Made by a program: the position numbers and the translations under genes
Notes under the pieces: generated by a model
Database searches by the model: none
What the model saw: only the letters and a program-made list of their open reading frames with translations
Told to the model about the DNA's origin: nothing
NCBI GenBank assembly: GCA_019686135.1
Contig: JADGHL010000007.1
Span: 1-64,000 of the forward strand
Length of the DNA stretch: 64,000 nt
Direction of reading: 5' to 3'
DNA from: Myxococcaceae bacterium
GTDB taxonomy: Bacteria; Myxococcota; Myxococcia; Myxococcales; Myxococcaceae
Part shown: positions 1 to 64,000 of the stretch, one piece after another
Position numbering within the stretch: the stretch's first letter is position 1
Layout of the letters: the number at the start of each line of letters is the position of its first letter

Positions 1-1429
1 CAACGAAGACGGTGTGCTCGATGCCAACGAGGTCGAGTCGACGCAAGTGGTGTGCAATGGCGCCGACGGCACGAACGGCACCAACGGCCTGACCGCGCTG
101 GCGGCCACGAGCTCCGAGCCTGCGGGCGCAAACTGCCCGAACGGCGGCACGAAGCTGCAGTTCGGGCTCGATGACGACGCCGACGGCGTGCTCGATCCGG
201 CCGAGGTCGACTCGACCTCCTACGCCTGCAACGGGATCGACGGGCTGAACGTGCTCGCGACGGTGACCGCGGAGCCGGCGGGCGCCAACTGCGCGAGCGG
301 CGGGCAGAAGATCGAGACCGGCGCGGACGCGGATGCCGACGGGGTGCTCGATCCGGCGGAGATCCAGAACACGGCTTATGTCTGCAACGGCACGAACGGG
401 ACCAACGGGCTGAGCGGCCTCGTCGCCTCGACGCCGGAACCCGCGGGCGCGAACTGCCCGAACGGCGGCACGAAGCTGGACTTCGGGCTCGATGACGACG
501 GAAACGGCGTGCTCGACCCCACCGAAGTCGACTCGACTTCCTACGCCTGCAACGGGATCGACGGGCTGAGCGTCGTCACCTCGGTGACCCCGGAGCCGGC
601 GGGCGCCAACTGCGCCAACGGCGGCCAGAAGATCGAGGTCGGCCAGGACGCGAACCGCAACGGTCAGCTCGACGCACCGGAAGTCCAGGGCACCTCTTAT
701 GTCTGCAACGGTGTCGACGGCACCAACGGAACGGACGGCAAGCAGACGCTGATCGACATCACCACCGAGCCTGCCGGCGCGAACTGCGCCGAGGGCGGGC
801 AGAAGCTCGACTACGGCGTGGACGATGACGGCAACGGTCAGCTCGACGCGGACGAGATCGACGGCACCCGGTATCTCTGCAGTGGGCTCACCGGGCAGAA
901 CGGGCACAGCACGCTGGTCACGGTGGAACCGATCCCCGCCGGTGACACCTGCGCCTTCGGCGGCCAGAGCATCCTCACCGGCCTCGACCTCAACGACGAC
1001 GGCGTGCTCGACGCCTCCGAGGTCACCGGCAACACCTCCATCTGCAACGCGTCGCCGGGCGAGCAGGGGGAGAAGGGCGACAAGGGCGACAAGGGCGACC
1101 CGGGCGCGGACGGCAAGTCGTCGCTGATCTCCGTGGAGGCTGCGTCCGCCGAGGCGTGCGCCGCGGGCGGTCAGACGGTGAAGACCGGTCTGGACGCGAA
1201 CGGCAACGGGACCCTGGACGCCGAGGAGGTCAGCTCGTCCATCGACATCTGCCAGTCGACCTGCACGGTGAAGGGCGGGGGTGACCAGAACACGGTCATC
1301 ACCTGCAGCGACGGGACCTCGTCGACGATCCGGGCCGGCGGCTGCTCCGCCGCGGGGGGCGCAGGGGCGTGGACGTGGCTGCTTGGCCTGGCCGGGCTGC
1401 CGCTCATCCGGCGCCGCCGCCGCGCATAA
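1..1429 (+). CDS. Repeat-rich secreted surface protein with MYXO-CTERM-like tail (5' partial)
   Basis: The reading frame is open at the left edge, so the N-terminus lies outside the window. The visible part is about seven modules of roughly 55 residues. Each has an E-P-A-G-x-N-C-x-x-G-G block, a calcium-loop-like stretch such as GLDDDADGVLDPAEV, and a closing Y-x-C-N-G. Two Cys per module suggest internal disulfides; the D-x-D-x-D-G loops resemble EF-hand or dockerin loops and may bind calcium (inference). A short collagen-like run (GEKGDKGDKGDPG) precedes the last module. The C-terminus has a Cys, a hydrophobic helix (WLLGLAGLPLI) and an Arg cluster, the layout of MYXO-CTERM surface-anchoring signals. 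Likely an exported, surface-attached protein; the ligand is unknown. DNA repeats follow the protein repeats. Confidence 0.85.
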   Translation, partial: NEDGVLDANEVESTQVVCNGADGTNGTNGLTALAATSSEPAGANCPNGGTKLQFGLDDDADGVLDPAEVDSTSYACNGIDGLNVLATVTAEPAGANCASGGQKIETGADADADGVLDPAEIQNTAYVCNGTNGTNGLSGLVASTPEPAGANCPNGGTKLDFGLDDDGNGVLDPTEVDSTSYACNGIDGLSVVTSVTPEPAGANCANGGQKIEVGQDANRNGQLDAPEVQGTSYVCNGVDGTNGTDGKQTLIDITTEPAGANCAEGGQKLDYGVDDDGNGQLDADEIDGTRYLCSGLTGQNGHSTLVTVEPIPAGDTCAFGGQSILTGLDLNDDGVLDASEVTGNTSICNASPGEQGEKGDKGDKGDPGADGKSSLISVEAASAEACAAGGQTVKTGLDANGNGTLDAEEVSSSIDICQSTCTVKGGGDQNTVITCSDGTSSTIRAGGCSAAGGAGAWTWLLGLAGLPLIRRRRRA

Positions 1430-1452
1430 GTCGTCCGCGCGAAGGCCTCGGA

Positions 1453-1487
1453 GAAGCCCTCTCCTCCCTCGCGGAGGGGAGGGCTTC
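1453..1487. terminator. Strong hairpin terminator, probably bidirectional
   Basis: Two 15-base arms pair with a single G-U wobble around a CTCGC loop, starting 24 bases after the stop codon of the surface-protein gene. A long T-tract is missing, but the position between a plus-strand gene and a minus-strand remnant fits a shared terminator. Confidence 0.7.
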
Positions 1488-1499
1488 GTTCATCCGCGC

Positions 1500-1830
1500 C
1501 TACGCGGACGCGGCGTTGGGTGCCTCTGCCTGAGCCTGAGTGGGCGTGTCCGCGTCGTAGCGGGCCTTCATCCGCTCGCAGAAGCGCACGAGGTTGGGCA
1601 GCGCCCACGCCCTGTCTGCCAGCGGGCTCTGCACCACGTTGTGGAGCAGAGGGCTCTTCACCCAGGAAGCACGGCTTCTCTCCGAGGACGGTGGAGAGCG
1701 CCTGCAGATCCTCGCCGCCGGGCTCGTAAAACTTCGCCGCGGAGTGCCGCCCCTTCCCATGACCGTGGAGCTGGCCGAGGATCTCGTGCCGGAGAACGCG
1801 CTCACCCGTCAGCTCGGCTACACCGCGGCG
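1500..1830 (-). pseudogene. Decayed glutathione S-transferase-like gene (C-terminal domain remnant)
   Basis: Two reading frames on the minus strand together recall the C-terminal helical domain of GST-fold proteins of the Fax/metaxin-like type. The upstream frame reads QLHGHGKGRHS and then LSTVLGEKPCFLGEEP. Near position 1650 the homology moves to another frame, LHNVVQSPLADRAWALPNLV then RFCERMKARY, ending at a stop at 1500. About ten residues expected between the two blocks (a T-S-L-D-A-type segment) are missing, so a small out-of-frame deletion is likely. The N-terminal thioredoxin-like half is absent. The family assignment comes from motif memory, not a search. Confidence 0.6.
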
Positions 1831-1858
1831 AAGGCGGGCTGAGCCCGGCGGCAACCGT

Positions 1859-2329
1859 CTACGGTGTGAGATAGAGGCGCGGGTCGAAGAAGAAGTCGCG
1901 TTGAGCCTGCGGCGCCATACGCTTGAAATCAGCGTGCGCGACGTTCAGCACGAAGTTGCTCTCGTGCGGGATGATCGCCGAAGGCACACGCAAGAGCGCA
2001 GAGCGCCCGGCTTTGACCCACTTGTCTCCAAAGGCCTTCAGCTCGGGCACGTCGGGCGCACTGGCCCAGTGCGGCGAGAGCCTGGACGGGTCGCCGATGT
2101 CCTCGATCGTGACCTCATCCGGAACCCAGAGCGCACAGGCGACGTACCTGCCGGGAAGATCCGCACGCGCCGCGTGAACGAGCGTTTCCAGCGCGCTGAG
2201 CGAGAGGTGCTCGGACAGATAGACACAGGCAGTGCCCTTGTTGTTCCACCGTCCTCCGTAGATTCGGGCGCCTTCGCCGTCCCAGACGGTAGCGGCCCGC
2301 CGTTCGGGTACGAGCCGCCAGAGAACCAT
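1859..2329 (-). CDS. RES-domain toxin of a type II toxin-antitoxin system
   Basis: A 156-residue RES-domain protein. Toxins of this family degrade or modify NAD+, which stops growth. The name-giving residues are visible: Arg27 in YGGRWN, Tyr37 in VYLSE, Glu48 in ALETLVH, and a late Ser in the HESNFVLN segment. The ATG overlaps the antitoxin stop by one base (TGATG), so translation is probably coupled. The gene order, antitoxin first, matches Xre-RES systems. A longer upstream frame would read through the antitoxin and is not supported. Confidence 0.9.
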   Translation of the reverse strand: MVLWRLVPERRAATVWDGEGARIYGGRWNNKGTACVYLSEHLSLSALETLVHAARADLPGRYVACALWVPDEVTIEDIGDPSRLSPHWASAPDVPELKAFGDKWVKAGRSALLRVPSAIIPHESNFVLNVAHADFKRMAPQAQRDFFFDPRLYLTP

Positions 2330-2763
2330 CAACTGTAGACCCCGTAGTCGATGCGGCCGAGGATGTCCTCGACCTTTTCGGCACCCAGGTCGACGTCGAG
2401 CATCTCGATCGGTCGTTTTCCGCCGAGGGCCGGGTTCGGAGCACGGAGCCATCGGTAGGCCTTCTCCATGCTGCCGAGAACCTCCTCGGCACGGACGGCG
2501 ACCCGGCCGAGCCGGAGCGCCTTCTCGGACTCCTCGCGCTTGAAACGACCTTCCGACTTGCGTCGGGTGACGTTGCTCCGCGGAATCGAAAGCGTCGCCG
2601 CGACCTCAGCAACCGTCATGTCGAGGGCCTCTGAGAGACGTTCGAAGGCCTTGTACGGAAGTCCCTCGCGGACGAGGGCGATCACGTCGTCGTCGGTGGC
2701 GAGACGGCGACCAACGGCGCCGGCACCACCGAAGATCTTCATGAGGGATCTGGGCTCAACCAT
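2329..2763 (-). CDS. Xre/MbcA/ParS-type antitoxin (DUF2384)
   Basis: A 144-residue antitoxin partner of the downstream RES toxin. The middle carries a helix-turn-helix region (MTVAEVAATLSIPRSNVTRR), followed by a helical region ending in a DUF2384-like segment with NPALGGKRPIEML, the part that contacts RES toxins in known complexes. The ATG at 2763 has an AAAGG ribosome site nine bases upstream; a second Met lies at 2742. These antitoxins usually repress their own promoter, and a palindrome lies just upstream at 2780-2807. Confidence 0.88.
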   Translation of the reverse strand: MVEPRSLMKIFGGAGAVGRRLATDDDVIALVREGLPYKAFERLSEALDMTVAEVAATLSIPRSNVTRRKSEGRFKREESEKALRLGRVAVRAEEVLGSMEKAYRWLRAPNPALGGKRPIEMLDVDLGAEKVEDILGRIDYGVYS

Positions 2764-2779
2764 CGCGGCACGCCTTTGC

Positions 2780-2807
2780 CATTTGGCCAGAAGATAATGC
2801 CCAAATG
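2780..2807 (-). promoter_or_regulatory. Operator-like palindrome of the Xre/RES promoter
   Basis: CATTTGG and CCAAATG form perfect 7-base arms separated by 14 bases. On the minus strand the spacer holds a CATTAT stretch that could serve as a -10 box. The element lies 17-44 bases before the antitoxin start, the usual place for antitoxin autorepression. Binding is inferred. Confidence 0.55.
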
Positions 2808-2829
2808 AGCAGAGGCAACCTGCCGCCCG

Positions 2830-3360
2830 TCAGCCTGCCCCCTGGGCGTGAACAGGCACGCGCGCTCGCAGCTCGTTCAACAGCTTCGCGCTCGCTTCCT
2901 CGCCCAGGTCGCGCCTGGGGAGGATGAGCGCGGTGCTCCCGGTCACGTAGATGAACACGTGCATCGGCGCGTCGACGACCCTCTCCACCGCGCCCCACCT
3001 CGTCCGCACCTCCCGGGTCGGAGTGGTTTCGGTGATGAACTCCTCGTCGAGGGTGAGCGTGGTCGGCCCGAGCACGTCCAGGTTCTTCCCCTCGGCGTAC
3101 AGCTTCGCCACCGTCTCGCGCAGCCCACGCTCGTAGCGCCTCGGGAACATGAACCAGAACGCCAGGGCGAACGCGAACCCGACTGCGCCGAGGAAGGGCG
3201 AACGCGCCAGCGCCCCCACCGCCCCGGCGACGATCGCCAGAAGCCCGCACATGCCCACGCGCAGAAACCGGCGCCGCCGCACGAGCGTCGGCGAGTGGCG
3301 GTGGTGGTAGAGCGCGAACTCGGTCGCGTCCTCCAGGGTCACTTCGTACTTCAGCTCCAT
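2830..3360 (-). CDS. YcxB-like membrane protein
   Basis: A 176-residue protein starting at the ATG of MELKYEV, 17 bases after the rnz stop. Two hydrophobic segments lie close together (about residues 34-53 and 56-72). A soluble C-terminal part with LTLDEEFITE and WGAVERVVD follows, the pattern of YcxB-like proteins, whose function is unknown. It ends with a VFIYVTGSTALILPRRDL-type strand pair, typical of that domain. The short gap to rnz suggests cotranscription. A longer in-frame start upstream would overlap rnz and is not preferred. Confidence 0.7.
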   Translation of the reverse strand: MELKYEVTLEDATEFALYHHRHSPTLVRRRRFLRVGMCGLLAIVAGAVGALARSPFLGAVGFAFALAFWFMFPRRYERGLRETVAKLYAEGKNLDVLGPTTLTLDEEFITETTPTREVRTRWGAVERVVDAPMHVFIYVTGSTALILPRRDLGEEASAKLLNELRARVPVHAQGAG

Positions 3361-3377
3361 CAGCGGCGCCGCCACGG

Positions 3378-4301
3378 TCACTCCCGGAGCGGGATCTCGA
3401 ACGTCATCCCGTCGAAGGCCACGTCGCACGGGCCCTTGAACTCCTCGCGCGCCTGCGCGAGCAGCTTCCCGTATTCGACGTCGTGGCGGGAGGACAGGTG
3501 GGTGAGCACCAGCTTCCGCACGTTCGCCTCGCGGGCCACGCGCCCGGCCTCACGCCCGGTGGAGTGGCGCGTCTCCAGCGCGCGCTCCTGCTCGTCGTCG
3601 GAGAAGGTGGCCTCGTGGATGAGCAGATCCGCGTCCGCCGCCGCGGCGATGAGCTTCGCGCACGGCCGCGTGTCGCCCGAGATGACCGCCTTGCGCCCGG
3701 GACGCGCGGGGCCGAGCACCTCCTCCGGCCGCACCGTCCTGCCGTCCACCGCGATCACCGATTCGCCCCTCTGCAGCCTGCCGAAGTCCGGGCCCTCCTT
3801 CACCCCCAGCACGCGCGCCTTCTGCAGGTCGAACCGCCCGGGCCGCGCGTCCTCGGCGATGACGTAGCCGAGCGCGTTCACCTTGTGCTCCACGCCCACC
3901 GCGTGCACCGCGTACGTCCCGCGGCGGACCGAGTCGCCGTCGCGCAGCTCCTGGATCTCCACCGGGAAGTCCAGCTTCTCGGTGCCCAGGTAGATGGCCT
4001 GATGGAGCAGCCGTTTCGCCGGCGGCGGGCCGTAGAGGCTGAGCCCGTGCTCGCGGCCCGCCATCCCCAGAGTGCGGAGGAAGCCGATGATTCCCAGGAA
4101 GTGATCGGCGTGGAAGTGCGTGAAGAACACCGCGTCCACGGCGAAACCGGTGCCGAAGCGCACCATCTGCCGCTGCGAGCCCTCCCCGCAGTCGAACAAG
4201 AGGAGATCGGTGTCGGCCTTCACCGCGAGGCCGGAGAGGTTCCGGTGCACCGTCGGCTGCGCGGCCGAGGTGCCGAGGAACGTGAACCGGAGGATCGACA
4301 T
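3378..4301 (-). CDS. rnz: Ribonuclease Z (tRNA 3'-processing endonuclease)
   Basis: A 307-residue metallo-beta-lactamase-fold nuclease that removes 3' trailers from tRNA precursors in the cytoplasm. Visible motifs are the N-terminal FLGTSAAQPT, the zinc ligand box FFTHFHADH, the SGDTRPC loop carrying the bridging Asp, the HEATF box, and the late THLSSRHD segment. Length matches bacterial RNase Z. The start at MSILRF is chosen because it begins the conserved first strand; 30 further in-frame upstream residues look non-homologous. It is followed closely by the YcxB-like gene. Confidence 0.93.
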   Translation of the reverse strand: MSILRFTFLGTSAAQPTVHRNLSGLAVKADTDLLLFDCGEGSQRQMVRFGTGFAVDAVFFTHFHADHFLGIIGFLRTLGMAGREHGLSLYGPPPAKRLLHQAIYLGTEKLDFPVEIQELRDGDSVRRGTYAVHAVGVEHKVNALGYVIAEDARPGRFDLQKARVLGVKEGPDFGRLQRGESVIAVDGRTVRPEEVLGPARPGRKAVISGDTRPCAKLIAAAADADLLIHEATFSDDEQERALETRHSTGREAGRVAREANVRKLVLTHLSSRHDVEYGKLLAQAREEFKGPCDVAFDGMTFEIPLRE

Positions 4302-4367
4302 CCCGCTGCTGCCCACGAGGCGCCTCTTACCGTGCAGGCGCGGGGGATGACACGCCCGAAAAGACGA

Positions 4368-4398
4368 CGGCCCGGCGCTCGCGGAGAGCACCGGGCCG
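4368..4398 (-). terminator. Intrinsic terminator after the pyrophosphatase gene
   Basis: Arms CGGCCCGG and CCGGGCCG pair perfectly and an inner GCTC/GAGC can extend the stem. On the minus strand the hairpin is followed by TCGTCTTTTC, a short T-tract. It begins 22 bases after the hppA stop. Confidence 0.75.
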
Positions 4399-4420
4399 CC
4401 TCAGCAGAGTGGAACGTTGG

Positions 4421-6895
<2,475 letters not shown>

Positions 6896-7130
6896 GTTGG
6901 ACCACTCCTCGTTGTGTTGGAGCGAGGGGTTGGCCGCCCGCGAAGGACCCGGTGTCCACCGTGCCCGCGAACGCTTCAGCGCAGCCTCGTGCCTGCGGGC
7001 CACGCCCGAAGGCGGCGTTCCTCTAGCAGAAGCCGCGCCAGCCGGAAACACCTGATTGTGGGCACGTGTCCTCCAGCACGCCCGGCCGGCCGCCCTTGAC
7101 CACCCGGGACACGGTTGGGACGCTCCTTCC

Positions 7131-7919
7131 GTGCTGCCCGGTGCCCTCTTCTCGGCGCTGCTCCTTGCCGCCAGCCCCCCTCAGCAGGCGACGCCCCGGC
7201 CAGACAGCCGCCCGGTGTCCGCTCAGGCCGCGGCGAAGCGGACGCATCGGAAGGAGCCGGCTTCGAAGCCGCCCGCTTCCACCGAAGAGGGCCGGGCGAA
7301 GGAAGCGAAGCGTCCGCACGCATCGCCCAGGTTGGATGTGCCCGGCGCGATCGAAGAGACCGACGTACCGGACATTCTGGATGCGGCGGGCGTCCCGGTG
7401 AAGCTGCGCGCGGTGCGGACCTTCACGCCGATCGAAGAGCTGGACGCCCACTTCCGCCGCGTGTTCGACGAGGACGGCCTGTTCATCCCCGACGGGGACG
7501 CCTTCAGCCCCACGCCGTTCGCGCACGTCACCGCGCTGGACCTCGACACCAACACCTCCTACTCGGTCATCTTCCAGCCCAACCCGGACGGCAGCACCAA
7601 CGTGCTCATCGGCATCGCCTATCTCCACGCGGCGCGTTCGGAGAAGCCGGTGCCCTTCGTCCCCGCGTATCCGGGCGCGCGGCGCGTGATGGTGTCCGAG
7701 ATGGAGACCGGCGCCACCCTCAGCTACGCGGTGGATGTCTCCCCCGAGGCGGTGACCGGCTTCTACCGGGAGACCTTCGACGCCGCGGGCTACACCGAAG
7801 ACGGGCCGCTCACGTTCGTACGCGACGGCGAGGTCATCACCGTCCACGCGCGCCGCCGGGACACCGAGACGTCGGTGGTGGTGCTGCGGACCCACCGGGG
7901 CGCGACCGCTGAGCGTTGA
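7131..7919 (+). CDS. Secreted protein of unknown function
   Basis: A 262-residue protein from the GTG at 7131, which opens a clear signal peptide (MLPGALFSALLLAASPP). About 65 low-complexity Pro/Lys/Arg-rich residues follow, then a folded region of roughly 180 residues. That region contains VPVKLRAVRTFTPIEELDAH, an YSVIFQPNPDGSTNVLIG strand pair, an Y-P-G-A-R-R turn, and a second alpha/beta unit (AVTGFYRETFDAAGYTEDG). The last part resembles domains that follow a Y-P-G segment in secreted proteins of related bacteria, but I do not recognise the family. An in-frame start at 7056 would give a non-signal N-terminus and is less likely. Confidence 0.7.
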   Translation: MLPGALFSALLLAASPPQQATPRPDSRPVSAQAAAKRTHRKEPASKPPASTEEGRAKEAKRPHASPRLDVPGAIEETDVPDILDAAGVPVKLRAVRTFTPIEELDAHFRRVFDEDGLFIPDGDAFSPTPFAHVTALDLDTNTSYSVIFQPNPDGSTNVLIGIAYLHAARSEKPVPFVPAYPGARRVMVSEMETGATLSYAVDVSPEAVTGFYRETFDAAGYTEDGPLTFVRDGEVITVHARRRDTETSVVVLRTHRGATAER

Positions 7920-8114
7920 TCGTCACGGCCCCGAGACAGTGGTGTCTCCTCGCGTCTCCACCGGCGCCCACCGCGGTTCACACCGCGCGCCCAACTGCTC
8001 TGAATCGCTCGCAGCCCACAGTGGCACACCAGGTGCGAGAGAAGGCGCGCTCCGGCAAACGTCCGGCAAGCCGACCGATGCGAGTGCGCAGCCGTGCAAG
8101 GAGAATTTCCACAA

Positions 8115-8846
8115 ATGACGTCCCGGAGGCGCCGACGGCGCCGCCCGTCCAACTGCCGAGGCCAGGCCGCCGTGGAAAGCGCGCTCACCCTCCCGCTCGC
8201 CGTGTTCCTCGTGCTCGGGACGCTGCAGCTGTTCATGTTGATGCAGGGGCGGGCGATGGCGCAGTACGCGGTGGCGCGCGCCACCCGCGCCGGCAGCGTG
8301 AAGTTCGGGGACTGCACCGCGATGCGGCACACCGCGGTGGCGGCGCTGTTGCCCACCTTCACGCGCACGACGGATCCGTCGCGCTTCGTGGCCGCCTTCG
8401 CCGCGCGGAAGAACGGACGGTTCGATCCCTCGCTGGACAGCGGGCGCGACGAGACGATCGCCTGGATCATCCGCGAGTCCCCGTCGGTGAACCCGAACGC
8501 CGAGGAGGTCTTCGACCTCGCCACCGATCAGCCCATCACCCTGCGGGTGCGGATGGTGTTCTGGTACCCGCTGCGGATCCCCTTCGCCAACATGGTGATC
8601 AGCCAGATCGCGCTCGCGCACTGGGGGCTGCAGAACCTCAGGGGCGCCAACCCGCTGCTGGTCGCGCAGAAGAGCGCCAACTGGAACGACGGCGGGTCGA
8701 TTGCCGGCAACATCGGCGCGGAGCTTTTGCGCCGGGCCAGACGCGCCCACTACTCGCTGCCGATCCAGGTCACCTACTCGATGCGGATGATGACGCCGCC
8801 CCGGCCCGCCAACTTCACCTCCCGGACCTGTTCCCCGTACCCATGA
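8115..8846 (+). CDS. TadE-like pilus assembly protein
   Basis: A 243-residue protein with an Arg-rich N-terminus and then GQAAVESALTLPLAVFLVLG, the TadE signature: a Gly-Gln, a conserved Glu and a single long hydrophobic helix. TadE-family proteins are pseudopilin-like parts of Flp/Tad pili or related secretion systems. An AAGGAG ribosome site lies about ten bases before the ATG. The stop overlaps the next start (ATGA), so three genes form a coupled unit. The soluble part is longer than in classical TadE and has no recognised domain. Confidence 0.8.
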   Translation: MTSRRRRRRRPSNCRGQAAVESALTLPLAVFLVLGTLQLFMLMQGRAMAQYAVARATRAGSVKFGDCTAMRHTAVAALLPTFTRTTDPSRFVAAFAARKNGRFDPSLDSGRDETIAWIIRESPSVNPNAEEVFDLATDQPITLRVRMVFWYPLRIPFANMVISQIALAHWGLQNLRGANPLLVAQKSANWNDGGSIAGNIGAELLRRARRAHYSLPIQVTYSMRMMTPPRPANFTSRTCSPYP

Positions 8847-10987
8847 CGCTCTCCCTCCCCCGTGGCGCGCGTGCGCGCGGACAGACGCTGCTGTTGATGG
8901 CGCTCACCATGCTGGTGGTCGTGCTGATGGCGTGCATGACGCTGTCCATCACCACCCGGGTGCGTCAGAAGCTCGAGCTGCAGACGGTGGCGGATACCGC
9001 TGCGTACAGCCAGGCGGTGGCGACGGCGCGCGCGTTCAACGCGATGGGCGTGATGAACCGCACCATCGTGAGCCACTGGGTGGCGCTGCTGGGGATCCAG
9101 GCCAACGTGGCGTGGGGATCCAGCGTCACCGACTACTTCGACGCCTTCGCCTACGAGCTCAACAAGCTCCGCTACGCGCCCTACGCGCAGTGCCCCACCC
9201 GGGCCGAGGAACGTCAGCGCCAGCGCGAATTGCGCGCCGCCCGCGACGCTTTCCTCCACGCGTCGTTCAGCATGTGGAAGCCGCCGCCCGGCCGGTTCGA
9301 CGACGTCTCGGTGCCGTTCTGTTCTGCGGGGAGCTGCTTCCCGCGCGTCGACTCCGGGAGGCTGGACCGCGCGGTCGTGGCGGAGGCGAAGGACGTCCGC
9401 GAGGCGATCCGCGATCTCGTCGAGGTCCAGCGCGACGTCTACACCGACCTGGTGAAGGCGCTCGGCGAACAGACGCTGGCGAAGAAGATCGCCCTGCTGG
9501 CGCAGGGGAAGACCAGCGGAAATCCGTTCCCGGTGGCGGTGAACCTGGGCGCTGGCTTCGTCCCCCAGCTGGGGCGGATGGATCGCCCCGTGGCGCAGCG
9601 CGAGGTGGAGGGCGCGCTCGGCACGACCCGCGCGGACATCCTGCCGCTCGCGCACGCGGCGATGGGGTCGCGCGGCAACCGCTTCATGATGAGCGGCAGC
9701 CGGGCGAAGGGGAACGGCTTCGTCCACGTGATGCCCCGGCGCGCGCTCATCTACACCGCCCGGATCCAGCGGGCGCTCAACCGCCGCTTCGGCCCTGCGC
9801 GCGGCGGAACCGTGTTCGCGTTCGGCGTCACCTCGGGGCTGACCGCGACCTACCTCGACAACGGCGGCATGACCGAGGACTTCGGCGACGGCGACATCGA
9901 CGAGGTGTGGAACGCCGTCACCGACGCGCAAGCCGACGCTCCGGGCACCGAGGAGGGCGACGTGGTCCCGCCGGACGACGACGTGCAGCCACCCGAGTTC
10001 TACAACGCGGGGCTGGTGAACCGCATCACCCCGTCGCGTTCGCTGGGCTTCACCTACGTCACCAGCCGGCACAACGGGCAGGCCCACATCTACTACCGGA
10101 GCCCCTGCCGCGAGTACAGCCTCGACCCGTATATCGTCTCGATCTCCCGCGCGCGCACCGAGATGTCCGAACCGGCGGTGTCCGCGCACGAGTGGATGAT
10201 CGTGAAGGATCGCGTGGCCAGCCATCGCCAGGCGGACGGCAGCCGCGAGTTCACCAACGAGGGCCAGACGGTGCTGCACGGCACCCAGGCGACCTCCCAC
10301 GGCTACGAGGTCAGCAACCACCGCCCCGGCACCATGTGCCATGCGTGGCACCGGCACTGGTACGAGATCAGCGACGACGCGCACCAGCTGGGCAAGGAGA
10401 TCCAGGAGATGGGCGTGGCGCCGGGTGGGTTCGGGTTCGTGTTCCCCGGCGCGGCTACGAACTGCACCTCGAAGATGAGCGCCTCCGAGTGCAAGGCGCG
10501 CCTCGACAATGCGGGCGCCGGCGGCGCGTTCGGCCAGCCGAAGACGCCCATCCTGCTCACCCGCGCCACCTCCGGACCGGGCGTGACCGACGATCCGTGG
10601 AACCTCACCGTCGGCTTCCGCTTCACCGGAGACGCCAACGGGCCGACCTTCGACATGAAGAAGACCGCCAACGCTCAGCCGCTGGCGGCGCTCTCCACCG
10701 GGATTGCCTACTACCACCGCCGCTGCGACCGCTATCAGGACCCACAGCGAAGGAACCCGAAGCGGCGCGCGGACTGCCGGAGCTGGAAGGAGGCGCCGAA
10801 TCTGCTCAACCCGTTCTGGCGCGCCACCCTGGTCCCCATCGACATCGACGAGTCGACCAGCACCGACGCCACGCCCGGTTCGCGCCTGCGCAACGACGCC
10901 GCGGGGATGCTCGCCGCCACCGGGTTGAACGATGCGGCCCGGACCTACCGGTTGCTCAAGAAGGCGGGCTACGAGGGCATCCAATGA
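8843..10987 (+). CDS. TadG-like large pilus-associated protein
   Basis: A 714-residue protein beginning RGARARGQTLLLMALTMLVV, the N-terminal helix and G-Q-T-L motif of TadG-like (putative Flp pilus assembly) proteins. Directly after the helix comes KLELQTVADTAAYSQAVATA, the usual QxxADxAA stretch. The remaining 650 residues are predicted extracytoplasmic. They hold paired Cys motifs (QCPTRAEE, CSAGSCFP, CREYS) and no integrin-like A domain that I can see. Start and stop overlap both neighbours by four bases, so translation is coupled across the trio. It is much larger than most TadG helices need, so it may be a cargo or tip protein (inference). Confidence 0.72.
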   Translation: MTLSLPRGARARGQTLLLMALTMLVVVLMACMTLSITTRVRQKLELQTVADTAAYSQAVATARAFNAMGVMNRTIVSHWVALLGIQANVAWGSSVTDYFDAFAYELNKLRYAPYAQCPTRAEERQRQRELRAARDAFLHASFSMWKPPPGRFDDVSVPFCSAGSCFPRVDSGRLDRAVVAEAKDVREAIRDLVEVQRDVYTDLVKALGEQTLAKKIALLAQGKTSGNPFPVAVNLGAGFVPQLGRMDRPVAQREVEGALGTTRADILPLAHAAMGSRGNRFMMSGSRAKGNGFVHVMPRRALIYTARIQRALNRRFGPARGGTVFAFGVTSGLTATYLDNGGMTEDFGDGDIDEVWNAVTDAQADAPGTEEGDVVPPDDDVQPPEFYNAGLVNRITPSRSLGFTYVTSRHNGQAHIYYRSPCREYSLDPYIVSISRARTEMSEPAVSAHEWMIVKDRVASHRQADGSREFTNEGQTVLHGTQATSHGYEVSNHRPGTMCHAWHRHWYEISDDAHQLGKEIQEMGVAPGGFGFVFPGAATNCTSKMSASECKARLDNAGAGGAFGQPKTPILLTRATSGPGVTDDPWNLTVGFRFTGDANGPTFDMKKTANAQPLAALSTGIAYYHRRCDRYQDPQRRNPKRRADCRSWKEAPNLLNPFWRATLVPIDIDESTSTDATPGSRLRNDAAGMLAATGLNDAARTYRLLKKAGYEGIQ

Positions 10988-12183
10988 AGGACGCGCGCGG
11001 CCAGTCCACGGTCGAGCTCGCGCTGGGGTCGCTGCTTCTGGTCTCAGTGGTGCTGCTGGGTCTGTACCTGAGCGAGGTGAGCTTTCTGTCGCTCAAGGTG
11101 CAGGAGGCGTCCGCCGCGGCGGTGTGGGACGCCACCGGCCGGCCGGTGCACGACTACACGAAGCAGCGGACCCCGAGCGCGATCGGCCGCGATCTCGCAC
11201 CGTCGATCGCCGCGGCCGCCCAGAAGAAGACGCGCGAGTACGCCGACTTCGACGCGCTCGGGAATGGGGACGGCACCCGGCGTCTGTTTGCGAGCGGCAG
11301 CGGGCTCACCGTGGCGTGCGAGCGCTCCGGCCGCGGCGCGAACGATCCCATCGCCTTCAACATCCGCGCGTCGTCCGACTACGACATTGGCACCGGGCGG
11401 GTGCCGTGGCGGGTGAACCAGCTGCTGCGCGACTACTACCAGCCGCAGGGCGGGACGATCTGCACCGCCAGCGCGCAGGTATTGCCCTGGCAGCTCCCGG
11501 AGAAGTTCTTCGACCGCGACGTGGGCGGCTACTTCTCGCCGTTCCGCCAGGACAAGCGCATCCGCCTGTGTGGCGCGGGCCGCGCGGTGGGCGGGACCTG
11601 CGAAGCGGGGTACGGCGTTCTGTTGGGCGACTGGGGAATGGATCGCAGCTCGCGCAACCCCAACTCGAAGATCGTCTACGACTCGCGCCTGCCCGAGAGC
11701 CCCAACGTGGGGTTCTCCGAAGGCAACAACGACTACCGCGAGATGATCGAGCGGCTGTTCATCACCAGCGGGCAGAAGCCGAACTACGTGGCGCGCGCGC
11801 GCCCGGCGCGGAACCCCGGCGGCGCGTCGGCCCGCTACGCGGCGAAGCTGGGCGCGACCCAGTACTGGTATCCGTACGGCGGCGGGTTGATCCAGACCGT
11901 GCCGGTAGACGAGCGCGCGTTCTACATGAGCTTCTCCGGCGTCGAGCACGGCTTCGGCGACATGCTCGAACCGGACGAGGTCATCACCGATCCGAACTGC
12001 CGCACCTGCCACTTCAACACCGCGGGCACCTCCTCCGTCCAGGGCAACCCCATCGAGACGCTGCAGAGGACCTCGGCGACGAAAGAGGAACGCCAGAACC
12101 TGCGCAATCAGAACTGGACGAGGCTGCGCAAGCCGTGCTTCCTGGGCATCGGCGGATACGGCTGCGAACGTCCGAAGCGGTGA
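10984..12183 (+). CDS. TadE-like protein with a CxxCH motif
   Basis: A 399-residue protein starting at the ATG that overlaps the preceding stop. It opens DARGQSTVELALGSLLLVSV, the conserved Gly-Gln-Ser, Glu and single hydrophobic helix of TadE/pseudopilin-like proteins. The soluble part holds several Cys and one C-R-T-C-H sequence near residue 340, which has the form of a covalent haem site; a single motif may be chance. It ends exactly against the convergent kinase gene. Together with the two upstream genes it forms a pilus-like export unit whose motor could be CpaF at 57-58.7 kb. Confidence 0.75.
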   Translation: MKDARGQSTVELALGSLLLVSVVLLGLYLSEVSFLSLKVQEASAAAVWDATGRPVHDYTKQRTPSAIGRDLAPSIAAAAQKKTREYADFDALGNGDGTRRLFASGSGLTVACERSGRGANDPIAFNIRASSDYDIGTGRVPWRVNQLLRDYYQPQGGTICTASAQVLPWQLPEKFFDRDVGGYFSPFRQDKRIRLCGAGRAVGGTCEAGYGVLLGDWGMDRSSRNPNSKIVYDSRLPESPNVGFSEGNNDYREMIERLFITSGQKPNYVARARPARNPGGASARYAAKLGATQYWYPYGGGLIQTVPVDERAFYMSFSGVEHGFGDMLEPDEVITDPNCRTCHFNTAGTSSVQGNPIETLQRTSATKEERQNLRNQNWTRLRKPCFLGIGGYGCERPKR

Positions 12184-15100
12184 TCAGCGCCGGCCTGCCC
12201 GGGTCCTCGGCGGCGGCGGACCATCCGCCAGGTCCTCCAGCGGGCGGAGCTCCACTTCCAGCATCACGCTGCTCTGGGCCTTCACGTCGACGGGGATGAG
12301 GCTCTCCGGGAAGGGGCGGTACTGCACGCGCACCACGTGACCGCCCGGCCGCGCGGGCGCGAACACCGGCGCGGCGCCCAGGGGCTGACCGTCGAGCGTG
12401 ACGATCGCGCCGACTTTGTTGCCGTCGAGAGTGACCTTCACCTGGATTTCGCCCTCCGGAGAGTCCGAGCCGGATTCGACGATCTGCTTGCGGATGCGCG
12501 GGCGCGCGGCGGCGCTGCGTTTCTCGCGATCGATCCGCGCCTGTTCGGAGCGCTCCTCGACGGCCTCGATCCGTTGGAGCACGTCGGGCGTCGCGGCGGG
12601 AGCCTCCGCGACCGTGGCGGGCGGAGGCGGGGTGACGGCGTCCATCCCCACGAGGTTCATCGGGAGCGGCTGCGCGGGCGGTGGCGTGGTCGGCCGTTCG
12701 AGCAGGAAGGAGAGCCCCACGCCAATCAGCACCAACGCGGCGATCGCCGCGCCCAGCGCCTTTCTGTGGCGGCGGATCCAGCGCTCCAGTACGAGCGCGG
12801 CGGATTCGGCATCCGAAGCCTGAGGCGTGGCCGGATCCGTGCCCGGCTGAGAGAGGCTGAGGCGCGGTGGCGGGGTCGGATCGCCGTCGGCTGGGAGCGT
12901 GCCCGGCTGAGAGAGGCTACGGCGTGGTGGCGGAGTCGGATCGCCGTCCGCGGGGAGGGTGCCCGGCTGAGAGAGGCTACGGCGTGGTGGCGGAGTCGGA
13001 TCGCCGTCCGCGGGGAGGGTGCCCGGTCGAGAGAGGCTGCGCCGCGGCGGAGGAGTGGGATCGCCGTCGGCAGGAGTCACTTCGAGCGATGCGTCCTCGT
13101 CGCCGTCGTGCCCGGCGGGGATCGTCCCCGGACGCGACACCGTCCGCACGCGGCCCGGCTGTTGTGCAGCAGGGATCGTCCCGGGTCGCGAGACGGTGCG
13201 TGCGGGTACTGTGTGGGGCGCGGCGCTGGACCCGTCGCGTGCGTCGAGCGAGGACGCCGTGCGCGCAGACATCCGCTCGCCCGCGCTGCCGGCAGCGGGA
13301 AGCGTCCCGGGGCGGGAAACAGAGCGCGCGGGCACAGCGTGAGGTACGGCGGAGGAGTCGTCGTGTGGGCCGCGCGGGGACTCCGTGCGCGCAGGCTGGC
13401 CCGCGCCGCCCACAGCTGGAAGCGTTCCGGGTCGCGAGACGGAACGCGCCGGCACCGTGTGAGCTGTGGAGCCGGTGTGACTGTGTGAGCTGGGGATTGC
13501 CGCGAGTGGGGACTCCGTGCGCGCGGGCTGGCCTGCGGCGCCGGCAGCAGGAAGCGTCCCGGGCTGGGCGACGGAGCGCGGAGTTTCAGCGTGACGTGCG
13601 GCGCCAGAGTCGTCGGGAGCGCCGGGCGTGGACGCCGCGCGGGCAGACATCTGCTGGCCTGCACCGCCCACGGCGGGAATGGTTCCGGGCCGTGAAACGG
13701 AGCGTATGGGCACCGTATGAGGCGCGGCTCCGGCGTCACCGTGTGAGCCGGGGATCGCTTCGAGTGGGGACGGTGTGCGCACAGGCTGGCCTGCAGCGCC
13801 GGCAGTGGGATGCGTACCCGGCTGAAAGACGGAGCGCTGGGGCAAAGCGTGAGGTGCAGCGCCTGAGTCGTCGGGTGCGCCGGGCGGCGACGCCGTGCGG
13901 GCAGACACCTGCTGGCCTGCACCGCTCGCGGCGGGAAGCGTCCCGGGCCGTGAAACGGAGCGTGTGGGCACCGCGTGAGGTGCGGCACCGGCGTTGTCGG
14001 GAGCGCCGGGCAGGGATGCCGTGCTCGCAGGCATCTGCTGGCCTGCGCCGCTCGCAGTGGGAAGCGTCCCGGGCCTTGAGACGGAGCGCGCGGGCACCGT
14101 GTGCGGTGCGGCGCCGGGACCGGCGGTGGGGATCGCCCCGGGGGGCGACGCAGCGCTCGCGACGCCGTATGAACCGGGGCCCGCAGCAGGAATCGTCCCG
14201 GAGCGGGGAACCGCCCCCGACGCGGCGCCGAGGTCGCCGGGCATGCCCGGCTGTGGCCCGGTAGCGATCGGGATGTCCGGGCCGGTGGCAGCCTCGTCGG
14301 CGCCCGGCGCGACCGGCGTGCCGTCCGGCCCGAGCGGACGCTCGAGCGGAACGCGCTGCAGCGTCACGCGCTCGTCGATGGCCACGCCGAACGCCGCTTC
14401 GAGCGCAGTGGAGAACTCGAGGATGTCCGGGTACCGGTGGGCGGGATCGATGGCCATCCCGCGCGCCACGACCGCGTCGACCGCCAACGGGATGCCGCCT
14501 GCGACGCTCACCGGCGGACGCTCCGCGGTGAGGTGCTTCATCAGAAGCTGCTCCTCGTTCGCGTCGATGAAGGGCGGGAAGCCGGTGAGCAGCTCGAAGA
14601 CGATCACCGCCAGCGAGTACTGGTCCGCGCGGCCGTCTATGTTGCGGTCGCCGACGATGACTTCGGGGGCCATGTACCCGGGCGTGCCGAAGACGATGCC
14701 GGTCCGCGTGAGCGAGCTCCCAGTCGGCCGGGCGATGCCGAAGTCGAAGAGCGTGACGTGGCCGTCCGCGCCGACCATGACGTTGGCCGGCTTTAGATCG
14801 CGGTGCACCACGCCGCGCGCGTGGACCTGGGCGAGCGCGACCGAAAGCTGCCGGACCACGTTGAGGACCTCGTCGCCGCCCAGCCTTCCGCCGCGCGAGC
14901 GCACCAGTGCCGAGAGTGGCTGGCCCTCGACGTAGCGCATCACGATGAACGGGATGTTCCGGTGCCGGCCGACCGCGTGGATCGCCACCACGTTGGGGTG
15001 GTCGATCGCCGCGAGCACGCGCCCCTCGCGCAGGAAGCGTTCGGCGAACTCGGGATCCGGCAGCTTCGAAGAGAGCGTCTTGAGCGCGACCTGCCGGCCG

Positions 15101-15294
15101 AGTCGTTCGTCTGCGGCGAGGAAGACCGTCCCCATTCCGCCGCGGCCGATCACCTTCTCGATGCGCCAGGTGTTCTCGACGAGCTCACCGATCTGCAGAT
15201 CGGGCGCCGTGGAATCCTTTGCGATGCCGCACGCGGGACACGCCATCGCTTCGGCGGAAAGCTCGTTCCCACAGCTTGCGCAGATGTCGGCCAT
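12184..15294 (-). CDS. Ser/Thr protein kinase with zinc ribbon, repetitive linker, TM helix and PEGA domain
   Basis: A 1036-residue membrane kinase. A zinc ribbon (CASCG...CPACG, residues 5-22) comes first. The kinase domain follows: G-loop GRGGMG (50-55), Lys72, HRDLKPAN with Asp166, DFG 184-186, and a GTPGYMAPE segment. Residues about 340-880 are Pro/Ala/Ser-rich and carry 13 copies of R-[ST]-x-[SAF]-[RQ]-P-G-T-x-P variants (one begins L-S). One TM helix (ALGAAIAALVLIGVGLSFLL) precedes an extracytoplasmic PEGA-type domain (VTLDGQPLGAAPVFAPARPG). The start is set at the ATG before the zinc ribbon. PEGA kinases are common in myxobacteria; the signal and substrates are unknown. The linker contains many Ser/Thr that could be autophosphorylated (inference). 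Confidence 0.93.
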   Translation of the reverse strand: MADICASCGNELSAEAMACPACGIAKDSTAPDLQIGELVENTWRIEKVIGRGGMGTVFLAADERLGRQVALKTLSSKLPDPEFAERFLREGRVLAAIDHPNVVAIHAVGRHRNIPFIVMRYVEGQPLSALVRSRGGRLGGDEVLNVVRQLSVALAQVHARGVVHRDLKPANVMVGADGHVTLFDFGIARPTGSSLTRTGIVFGTPGYMAPEVIVGDRNIDGRADQYSLAVIVFELLTGFPPFIDANEEQLLMKHLTAERPPVSVAGGIPLAVDAVVARGMAIDPAHRYPDILEFSTALEAAFGVAIDERVTLQRVPLERPLGPDGTPVAPGADEAATGPDIPIATGPQPGMPGDLGAASGAVPRSGTIPAAGPGSYGVASAASPPGAIPTAGPGAAPHTVPARSVSRPGTLPTASGAGQQMPASTASLPGAPDNAGAAPHAVPTRSVSRPGTLPAASGAGQQVSARTASPPGAPDDSGAAPHALPQRSVFQPGTHPTAGAAGQPVRTPSPLEAIPGSHGDAGAAPHTVPIRSVSRPGTIPAVGGAGQQMSARAASTPGAPDDSGAARHAETPRSVAQPGTLPAAGAAGQPARTESPLAAIPSSHSHTGSTAHTVPARSVSRPGTLPAVGGAGQPARTESPRGPHDDSSAVPHAVPARSVSRPGTLPAAGSAGERMSARTASSLDARDGSSAAPHTVPARTVSRPGTIPAAQQPGRVRTVSRPGTIPAGHDGDEDASLEVTPADGDPTPPPRRSLSRPGTLPADGDPTPPPRRSLSQPGTLPADGDPTPPPRRSLSQPGTLPADGDPTPPPRLSLSQPGTDPATPQASDAESAALVLERWIRRHRKALGAAIAALVLIGVGLSFLLERPTTPPPAQPLPMNLVGMDAVTPPPPATVAEAPAATPDVLQRIEAVEERSEQARIDREKRSAAARPRIRKQIVESGSDSPEGEIQVKVTLDGNKVGAIVTLDGQPLGAAPVFAPARPGGHVVRVQYRPFPESLIPVDVKAQSSVMLEVELRPLEDLADGPPPPRTRAGRR
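12841..13078 (-). repeat. 60-bp tandem repeat inside the kinase gene, four copies
   Basis: Four consecutive 60-base units begin GCCCGG(C/T)(T/C)GAGAGAGGCT. The units starting at 12901 and 12961 are identical over all 60 bases; the outer two have a few substitutions. Each encodes 20 residues built on DGDPTPPPRRSLS-(Q/R)PGT. The identity points to recent duplication and copy-number instability. Confidence 0.9.
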
Positions 15295-15393
15295 GAAGAG
15301 CGGCCAGCGTAGCCGAAGCGCCGCCGCTCGTGGTCGCCGCGCGACCCCATGGACGCCGGCCCGTGACACGCGAACCGCGCGCTCCGAAGCGCT

Positions 15394-15900
15394 CTACGCG
15401 CCGGCCCGTCGCGCCAGCCGCAGCGAGCCCTCCACGCCAGCGCCGTAGGCCAGGTGCGCGGCGAGCGCCTTGAGGTGTGAAGAGACGGGATACTTCTTTG
15501 GACCCGACGCCAGCCGCAGAGCCGGAACGGCGATCTCGTCGCCGAGGAGCCACAGCGACGCACCGAGCGCCAGTCCGGCGGCGAATGGAAGCCGGCGTGC
15601 GCCGCGGGAGAGGAGCGCGAACGCCATCCCCCAGAGGGCGCCGTAGCCGTAATGCACGGCGAGGCCGGCCTTCTTGAGCGCGTCTCCCTGCAGATCCTTC
15701 TTGATGAGCCTGCCGAGCCGGATCGCCATGAGCTCCGTGGCATTCTTGTCGAGGCTGACCTGCTGCTCGCGCTTCTGGTCGGACGCGCCCTGGAGCTTTG
15801 AGGCGAGGCTTTGCGCCGGGGACATCAGCCAGGTGCCCAGGGCACCGGCGATCGCACCCGCGGCTGCATCGATCAACAGAGGTGGTTTACGAGAGCCCAT
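15394..15900 (-). CDS. DUF1440/YagU-like inner membrane protein
   Basis: A 168-residue protein with an N-terminal Gly/Ala-rich hydrophobic helix (DAAAGAIAGALGTWLM). A charged middle follows, then a second and third hydrophobic stretch containing HYGYGALWGMAFALL and AAGLALGASLWLLGDEIAVP. The H-Y-x-Y-G...G-x-x-Y and the GDEIAVPAL segment are typical of the DUF1440 (YagU) family of inner membrane proteins, of unknown role. The start at MGSRKPP is the Met nearest the first helix. It is transcribed away from the kinase promoter on the same strand. Confidence 0.72.
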   Translation of the reverse strand: MGSRKPPLLIDAAAGAIAGALGTWLMSPAQSLASKLQGASDQKREQQVSLDKNATELMAIRLGRLIKKDLQGDALKKAGLAVHYGYGALWGMAFALLSRGARRLPFAAGLALGASLWLLGDEIAVPALRLASGPKKYPVSSHLKALAAHLAYGAGVEGSLRLARRAGA

Positions 15901-15981
15901 GCCGGAACGATGTGCATCGCTCCGCCCGGGCGAAGTGGCCGGCCGCACGGCCCCCTGCCGGGAACACCGGCGGCAGCGCGC

Positions 15982-16215
15982 TCAACCGCAGCGGGCGGGT
16001 GGCGTCGCGTCGCAGGTCACCACCTGCTTGGGAGCGGGGACCTTCTGGATCGGCGTCACCCGCGCGCGCGCCATCGCTACTTCGGCGGTCCGGACGGCGC
16101 TGATGGCCACCACCAGGGAGAGGATGAACGCGAACGCGATCGCGATCGCCGCGGCGATCGGGGCAAGACGATCCACCTTCCCTTCGAACGAAGGGTCCAG
16201 CTGCTGCGCGAACAT
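15982..16215 (-). CDS. Small single-pass membrane protein, function unknown
   Basis: A 77-residue frame opening MFAQQLDPSFEGK with a GGAG site nine bases upstream. One long hydrophobic helix (APIAAAIAIAFAFILSLVVA) is followed by a basic stretch and a Pro/Cys-containing tail (VVTCDATPPARC). No family is recognised. It might be spurious, but hydrophobic pattern and ribosome site favour a real gene. Confidence 0.45.
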   Translation of the reverse strand: MFAQQLDPSFEGKVDRLAPIAAAIAIAFAFILSLVVAISAVRTAEVAMARARVTPIQKVPAPKQVVTCDATPPARCG

Positions 16216-16392
16216 AGAAGGCTCCGAGAGGTCAGCGGCGCCGCGGAAGAAGCAGCGCCATCGGCCATCGATACGGAGGTCCCCCCGGGCGATTGCACGG
16301 AGCGACCGCCGGGCGAAAAGTCGCGAGCATCCAAAGGGTTGCGCGCCGGGGGTCGCGAAAATCCGGGTGGGAAATGCGGTAGAACCCGCCGG

Positions 16393-18981
16393 ATGCGCGC
16401 TCGGAACTGGGTCGCTCTGCTGTCGCTTGCGGTCGTCGCCGCCTGCTCCAGCGAAGGAGGCTGCGGAGGTTGTGGTGCCTTCGCGCCGTTGCCGGATGCA
16501 CAGCGGCTGGATGCTCCGAAGGTCGATCACGCCGCCGATGTGCGCGTGACCGACGGCGGCCTCTCGGTGCTCAACCAGAACTGGGAGGGCATCCTCGCGC
16601 AGTTCGCGCCGGGCCGGGTGCTGTCGGTGCCGCTGCCGTGCACCATCCAGAACGTCACCGGCATCGGCGACGTGGCGATCGCCGACATGGGCAGTTCAGG
16701 CTGCGCGTCCGAATCCTGCGGGTTGATGGACGGCGTGTGCGACAGCCGCGACGAGCCGCGCCAGGTCGACGTGTACTTCCACGGCCTGCGCTTCGAGCCG
16801 GGGCCGCCGGATCGGCTGGTGGCGATCGCCGACCTCGAGGTGTCCACCGGCACCTTCTATGTGGACTCGGTGAGCCGCAAGCACCTGCTCTGCCTTCTGC
16901 AGAGTCCGTTCAAGTGCGGCGTGGACTTCGACACCGCGCGCAACGCGCCGGCACAGTCCACCTTCGCGCTGCAGCTGAGGATGACGTTCGACCCGGTGTG
17001 GGACCAGCTGCTCCGCCTCGAGGTGGCGGACATCGACGGCGCGCAGGTCTGCGGATCCGGCGAGTCGCCGCCCGACTGCCTCGATCCGGCGGACCTGATC
17101 ATCACCAACGCCGGGAGCTGCTCGGGCGTCTGCAACGCCGGAAGCTGGGAGCCGGTGAAGGCGGTCATCCTCTCGCAGGTGGTGGGCTCGCTGAAGAGCG
17201 CGCTGCAGGAGGCGATCGACCGGCAGCAGTGTCAGCCGTGCAGCTCCGGCGAGCCCGCCTGCCCCGTCTTTGCTGGTGCCACCAGCACCTGCGAGCTGGA
17301 CGGGAGCGGCTCCGACGCCGGCATCTGCCGGGACACCGACACCGGCCGGTGCGTGCCCGCGCTCTTCGGCATCGAGGGGCGGGTGGATTCTGCCTCCGCG
17401 CTCGCGCCGATGCTGTCCACCGGAACGCCGAAGCTGGACGTGTCGCTCGCGCTGGGTGGGAGCGCCAGCGCGGACACCGGAGTGACGGTGGCCTTCCGGG
17501 GCGCCGCGCGGGAGGAGGCGGTCGCTCCCTGCGTGCCGGCGCTGCCTGCCCCGGCCATCACGCCGGTCCCCGCGCCGCAGCTCGACGCCGAAGCCGCGCA
17601 GCCGTACGACGTCGCGCTGTCCGTCTCGCGCGCGTATCTCAACCAGCTTGGGCACCACGCCGAGCAGAGCGGGGCGCTCTGCGTGACGCTCACCACCGCG
17701 TCGTTGCCCGTCCTCGAGTCCGGGCTGTTCAAGACGCTGCTCCCGTCGCTGGGTGCGGTGCAGGGCGATCGCGACGTCCCGATGGCGGTGACGCTCCGGC
17801 CCCAGAAGCCGCCCACCTTCCGGATCGGCCGCGGCGAGGTCGGCGAGGACGGGACGCTCATCAGCCCGCTCGTCACGCTATCGATGAAGGACCTCGAGCT
17901 CGACTTCTACGCGCAGCTCGAGGAGCGCCCGGTGCGGCTGTTCACGCTGGTGGTGGACGTGAACGTGCCGCTGGCGCTGCAGTTCGAGGGCTGTGACACG
18001 GTGCAGCCGATGATCGGCTCCCTGGAGGGGGCGATCACCGTCACCGCGACGAAGAACAGCGAGATCCTCGCCGAGAACGTGGACGACTTCGCGAAGCTCG
18101 TGCCCGCGTTCATCGCGCTCGCCGAGCCCGCGCTCGCACAGGGGCTGCCCACCTTCACGCTGCCGGACTTCGGCGCGTTCAAGGCGGCGATCGTCGAGGC
18201 GCACGGAGTCAACCCGATGGGCGCCACCGGGAACTTCGAGCACGTGGGGCTCTACGCGCAGCTGCTCCCTTCCAGCGCCGAGTGCGCCGGTGCGGCACCG
18301 TCCGTTCGCGCGCAGTTGAAGGAGGCGCGCGTGCCCACCGAGGCGCAGATGCTCGGCGGAAAGACGCTGCCGTGGCCGACCGCGGTGATCGTCGTCGAAT
18401 CGAACGCGGCCGATGCGCGCTACCAGTACCGCGTCAACGGCGGCTTCTGGTCCACGCTGCGGCCGGCCCGCGCCGACGGGACGATCGAGGTGACGCACCC
18501 GGCGCTGGTGGCGGAGGGCACGCACCGGATCGAGGTGCGCGCGCGACGGTCCGGCGGCCCTGGCGTGTCGTCCGTGCCGGTGGTGGTGCCCGTCACCGTG
18601 GATTGGTCCGCTCCGACGGTGCGCTTCGAAGCGGATCGCCTGAGCGATCGCCTGAAGGTCATCGCCCACGATGCGGTGACGAAGGACGAAGACTTGCGCT
18701 TCGCCTGGCGCGTGGGAGACGGACCCTTCTCCGACTTCGGCCCCGCGCGCGAGGTGATGCTGAGCGCCATCGAACGTGCAGGTGGCCTCACCGTTCGCGT
18801 GCGCGACGAAGCCGGGCACATCACCGAAGCGACCTGGCGCGCGCCCACCGAGGTGGAACGGCTGGAAGAAGCCAGCCCTGCAACCGGGAACGCAGGAGGC
18901 TGCGCCGCCATCCCCGGCTCGACGCCAGGCTGGCTCGCTCTCATCGCCCTGTGGCGCACGACCTCCCGTCGCCGAAAATGA
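16393..18981 (+). CDS. Large Cys-rich lipoprotein with a MYXO-CTERM-like tail
   Basis: An 862-residue exported protein. Residues 1-18 form a lipoprotein signal (WVALLSLAVVAAC, lipid Cys18) followed by a Gly/Cys-rich stretch. The body has many Cys pairs, including CSSGEPACPVFAGATSTC and CRDTDTGRC, like the Cys-rich inserts of other myxobacterial surface proteins. Near residues 690-810 there are bacterial Ig/fibronectin-like strands (YQYRVNGGFW, ADGTIEVTHPALVAEGTHRI). The C-terminus reads GGCAAIPGSTPGWLALIALW and then Arg/Lys, a weak MYXO-CTERM layout. Having both a lipobox and a C-terminal sorting-like tail is unusual. Function unknown. Confidence 0.75.
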   Translation: MRARNWVALLSLAVVAACSSEGGCGGCGAFAPLPDAQRLDAPKVDHAADVRVTDGGLSVLNQNWEGILAQFAPGRVLSVPLPCTIQNVTGIGDVAIADMGSSGCASESCGLMDGVCDSRDEPRQVDVYFHGLRFEPGPPDRLVAIADLEVSTGTFYVDSVSRKHLLCLLQSPFKCGVDFDTARNAPAQSTFALQLRMTFDPVWDQLLRLEVADIDGAQVCGSGESPPDCLDPADLIITNAGSCSGVCNAGSWEPVKAVILSQVVGSLKSALQEAIDRQQCQPCSSGEPACPVFAGATSTCELDGSGSDAGICRDTDTGRCVPALFGIEGRVDSASALAPMLSTGTPKLDVSLALGGSASADTGVTVAFRGAAREEAVAPCVPALPAPAITPVPAPQLDAEAAQPYDVALSVSRAYLNQLGHHAEQSGALCVTLTTASLPVLESGLFKTLLPSLGAVQGDRDVPMAVTLRPQKPPTFRIGRGEVGEDGTLISPLVTLSMKDLELDFYAQLEERPVRLFTLVVDVNVPLALQFEGCDTVQPMIGSLEGAITVTATKNSEILAENVDDFAKLVPAFIALAEPALAQGLPTFTLPDFGAFKAAIVEAHGVNPMGATGNFEHVGLYAQLLPSSAECAGAAPSVRAQLKEARVPTEAQMLGGKTLPWPTAVIVVESNAADARYQYRVNGGFWSTLRPARADGTIEVTHPALVAEGTHRIEVRARRSGGPGVSSVPVVVPVTVDWSAPTVRFEADRLSDRLKVIAHDAVTKDEDLRFAWRVGDGPFSDFGPAREVMLSAIERAGGLTVRVRDEAGHITEATWRAPTEVERLEEASPATGNAGGCAAIPGSTPGWLALIALWRTTSRRRK

Positions 18982-19031
18982 CCGAAGCGCCCGAGCCGGG
19001 TGGACGGCGGACAGCAGACGGAAGACCGCCG

Positions 19032-20369
19032 TCACAAGCACCAGAGAAACGCCGCGCTCACCAACGGCACGTAGATGAGGAACGCGAGGAACAGGTACCC
19101 CAAAAGGTGCTTGAACTCGATCTTCGCCACCGCCAACAGCGGCAGCGCCCAGAACGGCTGGATCAGATCCGAAGCCATGTCGCCCCACGCGTACGCCAGC
19201 ACCACCTTGTTCGGGGCGACGCCGAGCGTCTTCGCGGCCTGGAGCAGGTACGGCGCTTCGATCGCCCACTTCGAGCCGCCCGAGGGCACGAAGTAGTTCA
19301 CGATCCCGCTGTACCAGTAGACGATCGCCGGGAACGTCTTCGCGCTGCCGAGTGAGACGAACGCCTGGCCGATCTGCTCGGTGAGGCCGGTGAACTTGAA
19401 GACCCCGTAGATGCCCGCGTAGAGCGGGAACTGCAGGACGATCCCGCTGAGCACGCTGCCCGCCTCCTCCGCCGCCTTGAGCAGGCGCGCAGGTGTCCCG
19501 TGCAGGAGGATTGCCAGCGAGAGGAACAGGAAGTTCACTGTGTTGATGTTGAGCGCCTGCCAGCCCTTCGCCAGCGCGATGGCCGAGAACGCCAGCGCGC
19601 ACAGCCCGAAGGCGATGTTCAGCACCGGCGAGTGATCGAGCAGGTTGGCGAAGGTGCGCTCCTCTGGGACGGGCGGCGGCTCGAAGCGGCCGAAGCTCTC
19701 GACCAGCGCGGGATCGACGCGCACGGTGTGCTCGGGCCTGGGGTGGAGCACGCCGGCCAGCACGGTCAGCACGATGACCACCACGGCCACCAGCACGAGG
19801 TTGAACGCGCTGAACAGGGTGGTGTCGATGGGCAGCACCCCGAGCTGGTGTTCGAGGAAGTGGCCCGGGGTGGCCACGAGCAGCGGCGCGGACGCGGAGA
19901 GACCGGAGTGCCACGTCGCGCCCAGCCCGAAGTACGCGCAGGCGACCAGGAGCCGGTAATCCACCTCGGGTTGGCGCCGGACGATGAAGCGCACCATGAC
20001 CGCGGAGGCGACGAGCGACAGGCCCCAGTTGACGTAGGCCAGCGCCATCGAGAGCAGCGCCATCAGCATCACCGCCCGCCGCGGCGTGCGGGCGAGCGAG
20101 GCCACCTTCTCCAGCATCAGCCGCACCGGCGCGGTGAGCGCGAGCAGATAGCCGCTGAAGAGGACCAGCGCCATCTGCATGGAGAAGGTGAGCAGCTCCC
20201 AGAAGCCGTTGCCCCATCCCTCGAGCACCTGCCGCGGCCCGGCGTGGCCCCAGGTCATCCCGAGCGCGAAGGTGACGAAGGTCAGCAGCACCGCGATCGC
20301 GAACGAGGACGGGACGTATCGGGCGCTGAAGCGGCCCAGGGCGTCGGCGATGCGTACGAGGAGATCCAT
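19032..20369 (-). CDS. atoE: Short-chain fatty acid transporter (AtoE family)
   Basis: A 445-residue membrane protein with about 12 hydrophobic helices, matching the AtoE/TIGR00366 short-chain fatty acid transporters in length. Recognisable segments are RFSARYVPSSFAIAVLLT at the N-terminus, GYLLALTAPVRLMLEKVA, the NWGLSLVASAVMVRF helix, and the C-terminal WALPLLAVAKIEFKHLLGYL. The protein also has the Y-W-Y-S-G-I-V-N-Y-F-V-P-S-G-G-S-K-W-A motif typical of this family. Predicted to carry butyrate or acetoacetate across the inner membrane; no ato catabolic genes lie nearby. Confidence 0.88.
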   Translation of the reverse strand: MDLLVRIADALGRFSARYVPSSFAIAVLLTFVTFALGMTWGHAGPRQVLEGWGNGFWELLTFSMQMALVLFSGYLLALTAPVRLMLEKVASLARTPRRAVMLMALLSMALAYVNWGLSLVASAVMVRFIVRRQPEVDYRLLVACAYFGLGATWHSGLSASAPLLVATPGHFLEHQLGVLPIDTTLFSAFNLVLVAVVVIVLTVLAGVLHPRPEHTVRVDPALVESFGRFEPPPVPEERTFANLLDHSPVLNIAFGLCALAFSAIALAKGWQALNINTVNFLFLSLAILLHGTPARLLKAAEEAGSVLSGIVLQFPLYAGIYGVFKFTGLTEQIGQAFVSLGSAKTFPAIVYWYSGIVNYFVPSGGSKWAIEAPYLLQAAKTLGVAPNKVVLAYAWGDMASDLIQPFWALPLLAVAKIEFKHLLGYLFLAFLIYVPLVSAAFLWCL

Positions 20370-20512
20370 GCGTGTTCACCCGGATCGCCGCGGCGGGGTG
20401 GCCCGCGCGCGCCGCGGCGCCGAGTTCACCCGATCCGCGCCGGTGCGCCAGTTCCTGGGCTCTGGCGCCGCCCAGCTGGACATCCCGGCGGATTCGTAGT
20501 GCCAATGCGCCC

Positions 20513-21007
20513 GTGACCGGACCGGATTCAGATTCCGAAGCAGCGCCGAGGGAGATCGAACGCAAGTACCTGCTGCGCGGGCTCCCGGACGAGGCGAGGG
20601 CGCGCGGGGTGCCGAAGGAGATCGAACAGGGGTGGATCCCGGGCACGACGCTGCAGGAACGTCTGCGGCGTGTGCGCGCCGCGGACGGATCCGAACGCCG
20701 CTTCCGCACGGTGAAGCTGGGGCGCGGCGTCTCGCGCATCGAGGTGGAGGAGGAGACGCCGGCGGACCTCTTCGAACGGATGTGGCCGCTGACCGAGGGC
20801 CGGCGGGTGCACAAGCGGCGGTGGGTCGTGGAGTCGGGCGAGCGCCGGTGGGAGATCGACGAGTTCCTCGATCGCTCGTTGGTGCTGGCGGAGATCGAGC
20901 TGGAGCGCGAGGACGAGCCGGTCGTCCTTCCGGAGTGGCTGGCGCCCTGGGTGGTGCGCGAGGTCACCGGCGAGGACGCGTACGTGAACGTGAACCTCGC
21001 CCGGTAG
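20513..21007 (+). CDS. CYTH-domain phosphohydrolase (triphosphatase-like)
   Basis: A 164-residue protein from the GTG at 20513, which follows an in-frame-unrelated coding end and gives a start just before the domain. The EIERKYLL segment holds the defining E-x-E-x-K. Further charged strands follow: LQERLRRVR, FRTVKLG, RIEVEEETP, KRRWVVE, WEIDEFLDRS and LAEIELERED, which line the anion-binding tunnel of CYTH enzymes. These hydrolyse inorganic triphosphate or related triphosphates with a metal. It is divergent from atoE with about 140 bases between starts. Longer upstream starts would extend into the atoE promoter region. Confidence 0.85.
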   Translation: MTGPDSDSEAAPREIERKYLLRGLPDEARARGVPKEIEQGWIPGTTLQERLRRVRAADGSERRFRTVKLGRGVSRIEVEEETPADLFERMWPLTEGRRVHKRRWVVESGERRWEIDEFLDRSLVLAEIELEREDEPVVLPEWLAPWVVREVTGEDAYVNVNLAR

Positions 21008-21064
21008 GCAGCCGCCTTCGAACGCACATGCGTCAGGAGCCTTCCGGCGCTATGAGCGTCGCGC

Positions 21065-24000
21065 ATGTCGAACCTGGTCGTCGGAATGAAGGTGCGCTAC
21101 CTGCCGCAGCCCGACTGGGGCGTGGGGCACCTGGTGGCGCTGCACGAGAACGGGACCCGCGCGGAGGTGCAGTTTCCGGGACGGCAGGGGGGTGCGCCGG
21201 TGCTGGTGTCGACGCGCGGTGGGGCGCTCGTCGGCCATGCGTTCTCGGCGGGCGATCCGGTGAAGACGGACAAGGGCCGCGCGGCCACCATCCTGCGCGA
21301 GGAGGAGGGGGCGCGCGGGCTGCGCCGCTACGCAGTCCGCTTCGAGGACGGCAGCGAGGACGAGTTCCCCGAGAGCGCGCTCCGGGCGGCGCCGCCGAAG
21401 CCGGACATGCTGATGCTCCTTCGCGACGGGCGCGTGGGCGATGCGCAGGCGTTCGAGCTCAGGCGGCAGGCGCTCTTCCTCGACGACGAGCGGCGCAACG
21501 ACGCGCTCGGGGCGCTGTTCGCGTCCCGGGTGATGGTGAAGCCGCACCAGGTGGGCGTGGTGCAGCGCGTACTGTCCGCACGGCGGCCGCGGTTCGTGCT
21601 CGCGGACGAGGTGGGCCTCGGCAAGACCATCGAGGCGGGGATGATCTTCTCCGCGCTCCGCCTCTCCGGGCTCGCCAACCGCGTGCTGGTGGTGGCACCC
21701 AGCCACCTCACGGTGCAGTGGCTCGCGGAGCTGTTCCACAAGTTCAACCAGCTCTTCACGCTCCTGGATGGCGACCGCTACCTGCAGTCGCTCAAGGAGC
21801 AACCGGGCATCAGCCCCTGGGCGCGCTTCCCGCGCGTGGTGACCTCGCTGGAGATGCTCTCGCGCGCCGAGGAGCACGTCGCGCAGGCCGGCGCGGAGAA
21901 CGCCTTCTGGGACCTGGTGATCATCGACGAGGCGCACCACCTCAAGGGCGAGAAGGCGTTCGCTGCGGCGAAGGCGCTGGCGAAGAACACCTGGGGGTTG
22001 TTGCTCCTGACCGCCACGCCGATGCAGCTCGACCCCGAGGAGTACCGCGGACTGCTCACGTTGATCGATCCCGAGACCGCGCCGACCGCGGCGGGCTTCC
22101 GGGAGCGGCTCGCGCGGCAGGAGGAGCTCTCTGCGGCGGTGCGGGCGCTGTTGTCGTCCGGCGGCGGTGGCAAGGCGAAGAGCGCGGCCGGTGCGATCGA
22201 GGCGCTCGCGGCGAAGTTCCCGGACGATGTGAAGCTGAAGCAGCGGGCGGACGATCGCGACGCGCTGCTCGCCCACCTCGCGGAGACCTACTCTCTGTCC
22301 GAGCGGCTGATCCGCAACCGCCGCGCGGTGGTGGGCGGGTTCGCCGAGCGCCGCCTGCGCCGCCACGAGGTGACGCTGAGCGACGCCGAGGAGAAGGCGC
22401 GCGAACAGGTGCTACAGACGCTCCGCGAGAGCGGGACGCTCAAGGGGGCGCCGCTCTCCAACCTGCTCCGCCGCCTCGAGTCATCCCCTGCCGCGTTCAA
22501 CGAGACGGTGCGGAGCGCGAAGGCCCTGGCCACGATGCAGGACGCGCTGCTTCTGCCGGATCGCGACGCCAAGCTGCAGGCGTTCCTGCTGGTGCTCCGG
22601 GAGATTTGGCAGGCGGAACCGGACGCGAAGGTGCTGGTGTTCACCGAAGCGCGCGCCACGCTCGAGTGGCTGCAGAGGCAGCTATCGATGCAGAACGTGG
22701 AGGCACTCGGGTACCACGGCGATCTGCAGTTGGTGGAGCGTGACCGGCAGGTGGCCCGCTTCCGCGATCCGGAGGGACCGAAGGTGCTCATCTGCACCGA
22801 GGTCGGCGGCGAGGGCCGCAACTTCCAGTTCGCGCACCACCTGGTGAACTACGACCTCCCCTGGAGCCCGGCGACGATGGAGCAGCGCATCGGCCGGCTG
22901 GACCGCATCGGCCAGACCCGGCCGGTGGAGATCCACGTCTTCGATCCGAAGGGCACGCTCGCCTCCGAGGTGCTGGCGCTCCTCAGCGAGGCGATCGGCG
23001 TGTTCGACGAGACGGTGGGTGGCCTAGACGCGGTGCTGGAGGAGGTGGAGGGCCGGCTGACGGAGCTGGCGCTCACCTCGCCGGAGGTGCGCGCCGCGTA
23101 CGCGAAGGAGCTGAAGGGGAAGGTCGCCGCCGCGAGAGACCAGGTGAAGCGCGCATACGACCCGCTGCTGGATCTGCGCAGCTTCGATCGCGCCGCGGTG
23201 GAGGCGCTGGTGCGGCGCGCGCAGGAGCGGATGGGGATCGACGAGGAGGAAGGGGACGACGACGCGCCCGGGCTGGAGGACGGCCTGTGGACGATCGCGC
23301 GCGATCTCGACGAGCGCCTCGAGGACACGGTCACGGAGCTGGCGCGCCGGGTGGGGATCTCCGTGGACACGGAGGAGCAGGTCGAGGCGTTCCAGTGCGC
23401 GTTCCACTTCGGGCACGCGCTCAACGTAGAGGCGTTGCCGGGCATCGACCTCACGCAGGAGAAGACGTACCTGGGCACGTTCTGGCGCGACACCGCGGTC
23501 GAGCGCGAGGAGATCGAATACTTCGCCACGGGCCACCCGGTGGTGGAGGCGCTGTTCGGTTTTCTGCGCGACGGTCCGTATGGGCGCACGGCGTTCCGCT
23601 ACGTGGAGAAGCGCGGAGCGCCGAAGTCGAAGGGGCTGGAGGCGCTCTTCCACATCGTCCCGCCGGAGCCGGAGGACACCTCGCCCGGCGCACGGGTCCC
23701 CTCGCGGCAGCTCGCGCGGTTCATCGATCGCTGGCTGATCCACGTCGCGGTCACTCTGGGCCCGGATGGGAAGCCGAAGGTCGATCGCGCCGTGCTGCCC
23801 ACGCTCGAGCGGACCGGCCAGACGCTCAAGGGTGACCAGGTCCGCGCGGCGTTCCCGGACTGGGCGCGGTTCGTCGATCCCGCCGTCGCGCTGGCGACGA
23901 AGGAGGCCGAGGCGCAGCTGGCGGCCGTTGCGGCGAAGGCGAAGAAGGCGCTCGAAACCGAACGGGACGCGACGATCGCCCGGCTCCGTCTGTCGCTCGG

Positions 24001-24136
24001 CCACCAGGGTCTGGGCCAGAAGGCGATCGACGCCCAGGTGAAGGCGGAGGAGGCGCACTATGCGCGGCTTCTCGGGGCGCTCGCCGGCCTGAAGGTCGTT
24101 CCGGATGCGGTGGCCGGGTTCGTGATCAACCGCTGA
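21065..24136 (+). CDS. SNF2-family ATPase related to RapA/HepA
   Basis: A 1023-residue helicase-like protein. The N-terminal region (1-130) has small beta-barrel/SH3-like strands ([30 protein letters not shown]). The SNF2 ATPase follows: Walker A in [14 protein letters not shown] (about 180-193), DEAH box in [10 protein letters not shown] (about 286), and LLLTATPMQ. The helicase C part holds [27 protein letters not shown] and [11 protein letters not shown]. The C-terminus is rich in charged helices. RapA recycles RNA polymerase, and size and layout fit that branch, but a defence or repair role for an SNF2 ATPase cannot be excluded. No methylase or nuclease partner is adjacent. Confidence 0.85.
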
Positions 24137-24168
24137 CTGTCGCAGGGGGCTCGGGTAGATCGCCGCGC

Positions 24169-24777
24169 ATGGCCACACTCGTCCTCATCCGTCACGGGCA
24201 GTCGATCTGGAACCTCGAGAACCGCTTCACCGGCTGGGTGGACGTTCCGCTCTCGCCGAAGGGGCGCGAAGAGGCGAAGCGCGCGGGCGAGCTGATCCGC
24301 GATCTGAAGTTCGACGTCGCCTACACGTCGATGCTCTCGCGCGCGCAGGAGACGCTGCGGATCGTGCTGGAGACGATCGGCCAGCAGCCGCCGATCATCC
24401 GCGATCAGGCGCTCAATGAGCGGCACTACGGCGACCTGCAGGGCCTCAACAAGGCGGAGACGGCGGCGAAGTACGGCGACGCGCAGGTGAAGATCTGGCG
24501 GCGCTCCTACGACGTCCCGCCGCCCAACGGCGAGTCGCTCGAGCTGTGCGCCAAGCGGACGCTCCCGTTCTTCGAGCGGGCGATCGGCGGCGACCTCAAG
24601 CAGGGCAAGAACGTGCTGGTCGTCGCCCACGGCAACTCCAACCGCAGCATCGTGATGGAGCTGGAGCACCTCACCGGCGAACAGATCGTCGGCGTGGAGC
24701 TCGAGACCGGCGTGCCCATCGTCTACGAGATGGACGCGTCGCTGAAGGTGCTCAACAAGACCATCCGGCACCACTGA
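24169..24777 (+). CDS. gpmA: 2,3-bisphosphoglycerate-dependent phosphoglycerate mutase
   Basis: A 202-residue histidine-phosphatase-fold enzyme interconverting 3- and 2-phosphoglycerate in glycolysis. The catalytic [11 protein letters not shown] lies at residues 5-15; His9 would carry the phosphate. [14 protein letters not shown] supplies the conserved Glu and substrate-binding residues. [15 protein letters not shown] holds the second His, with Asn-Ser-Asn in place of the common Gly-N-S. Length matches the short bacterial form, about 50 residues less than the E. coli enzyme. The gene starts 32 bases after the helicase stop, so they may be cotranscribed. Confidence 0.93.
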
Positions 24778-24873
24778 GCGCGTGGGAGCCGGCCCGCGCG
24801 CCGGCCTTCCCGGCGAACGCTGAGTGTCCGGCGCCCTGTCGATGCGCACCTGACGGGAAGCCGGAGGGACGTC

Positions 24874-25890
24874 ATGGTGCGCAGGTTGCGGTGGGTGGTC
24901 GGGACGGTGGCGGTGGCGATGCTGTTCGCGTGCGCCACCGAAGAGAGCGCCGAGCAGGAAGGCACCACGGTGGTCGTGCAGACGACCACGAAGCGCCGTG
25001 CCGTGGACGCGGAGCAGGCGCGCAGGCTGCAGCAGGCCGAAGCGGAACGTCGTGCCGCCGCCGAACGCGAGCGTCAGGCGCGCCGCCGCGCCGAACAGGT
25101 GCAACAGCGCGCCGAGGCGTTGAGGGCGCGCGAGTCGGAGCTGCAGGAGCAGGCCCGCCGCGAAGCGCAGCGTTCGACCGAGCTGTCGCAGCAGCTCGAA
25201 GCGCAACGTGCGCACGAAGCCGAACGGGCGGAGCAGGCTGCGCAGCAGGCCGAGGCGGCGGAGAAGCGCGCCGCCGCCGCCCGGCAAAAGCTGGAGCAGC
25301 GGGACGCTGAATTGGCGCAACTGCGCGCACAGCAGCAGGAGCTCGAGGCACGGCTGAAGGCGCAGGAGGAGGCCACGAAGCAGCGCGACGAGGCGCTCGC
25401 CGCCGAACGGCGCCAGCGCGAAGAGGCGGAGGCGCGCACGCGCGAGGCGCTGGAGCAGGTGGCCACCGTGAAGCAGGAGGCCCGCGGCCTGGTGGTCTCG
25501 CTGGCCGAGCCGGTCCTGTTCCAGTTCAACGAGGCGAAGCTCCGCTCGGGCGCCCGCGAGCGCCTGGATGTCATCGCGTCCGCGCTGCGCCAGTCCGGAG
25601 AGGGCTCGTTCCGGATCGAAGGCCACACGGATTCGATTGGCTCGGACGCGTTCAACATCGACCTCTCGCGGCGTCGCGCCGAGGCAGTACGCGACTATCT
25701 GATCGAAAAGGGCGTTCCGGCGGATCAGATCGAGGCGGTCGGCTTCGGAGAGCTCCGGCCGGTGGCGTCCAACGAGACCGCCAGCGGCCGCGCCGCGAAC
25801 CGGCGCGTGGAGATCGTCCTGCCGGAGTTCGGGCGCGGCCCCGCGGTGGGCGGCGCCGGGACCAGCGGAACGCCCGAGCCGGGGAGGTAG
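24874..25890 (+). CDS. OmpA-family lipoprotein with long coiled coil
   Basis: A 338-residue envelope protein. The lipobox is VAMLFAC (lipid Cys20). Residues about 50-210 form a long Ala/Glu/Gln/Arg coiled coil. The C-terminal OmpA/MotB peptidoglycan-binding domain holds FQFNEAKLRSGARERLD, RIEGHTDSIGSDAFNIDLSR, a QIEAVGFGELRPVASN segment and AANRRVEI. The lipid anchor puts one end in the outer membrane, and the domain should bind peptidoglycan, so it likely tethers the two. It has an own upstream gap of 96 bases. No partner is encoded next to it. Confidence 0.9.
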   Translation: MVRRLRWVVGTVAVAMLFACATEESAEQEGTTVVVQTTTKRRAVDAEQARRLQQAEAERRAAAERERQARRRAEQVQQRAEALRARESELQEQARREAQRSTELSQQLEAQRAHEAERAEQAAQQAEAAEKRAAAARQKLEQRDAELAQLRAQQQELEARLKAQEEATKQRDEALAAERRQREEAEARTREALEQVATVKQEARGLVVSLAEPVLFQFNEAKLRSGARERLDVIASALRQSGEGSFRIEGHTDSIGSDAFNIDLSRRRAEAVRDYLIEKGVPADQIEAVGFGELRPVASNETASGRAANRRVEIVLPEFGRGPAVGGAGTSGTPEPGR

Positions 25891-26141
25891 AGGGCTCCAG
25901 GGCGTGTGAAACACTGCGCGATGCCAGGGATGAATGCGGTGCGGACAGCGCACGACGAGCGCGGTGGTCCGTTGCGCGCTCACCGGGTACTCCGCAGCAG
26001 TGGCGTGGATCTCATAGGCGGCTGGGCAGGGCGAGGCGGGCTCCTTCGCGCTCGCACCGGGGCCCATCCGCGACGGTTGGAGTTGGACCCGGAGGTACGG
26101 CTGACGGGGAGATCCCACGATCGGCGAACCCGCCCGCTTGC

Positions 26142-26687
26142 ATGACGACGGTTTGGTACAAGGTCTCGTATCTGCTCGGCGTGGAAGGGAAGGTGACTCC
26201 GGCGTCGCTCGCCCGGGAGATGGGGGTGACGCGGCAGGCTGCGGGCAAGCATCTGAGGCGGATGGCCCAGCGCGGCCAGCTGGTGAGGGTCGGCGCGGCT
26301 CGGACGGTTCGTTATCTCGCGCCGCCCCGGGGCGCTGACGACCGATACCTCCCGACGCGATTCTGGGAGGGCATCACGCGCACGCAGCCTCAGGTGCACC
26401 GCATCCACCTCGCGCGTTCGGGCGTGGCGCTCAGGTGGCGCAAGCAGGTGAAGCCGTTGCTCGCGCACCTCGACTGGCAGCACCGCTTCATGTTCCTGGA
26501 CTTCGCCGGCGTCGAGGATGCCAGCGAGCCGTTCCTCGATGAGCTCCTCCGGGTCGCGCCTCAAAGTTCCTGCGCGCTGTTCATGCCCATCAACGTCTGC
26601 CCGGAGCTGCAGAAGAAGATCGCCCGGGTGAGGTTGATGACGGAGCGCGAGGGTTCGGACGACACGCCCGACGAGTGCTGCTCGTAG
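26142..26687 (+). CDS. Winged-helix protein with a DUF4325 (STAS-like) domain
   Basis: A 181-residue protein. Residues 8-60 form a winged helix: GVEGKVTPASLAREMGVTRQ then AAGKHLRRMAQRGQL. The C-terminal half has the DUF4325 STAS-like pattern, in particular FMFLDFAGVEDASEPFLDEL, followed by a helix and a closing ALFMPINVCPEL strand. DUF4325 proteins often carry such N-terminal DNA-binding domains and are thought to be regulators, but the signal is unknown. It is monocistronic and convergent with the thioesterase gene. The C-terminus ends in a Cys pair. Confidence 0.72.
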   Translation: MTTVWYKVSYLLGVEGKVTPASLAREMGVTRQAAGKHLRRMAQRGQLVRVGAARTVRYLAPPRGADDRYLPTRFWEGITRTQPQVHRIHLARSGVALRWRKQVKPLLAHLDWQHRFMFLDFAGVEDASEPFLDELLRVAPQSSCALFMPINVCPELQKKIARVRLMTEREGSDDTPDECCS

Positions 26688-26690
26688 CGC

Positions 26691-27176
26691 TCAGGCGCGC
26701 TCGTCGTCTTCGGCGGGCATCGGACCTTCCGGTCTCAGCTGTGTCTGCGACGCGGGGAGGTCCTTCCGGTACGGCGCCAGCGCCTTGCGGAAGTTCTCGG
26801 TCCATTCCACCGGCTTCCGCGTCCTGGGGTCGATCCGCACCATCGTCCGGGTGCCGGTGGCGTAGGGGAGATCCTCGTCGAGCGGTAGCAGGCAGAACCC
26901 GAACGTGAGGCTGGTGCGTCCGAGCTTTTCGACCCACACCCGCGCGCGGACCTCGCCCACGCCGATGACCGGGCGCAGGTACTCGAGGTGGTTCGCCCGC
27001 ACCAGCTGGAACTGATCCGGGTTCGACGTGTCGTCGAGGATCCCGCGCCAGCCCAGGTGCTTCCAGAAGGAGCCGACGGTGCGCTCGAAGTAGAGAATGT
27101 ACCGCGCGTTGTGGAGGATGCCGAACGCGTCGAGGTCGTCGAAGTAGACGCCGTGGACCTGCTCGTGGAACCGCAT
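26691..27176 (-). CDS. Acyl-CoA thioesterase (4HBT, YbgC-like)
   Basis: A 161-residue hotdog-fold thioesterase. The motif VYFDDLDAFGILHNARYILY near the N-terminus matches the 4HBT/YbgC active-site loop, with an Asp and a following His-Asn. The strands RARVWVEKLGRTSLTFGFCL and a TRTMVRID segment complete the fold. The ATG at 27176 is close to the family start; upstream in-frame sequence belongs to the preceding gene in another frame. It starts 11 bases after the FrnE-like gene, so the two are likely cotranscribed. Confidence 0.85.
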   Translation of the reverse strand: MRFHEQVHGVYFDDLDAFGILHNARYILYFERTVGSFWKHLGWRGILDDTSNPDQFQLVRANHLEYLRPVIGVGEVRARVWVEKLGRTSLTFGFCLLPLDEDLPYATGTRTMVRIDPRTRKPVEWTENFRKALAPYRKDLPASQTQLRPEGPMPAEDDERA

Positions 27177-27187
27177 GGTTCGCCCTT

Positions 27188-27823
27188 CTAATCGTTCCCG
27201 CCCGGCGCCGCCCTCGGCTTTCCGCCGGCACGGAGCACCGCCGCCTCGAGCACCTCGTACGGCTGGCACCCGACCACGAAGTACGGGCCGATGAAGAAGG
27301 AGGGGATCCCGGTCACGCCCTTGCGCTGGCCTTCGCGGGTGTGGTCGTCCACCCGCCGCTGAAAGACCGGATCGTCCGCAGCGGTGAGCGCCTTGTCCGG
27401 GTCGAGCCCGGCCTTCTCGGCGCACCGGCGCAGCACCTCGTCCTTTTCGAGATCCTCCTGCGCGCGCCAGTGCGCGTGCATCGCCGCGTTGCGAAAGGCG
27501 TCCAGCTTGCCCTCGTCCCGCGCGTGCTCGGCGATCGCCAGCGCGCGGCGGGTGTTGGGCAGGTGCGACACCTGTTCGAGCGGCGGATCGATCCCGAAGC
27601 TGGCGGAGAAGCGGCGCATGTGCTCGCGCATCGCCGGCAGCCGCTCCGGCGGGAAGATCTCAGAAAGCTCGCGCCCGCCCCTGGGCGTGTCCGGGCGCAG
27701 CTCGAACGGACGCCAGTCGATCTCCACGTCGTACGTCTTCTGCAGCCTGACCAGGCTGCTCTGCTCCGCGACGAAGCAGAACGGTCAGACGAAGTCCGAG
27801 TACAGCTCGATGCGAACGCTCAT
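27188..27823 (-). CDS. FrnE/DsbA-family thiol oxidoreductase, probable selenoprotein (UGA at codon 13)
   Basis: A 211-residue thioredoxin-fold protein read from the ATG at 27823, with TGA at 27785-27787 read as selenocysteine (U). The N-terminus is MSVRIELYSDFV-U-PFCF, so the TGA replaces the first Cys of the C-P-F-C redox motif (U13, C16). Every later codon is open to the stop at 27188 and family features continue: FGIDPPLEQVSHLPNTRRAL, the cis-Pro loop GIPSFFIG and the GCQPYEVLEA tail. Upstream in-frame TAG and TGA fix the start. The only GTG allowing a conventional call (27727) lies past the active site. A SECIS-like hairpin follows at 27742-27759. FrnE proteins form or reduce disulfides in the cytoplasm. 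Alternatives are a Cys-to-stop mutation or a base error. Confidence 0.78.
27742..27759 (-). promoter_or_regulatory. SECIS-like hairpin for selenocysteine insertion
   Basis: Reading the minus strand, GCAGCCT-GGTC-AGGCTGC forms a perfect 7-base-pair stem with a GGUC tetraloop. The stem starts 26 nt after the UGA and the loop lies at 33-36 nt. Bacterial SECIS elements lie inside the coding region within about 16-37 nt of UGA and present a G-U in the loop for SelB; the E. coli fdhF loop also has GGU. No part of the SelABCD machinery is in the window. Confidence 0.7.
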
Positions 27824-27878
27824 GGCGCCACATCACTAGCCGCGGACCCATGGCCGGGCAACCGGGACCGCGCCCGGT

Positions 27879-28397
27879 TCAGCCCACCTTGCGCTGTTCG
27901 TCGAGCGGCACCACCGGCGCGGCGGCGGTGGAGGCGGAGGACGGTTTCCCCACTTTCAGGCGCAACAGCAGCTTCGCGCTGGGGAGCAGGAACACCACCG
28001 CACCGATCCCGGCGAACCCCAGCGGCGCGCCCACCGGCGGGCTGTCGTGAAGCGTCCCCTGCAGGTTCGCCCAGGAGTAGTCACCATCGAGCGCGGTCTT
28101 CAGCGCGACGAGGTGCAGCACGGTGCCCGCAAGTCCGGTGACCACGCCGAGCGCGCCGACGATCCGCGCCACCCAGGCGAAGAACGCGCGCGACTTCGGG
28201 ACCACGGCGACGATGAGCAGCACCAGCCCCAGCGCCGAGTAGATCACCGGGATCCACTGGAGCAGGTTGTCGCTGTCCACGCCGACGAAGTGGGCGATCC
28301 ACGCGTCGGCCCCGAGCAGGATCAACCCGGGCAGGATGGCCAGGGCGATCGCCTTGCGCGAGTTGCGCCGGGCCCACAGCAAGAGTCTACCGATCAT
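27879..28397 (-). CDS. Multi-pass membrane protein, function unknown
   Basis: A 172-residue protein with four predicted TM helices: AIALAILPGLILLGADAWIA, VIYSALGLVLLIVAVV, WVARIVGALGVVTGLAGTVL and GFAGIGAVVFLLPSAKLLL. The N-terminus is basic (RLLLWARRNSRK), placing it in the cytoplasm. The C-terminal tail is a short Ser/Ala-rich cytosolic stretch. I recognise no family. It lies about 55 bases upstream of the FrnE-like gene on the same strand, so a shared transcript is possible. Confidence 0.65.
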   Translation of the reverse strand: MIGRLLLWARRNSRKAIALAILPGLILLGADAWIAHFVGVDSDNLLQWIPVIYSALGLVLLIVAVVPKSRAFFAWVARIVGALGVVTGLAGTVLHLVALKTALDGDYSWANLQGTLHDSPPVGAPLGFAGIGAVVFLLPSAKLLLRLKVGKPSSASTAAAPVVPLDEQRKVG

Positions 28398-28493
28398 CCG
28401 TCCTCCAGAAGGGCGATTGTGGGCGGATCAGATGCGGAAGGGGAAGCGCGGTGACGAAGGCTCCGGTCGCACGGCCGTTGGGCCAACGACGCG

Positions 28494-29066
28494 TCAGGCG
28501 CGCAACCGTTCGCGCAGCGCGCGGGCCCGGCCCTGCAGATCCGCGTCCATGCTGGTGAGCTCGATCGACTTCAGCCGTTCCGTCAGGCTGCTGGGCAACT
28601 TGCCCTTGAGCTTGCCCTCGCCCTCCATCGCCTCGAGCTTCGCCAGCGCCTTGTCGGCGATCCGCTCGCGCGGGTGGTCGAGCAGCGAATCGAGGAAGTA
28701 GGCGTCCTCGGGGAGGTCGGGGTACTTCTCCAGAAAGTCGATGACCCCCTGGACCCAGCTCTTCCGGTCCATCTCGCGCAGCTTCATCATCGCCTCGCGG
28801 CGCGCGTCCCGCTGCTGCTTCCTCTCGCCGGTGGGATCGAAGACCTTCGCGATGCCCTCGGGGAGATCGCCGTTGCCGGTGAAGAGCGCGTCCGCGGCGG
28901 CCTTGTACTTCTGGTAGCTCGCGCTCTGTTCGAGCCGCTGCTGTTCGCGGTCGTCGTGGCGCGAGTGGTACTTGCTCTTGCCGCGCTGCGCGTCGAGCTC
29001 CCGCCAGGTCTTTTTCCGCTTCCCGGTGAAGCCGGTGGAGTTGTCGTCGTCGTCTCTTCTGGCCAT
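28494..29066 (-). CDS. Charged helical protein, function unknown
   Basis: A 190-residue protein that starts MARRDDDDNSTGFTGKRKKT, a strongly charged and probably disordered head. The rest is mainly helical and rich in Lys, Glu and Arg (EQQRLEQSASYQKYKAAADA; EAMMKLREMDRKSWVQGVID). No signal peptide or TM helix is seen, so it is likely cytoplasmic. The ATG at 29066 is chosen because an AAGGG site sits correctly before it; a Met at 29075 is three codons upstream. It begins 14 bases after the preceding stop, consistent with cotranscription with 29080-29805. Confidence 0.6.
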   Translation of the reverse strand: MARRDDDDNSTGFTGKRKKTWRELDAQRGKSKYHSRHDDREQQRLEQSASYQKYKAAADALFTGNGDLPEGIAKVFDPTGERKQQRDARREAMMKLREMDRKSWVQGVIDFLEKYPDLPEDAYFLDSLLDHPRERIADKALAKLEAMEGEGKLKGKLPSSLTERLKSIELTSMDADLQGRARALRERLRA

Positions 29067-29079
29067 GACGTCCATCCCT

Positions 29080-29805
29080 TCAGGCGGGCCTGCGCGCGTT
29101 CCAGAGCGCCCACAGCCCGCGATAGACGAGCGCCCGGACCGCCGCGTCATCCTGCAGCTCGCTCCCGGCCAGCGCCTCGTCGGCGTACGCCGTGAGCGGG
29201 GCGGGGAGGCCGGCGCCGTCCGCCGGCGCCTGATCCAGCTCACCGCGCGCAATCGCGCGGAGCCCGGGTCCCCAACCCGTCTCCAGCATCGCAAACAACT
29301 CGAACAACAGATAGCGGGTGGTCGCGTACGCCTCATCCGACAACCCCGCCTCGTCGATCCACTGGACCAGCGCGTCCTCGCGGTTCTCGAACGCGTGCGT
29401 CAGCCGCTCGAGCGTGCGCGGATCGCCCTCGGGCAGATCCTCCACCCACCGCCACGCAGCTTCCACGAACGCGTCGTCGGGCTCTCCCGGAGAGAACACC
29501 GGCGGAGGCGTGGGTTTCGGCCGCTTCCTGGGCCGCGGCCGCTCGGTGGGCCGCAGCTCGACCGTGTTGCCGGAGGCGACCAAGTCCCACAGGCCCAGGA
29601 GGTTCTGGTACAGCCGCCGGGCGATCTCCGGATCGGGGAAGTGCGGCTCGCCTTCGAAGAGCCCGGGGATGACGGCGCTCGCCGCCTCGCCCGCCTGATG
29701 TCCGGCCACGAAGCGCGCCAGCACCCCCTGCGTGTCGAACCGGCTGCCGGCCAATTCGAGCAGCCCATCGAGCACCTCAGCGCCCTCGAAGTGGCGTTTG
29801 AACAT
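29080..29805 (-). CDS. Hypothetical cytoplasmic protein with Pro/Arg-rich linker
   Basis: A 241-residue protein. The N-terminal half (FDTQGVLARFVAGHQAGEAA, then EIARRLYQNLLGLWDLV) is helical. A Pro/Arg linker (RPRPRKRPKPTPPPVFSPGE) separates it from a second helical part with DDAFVEAAWRWVEDLPEG and TRYLLFELFAMLETGWG. No known family is recognised. It lies between the methyltransferase gene and the charged-helical gene on one strand with gaps of 9 and 13 bases, which suggests a small operon. Confidence 0.62.
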   Translation of the reverse strand: MFKRHFEGAEVLDGLLELAGSRFDTQGVLARFVAGHQAGEAASAVIPGLFEGEPHFPDPEIARRLYQNLLGLWDLVASGNTVELRPTERPRPRKRPKPTPPPVFSPGEPDDAFVEAAWRWVEDLPEGDPRTLERLTHAFENREDALVQWIDEAGLSDEAYATTRYLLFELFAMLETGWGPGLRAIARGELDQAPADGAGLPAPLTAYADEALAGSELQDDAAVRALVYRGLWALWNARRPA

Positions 29806-29814
29806 GACCCATCC

Positions 29815-30558
29815 TCAGCGGGGACGGGCGCGGAACCAGTGGTGCTTCCACGCCTTGATCCCGACGAAGAGTACCGCCACCGCCGCGAACAGCACGCCGA
29901 GCGCCCAAAGCCGCGTGCGGGTGAGCTCCCCGCGCGCATACTGCTCCCAGCCGAGGAGGACGATCGCGCCCGCCGCCCACGCCGCGAACGGGTTGTGTTC
30001 CTTCTTGAACGCGCGCGGCAGATCGAACCGGTGCTCGGTGAAGCCGGCGTACGCGGGCGTGAGCCGCGGAATCCACCTGGGGACCTTCCGGCAGAAGTCC
30101 TCGAACGCGGCGCCGAAGCGGCCGCGCAGGAAGTTCTCCTCCGCGCGGATGATGAAGAAGTACTCGCCGAAGAAGAACGTGAGGCCGACCACGTAGACCC
30201 ATGGATCGTGGGCGATGAGCAGAAGCCCGAGGACGATCCCCAGGTTCCCCAGGTACAGGGGGTTGCGCACGAAGGAGTAGGGCCCGCGGGTGTTCAGCGA
30301 GTCCGCGCGCAGCGTGTTGCCCTGGCCGCTCGTGCCCTCGAGCACCACGCCCAGCGTGTAGAAGCGCAACGCCTGGCCGAGGAACGCCACCACCAGGCCG
30401 GCCACGTTCAACGCGGCGTCCACCTCCGGGCCACCGGGGCCATCGGCGCCGCGTGACCTCCAGAGCAGAAAACCCATCAGGGCGATCACCGGCACGGGCG
30501 TGAAGCTCCGGAAGCGGAAGAGGACGTTGCCCAGGCTGATCGTCGGCGAGGTGGACAT
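29815..30558 (-). CDS. Isoprenylcysteine/phospholipid methyltransferase-like membrane protein
   Basis: A 247-residue polytopic membrane protein of the ICMT/PEMT type. After an N-terminal helix (FTPVPVIALMGFLLW) it has an internal helix and then the family motif RGPYSFVRNPLYLGNLGIVL, where Arg-x-x-R/H-N-P-x-Y is the SAM-binding signature. A second motif (EYFFIIRAEENFLRGRFG and FEDFCRKVPRWIPR) provides the usual E-x-x-L and Tyr/Arg-rich tail. Substrate is unknown; bacterial relatives methylate lipids or small molecules. The ATG at 30558 begins the hydrophobic part and is divergent from the LTA-synthase-like gene. Confidence 0.82.
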   Translation of the reverse strand: MSTSPTISLGNVLFRFRSFTPVPVIALMGFLLWRSRGADGPGGPEVDAALNVAGLVVAFLGQALRFYTLGVVLEGTSGQGNTLRADSLNTRGPYSFVRNPLYLGNLGIVLGLLLIAHDPWVYVVGLTFFFGEYFFIIRAEENFLRGRFGAAFEDFCRKVPRWIPRLTPAYAGFTEHRFDLPRAFKKEHNPFAAWAAGAIVLLGWEQYARGELTRTRLWALGVLFAAVAVLFVGIKAWKHHWFRARPR

Positions 30559-30683
30559 CACGGAAGGACGGCGCGCGTACCACATCGCCCGGGGCGTGCC
30601 CAGCCGTCGGTCGCCCGGCCGCTTCGCGCGGCGATGGCTGCCCGCGCGCATGTGGCATATGAAGGCGCCCGGCCGGTCCTCGA

Positions 30684-33347
30684 ATGGCTCGACTCAAGCT
30701 CCCGTCGCTGTGGCCCCACACGGTCTGTGCCGCGACGCTCGTTCTCTTCCCGCTCATCACCCGGGCGCAGCTCCTGTGGGAGAAGCAGCTCCCCTTCGGC
30801 GTGCCCGACCTCCACGGGGTGGTGGCCGATCTCTCGATGGCGCTGGTGGCGGCCCTCGTGGTGCTGGCGCTCTCACGGCTGAGCCGCATTGCCGCCGCGG
30901 TGGCGGCGTTGGCGTGGGTGCTTCTGACCTTCGCCAACTACGAGCACGTCCACACCTTCGACGCGGCGGTGTCGACGACGCTGGCGAAGTACCTGCTCGA
31001 TCCGACCTTCTTCGAGGGCTCGGCGCTCCACGCCACGCACCCGGTGCTCCTCGCGTTCGCGCTTCTGGGGGCGATCGGTCCGTGGGTGCGGCGGCCGAAG
31101 GCCACACCTTCCCGTCAGGTGCTCGGGGTGGCGGGCGGACTGGCGGTGGTGTTGCTGGGCGTGGCGATCGCCTGGCCGGTGCGCGCGCAGCACGTCGCGT
31201 GGCGGCAGAGCCACTTCATGCTGCTCGCCGCGCGCAGCCAGCTCGCCGCCGTGGTGCGGGCTGAGCCGCTCGGTCCGTCCTCTCCGGCGGTGGACGCGCT
31301 CTTCCGCGCGGATCTCTCCGGCCAGCCGCGCTTCGAGCTCCCCGGCAAGAAGCGGAACGTGCTGCTCATCTTCCTCGAGAGCTTCCCCGCCGCGGCGATT
31401 CCGCGGCTCGCGGCGCACCAGGGCCTCAAATCCGAGGCGAGCGCGCCGAAGCTCGACGCCTTCGCCCAGCGCGCGGTGGTGTTCGACAACTTCATTGCCC
31501 AGCAGCGGCAGACCAACCGGGGGGAGTACTCGGTGCTCTGCGGCGACATGCCGCGGCAGAGCAGCCGGCAGTCGCGGATGACCGAATACGTCCAGCAGGG
31601 GGGCACGCGGACCTGTCTGCCGAAGATCCTCCGCGACGCGGGCTACGCCACCGTCTACCTGCAGGCCGCGCCCACCGCGTTCATGTTCAAGGACCAGTTC
31701 ATGTCCCAGATCGGCTTCGAGCGCGTGCTGGGGACGGAGTTCTTCACGTCCTCCTATGCGCGCAACCGCTGGGGCGTGGACGACCGCGCCTTCTTCGAGC
31801 AGGCGCATGGGCTCATCACCCAGCTTCACCAGGGCGAAAAGCCGTGGTTCGCGACGCTGCTCACGGTGGGCACCCACCACCCGTTCCTGGTCCCCGGCGG
31901 CTTCCGGGCGACCGGCACCCCGTGGGCGCGCAGCGTGGCGTACGTCGACGAGGCGCTCACGGTGATGCTGCAGAAGCTGGAGGCGGAGGGCGTATTGGAC
32001 GACACCGTGGTGCTGGTCACCGGCGATGAGTCCAACGGCACGCTCACCGGCGACGACATCACGCGCGGCGTGACCCAGAACTGGGTGCCGCTTCTGGCGT
32101 TCCTCCCCGAGAAGGATCTGCGCGGGCAGATCATCGACGAGCCGTTCATGCAGAGCGATCTGGCGCTCTCGCTGCTGGACTACCTGGGGCTCGCGGACAG
32201 AAGGGAGCAGTTGGTGGGGCGCAGCCTGTTTCGCACCTATTCACAGCGCCGCCCGCTGTATTTCGCCAACATCCACAGCAACCGCCTGTGGGCGATCACC
32301 CCCGACAACGTGCTGAGCGGCTGCAATGAGCACCTGGAGGATTGCAGCAGCTATCGGGTGGATCCGGTGCACCCGTTCAACCCCAGGCGCGAAGAGCTCG
32401 ACTGGAACCGGCAGCGGCTGGCGGACTGGAGCGCGGTGGTGGCGCGCACCGACACCGTGCTGCAGGGCTCGGGTGGCGCTCGCACGATCGCGCTGATCCC
32501 TCCGGGGGCGGTGAAGGTCCAGGATCGCAGCCGGCCCGGGCAGGTGATCTTCGCCGGGCAGTATCTCGACGTTCCGAAGGACACCGTCATCGACGTCTCC
32601 TTCGAGGTGGAGGCGCGCACCGACGGGCTCCTCTCGCTCACGCACGATCTCTGGGCGCCCGGGCACACCTTCTACTCGCCAGCGCTCTCGGTGCTGGGTG
32701 ACGGCCATCGCGCGCGCGTGTCGTATTCGTATCGCTTCGAAGAGCTCTCGAAGCAGGTGGAGATCCGGCTCTTCAGCCGGCCGGTGCAGGGCAACCACCA
32801 CGAGCTCCTCATCCACGACGCGAAGATGGTCCTGCACCCGCCCTCGTCCGCGACCGGCGAGGTGGGCGTGCAACACCCGAAGGTGGAAATTGACCGCGCC
32901 TCGCCGACGCGGCCGCAGCACTTCTCCACGGCGGACTTCAGCCACGCCCGCTGCGTGACCGGGGGCGCGCAGCTCCGGCTTCGGGGCTGCGCGAACGGCG
33001 TGCTCGTCTTCGGACCCTGGGCCGGCGCGCCGAAGGGATCGCAGGTCAAGGCGCGCGTCGAGCTCAGCCTCGTCGGCGGCGAGGGCGACTTCCAGATCGA
33101 GATCGCCACCGCGCTCGGGAAGAACCGGCTGCCCGGCGAGCATGCCCACCTTCAGGAGGGCGCCTCCGCGGTGCTGGAGGCCTCCACCATCGTGACCGAG
33201 GAGACCGAGCTCATCGAGGCACGGCTCGTCAGCTCGAAGCAGCGCGGGACGGACGCCATCGTCCGCTCCATGACCCTGGACATCTTCCCCGCGTCCCCGC
33301 CCCACCAGGCGGTGCTCCCGGGCACGGCGGCCCTCGCACCGCAGTAG
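30684..33347 (+). CDS. LTA-synthase-like membrane sulfatase
   Basis: An 887-residue protein. Residues 1-200 carry four or five TM helices. The extracytoplasmic alkaline-phosphatase/sulfatase domain follows: VLLIFLESF (Glu near 231), RQTNRGEYSVLCG with a Thr near 277 that would be the nucleophile, VGTHHPF (about 397) and VTGDESNG (about 447). In LtaS the last site is D-H; here the second residue is Glu, so one metal ligand differs. The last 300 residues are beta-rich and not part of LtaS. Such proteins transfer phosphoglycerol or phosphoethanolamine groups to envelope lipids or glycans; the substrate here is unknown. Confidence 0.83.
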   Translation: MARLKLPSLWPHTVCAATLVLFPLITRAQLLWEKQLPFGVPDLHGVVADLSMALVAALVVLALSRLSRIAAAVAALAWVLLTFANYEHVHTFDAAVSTTLAKYLLDPTFFEGSALHATHPVLLAFALLGAIGPWVRRPKATPSRQVLGVAGGLAVVLLGVAIAWPVRAQHVAWRQSHFMLLAARSQLAAVVRAEPLGPSSPAVDALFRADLSGQPRFELPGKKRNVLLIFLESFPAAAIPRLAAHQGLKSEASAPKLDAFAQRAVVFDNFIAQQRQTNRGEYSVLCGDMPRQSSRQSRMTEYVQQGGTRTCLPKILRDAGYATVYLQAAPTAFMFKDQFMSQIGFERVLGTEFFTSSYARNRWGVDDRAFFEQAHGLITQLHQGEKPWFATLLTVGTHHPFLVPGGFRATGTPWARSVAYVDEALTVMLQKLEAEGVLDDTVVLVTGDESNGTLTGDDITRGVTQNWVPLLAFLPEKDLRGQIIDEPFMQSDLALSLLDYLGLADRREQLVGRSLFRTYSQRRPLYFANIHSNRLWAITPDNVLSGCNEHLEDCSSYRVDPVHPFNPRREELDWNRQRLADWSAVVARTDTVLQGSGGARTIALIPPGAVKVQDRSRPGQVIFAGQYLDVPKDTVIDVSFEVEARTDGLLSLTHDLWAPGHTFYSPALSVLGDGHRARVSYSYRFEELSKQVEIRLFSRPVQGNHHELLIHDAKMVLHPPSSATGEVGVQHPKVEIDRASPTRPQHFSTADFSHARCVTGGAQLRLRGCANGVLVFGPWAGAPKGSQVKARVELSLVGGEGDFQIEIATALGKNRLPGEHAHLQEGASAVLEASTIVTEETELIEARLVSSKQRGTDAIVRSMTLDIFPASPPHQAVLPGTAALAPQ

Positions 33348-33392
33348 GTAAGTGTTTGTATTGACTAAGAAAATCAGATTGCGTTGACAGGC

Positions 33393-33416
33393 TGACCGGA
33401 TGAGCGCATCCAGTCA
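33393..33416 (+). promoter_or_regulatory. TetR operator-like palindrome
   Basis: Arms TGACCGGATG and CATCCAGTCA match at 9 of 10 positions around a 4-base AGCG centre. The 24-base palindrome ends two bases before the ATG of the TetR-type gene, in an AT-rich stretch with TTGACT (33361) and TTGACA (33384) boxes. It is a likely autoregulatory operator. Confidence 0.6.
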
Positions 33417-33418
33417 TC

Positions 33419-34081
33419 ATGTCCAGCGAGACGAAATGGGCGCCGCTGCTGGCGCAGCTCGACGCGATGGGGACGCCCCCGGATCCGTCGGATTCGAAGG
33501 CGCGGACCCGGGCGCGGCTGTTGGCGGTGGCGACCGACCTGTTCACCCGCTTCGGGTACCGCCGCACCAGCATGGACGAGGTGGCGCGCGAGGCCGGCGT
33601 GGCCAAGGGGACGGTCTACCTCTACTTCAAGAGCAAGCAGGAGCTGCTCCTGTACGCCATTGCCGAGGAGAAGCGGCGGAACATGGGGGCCTGGCTGCCG
33701 CTGCTGCGGGAGGACCTTCCGCCCGCCGAGCGGCTGCGCCGCGTGCTCGCGCAGGTGCTGGTGACGCTCCCCAGCTACCCGCTGACGGCCCGGCTGATGA
33801 GCGGCGATCGCGAGCTGCTCGTCTTCCTCGCCGAGCTGGGCCCGGAGCTGGCGAGGCAGATCGAAGAGAGCACCCGGCTGGGGTTCTCGCTCCTGCTCGA
33901 GGGCGTGGGGGCCTATGACTCGCTCGACCCGAAGGAGAAGGAGGCCCGCACCCGCGCGCTCACGGGGATCGTCTATTCGGCGGGCATTCTGATGGATGAA
34001 CGGCTCCGCAAGGGGATGACCGCGGAGGCGTACGCGCAGCAGATCGCGAAGATGGTCGTCGACGGCGTGGGTGCGCCGTGA
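33419..34081 (+). CDS. TetR/AcrR-family transcriptional regulator
   Basis: A 220-residue regulator. The N-terminal DNA-binding domain reads ARLLAVATDLFTRFGYRRTS, then MDEVAREAGVAKGTVYLYFK, a textbook TetR helix-turn-helix. The C-terminal ligand-binding half is helical and acidic, ending in VYSAGILMDERLRKGMTAE. It overlaps the next gene by four bases (ATGA), and heads the operon of an outer-membrane protein, an ABC exporter and a LolA-like protein. A palindrome at its start suggests self-regulation, probably in response to a lipid or toxic compound (inference). Confidence 0.92.
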   Translation: MSSETKWAPLLAQLDAMGTPPDPSDSKARTRARLLAVATDLFTRFGYRRTSMDEVAREAGVAKGTVYLYFKSKQELLLYAIAEEKRRNMGAWLPLLREDLPPAERLRRVLAQVLVTLPSYPLTARLMSGDRELLVFLAELGPELARQIEESTRLGFSLLLEGVGAYDSLDPKEKEARTRALTGIVYSAGILMDERLRKGMTAEAYAQQIAKMVVDGVGAP

Positions 34082-35386
34082 AGCCCGGCCCGTTACGCAT
34101 CGGCCTGCTGGTGCTCGTGGCCCTGCAGGCCCTCCCGGTGGCATCCGGCACGGCACGCGCGGAGGAGGCCCGCGGCTTCGCCGAGCTCCGGCTCTCGCTC
34201 TTCCCCGGCGTGGACGGCGATCCCTGGCAGCTCGTCGAGCGCGTCCGTCCGACCCTGATGGCCGAACCGGCCGAACGCGTGAAGCTGGTGGCGACCATCG
34301 AGGCCGGCCTCACCCAAGGACGCAATCCGACGCTCGAGCTCAAGCGGGCGCTGCGCGACAGCGACTTCGGCCCGCTCCTTTCGGCCGCGCAGTGTACGTG
34401 GCCGGAGCCGGTGAACGGCACCCTGCGCATCGACGATGCGGACGACTACCTGGACGTCGACCGCCTCTACGTCGACGTGTACGGCGAGCGGTTCGACCTG
34501 CGCGTCGGCCGGCAGGCGCTGAACTGGGGATCGGCGCAGTTCTTCAACCCGACGGATCCGTTCCCCGAGGTGCTGCTCACCGAACCGTGGCGGCCGCGGC
34601 GCGGAGTCAACGCCGCACGGCTGAGCGTGCCCTTCGGCGAGCTCAACGACGTCTCCGCGGTGGTGGGGACCAACGATGCGCTCGACCAGCTCCGCGCGGC
34701 CGCGCGCGTGCGAATGAACTTCACTGGCACGGACGTCGCGCTGGTCGGCGCGTGGCGCGGCGACAGCCAGGCCGGGCTGGTGGGGGTCGATCTGCGCGGC
34801 ACGCTGGGCGTGGGCTGGTGGCTGGAGGGTGCGTGGCTTTTCGACGACGACCCGCATGAGGAGGTCGCCCTCGGCATCGACTACTCCTTCCCCATCCTCG
34901 AGCGCGCGTTCGTGTTCGCGGAGTACTACCGCAACGGCGCAGGCGCCACGCGGCCGGACGCGTACCGGCGCACCGCTTCCCTGGGGACGGTGTCTCTTCC
35001 CACCTGCGCCGGCCCTTCGCCGTTCGGCCCGGCGTCCCGGCCCGATCCGTTCGCGCCGTTCGTGTCCGGGCGCGACTACCTCGTCGCCGGTGCGGCGTTG
35101 ACCGTCGTCCCCGATCTCGACGTCAACCTCTCGCTCCTGCAGAACCTCAACGACGGCACCGCGCTCTGGGTGCCCACCCTTCCGCTTCGCCGCGCTGGAC
35201 TGGCTGGAGGTCGCCGCGTCCGCCCAGCTCACCGCCGCCGTCTGGGGCGAGGGCGGCGAACTCCGGCCGCGACCCGAAGACCTGCGGCTCACGCTCCCTG
35301 GGGGCGGCGGGCAGACGCTCTCCGCCGATCTCCACGGCCTCGTCCCCGCCGCCACGGTGACGGTGTGGACGCGGGCCAGCTTCTGA
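34078..35386 (+). pseudogene. Outer-membrane beta-barrel protein gene with a one-base frameshift
   Basis: The start overlaps the TetR stop and gives a signal peptide (IGLLVLVALQALPVASGTARA). The next 340 residues alternate aromatic/hydrophobic strands of an outer-membrane barrel, for example LRVGRQALNWGSAQFFNPTD and VAVVGTND-type turns. Near 35175 an extra base in the CCCACCCTT stretch shifts the frame. The other frame then continues sensibly (FRFAALDWLEVAASAQLTAA) to a final aromatic-ending strand TVTVWTRASF and a stop at 35386. The intact product would be about 435 residues. Either the gene is broken or there is a base error. Homologues sit in ABC-exporter operons, where they may act as an outer-membrane conduit. 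Confidence 0.72.
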
Positions 35387-35409
35387 AGTCGTCGAACAAG
35401 GAGGCCGTC

Positions 35410-36120
35410 ATGGCCATCTGTGAAGTCCACCAGGTCAGCAAGTCATACGGCACCGGCCCCGCGAAGGTCGACGCGCTCCGCGGGGTCACCCTCAGCATCG
35501 ACGCCGGCGAGTTCACCGTCTTCGGCGGCCCGTCTGGCTCGGGCAAGACCACGCTGCTCAACCACATTGGCTGCCTGGATTCGCCCACCGAGGGCGAGCT
35601 CATCCTCGAGAGCCGGAACACCCGGACGCTCTCTTCCGGCGAGCTCAGCCGTCTGCGGGCGGAGAAGATCGGGTTCATCTTCCAGTCCTTCAACCTCATC
35701 CCGGTGCTCTCCGCGCTGGAGAACGTCGAGCTCTCGCTGGAGCTGGCGGGCACCCGAGGGAGCGCGCAGGAGCGGCGCGCCGCCGCGCTGGAGGCTCTGG
35801 CGCAGGTGGGCCTGACGGGCCTCGAGCACCGCCGCCCCAACCAGCTCTCCGGCGGTCAACAGCAGCGGGTGGCCATCGCCCGCGCGCTGGTGAAGCGCCC
35901 GCTCATCGTCATCGCCGACGAGCCCACCGCGAACCTCGACTCCGCCAACGGCGAGCAGGTCATCGCCACCATGGAGCGGCTCAACCGCGAGCTGGGCATC
36001 ACCTTCCTCTTCTCTTCGCACGATCCGATGGTGCTCCGGCACGCCCGGCGTGTCGTGACGCTGCGCGACGGCCAGGTGATTGGCGACACGCGTTCGGACA
36101 CCGCCCGGGAGAGCGCGTGA
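35410..36120 (+). CDS. ABC transporter ATP-binding protein (LolD/MacB type)
   Basis: A 236-residue ATPase. Walker A is GPSGSGKTTLLN, Q-loop IGFIFQSFNLIPVLSALENV, signature LSGGQQQRVAIARAL, Walker B PLIVIADEPTANLDS, and H-loop SSHDP. An AAGGAGG site precedes the ATG at 35410. It energises the two FtsX-type permeases encoded next; the permease ATG overlaps its TGA by one base. Such LolCDE/MacB systems move lipoproteins or other amphipathic cargo from the outer leaflet of the inner membrane (inference from family). The frame of the barrel gene happens to run into this gene without a stop, so a fused call would be wrong. Confidence 0.93.
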   Translation: MAICEVHQVSKSYGTGPAKVDALRGVTLSIDAGEFTVFGGPSGSGKTTLLNHIGCLDSPTEGELILESRNTRTLSSGELSRLRAEKIGFIFQSFNLIPVLSALENVELSLELAGTRGSAQERRAAALEALAQVGLTGLEHRRPNQLSGGQQQRVAIARALVKRPLIVIADEPTANLDSANGEQVIATMERLNRELGITFLFSSHDPMVLRHARRVVTLRDGQVIGDTRSDTARESA

Positions 36121-37346
36121 TGGGCACCACCTCGAAACTGGCCGCGCGCAACCTCCTGCGCTCGCCACGCCGGACCCTGATGACGGCGATCTCGCTCGTG
36201 GCCGGGGTGGGCATCTTCATCCTCGGCGACGGCTTCGTCAGCGGCATGACCGAGAACGTGATCGTCGCGGCGATCGACGGCACGGTCGGGCACGTGCAGC
36301 TGCGCCCGAAGGGCTACCCCACCCAGCCCGGGCAGCACCCGATCGACAGGCTGGTCACGCTGACTCCCGAAGCGAAGGCGCTGCTGGACCGCGAGGCGGT
36401 GGCGTGGACCGGCCGCACCGTGTTCGCTCCGCTCGCCGCGCACGGCCCGGACTCGGTGCGGGTGATGGCGGTGGGCTACGAGCCGGAGCGCGACGTTTCG
36501 GTCTTCCCGCGCGACCTTTGGAAAGTGGAGGGCGCGCTCCCTGCGCCCGGGCGCGACGAAGTGGCCGTCGCGCCGCGGGTGGCGCGGCTGCTCCAGCTGA
36601 AGGTGGGTGATCCGTTCGTGCTCCAGGTCCGCACCCACCAGGGCGCCATCAACGCGCTGCAGGTGACCGTCGCCGGCATCCTCCGCACCGGCAACGCCGA
36701 GCTCGACGCGCTCGCGGTGCTGATGCCCGCGCGGCTGGCGCACCGGCTCATCGCCTCCGAGCTGCCCAGCCACATCTCGGTGAGGCTCAGGCACCGCGAC
36801 GACGCGGAGGGCTTCGCGGAGAAGCTGCGCGCGGTCGCCGGCCCCGACGTGGAGGTGGTGACCTGGGTGGGTGAGACCGCGAACCTGGTCCACATCCAGC
36901 AGGTCCGCCGCAAGGCGCTCAACGGGGTGATGTTCATCCTGATGGCGCTGGCCGCGTTCGGCGTGGCCAACACCATCCTGATGGCGGCGCACGAGCGGAT
37001 CCGGGAGATCGGCACGCTCCGGTCGATGGGGATGACCGAGCGCGGCGTGCTCCGGCTGTTCGTGACCGAGGGCGCGTTGATCGGCCTCGCGGGCAGCGCG
37101 CTCGGCGCTCTGTGGGGCGGCTGGCTGGTCTCGTACTGGAGCCGTCACCCGATCGACTTCAGCGAGATCTTCGAGAAGGCCGCCAAAGGCACGCTGAACG
37201 CGTCCGCGCTCATCTACACGCACTTCGACGGGAGGGTGGTCCTCGCGTCGATCGCCGTGGGCGTGGTGGTGGCGGTGGTGGCGTCCTTGTACCCGGCCCG
37301 CGTCGCGGCGCGGATGGTGCCGGCCGAAGCGGTGAGGGCCCCATGA
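36120..37346 (+). CDS. FtsX-type ABC permease 1
   Basis: A 408-residue permease starting at the ATG that overlaps the ATPase stop. The N-terminal helix lies in RRTLMTAISLVAGVGIFILG. A large periplasmic MacB-like domain follows (residues about 40-260). Three TM helices at the C-terminus contain NGVMFILMALAAFGVANTIL, then the EIGTLRSMGMTERGVLRLFV coupling segment and ASIAVGVVVAVVASLYPARV. This layout is that of LolC/LolE and MacB half-permeases. It pairs with the next gene rather than with itself, as the two differ in sequence. The next ATG overlaps its stop by four bases. Confidence 0.9.
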   Translation: MGTTSKLAARNLLRSPRRTLMTAISLVAGVGIFILGDGFVSGMTENVIVAAIDGTVGHVQLRPKGYPTQPGQHPIDRLVTLTPEAKALLDREAVAWTGRTVFAPLAAHGPDSVRVMAVGYEPERDVSVFPRDLWKVEGALPAPGRDEVAVAPRVARLLQLKVGDPFVLQVRTHQGAINALQVTVAGILRTGNAELDALAVLMPARLAHRLIASELPSHISVRLRHRDDAEGFAEKLRAVAGPDVEVVTWVGETANLVHIQQVRRKALNGVMFILMALAAFGVANTILMAAHERIREIGTLRSMGMTERGVLRLFVTEGALIGLAGSALGALWGGWLVSYWSRHPIDFSEIFEKAAKGTLNASALIYTHFDGRVVLASIAVGVVVAVVASLYPARVAARMVPAEAVRAP

Positions 37347-38569
37347 TGAGCACGACACTTCGATTGGCGGCGCGCAACGCCACGCGCCGGAGGTCCCGCA
37401 CCCTGCTCACCGCGGGGATGGTGGTGTTCGGCGTGGCGATGCTGCTCGTCGCAATGTCCTGGATCCGCGGCGTGGCGGACCAGATGCGCGAGCGTTCGGC
37501 GGCGGTGGGCGGCCACGTGCGCGTGGTGACGAAGGGCTACGCCGCGCGCGAGGACCTGGCGCCCCTGTACGAGAACATCGCGGACGTCGAAGCGCTCGGC
37601 GCGGTCCTGCGCCGCCAGAGCGGCGTGGTGGCGGTCGAGCCGCGCATCACCACCGGCGTCACCGTTACGGTGGGCGAGGAGATTGGCGACGTGTTCGCGC
37701 AGGTCGTCGGGGCCAGCGAGGTGTACTTCCGCGAACGGATGGGCGCGAAGGACGAGCTGGTGGCGGGCCACTGGTTCACCGGCGCGGCGGACGAGGTCAT
37801 CGCAGGCGAAAAGGTCGTCGAACAGACCGGCGCGAAGCCGGGCGACGAGCTGGTGCTGCTCGGGATGACCCAGGACGGTACGCTCTCGCCGATCAAGGCG
37901 AAGCTGGTGGGCGTGGTCTCCGCGGGCGACGGTGGCCTGGGGCAGCAGCTCCTCATCCCGCTTCCGCGCGTGCAGTACCTCGCCGACCTGGAGGGCGGCG
38001 CCACCGAGCTTCTGGTCTACGCGGCGGACCACGAGGACGCGCCCGCGCTGGCCCGGCAACTGAAGGCGCTCCCCGCGCTCGAAGGCTACGACGTGCAGGC
38101 GTGGGAGGATCGCGAGCCCTGGAAGACGCTCAGCGCGAGCATCCGGGGCATGGAGGCGGTGGTCGTCCTCGTGTTCGTGGTGCTGGCGGCGCTGGGCATC
38201 TGGAACACGATGATGATGTCGGTACTGGAGCGGACCCATGAGATCGGCGTGCTCCGGGCGATGGGCCTCTCCCGCCGCGGCACGGTCGGGCTGTTCGTGG
38301 GCGAAGCCCTGGCGATCGCCATCGGCGGCGGGCTGCTCGGGGTCGCGCTCGGGGCATATCCCTCGTGGCTCCTGGAGACGAAGGGCGTCTACATCGGCTC
38401 GGAGGGGGTGGCCGCCGGCTTCTCCCAGACGATGCGGGGCGACCTCTCGTGGAGCTCGGTCCTTCTGGTCTTCGGCCTGGGGCTTTTGATGGCGCTGCTG
38501 GGGAGCCTCATCCCGGCGATCCGCGCCGCGAACATTCAACCCGTCTCGGCCATGCGGTCGGGGAGGTAG
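37343..38569 (+). CDS. FtsX-type ABC permease 2
   Basis: A 408-residue permease of the same length and layout as its neighbour. The N-terminal TM segment reads LLTAGMVVFGVAMLLVAMSW; the periplasmic domain has EVYFRERMGAKDELV and similar strands. The C-terminal TM bundle has VLVFVVLAALGIWNTMMMSV, the EIGVLRAMGLSRRGTVGLFV coupling helix, and FGLGLLMALLGSLIPAIRA. A double ATG (ATGATG) allows a start at 37343 or 37346. The two permeases and the ATPase form one exporter, followed four bases later by the LolA-like gene. Confidence 0.9.
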   Translation: MMSTTLRLAARNATRRRSRTLLTAGMVVFGVAMLLVAMSWIRGVADQMRERSAAVGGHVRVVTKGYAAREDLAPLYENIADVEALGAVLRRQSGVVAVEPRITTGVTVTVGEEIGDVFAQVVGASEVYFRERMGAKDELVAGHWFTGAADEVIAGEKVVEQTGAKPGDELVLLGMTQDGTLSPIKAKLVGVVSAGDGGLGQQLLIPLPRVQYLADLEGGATELLVYAADHEDAPALARQLKALPALEGYDVQAWEDREPWKTLSASIRGMEAVVVLVFVVLAALGIWNTMMMSVLERTHEIGVLRAMGLSRRGTVGLFVGEALAIAIGGGLLGVALGAYPSWLLETKGVYIGSEGVAAGFSQTMRGDLSWSSVLLVFGLGLLMALLGSLIPAIRAANIQPVSAMRSGR

Positions 38570-38573
38570 TGCG

Positions 38574-39335
38574 ATGAAGAGGTCGATGCTGGTGCTGACG
38601 TCCCTGTGTGCTGCGCTGGGCAGTGCACCGGTGTTCGCCGCGGATCCCGCCTGGCCGTCCGCGACGGAGCTGATGAAGCGGATGGACCAGAACCTCACCG
38701 CCCAGACGCGGAAGATGCGGCTGGTGATGACGGTGGAGGGCCGCCGCACCCGGACCTTCGAGATGGTGAGCTACGGCCGGGGCGAGGAGGACGCGGCGAT
38801 GGAGTACCTCGCGCCCGCGCGGGAGAAGGGCACCCGGATGCTCAAGCTCGGGAACGAGCTGTGGATCTACATGCCGGCCGTGGACCGCCTGCAGAAGATC
38901 TCCGGGCACATGCTCCGCGAGGGGATGATGGGCTCTGACGTCTCCTACGAGGACCTGCTCTCCTCGCGCGAGCTGCTGAGCCGCTACCAGGCATCCATCA
39001 CCGGCGAGGACACCGTCGACGGCCGGCCGTGCTGGAAGCTGGAGCTGAAGGCGAAGGACGACTCGGTGACCTACGCGAAGCGGGTGAGCTGCGTGGACAA
39101 GGAGACCTTCATCCCGCTCAAGCAGGATCTCTACGCCGTGTCGGGGATGCTGCTGAAGACCTGGACGATGAGCGACGTGAAGTCTTTCGACGGCGGCCGG
39201 CAGTACCCGACGAAGATGACCGTGCGCGATCACGTGAAGAAGGATTCGATCACGAAGATCGAGTTCAAGGAGCTCGAGTTCGGGATCGACACGCCGAAGG
39301 AGATCTTCTCGCTCCGGTGGCTGGAGCGGCGGTGA
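38574..39335 (+). CDS. LolA-like outer membrane lipoprotein-sorting protein
   Basis: A 253-residue periplasmic protein with a signal peptide (SMLVLTSLCAALGSAPVFA). The body matches the COG2834/LolA-like layout of beta strands: MRLVMTVEGRRTRTFEMVSY, LKLGNELWIYMPAVDRLQKI, and CVDKETFIPLKQDLYAVSG. The motif MRLEG-type strands of true LolA are not identical, so a broader outer-membrane sorting role is safer. With the ABC exporter upstream, it would take over cargo in the periplasm. It ends the operon, 164 bases before the minus-strand remnants of a regulator begin to converge on it. Confidence 0.8.
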   Translation: MKRSMLVLTSLCAALGSAPVFAADPAWPSATELMKRMDQNLTAQTRKMRLVMTVEGRRTRTFEMVSYGRGEEDAAMEYLAPAREKGTRMLKLGNELWIYMPAVDRLQKISGHMLREGMMGSDVSYEDLLSSRELLSRYQASITGEDTVDGRPCWKLELKAKDDSVTYAKRVSCVDKETFIPLKQDLYAVSGMLLKTWTMSDVKSFDGGRQYPTKMTVRDHVKKDSITKIEFKELEFGIDTPKEIFSLRWLERR

Positions 39336-39347
39336 CGCTCCCGTCGC

Positions 39348-39464
39348 TCACAAAGCGATGAGGAACGGCTTGAGTTCGTCCTTCTCTTCGCCGGGGACGT
39401 TGGCCTGGAAGATGCGCGTGCCGTCCAATAGCTCGCCGACGAACTTCCCGTCCGTGGCCGCGTT
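39348..39464 (-). pseudogene. C-terminal remnant of an unidentified gene
   Basis: About 38 residues on the minus strand read like a genuine protein end: TDGKFVGELLDGTRIFQANV then PGEEKDELKPFLIAL and a stop. No start or upstream homology is visible; the frame runs on into shadows of other genes. The source family is not recognised. It lies just downstream of a truncated regulator, so this stretch looks like a gene graveyard. Confidence 0.35.
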
Positions 39465-39483
39465 GCTGTGGTAGCCGCACGCC

Positions 39484-39811
39484 GCAACCCGCTCCGGAGG
39501 GCATAGGCCACCGCTTCCGCTGTGTTCACGACGTGCAGGCGGTCGTAGATCTTGCGGATGTGGCCGCGCACCGTGTCGATGGAGATCGCCAGCGCCGAGG
39601 CCACCTCCGCGTAGGAGAGGCCCTGGGCGAGGTGGCGCAGCACCTGGACCTCGCGCGGCGTCAGCTCGGGCGTGGTGGCGGACTGCTGGAACGCGGACAC
39701 CACGCGACGGGCGATCGCCGGCGACATCGGCGCGCCGCCCGGCGACACCTCCGAGACCACCTCGGCCAGCCGGCCCAGCGCGTCGTGCTTGAGCACATCG
39801 CCGACCGCACC
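39484..39811 (-). pseudogene. Truncated NarL/FixJ-type response regulator
   Basis: About 110 residues in one minus-strand frame give the end of a receiver domain (TGAVGDVLKHDALGRLAEVV) and a complete LuxR-type DNA-binding domain: LTPREVQVLRHLAQGLSYAE, VASALAISIDTVRGHIRKIY, then RLHVVNTAEAVAYALR. The receiver's first 80 or so residues, including the phospho-Asp, are missing, and the upstream frame belongs to the divergent MAPEG gene. No start codon or ribosome site suits it. Likely a pseudogene left by deletion. Confidence 0.65.
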
Positions 39812-39899
39812 GGTCCGGAGCGTTCCCGGGGCCAGCCGTGCGTTCCGGATCAGCGCGCGACGACGTTGAAAAAGCCATCGCGCGCCGTAGAAGAACCGC

Positions 39900-40337
39900 A
39901 TGCAGGACTTCGCGAACGCACCCGGATTTATCGCATTCGCTGTGTGCTCGATGGTGTTGGTGTTGAAGATGTGGGCCGTGGGGCTGGCGACGGTGGCGGC
40001 ACGTGCCCGTGCGGGCGTTCGGGTGAACCCCGAGGACGACGGGCGCGGAGAGGTCATCGGCGCCGTCGAGCCGGAGCCCGTGGCCCGCGCCAACCGCGCG
40101 CACCGCAACGACCTCGAGAACATCCCGAGCTTCTGGGTGGTGGGCCTTCTCGCCGGGCTGTCGCACGCGAACGGCGTCGCGCTGACGGTGTGCAGCATCG
40201 TGTTCACCGCCGCGCGGGTGATGCACTCGTGGTTCTACCTGCGGCGGGTGAGCGCGATGCGGTCGGTCTCGTGGTCCCTGGGAGTGCTGAGCACGATGGT
40301 GCTGATGGGGTTCACCATCGCCGCGTGGGGGCGGTGA
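39900..40337 (+). CDS. MAPEG-family membrane protein
   Basis: A 145-residue protein with four hydrophobic helices. The family core is RANRAHRNDLENIPSFWVVG, the MAPEG motif found in microsomal glutathione transferases and prostaglandin E synthase-1, where the Arg and the E-N-I-P turn bind glutathione. A further helix carries ANGVALTVCSIVFTAARVMH, and WSLGVLSTMVLMGFTIAAWG ends the protein. The bacterial substrate is unknown; it may conjugate lipid peroxides or xenobiotics. It is convergent with the VOC gene. Confidence 0.85.
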   Translation: MQDFANAPGFIAFAVCSMVLVLKMWAVGLATVAARARAGVRVNPEDDGRGEVIGAVEPEPVARANRAHRNDLENIPSFWVVGLLAGLSHANGVALTVCSIVFTAARVMHSWFYLRRVSAMRSVSWSLGVLSTMVLMGFTIAAWGR

Positions 40338-40341
40338 GCGC

Positions 40342-40773
40342 CTACTTTGCTGCAGGCGAGCAGTTGATCATCCAGCGCACGCCGTACCGGTCCACCAGCA
40401 CGCCGAGCTTCCCGCCGTAGAACGTGTCGTGTGGCGGCATCAGCGCCGTTCCGCCCGCGGAGAGACCATCGAAGATCCGGCTGACGTCGGCGGGGTCGTC
40501 GACGCCGATGGTGACCTCCATGTTGGCGGCGTGGCCGCTCGACGCCTGGCGCATCCGGGGCGGGACATCGCTGACCATCACTGTGGCCGGACCGATGTGC
40601 AGCACCGAGTGGAGGACGTCTTCCGCGTCCGCGCCCTCTGCGCTCATTCCGGGGACGTCTTTGAAGCGGATGATTTCCGAGACCTTCGCGCCGAGCACGC
40701 GCTCGTAGAGCTGGATCGCCTCGCGCGCGTTCCCGGGGAAGTGGAGGTACGGGTTCAGGTGGGTAATGGCCAT
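40342..40773 (-). CDS. VOC-family (PhnB/glyoxalase-like) protein
   Basis: A 143-residue protein with the paired beta-alpha-beta-beta-beta modules of the vicinal oxygen chelate fold. The start MAITHLNPYLHFPGNAREAI and YERVLGAKVSEIIRFKDVPG match PhnB-like members; the second module ends in a VLVDRYGVRWMINC strand. These proteins bind a divalent metal or act as resistance or isomerase factors, but the substrate cannot be told. It is convergent with the MAPEG gene and divergent from the GH18-like lipoprotein gene. Confidence 0.85.
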   Translation of the reverse strand: MAITHLNPYLHFPGNAREAIQLYERVLGAKVSEIIRFKDVPGMSAEGADAEDVLHSVLHIGPATVMVSDVPPRMRQASSGHAANMEVTIGVDDPADVSRIFDGLSAGGTALMPPHDTFYGGKLGVLVDRYGVRWMINCSPAAK

Positions 40774-40965
40774 GTGGAGTCCCTCGTGAAGGTTCAGCGT
40801 GTAGACGCCCCGGGCCGCTGGAACTCATCGGTCGAGGGAATCTTTTCGCCCGCCCGCCTTCCTCCGTACTGAGTCACGGTACAAGCAGGAGCTCCGCTGA
40901 AACCCAACGTCGGAGCTGCGCACCGCATACCATCCCGTTTGCCGCGCCGAAGAAGGAGGAGTCCC

Positions 40966-42120
40966 ATGCGAACTCAACACAGTGCAGTCGTGCTCGGAGT
41001 CTGTGCAGCGCTTCTCGCCGCAGGGTGCGGTCCCGACGCCCCGGCCGGAGTCGGAGAGCTCGCCCGTTCGTCCCGGGCGATCACCTCCGTCGTGGGTAAC
41101 TACACCGCGAACGGGACCTGGCTGTCGCACGCGTACGTCACCACCGCGTCGTTCATCGACGCGAACACGCCGACGCTGCTGCAGAAGATGAGCGAATCCT
41201 ACGACGTAGACACGCTCTACGTGAACGTCGGCGCCATCACCTCGAGCGGGCGCCTCCAGTCCGGCACGTATCCGCAGGTGGTGCGGTTCCTCGACGCGGT
41301 CCACGCGTACGAGGTGGCGCACGGCGTGACCTTCAAGGTGTTCGCCGCCCTCAGCGGGAACCTCGATCCGGCGGTGCCCGAGTACATCGAGATCGGCACC
41401 GGGCCGGGCAACGACCGCGCGATGATCATCGACGAAGCGAAACGCTTCTGCTCCACCACGATAAGCGGCAGCTATCTGGTGGGAGCGGATCGCGCCTTCG
41501 ACGGCGTGATGATCGACTTCGAGCCCTCCGGTCCGCGCGACGAGGCGATGGACGACACCAACTTCAACAACCTCAAGACGCTGATGCAGGACATGCGCAA
41601 CGCGTTCAACGCTGCGGGGCTGGGCAGCCGCCAGCTCGGCGTTGCCGCGCATCGGTACGGAGACGGCAGCCGCTGGAAGTGGCCGACGCGCTACTTCTAT
41701 TACATGGCGAAGTACGTGAACGTGCTCGCCGTCATGACGTACAACTCGGGCTCGACCAGCGGCCCTGCGTACCAGAGCTGGATGCAGAGCAACGCGACGA
41801 GCGCACTTCGCGCCGTCTCGGGTGAGGCGTACTCGGACGGCAACCACCCGCCGCCCACCAACAACCCGCGCGTCTACTTCGGGTTCGCCGCCTATCCCGC
41901 CAACAGCGTCCACGATCCTGCCTTCGAGAACACGAAGTACGGCGCGTGGGGTCTGGATGCGGCGATCACCGCGCTGGTGAACGACCCGTCCGACGACTCG
42001 GAGAACTACATGGCCGGCGCGTACATGTATCTGCATGCGGACGGCGACTCCGCGCCCGAAACGTACGCGCGCTGGGACACCGACTGGTACTGGTTCTACG
42101 AGCACTGGCTGGGCAAGTAG
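40966..42120 (+). CDS. GH18-like lipoprotein
   Basis: A 384-residue lipoprotein with lipobox LLAAGC (lipid Cys21) and an AAGGAGGAG ribosome site. After a 40-residue linker comes a TIM-barrel-like region. Strand 4 reads ADRAFDGVMIDFEPSG, close to the D-G-x-D-x-D-x-E catalytic signature of family 18 glycosidases, with Glu as the likely proton donor. LAVMTYNSGS resembles the Met-x-Tyr motif of strand 6, and Trp/Tyr near the end (DTDWYWFYEHWLG) fit strand 8. It could act on chitin, peptidoglycan or another glycan outside the cell, or be a non-catalytic binder. Confidence 0.7.
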   Translation: MRTQHSAVVLGVCAALLAAGCGPDAPAGVGELARSSRAITSVVGNYTANGTWLSHAYVTTASFIDANTPTLLQKMSESYDVDTLYVNVGAITSSGRLQSGTYPQVVRFLDAVHAYEVAHGVTFKVFAALSGNLDPAVPEYIEIGTGPGNDRAMIIDEAKRFCSTTISGSYLVGADRAFDGVMIDFEPSGPRDEAMDDTNFNNLKTLMQDMRNAFNAAGLGSRQLGVAAHRYGDGSRWKWPTRYFYYMAKYVNVLAVMTYNSGSTSGPAYQSWMQSNATSALRAVSGEAYSDGNHPPPTNNPRVYFGFAAYPANSVHDPAFENTKYGAWGLDAAITALVNDPSDDSENYMAGAYMYLHADGDSAPETYARWDTDWYWFYEHWLGK

Positions 42121-42405
42121 CGGGGCGGCTGCCCACATCGCGTGGTGGGTGCGCCCTGGCGAGCCCGGGTCCCCTCACGTGGTCCGCTCCGCGCGCTCGC
42201 GGAACACCCGGTGCCGCGGGCGCTGCGCGAACCGCACGACGCGGCCCGTGCGCGACGATCTGCCCGCCGAACAACGGCCTGGAAGCAGATCCATGCATCC
42301 GCTCCGGCGACCACCACGTCGCGCAGGCGCACGCCGGAGTGCGCGATCGGATCGCGCCACATCGTGGGCGCGACCCGATGCGCCATCTCTAGTCAGCGAG
42401 TGGGG
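42121..42405. other. Intergenic stretch without a recognised gene
   Basis: 285 bases between the GH18-like gene and the convergent periplasmic protein gene. Short frames exist on both strands but have no start signal, family feature or codon bias that I trust. No clear terminator was found. Confidence 0.5.
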
Positions 42406-43107
42406 CTACCGCGTCGGCGGTGCGCGGCGGGCGGCGCTCTGGCGCGGTTTGATCTCCTTGCCCACGCGCTCGATGCCCTTGCCGACGTCGTCGATGCCTT
42501 TGCCCACCTCGGACGGGACGAAACCGGCGCCCTCGAGCAGATCGCCGCTCAACTTCCGCGCGTCGTGGACCGTGGTGACCGCGACGTCCTTGCCGCCCAG
42601 GCCGGCGTGTTTCGACGCCAGCTCGAGGTGGTGCGCGGTGGCCTCCAGTTCCTGGCCCGTCTTCTGCGCGTCCCGTTTCTCCCAGTGTTCCTTCGCGCGT
42701 GCCTGGTGATACGCGGCGAGCGCGTTCTCCGCCGAAGCGAAAGTCGGGTCAGCGTCCTCCGGACGAGAGACCGCGCCGCTGCGGACGTCGCGGCCCAGGC
42801 GCTCCAGTTCCTGACTCGCGCGGGAGAGCTCCTGACGAGCCGGACCGCGCATGTCGGTGCGCAGCTTCTTCAGCTCCGCGGCGGCCTTGTCGATCGACCG
42901 TGCCGCTTCCTTCGGATCCGACTGCAGGTCCGAGCGCGCCTTCTCGAGAAGCTGGCCCTCCTTGTCCTGCGAAGGCTCCATCGCGGCCTGGCCGGACATG
43001 CTCGAGCCGCCCACACCCTCTTCGGGCTTCTGCCCCTGCTCGCTGCCCTGTGCGAACGCCAGACCGCCGCACAGCAAAAGCGCCGCCGCCCAGATCGATT
43101 TGCGCAT
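42406..43107 (-). CDS. Periplasmic helical protein, function unknown
   Basis: A 233-residue protein with a signal peptide (SIWAAALLLCGGLAFA). Nearly all of the rest is charged helix, rich in Lys, Glu, Ala and Arg, with segments EAARSIDKAAAELKKLRTDM and ARQELSRASQELERLGRDV, a coiled-coil pattern. A loose repeat at the end reads GKGIDDVGKGIERVGKEIK. No family is recognised. The first Met has an upstream GGAGGG site and is a natural start. Confidence 0.7.
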   Translation of the reverse strand: MRKSIWAAALLLCGGLAFAQGSEQGQKPEEGVGGSSMSGQAAMEPSQDKEGQLLEKARSDLQSDPKEAARSIDKAAAELKKLRTDMRGPARQELSRASQELERLGRDVRSGAVSRPEDADPTFASAENALAAYHQARAKEHWEKRDAQKTGQELEATAHHLELASKHAGLGGKDVAVTTVHDARKLSGDLLEGAGFVPSEVGKGIDDVGKGIERVGKEIKPRQSAARRAPPTR

Positions 43108-43438
43108 AGATGCCCTCCCGATTGACCCCCCACACGATGAGGTGCCGGTGAGGATGCGGAATCGGCCTCAGGTCCGAGAGACAGCACCCGGCCGGCGGAG
43201 CGCACGGCCGGCGGTTGGTTCAAGCGCGCGGGCTGCGCCACCACGCCTTTCACGCCCGTTCAGCACGAATCGGCCCAAAGTCACGAGCGCGCGCCAGCGC
43301 GACCGGACCGCCCAGACCGTCGAGCTGGCCCGGCGCTTCGGGAAGATGGGCCAGTGGTCGAACAGCCTCGCGCGGGGTGCGCAACGCGGTGGTTCACGCC
43401 CCGCCCCGCTTCATCGCCGAACGCGAGGTGCACTGGCT
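43108..43438. other. Intergenic stretch with a possible broken reading frame
   Basis: 331 bases between the periplasmic-protein start and the end of the ABC exporter. Plus-strand text near 43264-43370 (RPKVTSARQRDRTAQTVELA) and, in another frame, 43375-43457 (NAVVHAPPRFIAEREVHWLY) read like two parts of one degraded protein. The family was not identified, and no start or ribosome site supports it as a live gene. Confidence 0.3.
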
Positions 43439-45244
43439 CTACGCATTCGACGCCTGAGCGGCCGCGACGGTGGGCTCTGCCCACTGCCCCTGCCGGAGCA
43501 GCTCGGCGTAACGGCCGTTGGCGCGGGTGAGCGCCTCGTGCGTCCCGCGCTCCACCACCTGGCCGTTCTCCAGCACGCAGATGAGGTCCGCGTCGCGCAC
43601 CGTGGCCAGCCGGTGGGCGATCACCAGCGTGGTCCGGCCGCGCATCAGCTCGGCGAGGCCCTGCTGCACCTCGCGCTCGCTCGCCGCGTCCAGCGCGGAG
43701 GTCGGCTCGTCCAGAAGCAGCACCGACGGCGCGCGCAGAAAAGCGCGGGCGATCGCCAGCCGCTGCCGCTGCCCGCCCGACAGCCGCGAACCGCGTTCGC
43801 CGACCTCCTCGTCCAGCCCCCGGGCGAAGCTGCGCACGAAGCCGTCCGCGTGGGCGCGGCGGAGCGACTCCCAGAGCTGCTCGTCGGTGGCGTTCGGATC
43901 GCCCACGCGCAGGTTGTCGCGGACCGTCCCGGAGAAGAGCACCGGCTCCTGCGGCACCCATCCCAGCTGCGCGCGCACGCTGGAGCGGCGAAGCCTGGCG
44001 TACGGCACGCCGTCCCAGAGGATCTCGCCTCCGGTCGGATCCGCGAAGCGCAACAGCAGCGAGAACAGCGTGGACTTGCCCGCGCCGGACGAACCCACGA
44101 GCGCGGTGCGCTTGCCCGCGGGGAGCACCAGGTCCACGCCGCGGAGCGCCTCGTGACCGCTCTCGTAGCGGAAGTGGACGCCGCGCAGCTCCAGCGCCCT
44201 CGTCAGCGGCCCGGCCGGTTCACCCTCGTCGGGTTCGGGCGGGTCGTCGGCGATCTCGAAGAGGCGTCCGCTCGAGGCCAGGCCCGCCATCACCTGCGCG
44301 AACGTGCCGGAGAGCGCCTTGAGCGGCTGGTACATCAACAGCGCCGCGGCGAGGAAGGAGACCAGCTTCTGCGCCAGCTCCGGTTCGCCGGCCACCGCCT
44401 TCGCGCCGAACGCGATGCACAGCGCCACGCCGATGATGCCCAGCACTTCCAGAGTGGGAGTGAACGCGCCGCGCAGGAACAGCGAACGCTTCATCGCGGA
44501 GAGGTACAGGTCCTGCTCCTCGTCGAAGCGCGCCAGCATCCGCGCCTCACCGCCATAGGCGCGCACCACCGGCAGGTTCTGCAGCGACTCCGAGGCCAGC
44601 TCGTTGAGGCGCCCCAGACTCCCCTGGGTGCGGGTGGCGACCTTCTTCACCGACCGCGCGAAGCGTGAGACCGGAATCATCGCCGCGGGCAGCACGATGA
44701 AGGCGAGCACGAACAGGCGCGCGTCGTTGATGAGGCACACCCCGAGCAGCGCGATGACCTGCAGGCTGTCCTTCACCCACGAGCTCATCGCCTGCGTGAG
44801 CGCGAACTCGACCTGGGTCACATCCCCGGTGAAGCGCGAGAGCAGATCGCCCGAGTGGCGCGCGTCGAAGAACGACGGCGGCAGCGTGAGCAGGCGCGAA
44901 TAGAGCGTCTGGCGGAGGTCGTTGGTGGCGCGCTGCGCCACCTGCTGCATCAGTCCGTTCTGGAGGAACTGGGCCAGCGCCTTGACCAGGGCGACCGAGA
45001 CCACTGCGATGGGGAAGGCCCAGAGGAGATCCTTCTGGTTCACGGCGACGTCGCCCAGCCGCACCGGCTGGCCGGTGAGCACCGCCTCGAGCAGAGGGCC
45101 GATGAGGTACGCGTACGCGGCGGCCGCGCCCGCAGCGACGCAGGAGGCCAGCACCGCGGCGATTGCGGTCCAGCGGTACGGGCGCAGAAAGGAGAGGAGG
45201 CGGCGGAGATCGCTCGCGGCGGGGCGCGGTGGCAAAGCTCGCAC
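43439..45244 (-). CDS. ABC exporter, MsbA-like (fused permease and ATPase)
   Basis: A 601-residue fused exporter. Six TM helices occupy residues 20-320, with FLRPYRWTAIAAVLASCVAA as helix 1 and RATNDLRQTLYSRLLTLPPS as the family coupling region. The ATPase has Walker A GSSGAGKSTLFSLL, Q-loop WVPQEPVLFSGTVRDNLR, signature LSGGQRQRLAIAR, Walker B SVLLLDEPTSALD and H-loop VIAHRL. The GTG at 45244 starts a short basic N-terminus; a Met farther up would cross into the divergent gene. It is the type that flips lipid A-core or other lipids, though drug efflux is equally possible. Confidence 0.88.
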   Translation of the reverse strand: MRALPPRPAASDLRRLLSFLRPYRWTAIAAVLASCVAAGAAAAYAYLIGPLLEAVLTGQPVRLGDVAVNQKDLLWAFPIAVVSVALVKALAQFLQNGLMQQVAQRATNDLRQTLYSRLLTLPPSFFDARHSGDLLSRFTGDVTQVEFALTQAMSSWVKDSLQVIALLGVCLINDARLFVLAFIVLPAAMIPVSRFARSVKKVATRTQGSLGRLNELASESLQNLPVVRAYGGEARMLARFDEEQDLYLSAMKRSLFLRGAFTPTLEVLGIIGVALCIAFGAKAVAGEPELAQKLVSFLAAALLMYQPLKALSGTFAQVMAGLASSGRLFEIADDPPEPDEGEPAGPLTRALELRGVHFRYESGHEALRGVDLVLPAGKRTALVGSSGAGKSTLFSLLLRFADPTGGEILWDGVPYARLRRSSVRAQLGWVPQEPVLFSGTVRDNLRVGDPNATDEQLWESLRRAHADGFVRSFARGLDEEVGERGSRLSGGQRQRLAIARAFLRAPSVLLLDEPTSALDAASEREVQQGLAELMRGRTTLVIAHRLATVRDADLICVLENGQVVERGTHEALTRANGRYAELLRQGQWAEPTVAAAQASNA

Positions 45245-45309
45245 ACTGTCGTCGTGAATTCCCGCGCGGGCAAGGGTATGTCTTCGGCCTGCCCTGCAAG
45301 CGAGGACAC

Positions 45310-45546
45310 ATGGGAAAGCTGATCGCCGTGCTGCTGGGGATCGCCGTGGTGGGGGGCGCTGCGTACTGGGCACTCCGGGACGCAGAGGCGCCGACCTCCG
45401 CGGCCGAGCACATCAGCGAGAAGCCCTCGGACGCTGCGCCGAGCGCCGCGAAGCAGCAACTGGACAACGTGCGTGAGGCGGCCCACCGGATCGAAGCGGA
45501 GGGGCAGCGCCGCGCCGACGAGGCCGCCGCGAACACCGGTGAGTAA
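45310..45546 (+). CDS. Small single-pass membrane protein
   Basis: A 78-residue protein with one N-terminal TM helix (LIAVLLGIAVVGGAAYWAL) and a charged helical tail (AKQQLDNVREAAHRIEAEGQ). It is divergent from the ABC exporter and overlaps the next gene by eight bases (GTGAGTAA), so it is coupled to the YkgJ-like protein. Function unknown. Confidence 0.6.
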   Translation: MGKLIAVLLGIAVVGGAAYWALRDAEAPTSAAEHISEKPSDAAPSAAKQQLDNVREAAHRIEAEGQRRADEAAANTGE

Positions 45547-46366
45547 CCTCTGCCAGCCCGGCGGCGGCGCGTCCTGCGGCGCGTGCTGCGGGCTGTACAA
45601 CTTCCGCGATCACTCCCGCGCCGCAATCACGCGAGTCCTCGGGCGGCACACCGAGCGCCTGCGGGACGTCCCGCGCACGCCCGAGGCGTTCCGCGCCGCC
45701 GCGCGCGCCATCGCCGCCGAGGAGCAGCCGCCTGCGTTCGTCGACGTGCGGGTGTGCCCCCTGCTCGGTTTTCTGGACGACGGGCCCGAAGGGCGCGTCG
45801 GGTGTCTTGGGCACCCGCTCCACAACGGCGGCGTCGATCTGCGCGACTGCGGCGTCTACGACGCGCGTACCTGCCAGAGCTTCGAATGTCCCTCCTTCCT
45901 CTGGCTGAGCGCGGCGGAGGCGGAGTGGATCCGCGCCGCGTGCCCGGACTGGTACCTCTACGGGCTGGTCGTCACCGACGTGGCGTTCGTTCGGGCGATC
46001 GAGCGGCTGGTGGAGCGCGCGCTCGGCGAACGGCTGGATGCCGCGCGCCTCCTTGCGCGGCCAGAGGCCCTCCGGGCGAGCCGCCGGCTGTTCGCGTTGA
46101 AGGAGGCCGGGGCGGAGGGCGCCCGGGGCGATGCCCTCTTCGGCCAGTTCGGCGCTCCGCCCGAAGGCGCAGTGTCGACCGAACCCGTGCTGCGGACGAT
46201 CGACTACGCGGCGCTCGGAGCGCGCGCCGCGCCGGAGGACGAGGTGGTGCTGTGCCTCAGCTGTGCGCCGAGGCGCCTGGAGGAGCTGGAAGCGGCGAGG
46301 CAACAGGTCCGCGATGCGATCGCCGGACTGGTTGCCGCGCTGAGCGCGAATGAACACATCGCTTGA
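45539..46366 (+). CDS. YkgJ-like Cys-cluster protein
   Basis: A 275-residue protein starting at the GTG inside the preceding gene's end. The N-terminus holds CQPGGGASCGACCGLYNF, the Cys-rich metal cluster of the YkgJ-type (zinc/iron-chelating) family, and more Cys follow: RVCPLLGF, RVGCLGHP, DLRDCGVYDARTCQSFECPS. The rest is helical (VRAIERLVERALGERLDAA) and ends with a CLSCAPRR pair. The family role is unknown. Coupled translation with the small membrane protein suggests a joint function. Confidence 0.75.
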   Translation: MSNLCQPGGGASCGACCGLYNFRDHSRAAITRVLGRHTERLRDVPRTPEAFRAAARAIAAEEQPPAFVDVRVCPLLGFLDDGPEGRVGCLGHPLHNGGVDLRDCGVYDARTCQSFECPSFLWLSAAEAEWIRAACPDWYLYGLVVTDVAFVRAIERLVERALGERLDAARLLARPEALRASRRLFALKEAGAEGARGDALFGQFGAPPEGAVSTEPVLRTIDYAALGARAAPEDEVVLCLSCAPRRLEELEAARQQVRDAIAGLVAALSANEHIA

Positions 46367-46469
46367 GGCAATGGCGCTTCAGCCGGTTGCTCGCCGTCCG
46401 ATCCGGTGCTCGTGCGGATCGAGCCCGGCGATTGCCGGCCCCAATCGGCAGGCGGAGCTTTGAAGCGTC

Positions 46470-46904
46470 ATGGATACCTCGCACGTCAGTGGAACGAGCA
46501 CCGGGTGTGAGCCGGTCGTCGAGGACGAGGAGCGCCGCCGTCTGCTGTGGTTGATGGCGGAGTACTTCCGGACCCTCGGAGCGAGCGACATCAAGGCGCG
46601 GCTACCGGGCTTCGTCCCGCCGCCGGTGCTGTCCGGGACCATCGAAGACCACCGGCCGGACTTCACCTGTCGCCAGAGCGACGGGAACCGGACCCCGGTG
46701 ATTGTCGAGGTCGTGACGCCGTCGCAGGTGGAGGATCCGAACGAAGACAACCGCTGGTCGCTTTTGGCCTCGGCGGCCCGGCTGTACAACGCGGAGCTCC
46801 ACTTCGTGGTGCCGAAGTGGACACCGATGGGGGCGATCGACACCCTGCTCAAGCGGCGGCTGGCCCGGCTCGAGCTGACGGCCAACCGCGTCTGGACGGT
46901 CTGA
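46470..46904 (+). CDS. Hypothetical protein with a degraded PD-(D/E)xK-like core
   Basis: A 144-residue protein. The central part (HRPDFTC...VIVEVV) has the layout of the PD-(D/E)xK nuclease fold, with Pro63-Asp64 and Glu80, but Val82 takes the place of the catalytic Lys. The following helix and strand (ASAARLYNAELHFVVPKWTP) match the end of that fold. It may be an inactive relative, or the likeness may be chance. It is upstream of dnaJ with its own reading frame and a gap of 108 bases; the gap holds a promoter, so the two are separate units. Confidence 0.5.
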   Translation: MDTSHVSGTSTGCEPVVEDEERRRLLWLMAEYFRTLGASDIKARLPGFVPPPVLSGTIEDHRPDFTCRQSDGNRTPVIVEVVTPSQVEDPNEDNRWSLLASAARLYNAELHFVVPKWTPMGAIDTLLKRRLARLELTANRVWTV

Positions 46905-46917
46905 TCCGGCGCGCGGA

Positions 46918-46945
46918 TTGCCGCGCAAAAGCCCTGCGTTATAGT
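46918..46945 (+). promoter_or_regulatory. Sigma-70-type promoter before dnaJ
   Basis: TTGCCG at 46918-46923 and TATAGT at 46940-46945 with a 16-base spacer, about 70 bases before the dnaJ start. No CIRCE-type palindrome was seen. Confidence 0.45.
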
Positions 46946-47012
46946 GCCCTCGGCCGTCTGTACGGTGGCTCGGTGCCCCGGAAAGACAAATCAAAACGAG
47001 GGTTTAGGCAGC

Positions 47013-48119
47013 ATGTCGGCGGCGGCGCAGAAGCGCGACTACTACGAGATACTCGGGGTTCCGCGGGACGTCCAGCCGCAGGAGCTCAAGAGCGCATACC
47101 GGCGGGTGGCGCTCAAGTACCACCCCGATCGCAACCCCGGGGACAAGGAAGCCGAGGAGAAGTTCAAGGAGGCGTCCGAAGCCTACGAGGTGCTCTCCGA
47201 TCCGGAGAAGCGCGCGCGCTACGACCGCTTCGGGCACGCCCAGGGGTTCAACTTCGAGGGCGGGTTCTCGTCCGCCACCATCAACGACATCTTCGGGGAA
47301 ATCTTCGGCGACATCTTCGGCGCGGGCCGGCCGCGGCGGGGGGGCAAGGCGCGGGGCGCGGATCTCCGCTACAACTTGGAGATCTCCTTCGAGGAGGCGG
47401 CGTTCGGCTGCGACGTGCAGGTGAAAGTGCCGCGGCCGAAGCGCTGTGACGAGTGCGAGGGCACGGGCTCGAAGTCGCGGCAGCTGCGCACGTGTCCGAC
47501 CTGTGGCGGTGAGGGCGAGGTGCGCTTCACCCAGGGCTTCTTCGCCGTCTCGCGGACCTGCAGCCAATGCCAGGGGGCGGGGCAAATCATCACGGACCCG
47601 TGCCCGAAGTGTCACGGGCGCGGCAAGGTGGACAGCGAGTCCTCGCTGACGGTGTCGATCCCCGCCGGGGTGGACACCGGCACCCGGGTGCGGGTCGCAG
47701 GCGAAGGCGAGCCGGGCGAGCACGGTGGGCTGCCGGGCGATCTCTACGTGGTCATCCACGTCCGCGAACACCCCATCTTCGTCAGGGAGGACAGCGAAGT
47801 CCTCTGCGAAGTCCCCATCTCCTTCACCCAGGCGGCGCTGGGCGCGAACATCGACGTGCCGACGCTGGACGGGAAAGTGAAGATGAAAATCCCGGCCGGC
47901 ACGCAGACGGGCAAGGTCTTTCGGCTCAAGGGCAAAGGCATCCCGCGGCTGCGCGGCGGTGGCCGGGGCGACCAACACGTCCGCGTGGTGATCGAAACGC
48001 CGACCTCGCTCACGAAGCAGCAACGCGAGCTGCTCGAGAAGTTCGCCGAGATCTCCGGCGAGGAGACGCACCCACAATCGAAGAACTTCTTCGCGAAGGT
48101 GCGCGAGCTCTTCGGCTGA
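47013..48119 (+). CDS. dnaJ: Chaperone DnaJ
   Basis: A 368-residue Hsp40 cochaperone. The J domain reads [20 protein letters not shown] with the HPD at residues 37-39, which stimulates DnaK ATPase. After a short Gly/Phe region come four zinc-finger repeats: [24 protein letters not shown] and CPKCHGRG. The C-terminal peptide-binding part ([37 protein letters not shown]) follows. The start at MSAAAQ is chosen for its match to the J domain; an upstream in-frame Met has no such fit. dnaK and grpE are not in the window. Confidence 0.95.
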
Positions 48120-48120
48120 C

Positions 48121-48161
48121 CTCACCGCTCACCACGAACGTGGTCCGTGGTGGCTGGTGAG
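48121..48161 (+). terminator. Long hairpin directly after dnaJ
   Basis: Arms of 15 bases pair at 14 positions around an 11-base loop, beginning one base after the dnaJ stop. No T-tract follows. It likely ends the transcript or protects its 3' end. Its CTCACC-type sequence is shared with intergenic stretches at 48300-48350 and 52290-52325. Confidence 0.5.
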
Positions 48162-48287
48162 TGGTGCGTAGACTGAGCGTCCGCCACCTCTGGTCGCTCC
48201 CGCTGGGACACTCAAGACCAGCACGAATCCTGCTTGCCTCTCGGGCGTGGCAGCACGCCCACACCCACAAACAGGCTTCGAGAACCC

Positions 48288-48316
48288 ATGCTCCGGCACG
48301 TCAGGCGCCGGAGCAT
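48288..48316. repeat. Inverted repeat before the LppC-like gene
   Basis: ATGCTCCGG and CCGGAGCAT form perfect 9-base arms around an 11-base loop, about 55 bases before the gene start. It could be an operator, attenuator or terminator. Nothing else marks it. Confidence 0.5.
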
Positions 48317-48369
48317 CCGTCCACTCACTCCTCACCAGTCACCACAAACAAAAATGGTATGGAGGCGGC

Positions 48370-50493
48370 ATGGTGCGCGCCCGTTCGTCAGTGGTTTTTG
48401 CGTTGTGCGCGGTCGCCGTGTTGGCGGGGTGCCCGCCTCGCGAAGTGGTGCGGCCGGACAACGATCATCTGCAGGTCGGTGGAGGCGAGCCTCCCTCCCA
48501 TCCGGCGTTCGAACCGAAGCAGAACGCCGAGGCCGATGAGGCGCTCGCCAACGCCATCGCGGTCCAGGACAGCGGAGACCGGCAGAAGGCGATCGAGGCG
48601 TACCTGGCGGTGCGCAAGGCGTATCCGGAGACCACCGCGGGGCAGGAGGCGCTCTACCGCGCGGGCGTCCTCTACTTCGAGCAGAAGGACTACGCGAACG
48701 CCCGCAAGGCGCTCAACGAGCTGGTCTTCGAGAACCCGCTCCACCCGAACGCCAACGACGCGCGACTGAAGGCCGGCCTCTCCGCGCTGGAGTTGGGCGC
48801 CTATCGCGACGCGTACCAGACGCTCCACTCGCTCGCGCAGCGCGTGGAGGGGCCGCAGAAGGAGGAGGCGCTGCGCGCCGCCGAACGTGCCGCCGCCGAG
48901 GGGGCGCTGTTCAACGAGGCGCTCGACATCGCGCTCCAGCGGGTCGAACGGGCGCAGTCTCCCGAGGCGAAGGACGCGGCGCTGGACGAGGTCACCCGGC
49001 TCATCGAAGAGCAGGTGCCCTTCATCGAGGTGGCGCGCCGGCAGGCGGAGCTGTCACCGACCCACCCCGCGTGGCCCATCCTCACGTTCAAGCTGGCGCG
49101 CATCTACTATCACCTGCGCGACTGGACCCGGCTGCAGGAGACGCTCGAGGCCTTCCTCCAGGCCGAGCCCAACCACCCGTTCGCGCCCCAGGCGCGCGAG
49201 ATGTTGGAGCGCTCCCAGCGCCGCGCCGCGGTCAAGCCGAAGACCATCGGCATCATTTTGCCGATGTCCGGCCGCTACAAGCTCTACGGCGAAGCGGTCA
49301 TGAAGGGCGTCAAGCTCGCGCTCGAGGGATCGGACATCGAGATCGTCGTCAAGGACTCGCAGGGCGACGTGATGCTCGCGGGCAAGGCGGTCGAAGAGCT
49401 GGTGTTCGACGACGGGGCCATCGCCATCCTCGGCCCGCTCCTTCAGGACGACGCGCGGCGCGCGGCGCTGGTCGCGGGTGAGCTGGGTGTGCCCATCCTC
49501 ACCATGACCCGCAGCGAAGGCATCACCGACCTCGGCCAGTGGGTCTTCCGCAACATGCTCACCAACAGCGCCCAGGCCGAGGCGCTCGCCCGCTACACCA
49601 CCGAGGTCCTCGGCTTCAAACGCTTCGCCATCCTCTACCCGAAGATCCCCTACGGTGAAGAGCTCATGAACGAGTTCTGGGACGAGGTGGAGAAGAAGGG
49701 CGGGCAGATCCGCGGCGCGGAGAGCTACTTCCACGACCAGACCACCTTCACCACCGAGGCGAAGAGCCTGGTCGGCCGGCTCTATCCGCTCGACCGCGCC
49801 GACTACCAGGAGGGCCTTCGGGAGATCAACGCCAGCGGGATGAACGACTTCCGCCGCCGCAAGGCGCGCGAGGCGCTGCTCGCACGGCTCGACCCGATCG
49901 TCGACTTCGACGCCATCTTCATCCCGGACGACTGGCGCCGCGTGGGCCTCGTCGCTCCGGCGCTCGCGGTGGAGGACATCATCACCAACGCCTGCGACCC
50001 GCACGACCTCGAGCGGATCCGCAAGACCACGGGGAAGCGGAACCTCCGCACCGTGACCCTGCTCGGCACCAACCAGTGGTCGTCGCCGAAGGATCCGAAC
50101 ACCGGCAACTACAAGATCATCGACCGCGGGCAGAAGTTCGTGACCTGCTCCATCTACGTGGACGGCTTCTTCGTCGACTCCCAGCGTCCGGGGACGAAGA
50201 AGTTCGTCAAGGCCTGGCGCGAGACCTACAAGGGCGGCTCCGACCCGGGCCTGCTGGAGGCGATCGGCTACGACAGCGCGGCGATCCTCCGCAGCGTGGT
50301 GGAGAAGTCCGCGCCCACCACCCGCGCCGACTTCCGCGAGGCGCTCGCCAACGTGAAGGACTTCGAGGGCGCCACCGGGAAGACCTCGTTCAATGATCGA
50401 CGCGAGGCCACCAAGCAGCTGTTTCTGCTCAACATCGACCGTCACGGGATCCAGGAGCTCGACCCCACGAAGAAGATCCCCAGCGGGAGCTAG
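48370..50493 (+). CDS. LppC/LpoA-like lipoprotein with TPR and substrate-binding domains
   Basis: A 707-residue lipoprotein with lipobox VLAGC (lipid Cys21) and a GGAGG site. Residues 60-280 hold TPR-like helix pairs (QKAIEAYLAVRKAYPETTAG; GQEALYRAGVLYFEQKDYAN). The rest is a type-I periplasmic binding fold: KTIGIILPMSGRYKLYGEAV, AVAILGPLL, VPILTMTRSEGITDLGQWVF and KRFAILYPKIPYGEELMNEF. LpoA, the PBP1A activator, has exactly this TPR plus binding-fold layout. Here it would stimulate peptidoglycan synthesis from the outer membrane, but an amino-acid sensing role is possible. It precedes the WD40 lipoprotein by 21 bases. Confidence 0.8.
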   Translation: MVRARSSVVFALCAVAVLAGCPPREVVRPDNDHLQVGGGEPPSHPAFEPKQNAEADEALANAIAVQDSGDRQKAIEAYLAVRKAYPETTAGQEALYRAGVLYFEQKDYANARKALNELVFENPLHPNANDARLKAGLSALELGAYRDAYQTLHSLAQRVEGPQKEEALRAAERAAAEGALFNEALDIALQRVERAQSPEAKDAALDEVTRLIEEQVPFIEVARRQAELSPTHPAWPILTFKLARIYYHLRDWTRLQETLEAFLQAEPNHPFAPQAREMLERSQRRAAVKPKTIGIILPMSGRYKLYGEAVMKGVKLALEGSDIEIVVKDSQGDVMLAGKAVEELVFDDGAIAILGPLLQDDARRAALVAGELGVPILTMTRSEGITDLGQWVFRNMLTNSAQAEALARYTTEVLGFKRFAILYPKIPYGEELMNEFWDEVEKKGGQIRGAESYFHDQTTFTTEAKSLVGRLYPLDRADYQEGLREINASGMNDFRRRKAREALLARLDPIVDFDAIFIPDDWRRVGLVAPALAVEDIITNACDPHDLERIRKTTGKRNLRTVTLLGTNQWSSPKDPNTGNYKIIDRGQKFVTCSIYVDGFFVDSQRPGTKKFVKAWRETYKGGSDPGLLEAIGYDSAAILRSVVEKSAPTTRADFREALANVKDFEGATGKTSFNDRREATKQLFLLNIDRHGIQELDPTKKIPSGS

Positions 50494-50514
50494 CCTGGTG
50501 GACCACTTCTCAAA

Positions 50515-52170
50515 ATGAGGTCCCGGACACAGACAATGAGCCCCATGACGAAGGCCCCCTCTGCCCGACTCCTTCGGATGCTGGGGTGCGCGGCGCTGGT
50601 GGCGGCGGCATCCGGTGTGGGCTGCACGCACGTGCGCGCCCGCCCGGAGGTGCTGGTGGCCCGGCTGCAGGACGTGCCCGGCGGCTACGTCACCGGCGAG
50701 GTGGTCGGGCTCTCGCGCCGCGTGCAGCTCGACAACAAGGACTTCATCTACACCATCGCGCTCACGCCCAACCCCAACGAGGCCGCCTACACGCGGCTGG
50801 CGGGCAAGACCATCAACCTGGCGATGTGGTCGCTCGCCGAACCGGCCCGGCTCATCTCTGACGTCCCGCTCAACGACTACCAGTTCGACGTCGAGAGCGT
50901 GGACTATTCGCCGGACGGCAAGCGCGTGGTGACCGCCGGGCGCGACGGCGTGCTGCGCTTCTTCGAGGCCGAGACGGGGAAGGCGGAGCTCGTCACCTAC
51001 GCGGAGGAGCCGCTGGTCGCCGCGGTGTTCACCCCCGACGGGAAGCACGTCGTCGCCGGCAGCGCGCACGGGCTGCTCAGCGTGTTCCGCGCCTCCGACG
51101 GCGCCTTCGAGTCCGAGCTCCGCGCCCACCGCGGCGAGGTGCGCGCCGTCGCGGTGACCGACGATGGGCGCATCTTCACCGGCGGCTGGGACAAGACCAT
51201 CGCCGTGTTCACGCTGGAGATGGCGCCGGTGGCGGTGGACGAGATCCACCTGTCGATCTCCCAGACCCCGACGAAGGTCGCCGTGGTTCGCGCCGCGCTG
51301 GGCGGGCACATGGGCGTGTTCGCCTTCGACGCCGCGCAGCCGTGGGTGGTGGTCGGGCCGAAGCTGGCCCACGCCGCGGGCATCCAGGAGGCGCTGTTGT
51401 CCGAGACCACCCGGGTGAAGGGCAACGAGGCGAAGGTCGCCCACGGGCAGACCATCACGCTCAAGCAGCTGACGCTCGAGAACATCGACGTGGCGGTCTG
51501 TGACAACTGCCTCGTCGAGGGCACCGACGGGATCCTCGGCGCACCCGTCCTCAACCGCTTCACGCTGGATGACAACCCCATTACCCACGAGCTGGTGCTG
51601 ATCGCAAAGGAGAAGCACGACCCGGCCACGCTGCCGCAGACGCCCACGCTGAAGGAGCAGAAGCGCTTCACTTTCGACGCGTACGTGAACGACTTCAGCG
51701 TCGATCGCCGCGGCGAACGCCTGGGCGTGGCGCTCTCCCACGACAAGGCGGAGCGGAACCGCGAGGTCTACCAGCGCGAGAAGAACAAGGTCTCGCCGCC
51801 CTGGTACGCCGAGGACACCGCCGCGCTGGTGGACGCGGAGACCGGCGCCATCCTCCAGCGCTGGCACCCGCACACCACCATCGTCTCCAGCGTGGGGATC
51901 AGCCCCGACGGCAAGACGCTGGTGAGCGGCGGCTGGGACAACGCGGTCTTCGTGCTCCGCGAAGGCGAACCGGAGCCGCGCGACCGCGAGGACTTCGGGT
52001 GGATCATCCGCCGCGTCCGCTTCTCCCGCGACGGCCGCCTGGTGGGCGTCGCCGCCTGGACGCCGCAGAACGCGATCGGCGATCAGCAGAGCGACCCGAG
52101 CTCGGTCATCTACGACGCGACCTACGAAGCCTTCACCGTCGCTCCCCGCACGATGGTCGGCGAGCGCTGA
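50515..52170 (+). CDS. WD40-repeat lipoprotein with an inserted retropepsin-like domain
   Basis: Up to 551 residues; Met1, Met8 or Met11 could start it. The lipobox is ASGVGC (lipid Cys37 from the first start). WD40-type repeats occur near residues 120-240 (DYSPDGKRVVTAGRDGVLRF, FTPDGKHVVAGSAHGLLSVF, GRIFTGGWDKTIAVF) and 440-500 (GISPDGKTLVSGGWDNAVFV). Between them, about residues 240-350 resemble a retropepsin-type aspartic protease fold: VRAALGGHMGVFAFDAA, then ...GILGAPVLNRFTLDDN. The D-T-G-A catalytic triad is F-D-A-A here, so it is probably not a protease. Function unknown; location periplasm or outer membrane. Confidence 0.75.
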   Translation: MRSRTQTMSPMTKAPSARLLRMLGCAALVAAASGVGCTHVRARPEVLVARLQDVPGGYVTGEVVGLSRRVQLDNKDFIYTIALTPNPNEAAYTRLAGKTINLAMWSLAEPARLISDVPLNDYQFDVESVDYSPDGKRVVTAGRDGVLRFFEAETGKAELVTYAEEPLVAAVFTPDGKHVVAGSAHGLLSVFRASDGAFESELRAHRGEVRAVAVTDDGRIFTGGWDKTIAVFTLEMAPVAVDEIHLSISQTPTKVAVVRAALGGHMGVFAFDAAQPWVVVGPKLAHAAGIQEALLSETTRVKGNEAKVAHGQTITLKQLTLENIDVAVCDNCLVEGTDGILGAPVLNRFTLDDNPITHELVLIAKEKHDPATLPQTPTLKEQKRFTFDAYVNDFSVDRRGERLGVALSHDKAERNREVYQREKNKVSPPWYAEDTAALVDAETGAILQRWHPHTTIVSSVGISPDGKTLVSGGWDNAVFVLREGEPEPRDREDFGWIIRRVRFSRDGRLVGVAAWTPQNAIGDQQSDPSSVIYDATYEAFTVAPRTMVGER

Positions 52171-52290
52171 CCCGGGCGCGCACGAACGTGGACGGCGGCG
52201 CAGCGCGGCGAGCGTGGGAGGAGCGCGCAGTCCCGGGTCGCGGTACGAGCGTGGCGCGAGCACGGCCCGCGGGCCGGCCCGTCGCCGGCG

Positions 52291-52322
52291 CGTGACTCAC
52301 CACTCACGACTCACCAGTCACG
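52291..52322. repeat. Inverted repeat of the CTCACC family
   Basis: CGTGACT and AGTCACG form perfect 7-base arms around 18 bases of CTCACCACTCACG-like sequence, in the gap between convergent genes and overlapping the stop of the minus-strand gene. Possible shared terminator. Confidence 0.4.
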
Positions 52323-52890
52323 ACGGACGGTTCGTTGGCGTCGAAAGGCGGCCGGCGTGGCCCAGCTCGGCAAGAGCGCGCTCCGCCGGCGTGGGGCGCA
52401 GCGGTGCCAGCACTGCTTCGCGGCGCGCGTCGGTGATGTTCGGTTCGCTCACCGTGCTCACGACGATGCGCATCTCCGGAACCCGCGCGACGACGGTCCG
52501 CACGGCGCGCTCGAACCCCTCCAGCGAATCGTCGAACCCGACGCCTTCCCGCTTCCCGTCCGCGTCGCGCGGCCCCCACAGGACCAGCTCGGTGACGACG
52601 AGGCCGCTCGCGCGCTCCACCGCGCGCAGCTCCAGCTCCGCGGAGTGGAACGGCATCGTCCGCCCGGAGCGGGTGATGCCCCGGGCGTCGATCTGCACGG
52701 TGCGCCGCGCCCAGTAGAGATATCCGCCGGCGCGCAGCAGGGCGACCGCCACGAACGCCCAGCCGACCCAGAAGCGCCAGCTCCCCCACGGCGCGAACAG
52801 CAGGGTGAGCGCAGCCAGCGCCGCGGCGATCCCCAGTGGCCACGCTGCCCCGCGCAGCCGCTTCCGCCAGTTGAACCCCCAGGTCTCCAT
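52318..52890 (-). CDS. Two-helix membrane protein of unknown function
   Basis: A 190-residue protein whose ATG overlaps the reductase stop by one base (TGATG). The N-terminus has two close TM helices (GAAWPLGIAAALAALTLLF and FWVGWAFVAVALLRAGGYLY). The rest is soluble: RTVQIDARGITRSGRTMPFH, ERASGLVVTELVLWGPRD, and FERAVRTVVARVPEMRIVV. This is the layout of PH-like, membrane-anchored domains, although I do not recognise the family. The coupling suggests it works with the flavin reductase. Confidence 0.6.
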   Translation of the reverse strand: METWGFNWRKRLRGAAWPLGIAAALAALTLLFAPWGSWRFWVGWAFVAVALLRAGGYLYWARRTVQIDARGITRSGRTMPFHSAELELRAVERASGLVVTELVLWGPRDADGKREGVGFDDSLEGFERAVRTVVARVPEMRIVVSTVSEPNITDARREAVLAPLRPTPAERALAELGHAGRLSTPTNRPS

Positions 52891-53582
52891 CACACGTTCT
52901 GGAAGATGTTCTCGTCCGGCATCCCGCGCGCGCGCAGCACCCGGCGCACGTCTTCGACCATCTGCTCCTGGCCGCAGACGAAGGCTACCGCATCGTGGAG
53001 CCGCTCCTCGGGGAGGTGCGCCTGCACGTAACCGGTGAGCCCGCGCCACCCCGGCGCCGCGCGCTGGCTGACGGTGAGGACCACCTTGATGCCATGCGCC
53101 CGCCAGCGGTCGAACTCCGGCGCGTAGGCGAAGGCGCCCGGCGTCCGCGCCCCGAAGTAGAGCGTCACCTCGCCCCAGGCGCTGCGGTCCTTGAGCATCA
53201 CCTGGATGAGCGAACGGATCGCGCTGATGCCCGACCCGGTGGCGAACAGGAGCACCCGCCGCCCGCGCGCCCGCTCGACGGGGAACCCTCTCCCTTCGGG
53301 CGCGGTGAGCCACACCTTCAACCCGGGCTTCGCGGCGATGAGCGCGTCCGACACCGGCGAGCCCTCCTTCACCAGAAGCTCGAAGGTGTGCCCGTCCGCC
53401 TCGGGACCGGAGGCGATCGCGAACAGCCCCTCCCCCAGCTCCTCGATCTTCAACGTGAGGTACTGGCCGGGGAGCGAGTGGGTCCCGACGAGCGGGGTCC
53501 CGGAGACGTCGACGTGCACGGCGTGAAGTCCTGCCGCCGCGCGGGTGTTCGCCACCACCGTGCCCTGGTGCCATTCCTTCAT
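52890..53582 (-). CDS. Ferredoxin-NAD(P)H reductase-like flavoprotein
   Basis: A 230-residue protein of the ferredoxin reductase fold. The N-terminal barrel holds GQYLTLKIEELGEGLFAIAS, a site that binds the flavin. The NAD(P)-binding half has RVLLFATGSGISAIRSLIQV, VTLYFGARTPGAFAYAPEF and FVCGQEQMVEDVRRVLRARG, all typical of the family. Such subunits move electrons between NAD(P)H and iron-sulfur or haem partners; its partner is not encoded here. It starts at the Met of MKEWHQG and is translationally coupled to the membrane protein downstream. Confidence 0.82.
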   Translation of the reverse strand: MKEWHQGTVVANTRAAAGLHAVHVDVSGTPLVGTHSLPGQYLTLKIEELGEGLFAIASGPEADGHTFELLVKEGSPVSDALIAAKPGLKVWLTAPEGRGFPVERARGRRVLLFATGSGISAIRSLIQVMLKDRSAWGEVTLYFGARTPGAFAYAPEFDRWRAHGIKVVLTVSQRAAPGWRGLTGYVQAHLPEERLHDAVAFVCGQEQMVEDVRRVLRARGMPDENIFQNV

Positions 53583-53653
53583 CCGGCCAGCCGGTCTAGC
53601 GCGCAACCGCACGGCGTGAACAGCGTGCGTTTCGTGCGATTCTCCGGATCACG

Positions 53654-54571
53654 ATGAAGTCTCTGCGCAGCCTCCTCTGGCTCCTGCTCTTCTTCTCGGG
53701 CCTCACCGGCGTCGTGTTCCCCTGCCTCTACCTCTACACCGCGAGCCAGCTGCCACAGCTGGAGAGCGAATACGACCTGGAGAAGCTGCTGCGCCTCTCC
53801 ATCGAAGGCGAACGCCGCAGCGTCCGCGCCGGCCGCGCCGACGATCTGGGCCGCAGCTACGACTGGCCGAAGCCCGAGTTCGCCCGGCTGCCGCACGATC
53901 TGATCGCCCTCTACATCTCGGAGATGGGTTGCCCGAACTTCTTCCGCACCCCGCGCGAGGACGGCCTCTCGTGGGCGTGGCGGGAGTTCGCCGGGATGTT
54001 CGGCGCCGACCCGCCGGGAGACGGCAGCTGCGAGCGCTACCTCGCCCTGCGCCTCGCCTCTGCGATCGGCATCCAGGGCGACCTCCAGCTCGCCGTGGCC
54101 TCGAACAAGATCCACGCCTTCATGCAGAAGGACGAGCTCGTCGCATACGACTTCGGGAGCATGTGGTTCGAACAGGGGGTGATCGGCGTGGAGGACGCGG
54201 CGTGGGAGCTGTACCGCAAGAAGCTCTCGGATCTCACGCTGGCGGAGCTGGCCGAGTTCACCCTGGCGCTGCCGATCCACGGCTATTACGGCGAGCTCAA
54301 GACCTGCAAGAACGCGTCGATCATCAAAAAGAACCGCAACGTCATCCTCGACAGGCTCGGCGCGCAGGGGCTGGTGGCGCCGGCCACGATTGCCACCGCG
54401 CAGCAGGCGCGGGTGGGGGGCCTGGGCTTTCCTTCAGCCGGGTGTGTGGCCCGGGCCCGGACGGGACCGGAGCCTCGACCCGCAGGCGGACGTCAGAAGG
54501 TCGCGATGACCGAGATGTCGTCGAACCAGGCGCCGCTGATGTGCGAACCGTCCTGGAAGAGCGCGCAGTAG
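53654..54571 (+). CDS. GT51-like peptidoglycan glycosyltransferase
   Basis: A 305-residue protein with an N-terminal TM anchor (LWLLLFFSGLTGVVFPCLYL). The region IALYISEMGCPNFFRTPRED resembles the family-51 transglycosylase motif with a catalytic Glu, then the acceptor motif LTLAELAEFTLALPIHGYYG and INHKKNR-type KNRNVILDRLGAQGLV near the end. No transpeptidase domain follows, so it is a stand-alone, MtgA-type enzyme or a divergent inactive copy; several invariant residues are replaced. The last 50 residues look non-homologous and overlap the convergent gene by 79 bases, so the original stop may be lost. Confidence 0.6.
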   Translation: MKSLRSLLWLLLFFSGLTGVVFPCLYLYTASQLPQLESEYDLEKLLRLSIEGERRSVRAGRADDLGRSYDWPKPEFARLPHDLIALYISEMGCPNFFRTPREDGLSWAWREFAGMFGADPPGDGSCERYLALRLASAIGIQGDLQLAVASNKIHAFMQKDELVAYDFGSMWFEQGVIGVEDAAWELYRKKLSDLTLAELAEFTLALPIHGYYGELKTCKNASIIKKNRNVILDRLGAQGLVAPATIATAQQARVGGLGFPSAGCVARARTGPEPRPAGGRQKVAMTEMSSNQAPLMCEPSWKSAQ

Positions 54572-56615
54572 ATCTCCACCGTGCTCCCCGCGTACGCGGT
54601 GATGTCCGCGGTCGCCGTCAGCCACACGTTCTGGTTGGAAAGATCGGAAAACAGCGACTTGAGGCTGCTGCCGGACGTGTTGCGCAGCTGGCAGTAGGGG
54701 TAGTCGTGGGTGTTGTCGGAGAACGCCCGGTACGACACCGAGAAGGTGATCTGCGAGGCGCCGGAGGGCAGCGTCACCCGCTGGGTGATGTAGGAGGTAC
54801 CGCTCTGAAAGCCGCTGCCGCCGGGGACGTTGCCCAGGTGCACCGAGCAGGTCCCGCTGGCGGCGACGTCCGACACCACGTACGGCGTCGGCGACGTGCC
54901 CGCGGGGAACGCAGACCAGCCGGTCAGGTCGCAGGTCTCGAAGTCACCATTCACCACCAGCTCGCTCACCGCCAGAAGCTCGCCGTCGTAGACCGGGAAC
55001 GCGTTCCCGCTGGTGTCGTACGCGTTGTCGATCTGAAAGCTCCCGGTGGCATCCACTCCGGGGGGATCACGAACAAGAATCTGCCGCCCAGCAGGTCGGC
55101 GTTCGGCTCGAAGGTGGCGGTCAGACCCATCGGCAGATGGATCTGCGGCGGATTGTCGACGTCGACGTACTCGTTGAACTTGACCTGCACGCTGATCTGT
55201 TTGGGCTCGAGTCCATCCGTGCTGTCCGCGCCATCGGACTGCACCACGTCGACGATCTTCCCCGCGGTGTTGTCCCTCTTCTGGACCGCGCCGGTCCCGG
55301 GCGAAGCGGACTGACCGAGCGCGTTCACCGGCACCACCGCGAAGTCGACGCTGGTCTTGAACGCGAACGGCGTCTGCACCGAGTCGCCGGTGAAGATGTC
55401 GAACGATTCGGGCAGGGTGATGGTGGTCGTGGGGTTGGGGCTGGAGCCGACCGTCTTCACCAGAAGGAACGCCGGGTTCTGCTTGTTGTCCCGCACGTAG
55501 ATCCGGTACGCGCTGGCGCCGCTCACCCGGTTCCATTTCAGCGTGAAGGTCGTGGTGTTCCAGTCCACCTCGTCGGGCGTGACGGTGAGGCCGGTGACCG
55601 CCGGCAGCGTGGACCCGCTCGCTGAGATCGCCCGGAAGTGCCGGCTGAAGGATCCCTCCGCCCCGTTGGCCGCGCGCGCGTTGACCAGAAGCTGGTAGTG
55701 CGCGCCCTCGGCGAGCTTGCCGCCGCTCACCGTCACCACCACGTCGGACCCGGACGACACCACCGCGGAGACGCCCACGTCGCGGTTCGCGTCCTCGTCC
55801 GTGAGGGTGATGTCGAGGGAGCTCTCGGCGAGCGCGCGGTTGAAGGTGAGGTGGATGGGGGCGTCCGCGGCGTGCTCGCCGTCATCGAGATCCGAACCCA
55901 GCAGCACCAGCGCCTCCGCCGCCTGGCGCAGGTCGATCTCGGTGCGCGTGGTGACGTTGGGGAAGGAGAGCGCGTTGACCTGCAGGACGCCGTAGTCCGC
56001 GCGGGTGTCCCCGTCTTCGTCGTACGGCTGCACCACCAGCGTCACCGGAACGCCGGTGGGCGCGCCCGGCAGGCCGCTGAAGACGTACTCGCCATTGCCG
56101 TTGGCGGTGACCTCGGCCACCAGATCGAAGTTCGCCGGGCGCAGGTCGATGCCCAGCCGCGCGCCCGACGCCGGCTTCGCGCCGCTGGCGAGGACCTTCC
56201 CCGCGATGCCGCCTGTGGCCGGCGCAAGCTCGATGTTCGTCTCGGCGACGCCGTTGCCCTGTGGGAAGTCGCCCGCCGCGGCGGGGATGAGCACGTCGCG
56301 GAAGCGCGGCACGTACCCGTTGAGCGCGAAGCGCACCCGGTAGTTCGTTCCGGCCGGCAGTCCGTTGAGCGCGAACGCACCGTCGGCGCCGGTGGTCACC
56401 GCCAGCTCGGTCGCTGCGCCCTCTTCGTCGACGCGGATCACCGAGACCTTCACGCCTCCCAGAGGCGTTCCATCCTTGAGGCTGGTCACCTTCCCGGCGA
56501 TGGCTCCCACCGGCGCGGAGGGGATCTGCCTCGCTTCGTCAGGACCACAGCCCATCGCGAACATGAACAACGACACCGCGCCCGCAAACAGCCGGCGCGC
56601 ATGAACCGCCTTCAT
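54493..56615 (-). pseudogene. Ig-like secreted lipoprotein gene with a one-base frameshift in a C-tract
   Basis: The start follows an AAGGGGGAG site and a lipoprotein signal (AVSLFMFAMGC, lipid Cys23). Carboxypeptidase-regulatory-like modules follow (GAIAGKVTSLKDGTPLGGVK and GKVLASGAKPASGARLG), then SbsA-type Ig segments (HLTFNRALAESSLDITLTDE) and a fibronectin-type domain (FTLKWNRVSGASAYRIYVRD). At 55060-55065 a run of six C (minus strand) ends the frame. One added C restores IPPGVDATGSFQIDNAYDTS and a C-terminal carbohydrate-binding-like domain (ELVVNGDFETCDLTGW, AWFDDISVIATF) to the stop at 54493. The full protein would be about 707 residues. Slippage, decay or base error are all possible. 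Confidence 0.75.
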
Positions 56616-56918
56616 ATGCACTCCCCCTTCGGGTTGAGGGTTTGACCCCGACGGCGAAATTCCGCCTCGGCGGCATACGGAAGTGCAGCCGCGGAAATTC
56701 ACGGCGGGGACAGGCGTTCAAACCGCACGAGTGGGTGGTGGGTTGTCGGTCGTGTGTCGTGGCGCGTGCGTCACGGCAGCCCTGAGGCGGATCCGTCCTG
56801 CAGGCCCGACGCCCGCGCCGGGTGGGGGAGCGCAGCCTCGTCAACGACGAGAACGAGAGCCCGACGGCGCAGAAGGGGCGCCGGTCGCGACCGGTGTGGG
56901 CCCGAAGGAGGCGATGCC
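56616..56918. other. Intergenic stretch upstream of the Ig-like gene
   Basis: 303 bases with no gene. It includes a near-palindrome GGCGAAATTCCGCC at 56653-56666 and a GTGGGTGGTGGGTTG-type GT-rich patch at 56732-56746. No convincing promoter was identified. Confidence 0.4.
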
Positions 56919-58673
56919 CTACCGGATCGGCCTTCGGGGCGTTGGGACGGGCCGGATCGCGGTCTTCTCGCCGTCGTTGACGACCTCCTCGTCGTCCGGG
57001 CGCGGGCCTTCGCCGGTGTCCTCGTGAGCGGTCGGAACGCCGGGGCGCATCGGCGCGCGGCGGGCCGCGGTGACGTTCGGGCCGGCGCCGGGACGAGCGG
57101 GCGCGGAGCCGCTGCGCATCGAGCGGGCGGGCGCAGACATCGTCGCGCCGTCACCCTGGAGCAGCTCGTCCGAGACCTCCACCTTCGGCTCGTCGACGAC
57201 CTGCTGCGGTGGGCGGCGTTCCGCGGGCCTGTCCGCGAGCGGATTGCGCGTGGGCGGCGGTGTCTTCTCGGCGTCGTGTGCGGCCTCGGATGGCGCGGGG
57301 CGCGGCGCGGCCGGGCGGGTCTGCGCGCTGGAGCCGTTGGACGCCGGCCGCGGCGGCGAGGCCGGCACCTGCACCGAGACGGGATTACGGTTCTCGGGCG
57401 GCGGCTCCTGCTGCTCCTTCTTCGCCTTCGCCTCCGCCTTCAGCTTCTTCGCGAACTCCGCCCACTGCTCCTTGAACTCCTCCGGATCCGGCTCGCCGTG
57501 CTCGCGGTGCTTGAGCGACGGAGCCCAGCGCGTGACGAACTCCTCGCCCACCGCGAAGCGCGGCGGCGGCGGCACGCCGTAGGTGGCGGGATCGAAGAAC
57601 TCGGGCGTGAGGTCCTCGAAGCCGTAGGCGACGGCGCGCGGGACGAAGTTGGGGATGATCCCCGTAGGCGCGTGGTACCCGAGGATGTGTCCGTCGTCGT
57701 CCTTCGTCACCGGGGTGAAGACGAAGATCTCCTGGGTCCGGTAGTCGCCCTTCTCGTTGAGCGGCAGCACCTCCGCCAGCGAGGTGGTCTTGCGCGAGCC
57801 GTCGTGGAGGCGCTCGCAGCAGATGATCATGTTGATCGCCGAGGCCACCTGCGCGCGCACCGCGACCATCGGCAGATCGATCCCGCTCATCAGGCAGAGC
57901 GACTCGAGCCGGCGCAGGGTGTCGGTGGGCGTGTTGGCGTGGGTGGTGGCCAGCGACCCGCCGTGGCCGGTGTTCATCGCCTGCATCAGGTGGAACGCCT
58001 CGCCGCCGCGCACCTCGCCGACGACGATCCGATCCGGTCGGAGGCGCAGCGCCGAGTGGAGCAGGTCGCCCATGTTCACCTCGCCCTTGCCGAACTTGTC
58101 CGGCGGGCGGGACTCGAAGGGGACGAGGTGCGTCTGGTTGAGCTGGAGCTCCGCCGAGTCCTCGATGGTGAGGATGCGCTCGTCGTCGGGGATGAGCGAG
58201 GAGACGATGTTCAGCAGCGTGGTCTTGCCGGAGCCGGTGCCCCCGGAGACCACCATGTTGAGCTTGATGTGGATGCCCGCTTCGATCAGCCGCGCCATCG
58301 CCGGCGTGAGCGATCCGAACTTCAGCAGCGCGTCGATCGTCAGCTTGTCCTTGAAGAACTTGCGGATCGAGATGGTGGTGCCCTTGCGCGCGATCGGTGG
58401 GATCACCACGTGGATACGGCTGCCGTCGGGGAGGCGGGCGTCCAGCCGGGGCCGCTCGTCGTTGAGGATGCGGCCGACGAACTGCGCCATGTTCCGCGCG
58501 GCGCCCATCAGCCCCTCTTCGGTGAACCGGGCGTTGACTTTGGTCAGCTTTCCCTTCGTCTCGATCCAGACGTCCTCGGGGCCGTTGATCATGATCTCCG
58601 TGACCGCTGGATCGTCGAGGTAGGGGAGAACCGGTTTCAGGAACGCACGCAGCGACTCGGAGTACATCGACAT
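56919..58673 (-). CDS. cpaF: CpaF/TadA-type secretion ATPase with long Pro-rich tail
   Basis: A 584-residue type II/IV secretion ATPase. The N-terminal domain has DDPAVTEIMINGPEDVWIE. The core carries Walker A SGGTGSGKTT (143-152), the Asp box IEDSAELQL, Walker B LRPDRIVVGEVRGGEAF and the His box LATTHANTPTDTL. All fit CpaF, the motor of Tad pili. After about residue 400 the tail is Pro/Ala/Arg-rich and disordered, about 180 residues long, unlike standard CpaF and possibly regulatory. The TadE/TadG-like genes at 8-12 kb may be its clients. The ATG at 58673 is chosen; the next gene starts 80 bases away on the other strand. Confidence 0.9.
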   Translation of the reverse strand: MSMYSESLRAFLKPVLPYLDDPAVTEIMINGPEDVWIETKGKLTKVNARFTEEGLMGAARNMAQFVGRILNDERPRLDARLPDGSRIHVVIPPIARKGTTISIRKFFKDKLTIDALLKFGSLTPAMARLIEAGIHIKLNMVVSGGTGSGKTTLLNIVSSLIPDDERILTIEDSAELQLNQTHLVPFESRPPDKFGKGEVNMGDLLHSALRLRPDRIVVGEVRGGEAFHLMQAMNTGHGGSLATTHANTPTDTLRRLESLCLMSGIDLPMVAVRAQVASAINMIICCERLHDGSRKTTSLAEVLPLNEKGDYRTQEIFVFTPVTKDDDGHILGYHAPTGIIPNFVPRAVAYGFEDLTPEFFDPATYGVPPPPRFAVGEEFVTRWAPSLKHREHGEPDPEEFKEQWAEFAKKLKAEAKAKKEQQEPPPENRNPVSVQVPASPPRPASNGSSAQTRPAAPRPAPSEAAHDAEKTPPPTRNPLADRPAERRPPQQVVDEPKVEVSDELLQGDGATMSAPARSMRSGSAPARPGAGPNVTAARRAPMRPGVPTAHEDTGEGPRPDDEEVVNDGEKTAIRPVPTPRRPIR

Positions 58674-58752
58674 GGCGCGCGGAGCGTACCCTGCCCGGCG
58701 CCGCGTGCGTAGGGCGCACGCGGGCCGGCGGCCGGTTAGACTTGCCTCTTCC

Positions 58753-59421
58753 ATGAAGCCGAAGGCGAAACGGAAGCCCGCGCGCTCTGCGCCGAAGCGG
58801 CGCACCCGGAAGACGACCCCGAAACCGAAGGCGAAGCTGTCCGCCGAAGTGAAGCGGTCCGAAGCGGCCCGCCCGGCGCGCGCGTTTCCGCTCGAGATCG
58901 ATCCGCGGCGGATCGAAGCCTCCCTGGCGAAGCTCAAGGACGAGCTCGCGCACTGGGCGAACAAGGGTCGCTACACCCGGGTCCGGTTCAAGTTCCGCGG
59001 CAGGCAGCTGTTGCCCGACCTCCCGCTCGCGGCGGTGCTCGCGGCGGAGGGGCTCACCTTTTACTGGGCGGGGATCCTCCGGCCCCTTTTGGTCACCGTC
59101 GGCGCGGGCGCGCTTTTAGACGTGGAGCTGGTGAACGACTCGGAGAAGAAGATTGCCGAGGGGAAAGAGGCGCTGCTCGCCGGCGACGCGGACCGGGCGC
59201 TCGAGCTGTTCCGCAAGGCCGCCGCGATGCAGCGCGACAATCCGCGCGCGCACCTGAACATCGGGATCGTCCTCAAGCTCCGCGGAGACGTCGCCGGCGC
59301 GCGCGCCGCCTTAAAGCGGGCGAAGGCCCTCGATCCGGACGGCACTGCGGGTGCCGAGGCGGAGCGCGTCCTCGCCACGCTCCCGAAGGAGACCGTCGGG
59401 GTGGACCAGGCGCCGGCATGA
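58753..59421 (+). CDS. TPR-repeat protein with basic N-terminus
   Basis: A 222-residue protein. Residues 1-40 are Lys/Arg/Pro-rich and disordered (KPKAKRKPARSAPKRRTRKT). The middle has a single hydrophobic strand-rich patch (AAVLAAEGLTFYWAGI) and then two TPR-type repeats (EALLAGDADRALELFRKAAA and GDVAGARAALKRAKALDPDG). The role is unknown; TPRs imply protein binding. It is divergent from cpaF and convergent with the secreted-protein gene. Confidence 0.7.
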   Translation: MKPKAKRKPARSAPKRRTRKTTPKPKAKLSAEVKRSEAARPARAFPLEIDPRRIEASLAKLKDELAHWANKGRYTRVRFKFRGRQLLPDLPLAAVLAAEGLTFYWAGILRPLLVTVGAGALLDVELVNDSEKKIAEGKEALLAGDADRALELFRKAAAMQRDNPRAHLNIGIVLKLRGDVAGARAALKRAKALDPDGTAGAEAERVLATLPKETVGVDQAPA

Positions 59422-59431
59422 CGGCGCGCGC

Positions 59432-60091
59432 TCACGGGACGTGGTGCCCGCTGAGCTTCGTGTCCGCCCGGAAGCGCTTCTTGAAGAAGAGCAGCCCCGC
59501 CTTCCCGGACATCCGCAGATGGGTCACCTGCGGACCGCAGGGCGTCTCCTCCTGGTCCAGCGAGAGCGTCATTTCATCAAGCACCATCGGGAGATCGGAC
59601 GGCGTGGCGTCGATGTGCGTGACGAGCCCGGTGCGCCGGTCGATCCACGCGGTGCCCTGCATCTTCTTCTCGTCCTTCTCCAGCGGCGCGAAGCGCACCT
59701 TCACCGTGTCGGCGTCGGCGGGGCCCAGAAGCTCGAAGCGGTAGAGGCGTTGCTCGTTCGGGTGGAACGCCGAGTAGCGGGCCTCGCCCTTCGGCTCCTC
59801 GTCCTTCTGGATCATCGAGGAGGGATCGCCCTCCACCTTCTTCGAGGTGACCTTCCGCGAGACGATCCGCGACTGCTTCACCGTGGTCTCGGCGCGGCGG
59901 ATGACCTTGCCCTCGACGCGGCCGTCGGAGTCGAGCTGCTCGACGATGCTCTCTTCGATGAAGGCGCAGGTGGCCGAGGCCTTGAGTGCTTCGTTCTCTC
60001 CGGCGCGCGCGAGCAGCTCGGAGAGCGTGGAGGGACCCGTGGTGCCTGCATCCGCCGCTGCCGCGGTCACCAGCCACAAGGCAAAGAGCAT
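59432..60091 (-). CDS. Secreted protein of unknown function
   Basis: A 219-residue protein with a short signal peptide (MLFALWLVTAAAADA). The rest is mixed alpha/beta. Features are a SRKVTSKKVEGDPSSMIQ basic-acidic stretch, a WIDRRTGLVTHIDA strand-turn, and a closing FFKKRFRADTKLSGHHVP. The C-terminal half looks like the final strands of LolA-like or sorting proteins, but I cannot assign it. It is a monocistronic gene, convergent with the TPR gene. Confidence 0.6.
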   Translation of the reverse strand: MLFALWLVTAAAADAGTTGPSTLSELLARAGENEALKASATCAFIEESIVEQLDSDGRVEGKVIRRAETTVKQSRIVSRKVTSKKVEGDPSSMIQKDEEPKGEARYSAFHPNEQRLYRFELLGPADADTVKVRFAPLEKDEKKMQGTAWIDRRTGLVTHIDATPSDLPMVLDEMTLSLDQEETPCGPQVTHLRMSGKAGLLFFKKRFRADTKLSGHHVP

Positions 60092-60122
60092 TCCGATTCG
60101 CTAGCCCGCCGGTGTGCGGGGG

Positions 60123-60563
60123 TCAATGCGCCGTGCGCGCCTTCGTCGCCGGGCGATCCGAGAGCCGGTACACCAGCCGCAGCCCGCTCCAGGTCTCGTC
60201 GATCGCGCAGACCTTGTTGTCCACCAGCCCCTTCGCCAGCGCGAGCTCGCGGACGACGTCTTCGGTCAGGTCGGTCTTCATCCCCGACGCCTTCTTCGGC
60301 CAGCCGATCCACAGCCCGCCCGAGGGGCGCAGCCGCTTCTTCCACCCATCAAAGCGCTTCGCGAGCACCGCGCGCGAGGTGACGAACGCGACCATCACGT
60401 CCACGTCCGCGCTGCTTCGCGCGCTCGCCCTGGCGGCGCTGACGCCCTCCGGGAGCGCGCCGAGTGTCTTCGCGAAGTCGTCGGGCGCGTCGACGAAGAG
60501 GACCACGTGGCCCGGTTTGATTCCCAGCTTCTGCGGCAGCGGCGTTCCGGAGTATCCAGCCAT
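60123..60563 (-). CDS. DUF3052 family protein
   Basis: A 146-residue cytoplasmic protein. It starts MAGYSGTPLPQKLGIKPGHV and continues VVLFVDAPDDFAKTLGALPE, both typical of DUF3052. The middle has a strand pair (DVDVMVAFVTSRAVLAKRFD), the GGLWIGWPKKASGMKTDLTE motif and a final strand (RLVYRL). The fold and role are unknown. It is transcribed toward the secreted-protein gene, 31 bases upstream of that gene's start on the same strand. Confidence 0.85.
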   Translation of the reverse strand: MAGYSGTPLPQKLGIKPGHVVLFVDAPDDFAKTLGALPEGVSAARASARSSADVDVMVAFVTSRAVLAKRFDGWKKRLRPSGGLWIGWPKKASGMKTDLTEDVVRELALAKGLVDNKVCAIDETWSGLRLVYRLSDRPATKARTAH

Positions 60564-60984
60564 CGGGGCGACCCTATCCGCAAGAAGCCCGGGCTCAAGC
60601 CCGGCAAGCACGTGATCCGCCCGCCCGGCGAGCACGTCACCCCGGCGATGCGCAAGCCCGCCCGCGCCGCCCGCTCCGTGGCGATGAGCATGGGCGGCTA
60701 CAACAACCAGGGCCCGAGCGGGACGACCACCTGCCGAAAAGGGCGATTTGCATCCCCGTTCGCGAATTGCGCTGAAAATTTTCCGGCTGATCCTCACCTG
60801 GGAGCGGCCACACCTCCTGCAGCGATTTCATTGAGACCAACACCTCAGCCGGCGCCGCCGGCCGCAGCGGCTGAAGATCTTCGTCCAGACGGTGTAGCGC
60901 TCTGCGCCGCGCGAATACGACTGTCGCGGATATTACGCACTGGTTTGCACAGCGCATGGGCCATGTAATAAGTCACGCGGCGTG
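60564..60984. other. Divergent intergenic region before the PaaX-like gene
   Basis: 421 bases with no gene recognised. The second half (60730-60980) is AT-rich compared with the window and holds a GAAAATTTTC palindrome at 60774-60783 and a TATTAC/GTAATA pair about 30 bases apart at 60928-60970. TCACG-CGG-CGTGA overlaps the PaaX start. These may be regulator sites. Short plus-strand reading frames lack start signals. Confidence 0.45.
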
Positions 60985-61800
60985 ATGGCGACCGCCCCTT
61001 CGCTGCCTGCCAGGGATCTCGTGCTCGCGTTCTTCCACGCCGCGTCCGACCGTGCGCTGGACGTGGCGACCCTCGTGGCGGCGACGCGCGTGCTCGGGCT
61101 GACGGGGAACGCCACCCGCGTCGCGCTGTCACGACTGGGCGCGGAGGGGTGGGTGATCCGCGACGAGCGCGGCCGCTATCGCCTCCACCCGGAGCGCGTC
61201 GCTGCGGTCTCCCCGCTCGCGCCGTTCAAGGCGATCCCTTCGGCGGTGATCCGCTGGAAGGGCCGCTGGGTGGCCTGCCTCTTCGAGCCGGGGAAGCGGG
61301 CGGATCTGCCGGAGCCGCTGCGGCGACTCGGCTTCCGTTCGCCTTCACCCGGGCTGGCGGTCCGGCCCGACAACCTGCGCGGCGGCATCGCGCGAATCGA
61401 GGCGCGCGTGGGCGAAGGGCGCCTGTTCACGCTGACGCCGGCCGGGCTTTCGGACGCGACGGCGAAGTGGCCGGCGCTCTGGGAACCGGAGCGCTACAGC
61501 AGGGGCTACGCGCAGATGCGCGAACAACTGCGGAAGAGTCGCGCGCGCCTGTCGAAACTGTCCGCCGAGGCGAAGCTGGCGGAGACCTTCCGGGTGGGCC
61601 AGGCGTGCATCGCCCGGCTCGAACAGGATCCGCTCCTTCCGGACGAGTGGATCGACGCGCGCGCGCGGGCGTCGCTGGTGGCCGAGCTGGTCGCCTACGA
61701 CCGCGACGCGCGCGAGCTCTGGATGAAGATGATCCCCGGGCTCGAGCTCGAAGGCTCGCTCCGGGCCAACCCGACGTGGGCAACGGAGGTGCGGACATGA
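60985..61800 (+). CDS. PaaX-family transcriptional regulator
   Basis: A 271-residue regulator from the ATG at 60985 (a GTG lies one codon earlier). The N-terminal winged helix reads LVAATRVLGLTGNATRVALS, RLGAEGWVIRDERGRYRL, as in PaaX. A central region (RWVACLFEPGKRADLPEPLR) and a C-terminal helix with ELVAYDRDARELWMKMIPGL match the family. PaaX usually represses phenylacetate catabolism. Here the ATGA overlap with a desaturase gene shows it controls, or senses, lipid unsaturation instead (inference). Confidence 0.85.
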   Translation: MATAPSLPARDLVLAFFHAASDRALDVATLVAATRVLGLTGNATRVALSRLGAEGWVIRDERGRYRLHPERVAAVSPLAPFKAIPSAVIRWKGRWVACLFEPGKRADLPEPLRRLGFRSPSPGLAVRPDNLRGGIARIEARVGEGRLFTLTPAGLSDATAKWPALWEPERYSRGYAQMREQLRKSRARLSKLSAEAKLAETFRVGQACIARLEQDPLLPDEWIDARARASLVAELVAYDRDARELWMKMIPGLELEGSLRANPTWATEVRT

Positions 61801-62783
61801 GCACAGCCGATCCAGCGGTGACGACGGCACTAGGCGCGGCGCAGCGCCTCACGCGTGAGGAGCTGACCCAGCTGAGCCAGGTATCCGCGGTGCGGACGTG
61901 GCTCTGCATCGCGAGGATGTACGCGCAGATCGCCGCCACGTTCGCGGTCGCGTGCCTGTGGCCGCACCCGCTGGTCATCGCGGTCTGCTTCGTGCTGATG
62001 GCTCGGCACCAGAAGGCGCTGGCCACGCTCAGCCACGACGGCGCGCACCGGCGGCTGTTCGTGTCGCGCAAGCTCAACGACTACGTCTCGCAGATCTGCC
62101 TCGCCTCGGCGGTCCACCTCTTCGCCGACGGCTACCGGCGGACGCACCTGCGCCACCACCGCAAGCCGCTGGCGCCGGACGATCCGGACATCGGGATCAC
62201 CGGCGGCTATCCGATCACCCGCGCCAGCTTCTTTCGGAAGCTGCTGCGCGATCTGTTCGGCATCACCTGGGTGAAGTTCGTGCGCCACTTCATCGCGCCC
62301 ACCCACCGGACGAAGAAGCAGGCAAAGCTGGAGGAGGGCGGCGAGAAGACCGTGCCGATGCCCGTCTCGCTGGGGTCGATGCTCGCGTGGAACGCAATCA
62401 TCCTCACGGGAGTGAGCCTCGCCGGGCACCCGCTGTACTACCCGCTCCTGTGGCTGTTGCCGCAGATCACCGTGCTCCAGGTGATTCTCCGCATCCGCGG
62501 CATCGCCGAGCACGCCGGGATGCAGCCCCACGAGAACCAGGAGCTGTGCACGCGCACCGTGCGGAGCAGAGTCCAAGCCTGGTTCTTCGCGCCCAACAAC
62601 ATCAACTTCCACATCGAGCACCACCTCTACCCGGGCATCCCGTGGTTCAACCTGCGCAAGGTCCACCGGCTGCTTGAAGCGCGCGGCGCGCTGCCACCGC
62701 AGAACGTGGTGGACAGCTACGCCGACGTCCTGCGCCTGCTGATCCGCGACGAAGCGACGCACACCGTGCCGCATCAGAGCTGA
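61797..62783 (+). CDS. Membrane fatty acid desaturase
   Basis: A 328-residue membrane di-iron desaturase. Three His boxes are visible: SHDGAHR, HLRHH and HIEHHLYPG. Together these give the eight His ligands of the integral-membrane desaturase family. TM segments are AATFAVACLWPHPLVIAVCF and AWNAIILTGVSLAGHPLYYP. The start overlaps the PaaX stop by four bases, so translation is coupled. The lipid substrate and double-bond position are unknown; MSTADP is the natural start. Confidence 0.9.
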   Translation: MSTADPAVTTALGAAQRLTREELTQLSQVSAVRTWLCIARMYAQIAATFAVACLWPHPLVIAVCFVLMARHQKALATLSHDGAHRRLFVSRKLNDYVSQICLASAVHLFADGYRRTHLRHHRKPLAPDDPDIGITGGYPITRASFFRKLLRDLFGITWVKFVRHFIAPTHRTKKQAKLEEGGEKTVPMPVSLGSMLAWNAIILTGVSLAGHPLYYPLLWLLPQITVLQVILRIRGIAEHAGMQPHENQELCTRTVRSRVQAWFFAPNNINFHIEHHLYPGIPWFNLRKVHRLLEARGALPPQNVVDSYADVLRLLIRDEATHTVPHQS

Positions 62784-62802
62784 CGGTCGCATCGGGCCCG
62801 TC

Positions 62803-64000
62803 TCAGTACCGCTCGAGGACGATGCCGCCCGAGACGCGCATCTCGCGCTCGGTCGCGCCCGCTCCCGGATGCCAGCGCCATTCCCCACTGAGCGCGAGCT
62901 TCACGCCGATCCCGCGCACGTCCCCCGCGTAGACCCACGCCGAGAGCCCGGCTTCGGCACCGTTGAGGAGCTTCCCCGAGAGCGAGACCGCGGGGACCCA
63001 GCCTGCGTCGACCACCAGCCCGGCATGTCCGGTGCCTGGAGCATAGGCATCCAGACGCACACGGATTGGCGCCTCCAGCTGTGAGCCGCCTCCTGTTCCA
63101 TAGAAGGTCCGGAAGCCAAGACCCACAGCCGCATCCAGCGCGAGGGGGCGGGACGCGCTTTGCCCGAGCCGGGTGGCGATACCGGCTTCGAGCCAGCGGA
63201 CGTCTCCGGAGTGCTCCCAGAGCCGATGTTCGCCCTGCAGCAGCCGCAGGTGAACGCCTAGGGGAATGCCGGGCAGCACGCGCTCCGGCACGTAGCGCAC
63301 GCGCAGGACCTCGTGACGGATCGCCACCAGAGGAGACCCTTCGCGCAGACCCACTGCCGTCCGGAGCGACAGCGCGGTGAGGTCGATTCCACGGGCGGAG
63401 GAGAACATCCTCGGTGCGTCGCGCTCGAGGCGGATGGCGTCGCGGCCCACGGAGAGCATGGGCACCGGCACGTTGTCGCCGATGGGCGCGTCGATGCCGA
63501 GCCACCACGGATTGTACGGCGTGTGCGCGGCTGCGGGCCCGGTGGCGACTTCGGCGGCGGCGCGGCGATCGAGCTTTGCGTCGACCCGGGCCAGCTGTGA
63601 GGCACGGACGTCCTCCGGGACGTGCTGGCGGCAGGCAGCGTCGGCAGCGACGAATGCATCGGGCGCGGTGGCCGCTCCGCGGGAGAGGCGCAACGCGGAC
63701 TCCAGCGGCGCCGAGAGCAGCACGAGATAGGACAGCTCCTTCCAGCACTCCGGTTCGTTCCGGGTCCGGACGTGCTCGAGCATCCCGGTCCACGCCGCCT
63801 CGCGCACCTCCGGCTCCGGGTCATCGGCGCCGGGAAACGCCCTGCCGCATAGGTCGTTCAGACGGGCGCTCCGCTCGCGGCTCAAGAGGCGCGCTCGAGT
63901 GATGGGGGCGAGGTCCCGGCGGGCATCGATCGGCACGGGCTCCAGGTGACCGCGCCGGGTCAACTCCGCGAGAACGAGATCGGGTGGGATCACCGGAGGA
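62803..64000 (-). CDS. Secreted or outer-membrane protein, C-terminal part (5' end beyond window)
   Basis: The frame is open at the right edge. A GTG at 63993 could start it (396 residues), but no signal peptide appears there, so the gene probably begins outside the window. The first third is helical (VREAAWTGMLEHVRTRNEPE; ECWKELSYLVLLSAPLESAL). The rest alternates hydrophobic strands with Gly turns, for example GIPLGVHLRLLQGEHRLWEH and VYAGDVRGIGVKLALSGEWR, and ends with a Tyr (GGIVLERY), as in outer-membrane barrels. It may be the C-terminal part of a DUF4105/Lnb-type protein, but this is uncertain. Confidence 0.55.
   Translation of the reverse strand, partial: PPVIPPDLVLAELTRRGHLEPVPIDARRDLAPITRARLLSRERSARLNDLCGRAFPGADDPEPEVREAAWTGMLEHVRTRNEPECWKELSYLVLLSAPLESALRLSRGAATAPDAFVAADAACRQHVPEDVRASQLARVDAKLDRRAAAEVATGPAAAHTPYNPWWLGIDAPIGDNVPVPMLSVGRDAIRLERDAPRMFSSARGIDLTALSLRTAVGLREGSPLVAIRHEVLRVRYVPERVLPGIPLGVHLRLLQGEHRLWEHSGDVRWLEAGIATRLGQSASRPLALDAAVGLGFRTFYGTGGGSQLEAPIRVRLDAYAPGTGHAGLVVDAGWVPAVSLSGKLLNGAEAGLSAWVYAGDVRGIGVKLALSGEWRWHPGAGATEREMRVSGGIVLERY

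Follow-up and report, generated by a model that had tools for sequence, protein, structure and literature searches.

The window analysed here, a 64,000-nucleotide stretch from a Myxococcaceae draft genome (245 contigs, 5.5 Mb), carries on its minus strand a gene for a 1036-aa Hanks-type Ser/Thr kinase (12184-15294, ATG at 15294). Pfam recognises a kinase domain (Pkinase, E 1.3e-45), a PEGA domain (E 3.2e-05) and, weakly, a zinc ribbon in the open frame. The zinc-ribbon-like segment at residues 1-25 (15220-15294) has two CxxC pairs visible in the sequence, and its Zn_Ribbon_1 match (E 3.7e-4, 20.6 bits) lies under the curated cut-off of 25. The kinase domain (residues 44-254 by Pfam, 14533-15165) features GRGGMG, VALK, HRDLKPAN, DFG and APE, by which it is assigned to the Hanks type, and the activation loop SLTRTGIVFGTPGYMAPE. 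Its best sequence matches in the PDB are chains named PknE, PknB and PknA, the PknB chains at about 1e-49 to 1e-46. A Pro/Ala/Gly/Ser/Thr-rich linker (residues ~305-830, 12805-14382) connects this domain to a transmembrane helix (residues ~844-864, 12703-12765), and the PEGA domain lies near the C-terminus (residues 954-1018, 12241-12435). The membrane segment is identified from hydropathy and from a helix in the structure model. Extracellular PASTA repeats, which would place the kinase in the PASTA class, were not found by Pfam up to E 1, where PEGA is listed. The PEGA domain is expected outside the cytoplasm; because RWIRRHRK immediately precedes the helix, the positive-inside rule would place the kinase domain and linker within it.

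On the plus strand of the window, at 8094-12183, a TadE-like gene (Pfam E 1.7e-7) precedes two large open frames, convergent with the kinase gene; neither large frame has a Pfam match at 1e-3, and one starts ARGQSTVELALG. At 66-729, repeat units of 321 bp (82-85% matches; a period of 156 bp is also present, more weakly) appear by eye to encode an Asn/Gly- and Asp-rich protein, and a GDKGDK-like stretch follows at 1057-1106.

The linker between the kinase domain and the single transmembrane helix is predicted to be disordered. The structure model was built from a shallow three-row alignment and is of low confidence in general (mean pLDDT 47.4), with block values of mostly 70-90 for the kinase core and 68-75 for the helix, and low ones across much of the PEGA part. 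Block means fall to 24-45 over residues 311-830, and DSSP assigns no element between 328 and 827. In composition, residues 325-825 comprise 54 Ser, 43 Thr and 36 Arg and not a single Lys.

Embedded in this linker are 13 copies of a short motif core with the consensus R-[ST]-[VL]-S-[RQ]-P-G-T-[LI]-P, spanning residues 403-819 and starting at residues 403, 445, 487, 531, 573, 617, 657, 699, 717, 752, 772, 792 and 812 (window 14088 down to 12838). Shuffling the 490-residue linker 3000 times yielded a mean of 0.0017 and a maximum of one chance match to the relaxed motif. The first-pass annotation had placed thirteen R-S-x-S-[RQ]-P-G-T copies between kinase domain and membrane helix at 12841-14240. 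Their placement holds, as judged from the Pfam domains, the translation and the predicted helix, and so does the total, but the count of strict copies is corrected to eight; the other five cores are variants (two with Thr at position 2, two in which Phe or Ala replaces the Ser of position 4, and one with Leu at position 1). The cores themselves occupy 12838-14088, and the translation of 14089-14240 shows no more than degenerate remnants (PRSGTIP and PPGAIP, for example).

The cores fall into two arrays. The long-unit array (residues 403-726, 13117-14088) holds nine, with successive spacings of 42, 42, 44, 42, 44, 40, 42 and 18 residues (mostly 120-132 bp); tandem-repeat rows within 13166-14156 give it a period of ~126 bp and a higher-order period of 258 bp. 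The remaining four belong to a 60-bp (20-aa) array at 12838-13068 with the spacer ADGDPTPPPR (TRF, 3.8 copies, 91% matches). Two adjoining 60-bp units within 12899-13026 are identical, the sequence matching itself at an offset of 60 over 68 consecutive bases (12899-12966 against 12959-13026). This bears out the earlier report of identical neighbouring units and, as far as the duplication of one 60-bp unit is concerned, the recent expansion read from it. The draft assembly may have merged additional identical copies into one, and the true number of cores may exceed 13.

The long units are old enough to record which residues have been retained. Seven of them, 65-85% identical to one another, show pairwise dS of 0.25-0.94, and dN is below dS in 21/21 pairs, the pairs not being independent of one another. 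Across core columns 1-10, dN is 0.097 and dS 0.671 (ratio 0.15), as opposed to a dN of 0.287 and a dS of 0.522 (ratio 0.55) in the spacer columns. The contrast persists when each unit is left out in turn, with ratios of 0.09-0.22 for the core and 0.49-0.61 for the spacer. Core pN is the lowest among 46 circular windows, and among 10,000 random ten-column sets 59 reach it, three of them with pS as high; the core was delimited for looking conserved, so its low pN arises partly by choice, and the undiminished dS alone is independent of that choice. Since core dS is no lower than spacer dS, the likeness of the cores is not simply a product of the youth of the units. A comparison of the core between the two arrays (eleven codons), whose spacers differ, likewise gives a dN/dS of 0.15 with near-saturated synonymous sites (pS 0.68), although the two cores were aligned because they match and the low pN is partly by construction.

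Individual positions within the core are consistent with this pattern. P6, G7, T8 and P10 are invariant in all 13 cores, position 4 is Ser in 11, and position 2 is Ser or Thr throughout, encoded by TCC, TCT, ACC, ACG and AGC; a codon path TCC-ACC-AGC through Thr would keep the hydroxyl at every step. The core is thus under purifying selection and constrained at the protein level. Together, the low core dN/dS with undiminished dS and the retention of the position-2 hydroxyl across codon classes support a selected linear motif, most likely one that is phosphorylated or binds a partner.

A separate resemblance concerns the pattern R[ST]xSxP, which fits ten of the 13 cores as well as a further site at residue 466 and is similar to the mode-1 ligand motif of 14-3-3 proteins. 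To our knowledge, 14-3-3 proteins do not occur in bacteria, and the likeness is probably a coincidence.

Beyond this gene, the array appears to be private to the gene or its lineage, as far as pattern searches indicate. A DNA pattern for [ST]RPGT(hydrophobic)P has ten matches in the organism's own genome, eight of them in the kinase gene; by eye, the other two lie in non-coding-looking frames beside longer open frames, and the motif was rejected as a common element of other proteins in the genome. With a stricter DNA pattern, 34 of 145 genomes of the order have any match, the own genome with eight, in this gene, and the others, all from outside its genus, with at most three. None of the 144 other genomes has a cluster by this strict pattern, and in none of them do two of the listed matches share a contig. 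Of the kinase ORFs parsed at loci of other genomes, a number of them truncated at locus ends, 26 out of 26 are without the degenerate form [ST][RQ]PG[ST]; this search left out four of the 29 relative loci (L025, L026, L028 and L030), the first three of which (as L181, L182 and L179) entered the linker analysis alone. Nor was it found in the two nearest own-genome paralogs, one of which (on contig C199) is cut by a contig end. Its absence from these paralogs and from 26/26 parsed ORFs disfavours an old, widely conserved docking site. A scan of genome contigs returned two distant kinases, one in a Myxococcales MAG and one in a Planctomycetota MAG.

Relative to the rest of the genome, which yields 54 kinase, 40 FHA and 38 PEGA matches (some kinase matches being pieces of one gene), the two nearest paralogs resemble the query in architecture. 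Their kinase domains, on contigs C199 (locus L170) and C4 (locus L058), are 48% and 49% identical to that of the query, and the C-terminus of the C4 protein is homologous to the query's (score 174, against 73 reversed and 42 for shuffles). Linker self-similarity, scored against 30 shuffles each for linkers of at least 30 aa, gives z values of 61.8 for the query, 27.8 for C199 and 8.3 for C4, and at most 4.1 for other own-genome ORFs. This set consists of 47 ORFs, nine of which reach the edge of their retrieved stretch; it was drawn from the 54 matches after setting aside C35, duplicates and matches under 60 bits. Other genomes contributed 14 ORFs: a more distant second kinase of genome G005 reaches a z of 13.4 in a stretch without a transmembrane helix, and the 13 best-matching ORFs have linkers of 29-197 aa with repeat z of at most 3.3. 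In the tree, the query, C199 and C4 kinases form one group (91/89, not starred), which sits inside a starred five-member group (100/98); its two other members, relatives from G019 and G005, have linkers of 139 and 104 aa that lack strong repeats.

The paralogs therefore share repeat-rich linkers and a conserved kinase domain with the query, whereas their repeat units have no demonstrated relation to its array. The C199 linker carries an array of 57-bp, SESPRLSRGAWPEASAQSD-like units (L170 1-238, minus strand) that runs off the contig, and the C-terminus is missing from that contig. The 416-aa C4 linker carries different, imperfect repeats (TRPLAPLAPE..., RSRHH...) and is followed by a transmembrane helix and the homologous PEGA end. 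Common ancestry of the three arrays remains unproven; BLAST without composition correction gives low E-values (best 3.7e-19, query against C4), but reversed sequences score equally high. The query linker scores 61 against C199, with 58 for the reversed control and 133 of 200 shuffles reaching it, and 205 against C4, with 207 reversed and eight of 200 shuffles reaching it. Counts of short patterns offer some contrast to this, though nothing firm, as the copies of a repeat do not count independently: in C4, as in the query, [ST]R[PG] exceeds expectation (6 against 1.6 expected in C4, 1/1000 shuffles), which it does not in C199 (2 against 0.6, 134/1000), and R..[ST] is enriched in the query alone (27 against 7.4). 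The three kinases thus all have a long repetitive linker, but one whose sequence they do not recognisably share, which implies either independent expansion or turnover.

Two minor alternatives concern the DNA and its assembly. The draft state of the assembly, and the paralog array that runs off its contig, raise the prospect that copy number is distorted or that the arrays were made by misassembly. We consider this very unlikely: the seven long units have diverged well beyond identical copies, the frame is open through all units, the array lies inside an 82.5-kb contig, and collapse would lower the count rather than raise it. Alternatively, the constraint could act on the DNA itself or on another, overlapping reading frame, as a plus-strand frame at 12867-14264 (465 aa) and a second minus-strand frame at 13077-13988 are both open over a long stretch, and unit lengths in multiples of three keep any frame open. 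The differences among the seven units nonetheless fall at kinase-frame codon positions 1/2/3 as 214/151/303, as expected if the kinase frame codes, and synonymous divergence in the core is high; an origin of the constraint in the DNA or another frame is accordingly improbable in the extreme.

The main rival to a phospho-docking array is a plain entropic tether, indifferent to sequence, in which the linker would set reach and flexibility alone and could be any sequence rich in Pro and Ala, its repeats growing in the GC-rich DNA through slippage and recombination. Much of the comparative record is compatible with such a tether: the linker is predicted to be disordered, the paralogs keep the kinase domain (and, in C4, the C-terminus) and carry other repeats, query-paralog linker scores equal those of reversed controls, and the best-matching ORFs of other genomes manage with short, weakly repetitive linkers. 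In the available portions of PMC12077195, moreover, StkP with a duplicated linker still phosphorylates its substrates. Indifference to sequence is harder to reconcile with a core that changes far less than its spacers at no loss of dS, that recurs in two arrays with different spacers and that keeps its hydroxyl across a serine codon-class switch, and we regard the plain tether as possible but doubtful. A pseudosubstrate or autoinhibitory array, with the motif mimicking the activation loop of its own kinase (S-L-T-R-T-G against S-V-S-R-P-G) and competing for the active site, is an unlikely account. SLTRTG (residue 194) is indeed the best six-residue motif match inside the kinase domain; yet 728 of 3000 shuffled domains match equally well or better, such that the mimicry is not significant, the C-terminal hexamer APARPG scores higher, and a comparable loop in the paralogs (LTKTG, LTRTG) is not accompanied by the motif.

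With regard to how such a motif might be used, the first-pass annotation had suggested autophosphorylation sites or docking sites for FHA-type partners. Selection on the core, the predicted disorder and the 54 kinase and 40 FHA matches in the genome speak for this suggestion, which is partly supported; no support comes from the insignificant activation-loop likeness, from the catalytic loop, from the two nearest paralogs and 26 parsed ORFs, in which the motif was not found, or from the kinase's own contig (C175), on which there is no FHA match. Its further idea that phosphorylation could scale with copy number is a guess; the phospho-dead linker mutant of StkP looked like wild type (PMC12077195). 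A KPEN catalytic loop marks basophilic kinases, and because the query has HRDLKPAN, without the acidic residue at the KPEN position, phosphorylation of R-x-x-S by the kinase itself is not specially favoured. FHA docking on the query linker is possible, given FHA proteins in the same cell. At the C199 locus, a gene with an FHA match (L170 2732-4060, minus strand), whose product was judged sigma-54-activator-like from its sequence, lies ~2.3 kb upstream of the paralog on the same strand, which suggests a kinase-FHA pairing there.

Known systems provide partial parallels. The C-terminal domain (CTD) of RNA polymerase II works by multi-site phosphorylation. Like the linker described here, it is disordered and repeats a short motif of Ser, Thr and Pro in tandem (PMC11502803); the likeness is one of analogy only, as the CTD is eukaryotic and built of a heptad unit, and no relation by descent is claimed. 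PknB of Mycobacterium tuberculosis, by comparison, is represented among the best PDB matches of the query kinase domain. We know of few sites and no repeats in its linker. When phosphorylated, that linker is bound by FhaA, as cited in the part of PMC12077195 available, whereas the query contig has no FHA match. StkP of Streptococcus pneumoniae, as presented in the same portions of that article, is likewise a membrane kinase of the Hanks type in which a disordered linker joins the kinase domain to the transmembrane helix. Its linker is phosphorylated on seven Thr, and the phosphomimetic form favours recruitment of division proteins; linker phosphorylation leaves substrate phosphorylation unchanged, and the phospho-dead 7TA mutant is indistinguishable from wild type in morphology. 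In contrast to the query, StkP has PASTA rather than PEGA outside the cell, no tandem repeat array is described for it in those portions, and streptococci are stated there to be without FHA proteins, as against the 40 matches in this genome. Among the literature matches listed (titles and abstract starts, with subscription journals sparsely covered), no bacterial tandem-repeat kinase linker was present.

Overall, we propose as the best explanation that a single short linear motif, repeated along a lengthy and disordered cytoplasmic tether, forms a multivalent array for docking or phosphorylation at many sites; we judge the chances of this proposal to be evenly balanced. Multi-site phosphorylation or multivalent partner binding is favoured because a short constrained core, with up to three hydroxyls and with Arg, Pro and Gly, is repeated in the disordered tether of a kinase. 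The hydroxyls at positions 2, 4 and 8 would be phosphorylated, either in trans by the kinase itself or by one of the many other kinases of the cell, and near the membrane the array would offer partner proteins, whether of the FHA type or not, a strip for docking or scaffolding. Its units would derive from tandem duplication, after which spacers drift and the motif is kept, and paralogs with other repeat arrays would imply that each kinase may have its own docking code. A broader, speculative version, which we think rather unlikely, is a bacterial counterpart of the CTD idea, wherein each paralog would carry a private, fast-evolving motif array in its membrane tether that provides an insulated code for docking or phosphorylation and a gain set by repeat number.

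Finally, little is understood about the juxtamembrane linkers of bacterial kinases. Their sequences are said, in the portions of PMC12077195 used here, not to be conserved between homologs. In this gene, a single linker serves as its own replicate experiment, as its units reveal ten residues kept by selection while the rest drifts. Disordered, phosphorylated juxtamembrane linkers are known from StkP, PknB and PrkC; arrays peculiar to the individual paralogs would be a new variation on them. If such arrays encode kinase-specific docking, they would help to account for how the dozens of similar kinases in one cell stay free of crosstalk, and changing the number of repeats would be an easy way to adjust gain.

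Follow-up and report, generated by a model that had tools for sequence, protein, structure and literature searches.

A predicted FrnE/DsbA-like selenoprotein with an in-frame UGA in its U-P-F-C motif

The window, a 64,000-nucleotide stretch of DNA from a Myxococcaceae bacterium, contains a FrnE/DsbA-like reading frame with a TGA at the first position of its redox motif (Table 1), which raises the question of whether this codon interrupts the gene or specifies selenocysteine (Sec). The initial annotation had proposed a hidden selenoprotein, and this reading was supported by the sel genes of the genome, the conservation of the TGA, a hairpin that tracks the TGA, purifying selection, covariation in a sister subfamily and an FrnE-type fold. 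On these grounds, the gene very probably encodes a 211-residue FrnE/DsbA-type thiol-disulfide oxidoreductase whose attacking residue would be Sec (U13-P-F-C16), with the UGA decoded via SelB and the hairpin.

Table 1. Features of the predicted selenoprotein locus in the window
Feature	Position	Strand	Description	Evidence
Predicted FrnE/DsbA-like selenoprotein CDS, 211 residues	27188..27823	-	ATG to TAG, TGA = Sec	Translation; Pfam DSBA 8.3e-38; pLDDT 96; dN/dS <1
In-frame TGA, codon 13	27785..27787	-	First position of U-P-F-C motif	TGA in 24 orthologs, TGC/TGT in nine
SECIS-type hairpin	27742..27759	-	GCAGCCU-GGUC-AGGCUGC	Found in L145 and 23/23 aligned TGA genes; no stem in 9/9 Cys orthologs
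4HBT (YbgC/FadM-like) thioesterase, downstream neighbor	26691..27176	-		Pfam 4HBT_2 2.3e-10; NCBIfam subfamily match below cut-off

Reading frame and conservation of the in-frame TGA

The frame lies on the minus strand, which the initial annotation had left unstated. Translation of the window gave M-S-V-R-I-E-L-Y-S-D-F-V, then TGA, P-F-C, 195 further codons and TAG, confirming the described order of ATG, 12 codons, TGA, PFC and an open frame to the stop. With TGA read as U, the protein is MSVRIELYSDFV-U-PFCFVAEQSSLVRLQ..., 211 residues up to TAG. The upstream in-frame stops that had been claimed were located as a TGA and a TAG, 4 and 5 codons 5′ of the ATG. The next in-frame start in the mechanical ORF list is a GTG at 27727, which, as had been stated, lies past the active site and yields a shortened protein (179 residues) lacking it. 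In the read-through protein, the Pfam DSBA domain (PF01323) spans residues 5 to 195 with a value of 8.3e-38, and the predicted Sec occupies the first UxxC position within it, as in DsbA-like selenoprotein form 1.

Homologs were sampled from 60 relatives and then from 145 genomes, all of the same order, in which a subfamily 47 to 59% identical to the window protein was found. TGA was observed exactly at codon 13 in 24 genes (that of the window, 22 other aligned genes, and L145), within the motif U-P-F-C, except for one gene with U-P-Y-C. At this codon, nine orthologs carried TGC or TGT, which agrees with the proposal that the TGA stands at the first Cys of the redox motif; the TGA was thus conserved and alternated with Cys codons only. 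One genome (G052) carries two U-P-F-C copies, L023 and L145, both with the TGA and the hairpin. The random stop codons elsewhere in homologs that the initial annotation had named as contrary evidence were not found, the orthologs having no other stops inside the frame. Apparent extra internal stops (TGA or TAG) near the C terminus of some homologs were rejected as such, being the genes' own terminators, 186 to 196 codons past the active site.

The start codon 12 codons 5′ of the TGA was retained in nearly all genes. From the ATG through the TGA, the orthologs aligned essentially gap-free, with D10, U/C13, P14, and C16 invariant. At E ≤ 1e-46, no subfamily members were found outside the order when some 50 further genomes from its phylum were sampled. 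Distant homologs in Chloroflexota, Bacillota, and Gammaproteobacteria carried Cys, in a scan biased toward Cys because one of the query patterns contained it.

For the codons behind the TGA, dN/dS was 0.07 to 0.54 in eleven subfamily pairs, each with at least one TGA gene and with the hairpin codons omitted, the values at wider distances being approximate. A value of 0.11 was obtained for one pair from the U-P-W-C subfamily described below. With dN/dS below 1, these codons are under purifying selection, and the gene is therefore not decaying.

SECIS-type hairpins in the U-P-F-C and U-P-W-C genes

The hairpin of the window gene has the stem GCAGCCU/AGGCUGC, and its GGUC loop begins 32 nucleotides after the UGA. 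All TGA genes showed the form described for bacterial SECIS-type elements (PMC1088965), in which a stem-loop with a small, G-containing apical loop closely follows the UGA. The UGA plus 48 nucleotides of the window folded better than most shuffled sequences (z = −3.2; 4 of 200 shuffles did as well). This RNA also has an extended alternative fold of similar energy, so energy alone was not decisive and the question was decided by comparison. All 23 aligned TGA genes contained the GGUC-loop hairpin, with 7 or more pairs in 22 of them and 5 in the remaining one, and the stem at that register amounted to 0 bp in 9/9 Cys orthologs. The association between hairpin and codon gave a Fisher p of 3.6e-8, a value that takes no account of common descent. 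When the Sec and hairpin columns were excluded from tree building, four state changes were placed on the resulting tree, and the hairpin tracked the codon in 3/3 independent well-supported contrasts, a number too small for a significant sign test.

The hairpin was also visible in codon choice. Wherever residues S22-S23-L24-V25-R26 occur in TGA genes, they are encoded by AGC-AGC-CTG-GTC-AGG. At 43 other conserved residues with four- or sixfold codon degeneracy, the most frequent codon had an average share of 0.63 and reached 1.0 at none of them. AGG is rare, at 17 of the 338 Arg codons in nine neighboring ORFs (an approximate count, as the frame of one of the nine was misread), and at R26 it is what the hairpin stem requires. 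Most Cys orthologs used CGN at that Arg, with the surrounding residues changed.

A second FrnE/DsbA subfamily with an in-frame TGA, in the motif U-P-W-C, also occurs within this order, in other genomes (L037, L040 to L043, L045 to L049, L143, and L144). These genes are 28 to 41% identical to the window protein, and their hairpin differs, reading UCGGCCUC-GGC-GAGGUCGA with the loop 21 nucleotides after the UGA. Across 11 distinct sequences, 97.7% of cells paired, and both sides had changed in 6 of the 8 pairs; neither the paired fraction nor the covariation score was reached by any of 500 shuffles or by any slid register. In close Cys members of this subfamily, the hairpin was mostly lost. Among the genes of U-P-W-C type, one with Cys (TGT; L038, genome G030) kept the full 8-bp stem with the loop GCC and is possibly a recent Sec-to-Cys change. 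Over all rows of the tree, at least nine Sec/Cys changes were required.

We consider the chances about even that the U-P-F-C genes form an undescribed, order-specific FrnE subfamily in which the SECIS element froze S-L-V-R (AGC CTG GTC AGG) and switches to Cys released that constraint; because the U-P-W-C subfamily holds Sec with a different hairpin, the same proposal would include more than one Sec origin.

These comparisons bear on whether the TGA could be a nonsense mutation in a pseudogene or a base error for TGC. Such an origin is very improbable: TGA and TGC differ by one base and the assembly is a 245-contig draft, but the same TGA was found in 23 other genes of other genomes, independent orthologs that refute it in practice, and both the purifying selection behind the TGA and the occurrence of the hairpin only together with TGA also speak against it.

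Selenocysteine machinery, fold, and gene neighborhood

For decoding of the UGA as Sec, the genome (5.5 Mb in 245 contigs, 97% complete) was searched for the machinery. Matches were obtained for selA (595 bits), selB (full length, 332 bits), selD (376 bits), and a tRNA-Sec with the anticodon TCA (74.3 bits versus a gathering score of 47), all outside the window. The genome therefore contains the SelA, SelB, SelD, and tRNA-Sec expected of a bacterium that makes selenoproteins, and the absence of selA, selB, selC, and selD, which had been suggested as a way of overturning the selenoprotein reading, did not materialize. The window itself had been described as free of Sec machinery; in keeping with this, the tRNA and Rfam scans of the window returned no tRNA genes and no Rfam matches; the machinery sits on other contigs. 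As a marker separating genomes with TGA genes from those with Cys genes, SelA failed: it was present in 30 of 31 tested genomes, bearers of Cys genes included, and the machinery therefore does not discriminate between the two. The selD gene of the same genome (L010, G000:C57:42072-43001) also contains an in-frame TGA, followed by the hairpin GGCGCAG-GUC-CUGCGCC with a GUC loop. SelD itself is thus likely a selenoprotein, the second likely selenoprotein gene of this genome and one of a well-known kind.

In the proposed mechanism, translation would initiate at the ATG, and SelB on the hairpin (27759-27742) would bring Sec-tRNA(UCA), made with SelA and SelD, to codon 13, so that the ribosome would put in Sec rather than terminate. 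Sec insertion at codon 13 is thus predicted from the sequence. In bacteria, UGA is also known to be read through by other routes, and a suppressor tRNA or a reassigned UGA could insert Trp or Cys here. This is as improbable as a nonsense mutation or base error, since the genome carries a UCA-anticodon tRNA-Sec with the full set of sel genes, some orthologs themselves terminate at UGA, Cys is the sole replacement of the codon in orthologs, and the hairpin is needed only with TGA.

The read-through protein was modeled with a pLDDT of 96 and a pTM of 0.91. In the model, the codons preceding the TGA make up the first strand of the thioredoxin fold, and U13 comes immediately ahead of the next helix, where the attacking residue of such folds is located. 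P174 is invariant in a G-I-P loop, which we take to be the usual cis-Pro position. By sequence and fold, the nearest solved proteins were Deinococcus radiodurans FrnE and Streptomyces coelicolor SCO1869. With a DsbA-like fold, a CP(W/F)C-type motif, and best matches to 5cp1 and 5cnw, which make FrnE its nearest relative, the protein belongs to the FrnE subfamily. It begins at the first strand and leaves no room for a signal peptide, so a cytoplasmic location is likely. By analogy with D. radiodurans FrnE, it would reduce or isomerize disulfides in the cytoplasm, with a selenolate as nucleophile: the selenolate would attack a disulfide or an oxidized partner, and Cys16 would resolve the selenenyl-sulfide. 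That the real product is instead the short protein from GTG 27727, the ORF given by mechanical gene calling, is the least probable reading of all, given the essentially gap-free alignment across the TGA, the invariant residues there, and the first strand made by the codons before it.

The downstream thioesterase starts 11 bases past the stop of the predicted selenoprotein gene and may share a transcript with it. The upstream neighbor (27879-28397, minus strand) is a small, hydrophobic, membrane-protein-like ORF of 172 residues without a significant family match. None of five window neighbors had a homolog in the flanks of the orthologs tested (about 1.5 to 3 kb), in which the gene itself was recovered as a positive control. 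The neighbors are thus not kept beside the orthologs, and the role of the protein could not be read from gene context.

Relation to known selenoproteins and FrnE proteins

DsbA-like UxxC selenoproteins were predicted in 2005 from the Sargasso Sea metagenome (nine sequences, COG2761; PMC1088965), were met again in the GOS survey (PMC2398784), and are entered in Table 1 of a 2026 review under the name "DsbA-like protein form 1" with the family PF01323 (PMC13188914). The window gene therefore adds to a known kind of selenoprotein. It resembles form 1 in domain family (PF01323/COG2761), UxxC position, a bacterial-type hairpin after the UGA, and widespread Cys homologs. However, form 1 is known mainly from marine metagenomes, and no description was found of a U-P-F-C subfamily in this order whose hairpin has a fixed GGUC loop. 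Searches of the literature for Sec-containing FrnE proteins or myxobacterial selenoproteomes returned only general DsbA-like entries, and no published description was found of a clade-wide hairpin with linked Sec/Cys switches, the distinction from published DsbA-like selenoproteins being drawn from their descriptions.

The closest solved relative, D. radiodurans FrnE (DR_0659; PDB 5cnw and 5cp1), matched the window protein with a sequence value of 3.7e-19 and a TM score of 0.81 to 0.84 and carries its CP(W/F)C motif at the place of U-P-F-C. It differs in having Cys for Sec, is 24% identical, and has an extra C-terminal CXXXXC. This motif, found in many FrnE proteins, is absent from the whole 211-residue translation; some FrnE proteins, that of S. 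roseofulvus among them, also lack it (PMC8945050), so it is not strictly defining for FrnE. FrnE proteins have been described as thiol oxidoreductases predicted to reside in the cytoplasm; those of Deinococcus have CP(W/F)C motifs, and disruption of frnE in D. radiodurans led to greater sensitivity to cadmium and diamide (PMC8945050).

The Rcas_1661 family thioredoxin-like (seleno)lipoproteins (NF041057, DsbG-like) are likewise thioredoxin-fold (seleno)proteins with UxxC, but they form a lipoprotein family, and the window protein matched only the C-terminal part of the model, at 32 bits versus a cut-off of 190. None of the NCBIfam selenoprotein models covers the window protein, and automated annotation would therefore probably yield a truncated, inactive-looking product.

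The finding adds a well-supported selenoprotein subfamily, not mentioned in the selenoproteome surveys consulted, to what is probably a myxobacterial order; among named relatives, those nearest to the genome are Polyangiaceae, Kofleriaceae, and an unclassified deltaproteobacterium, all assigned to Myxococcota. With 24 Sec and nine Cys orthologs whose codon and hairpin change in concert, the subfamily offers a ready system for asking what benefit Sec brings to an FrnE-type enzyme, and the same set of orthologs lets one ask how a SECIS element within the coding region constrains the protein.
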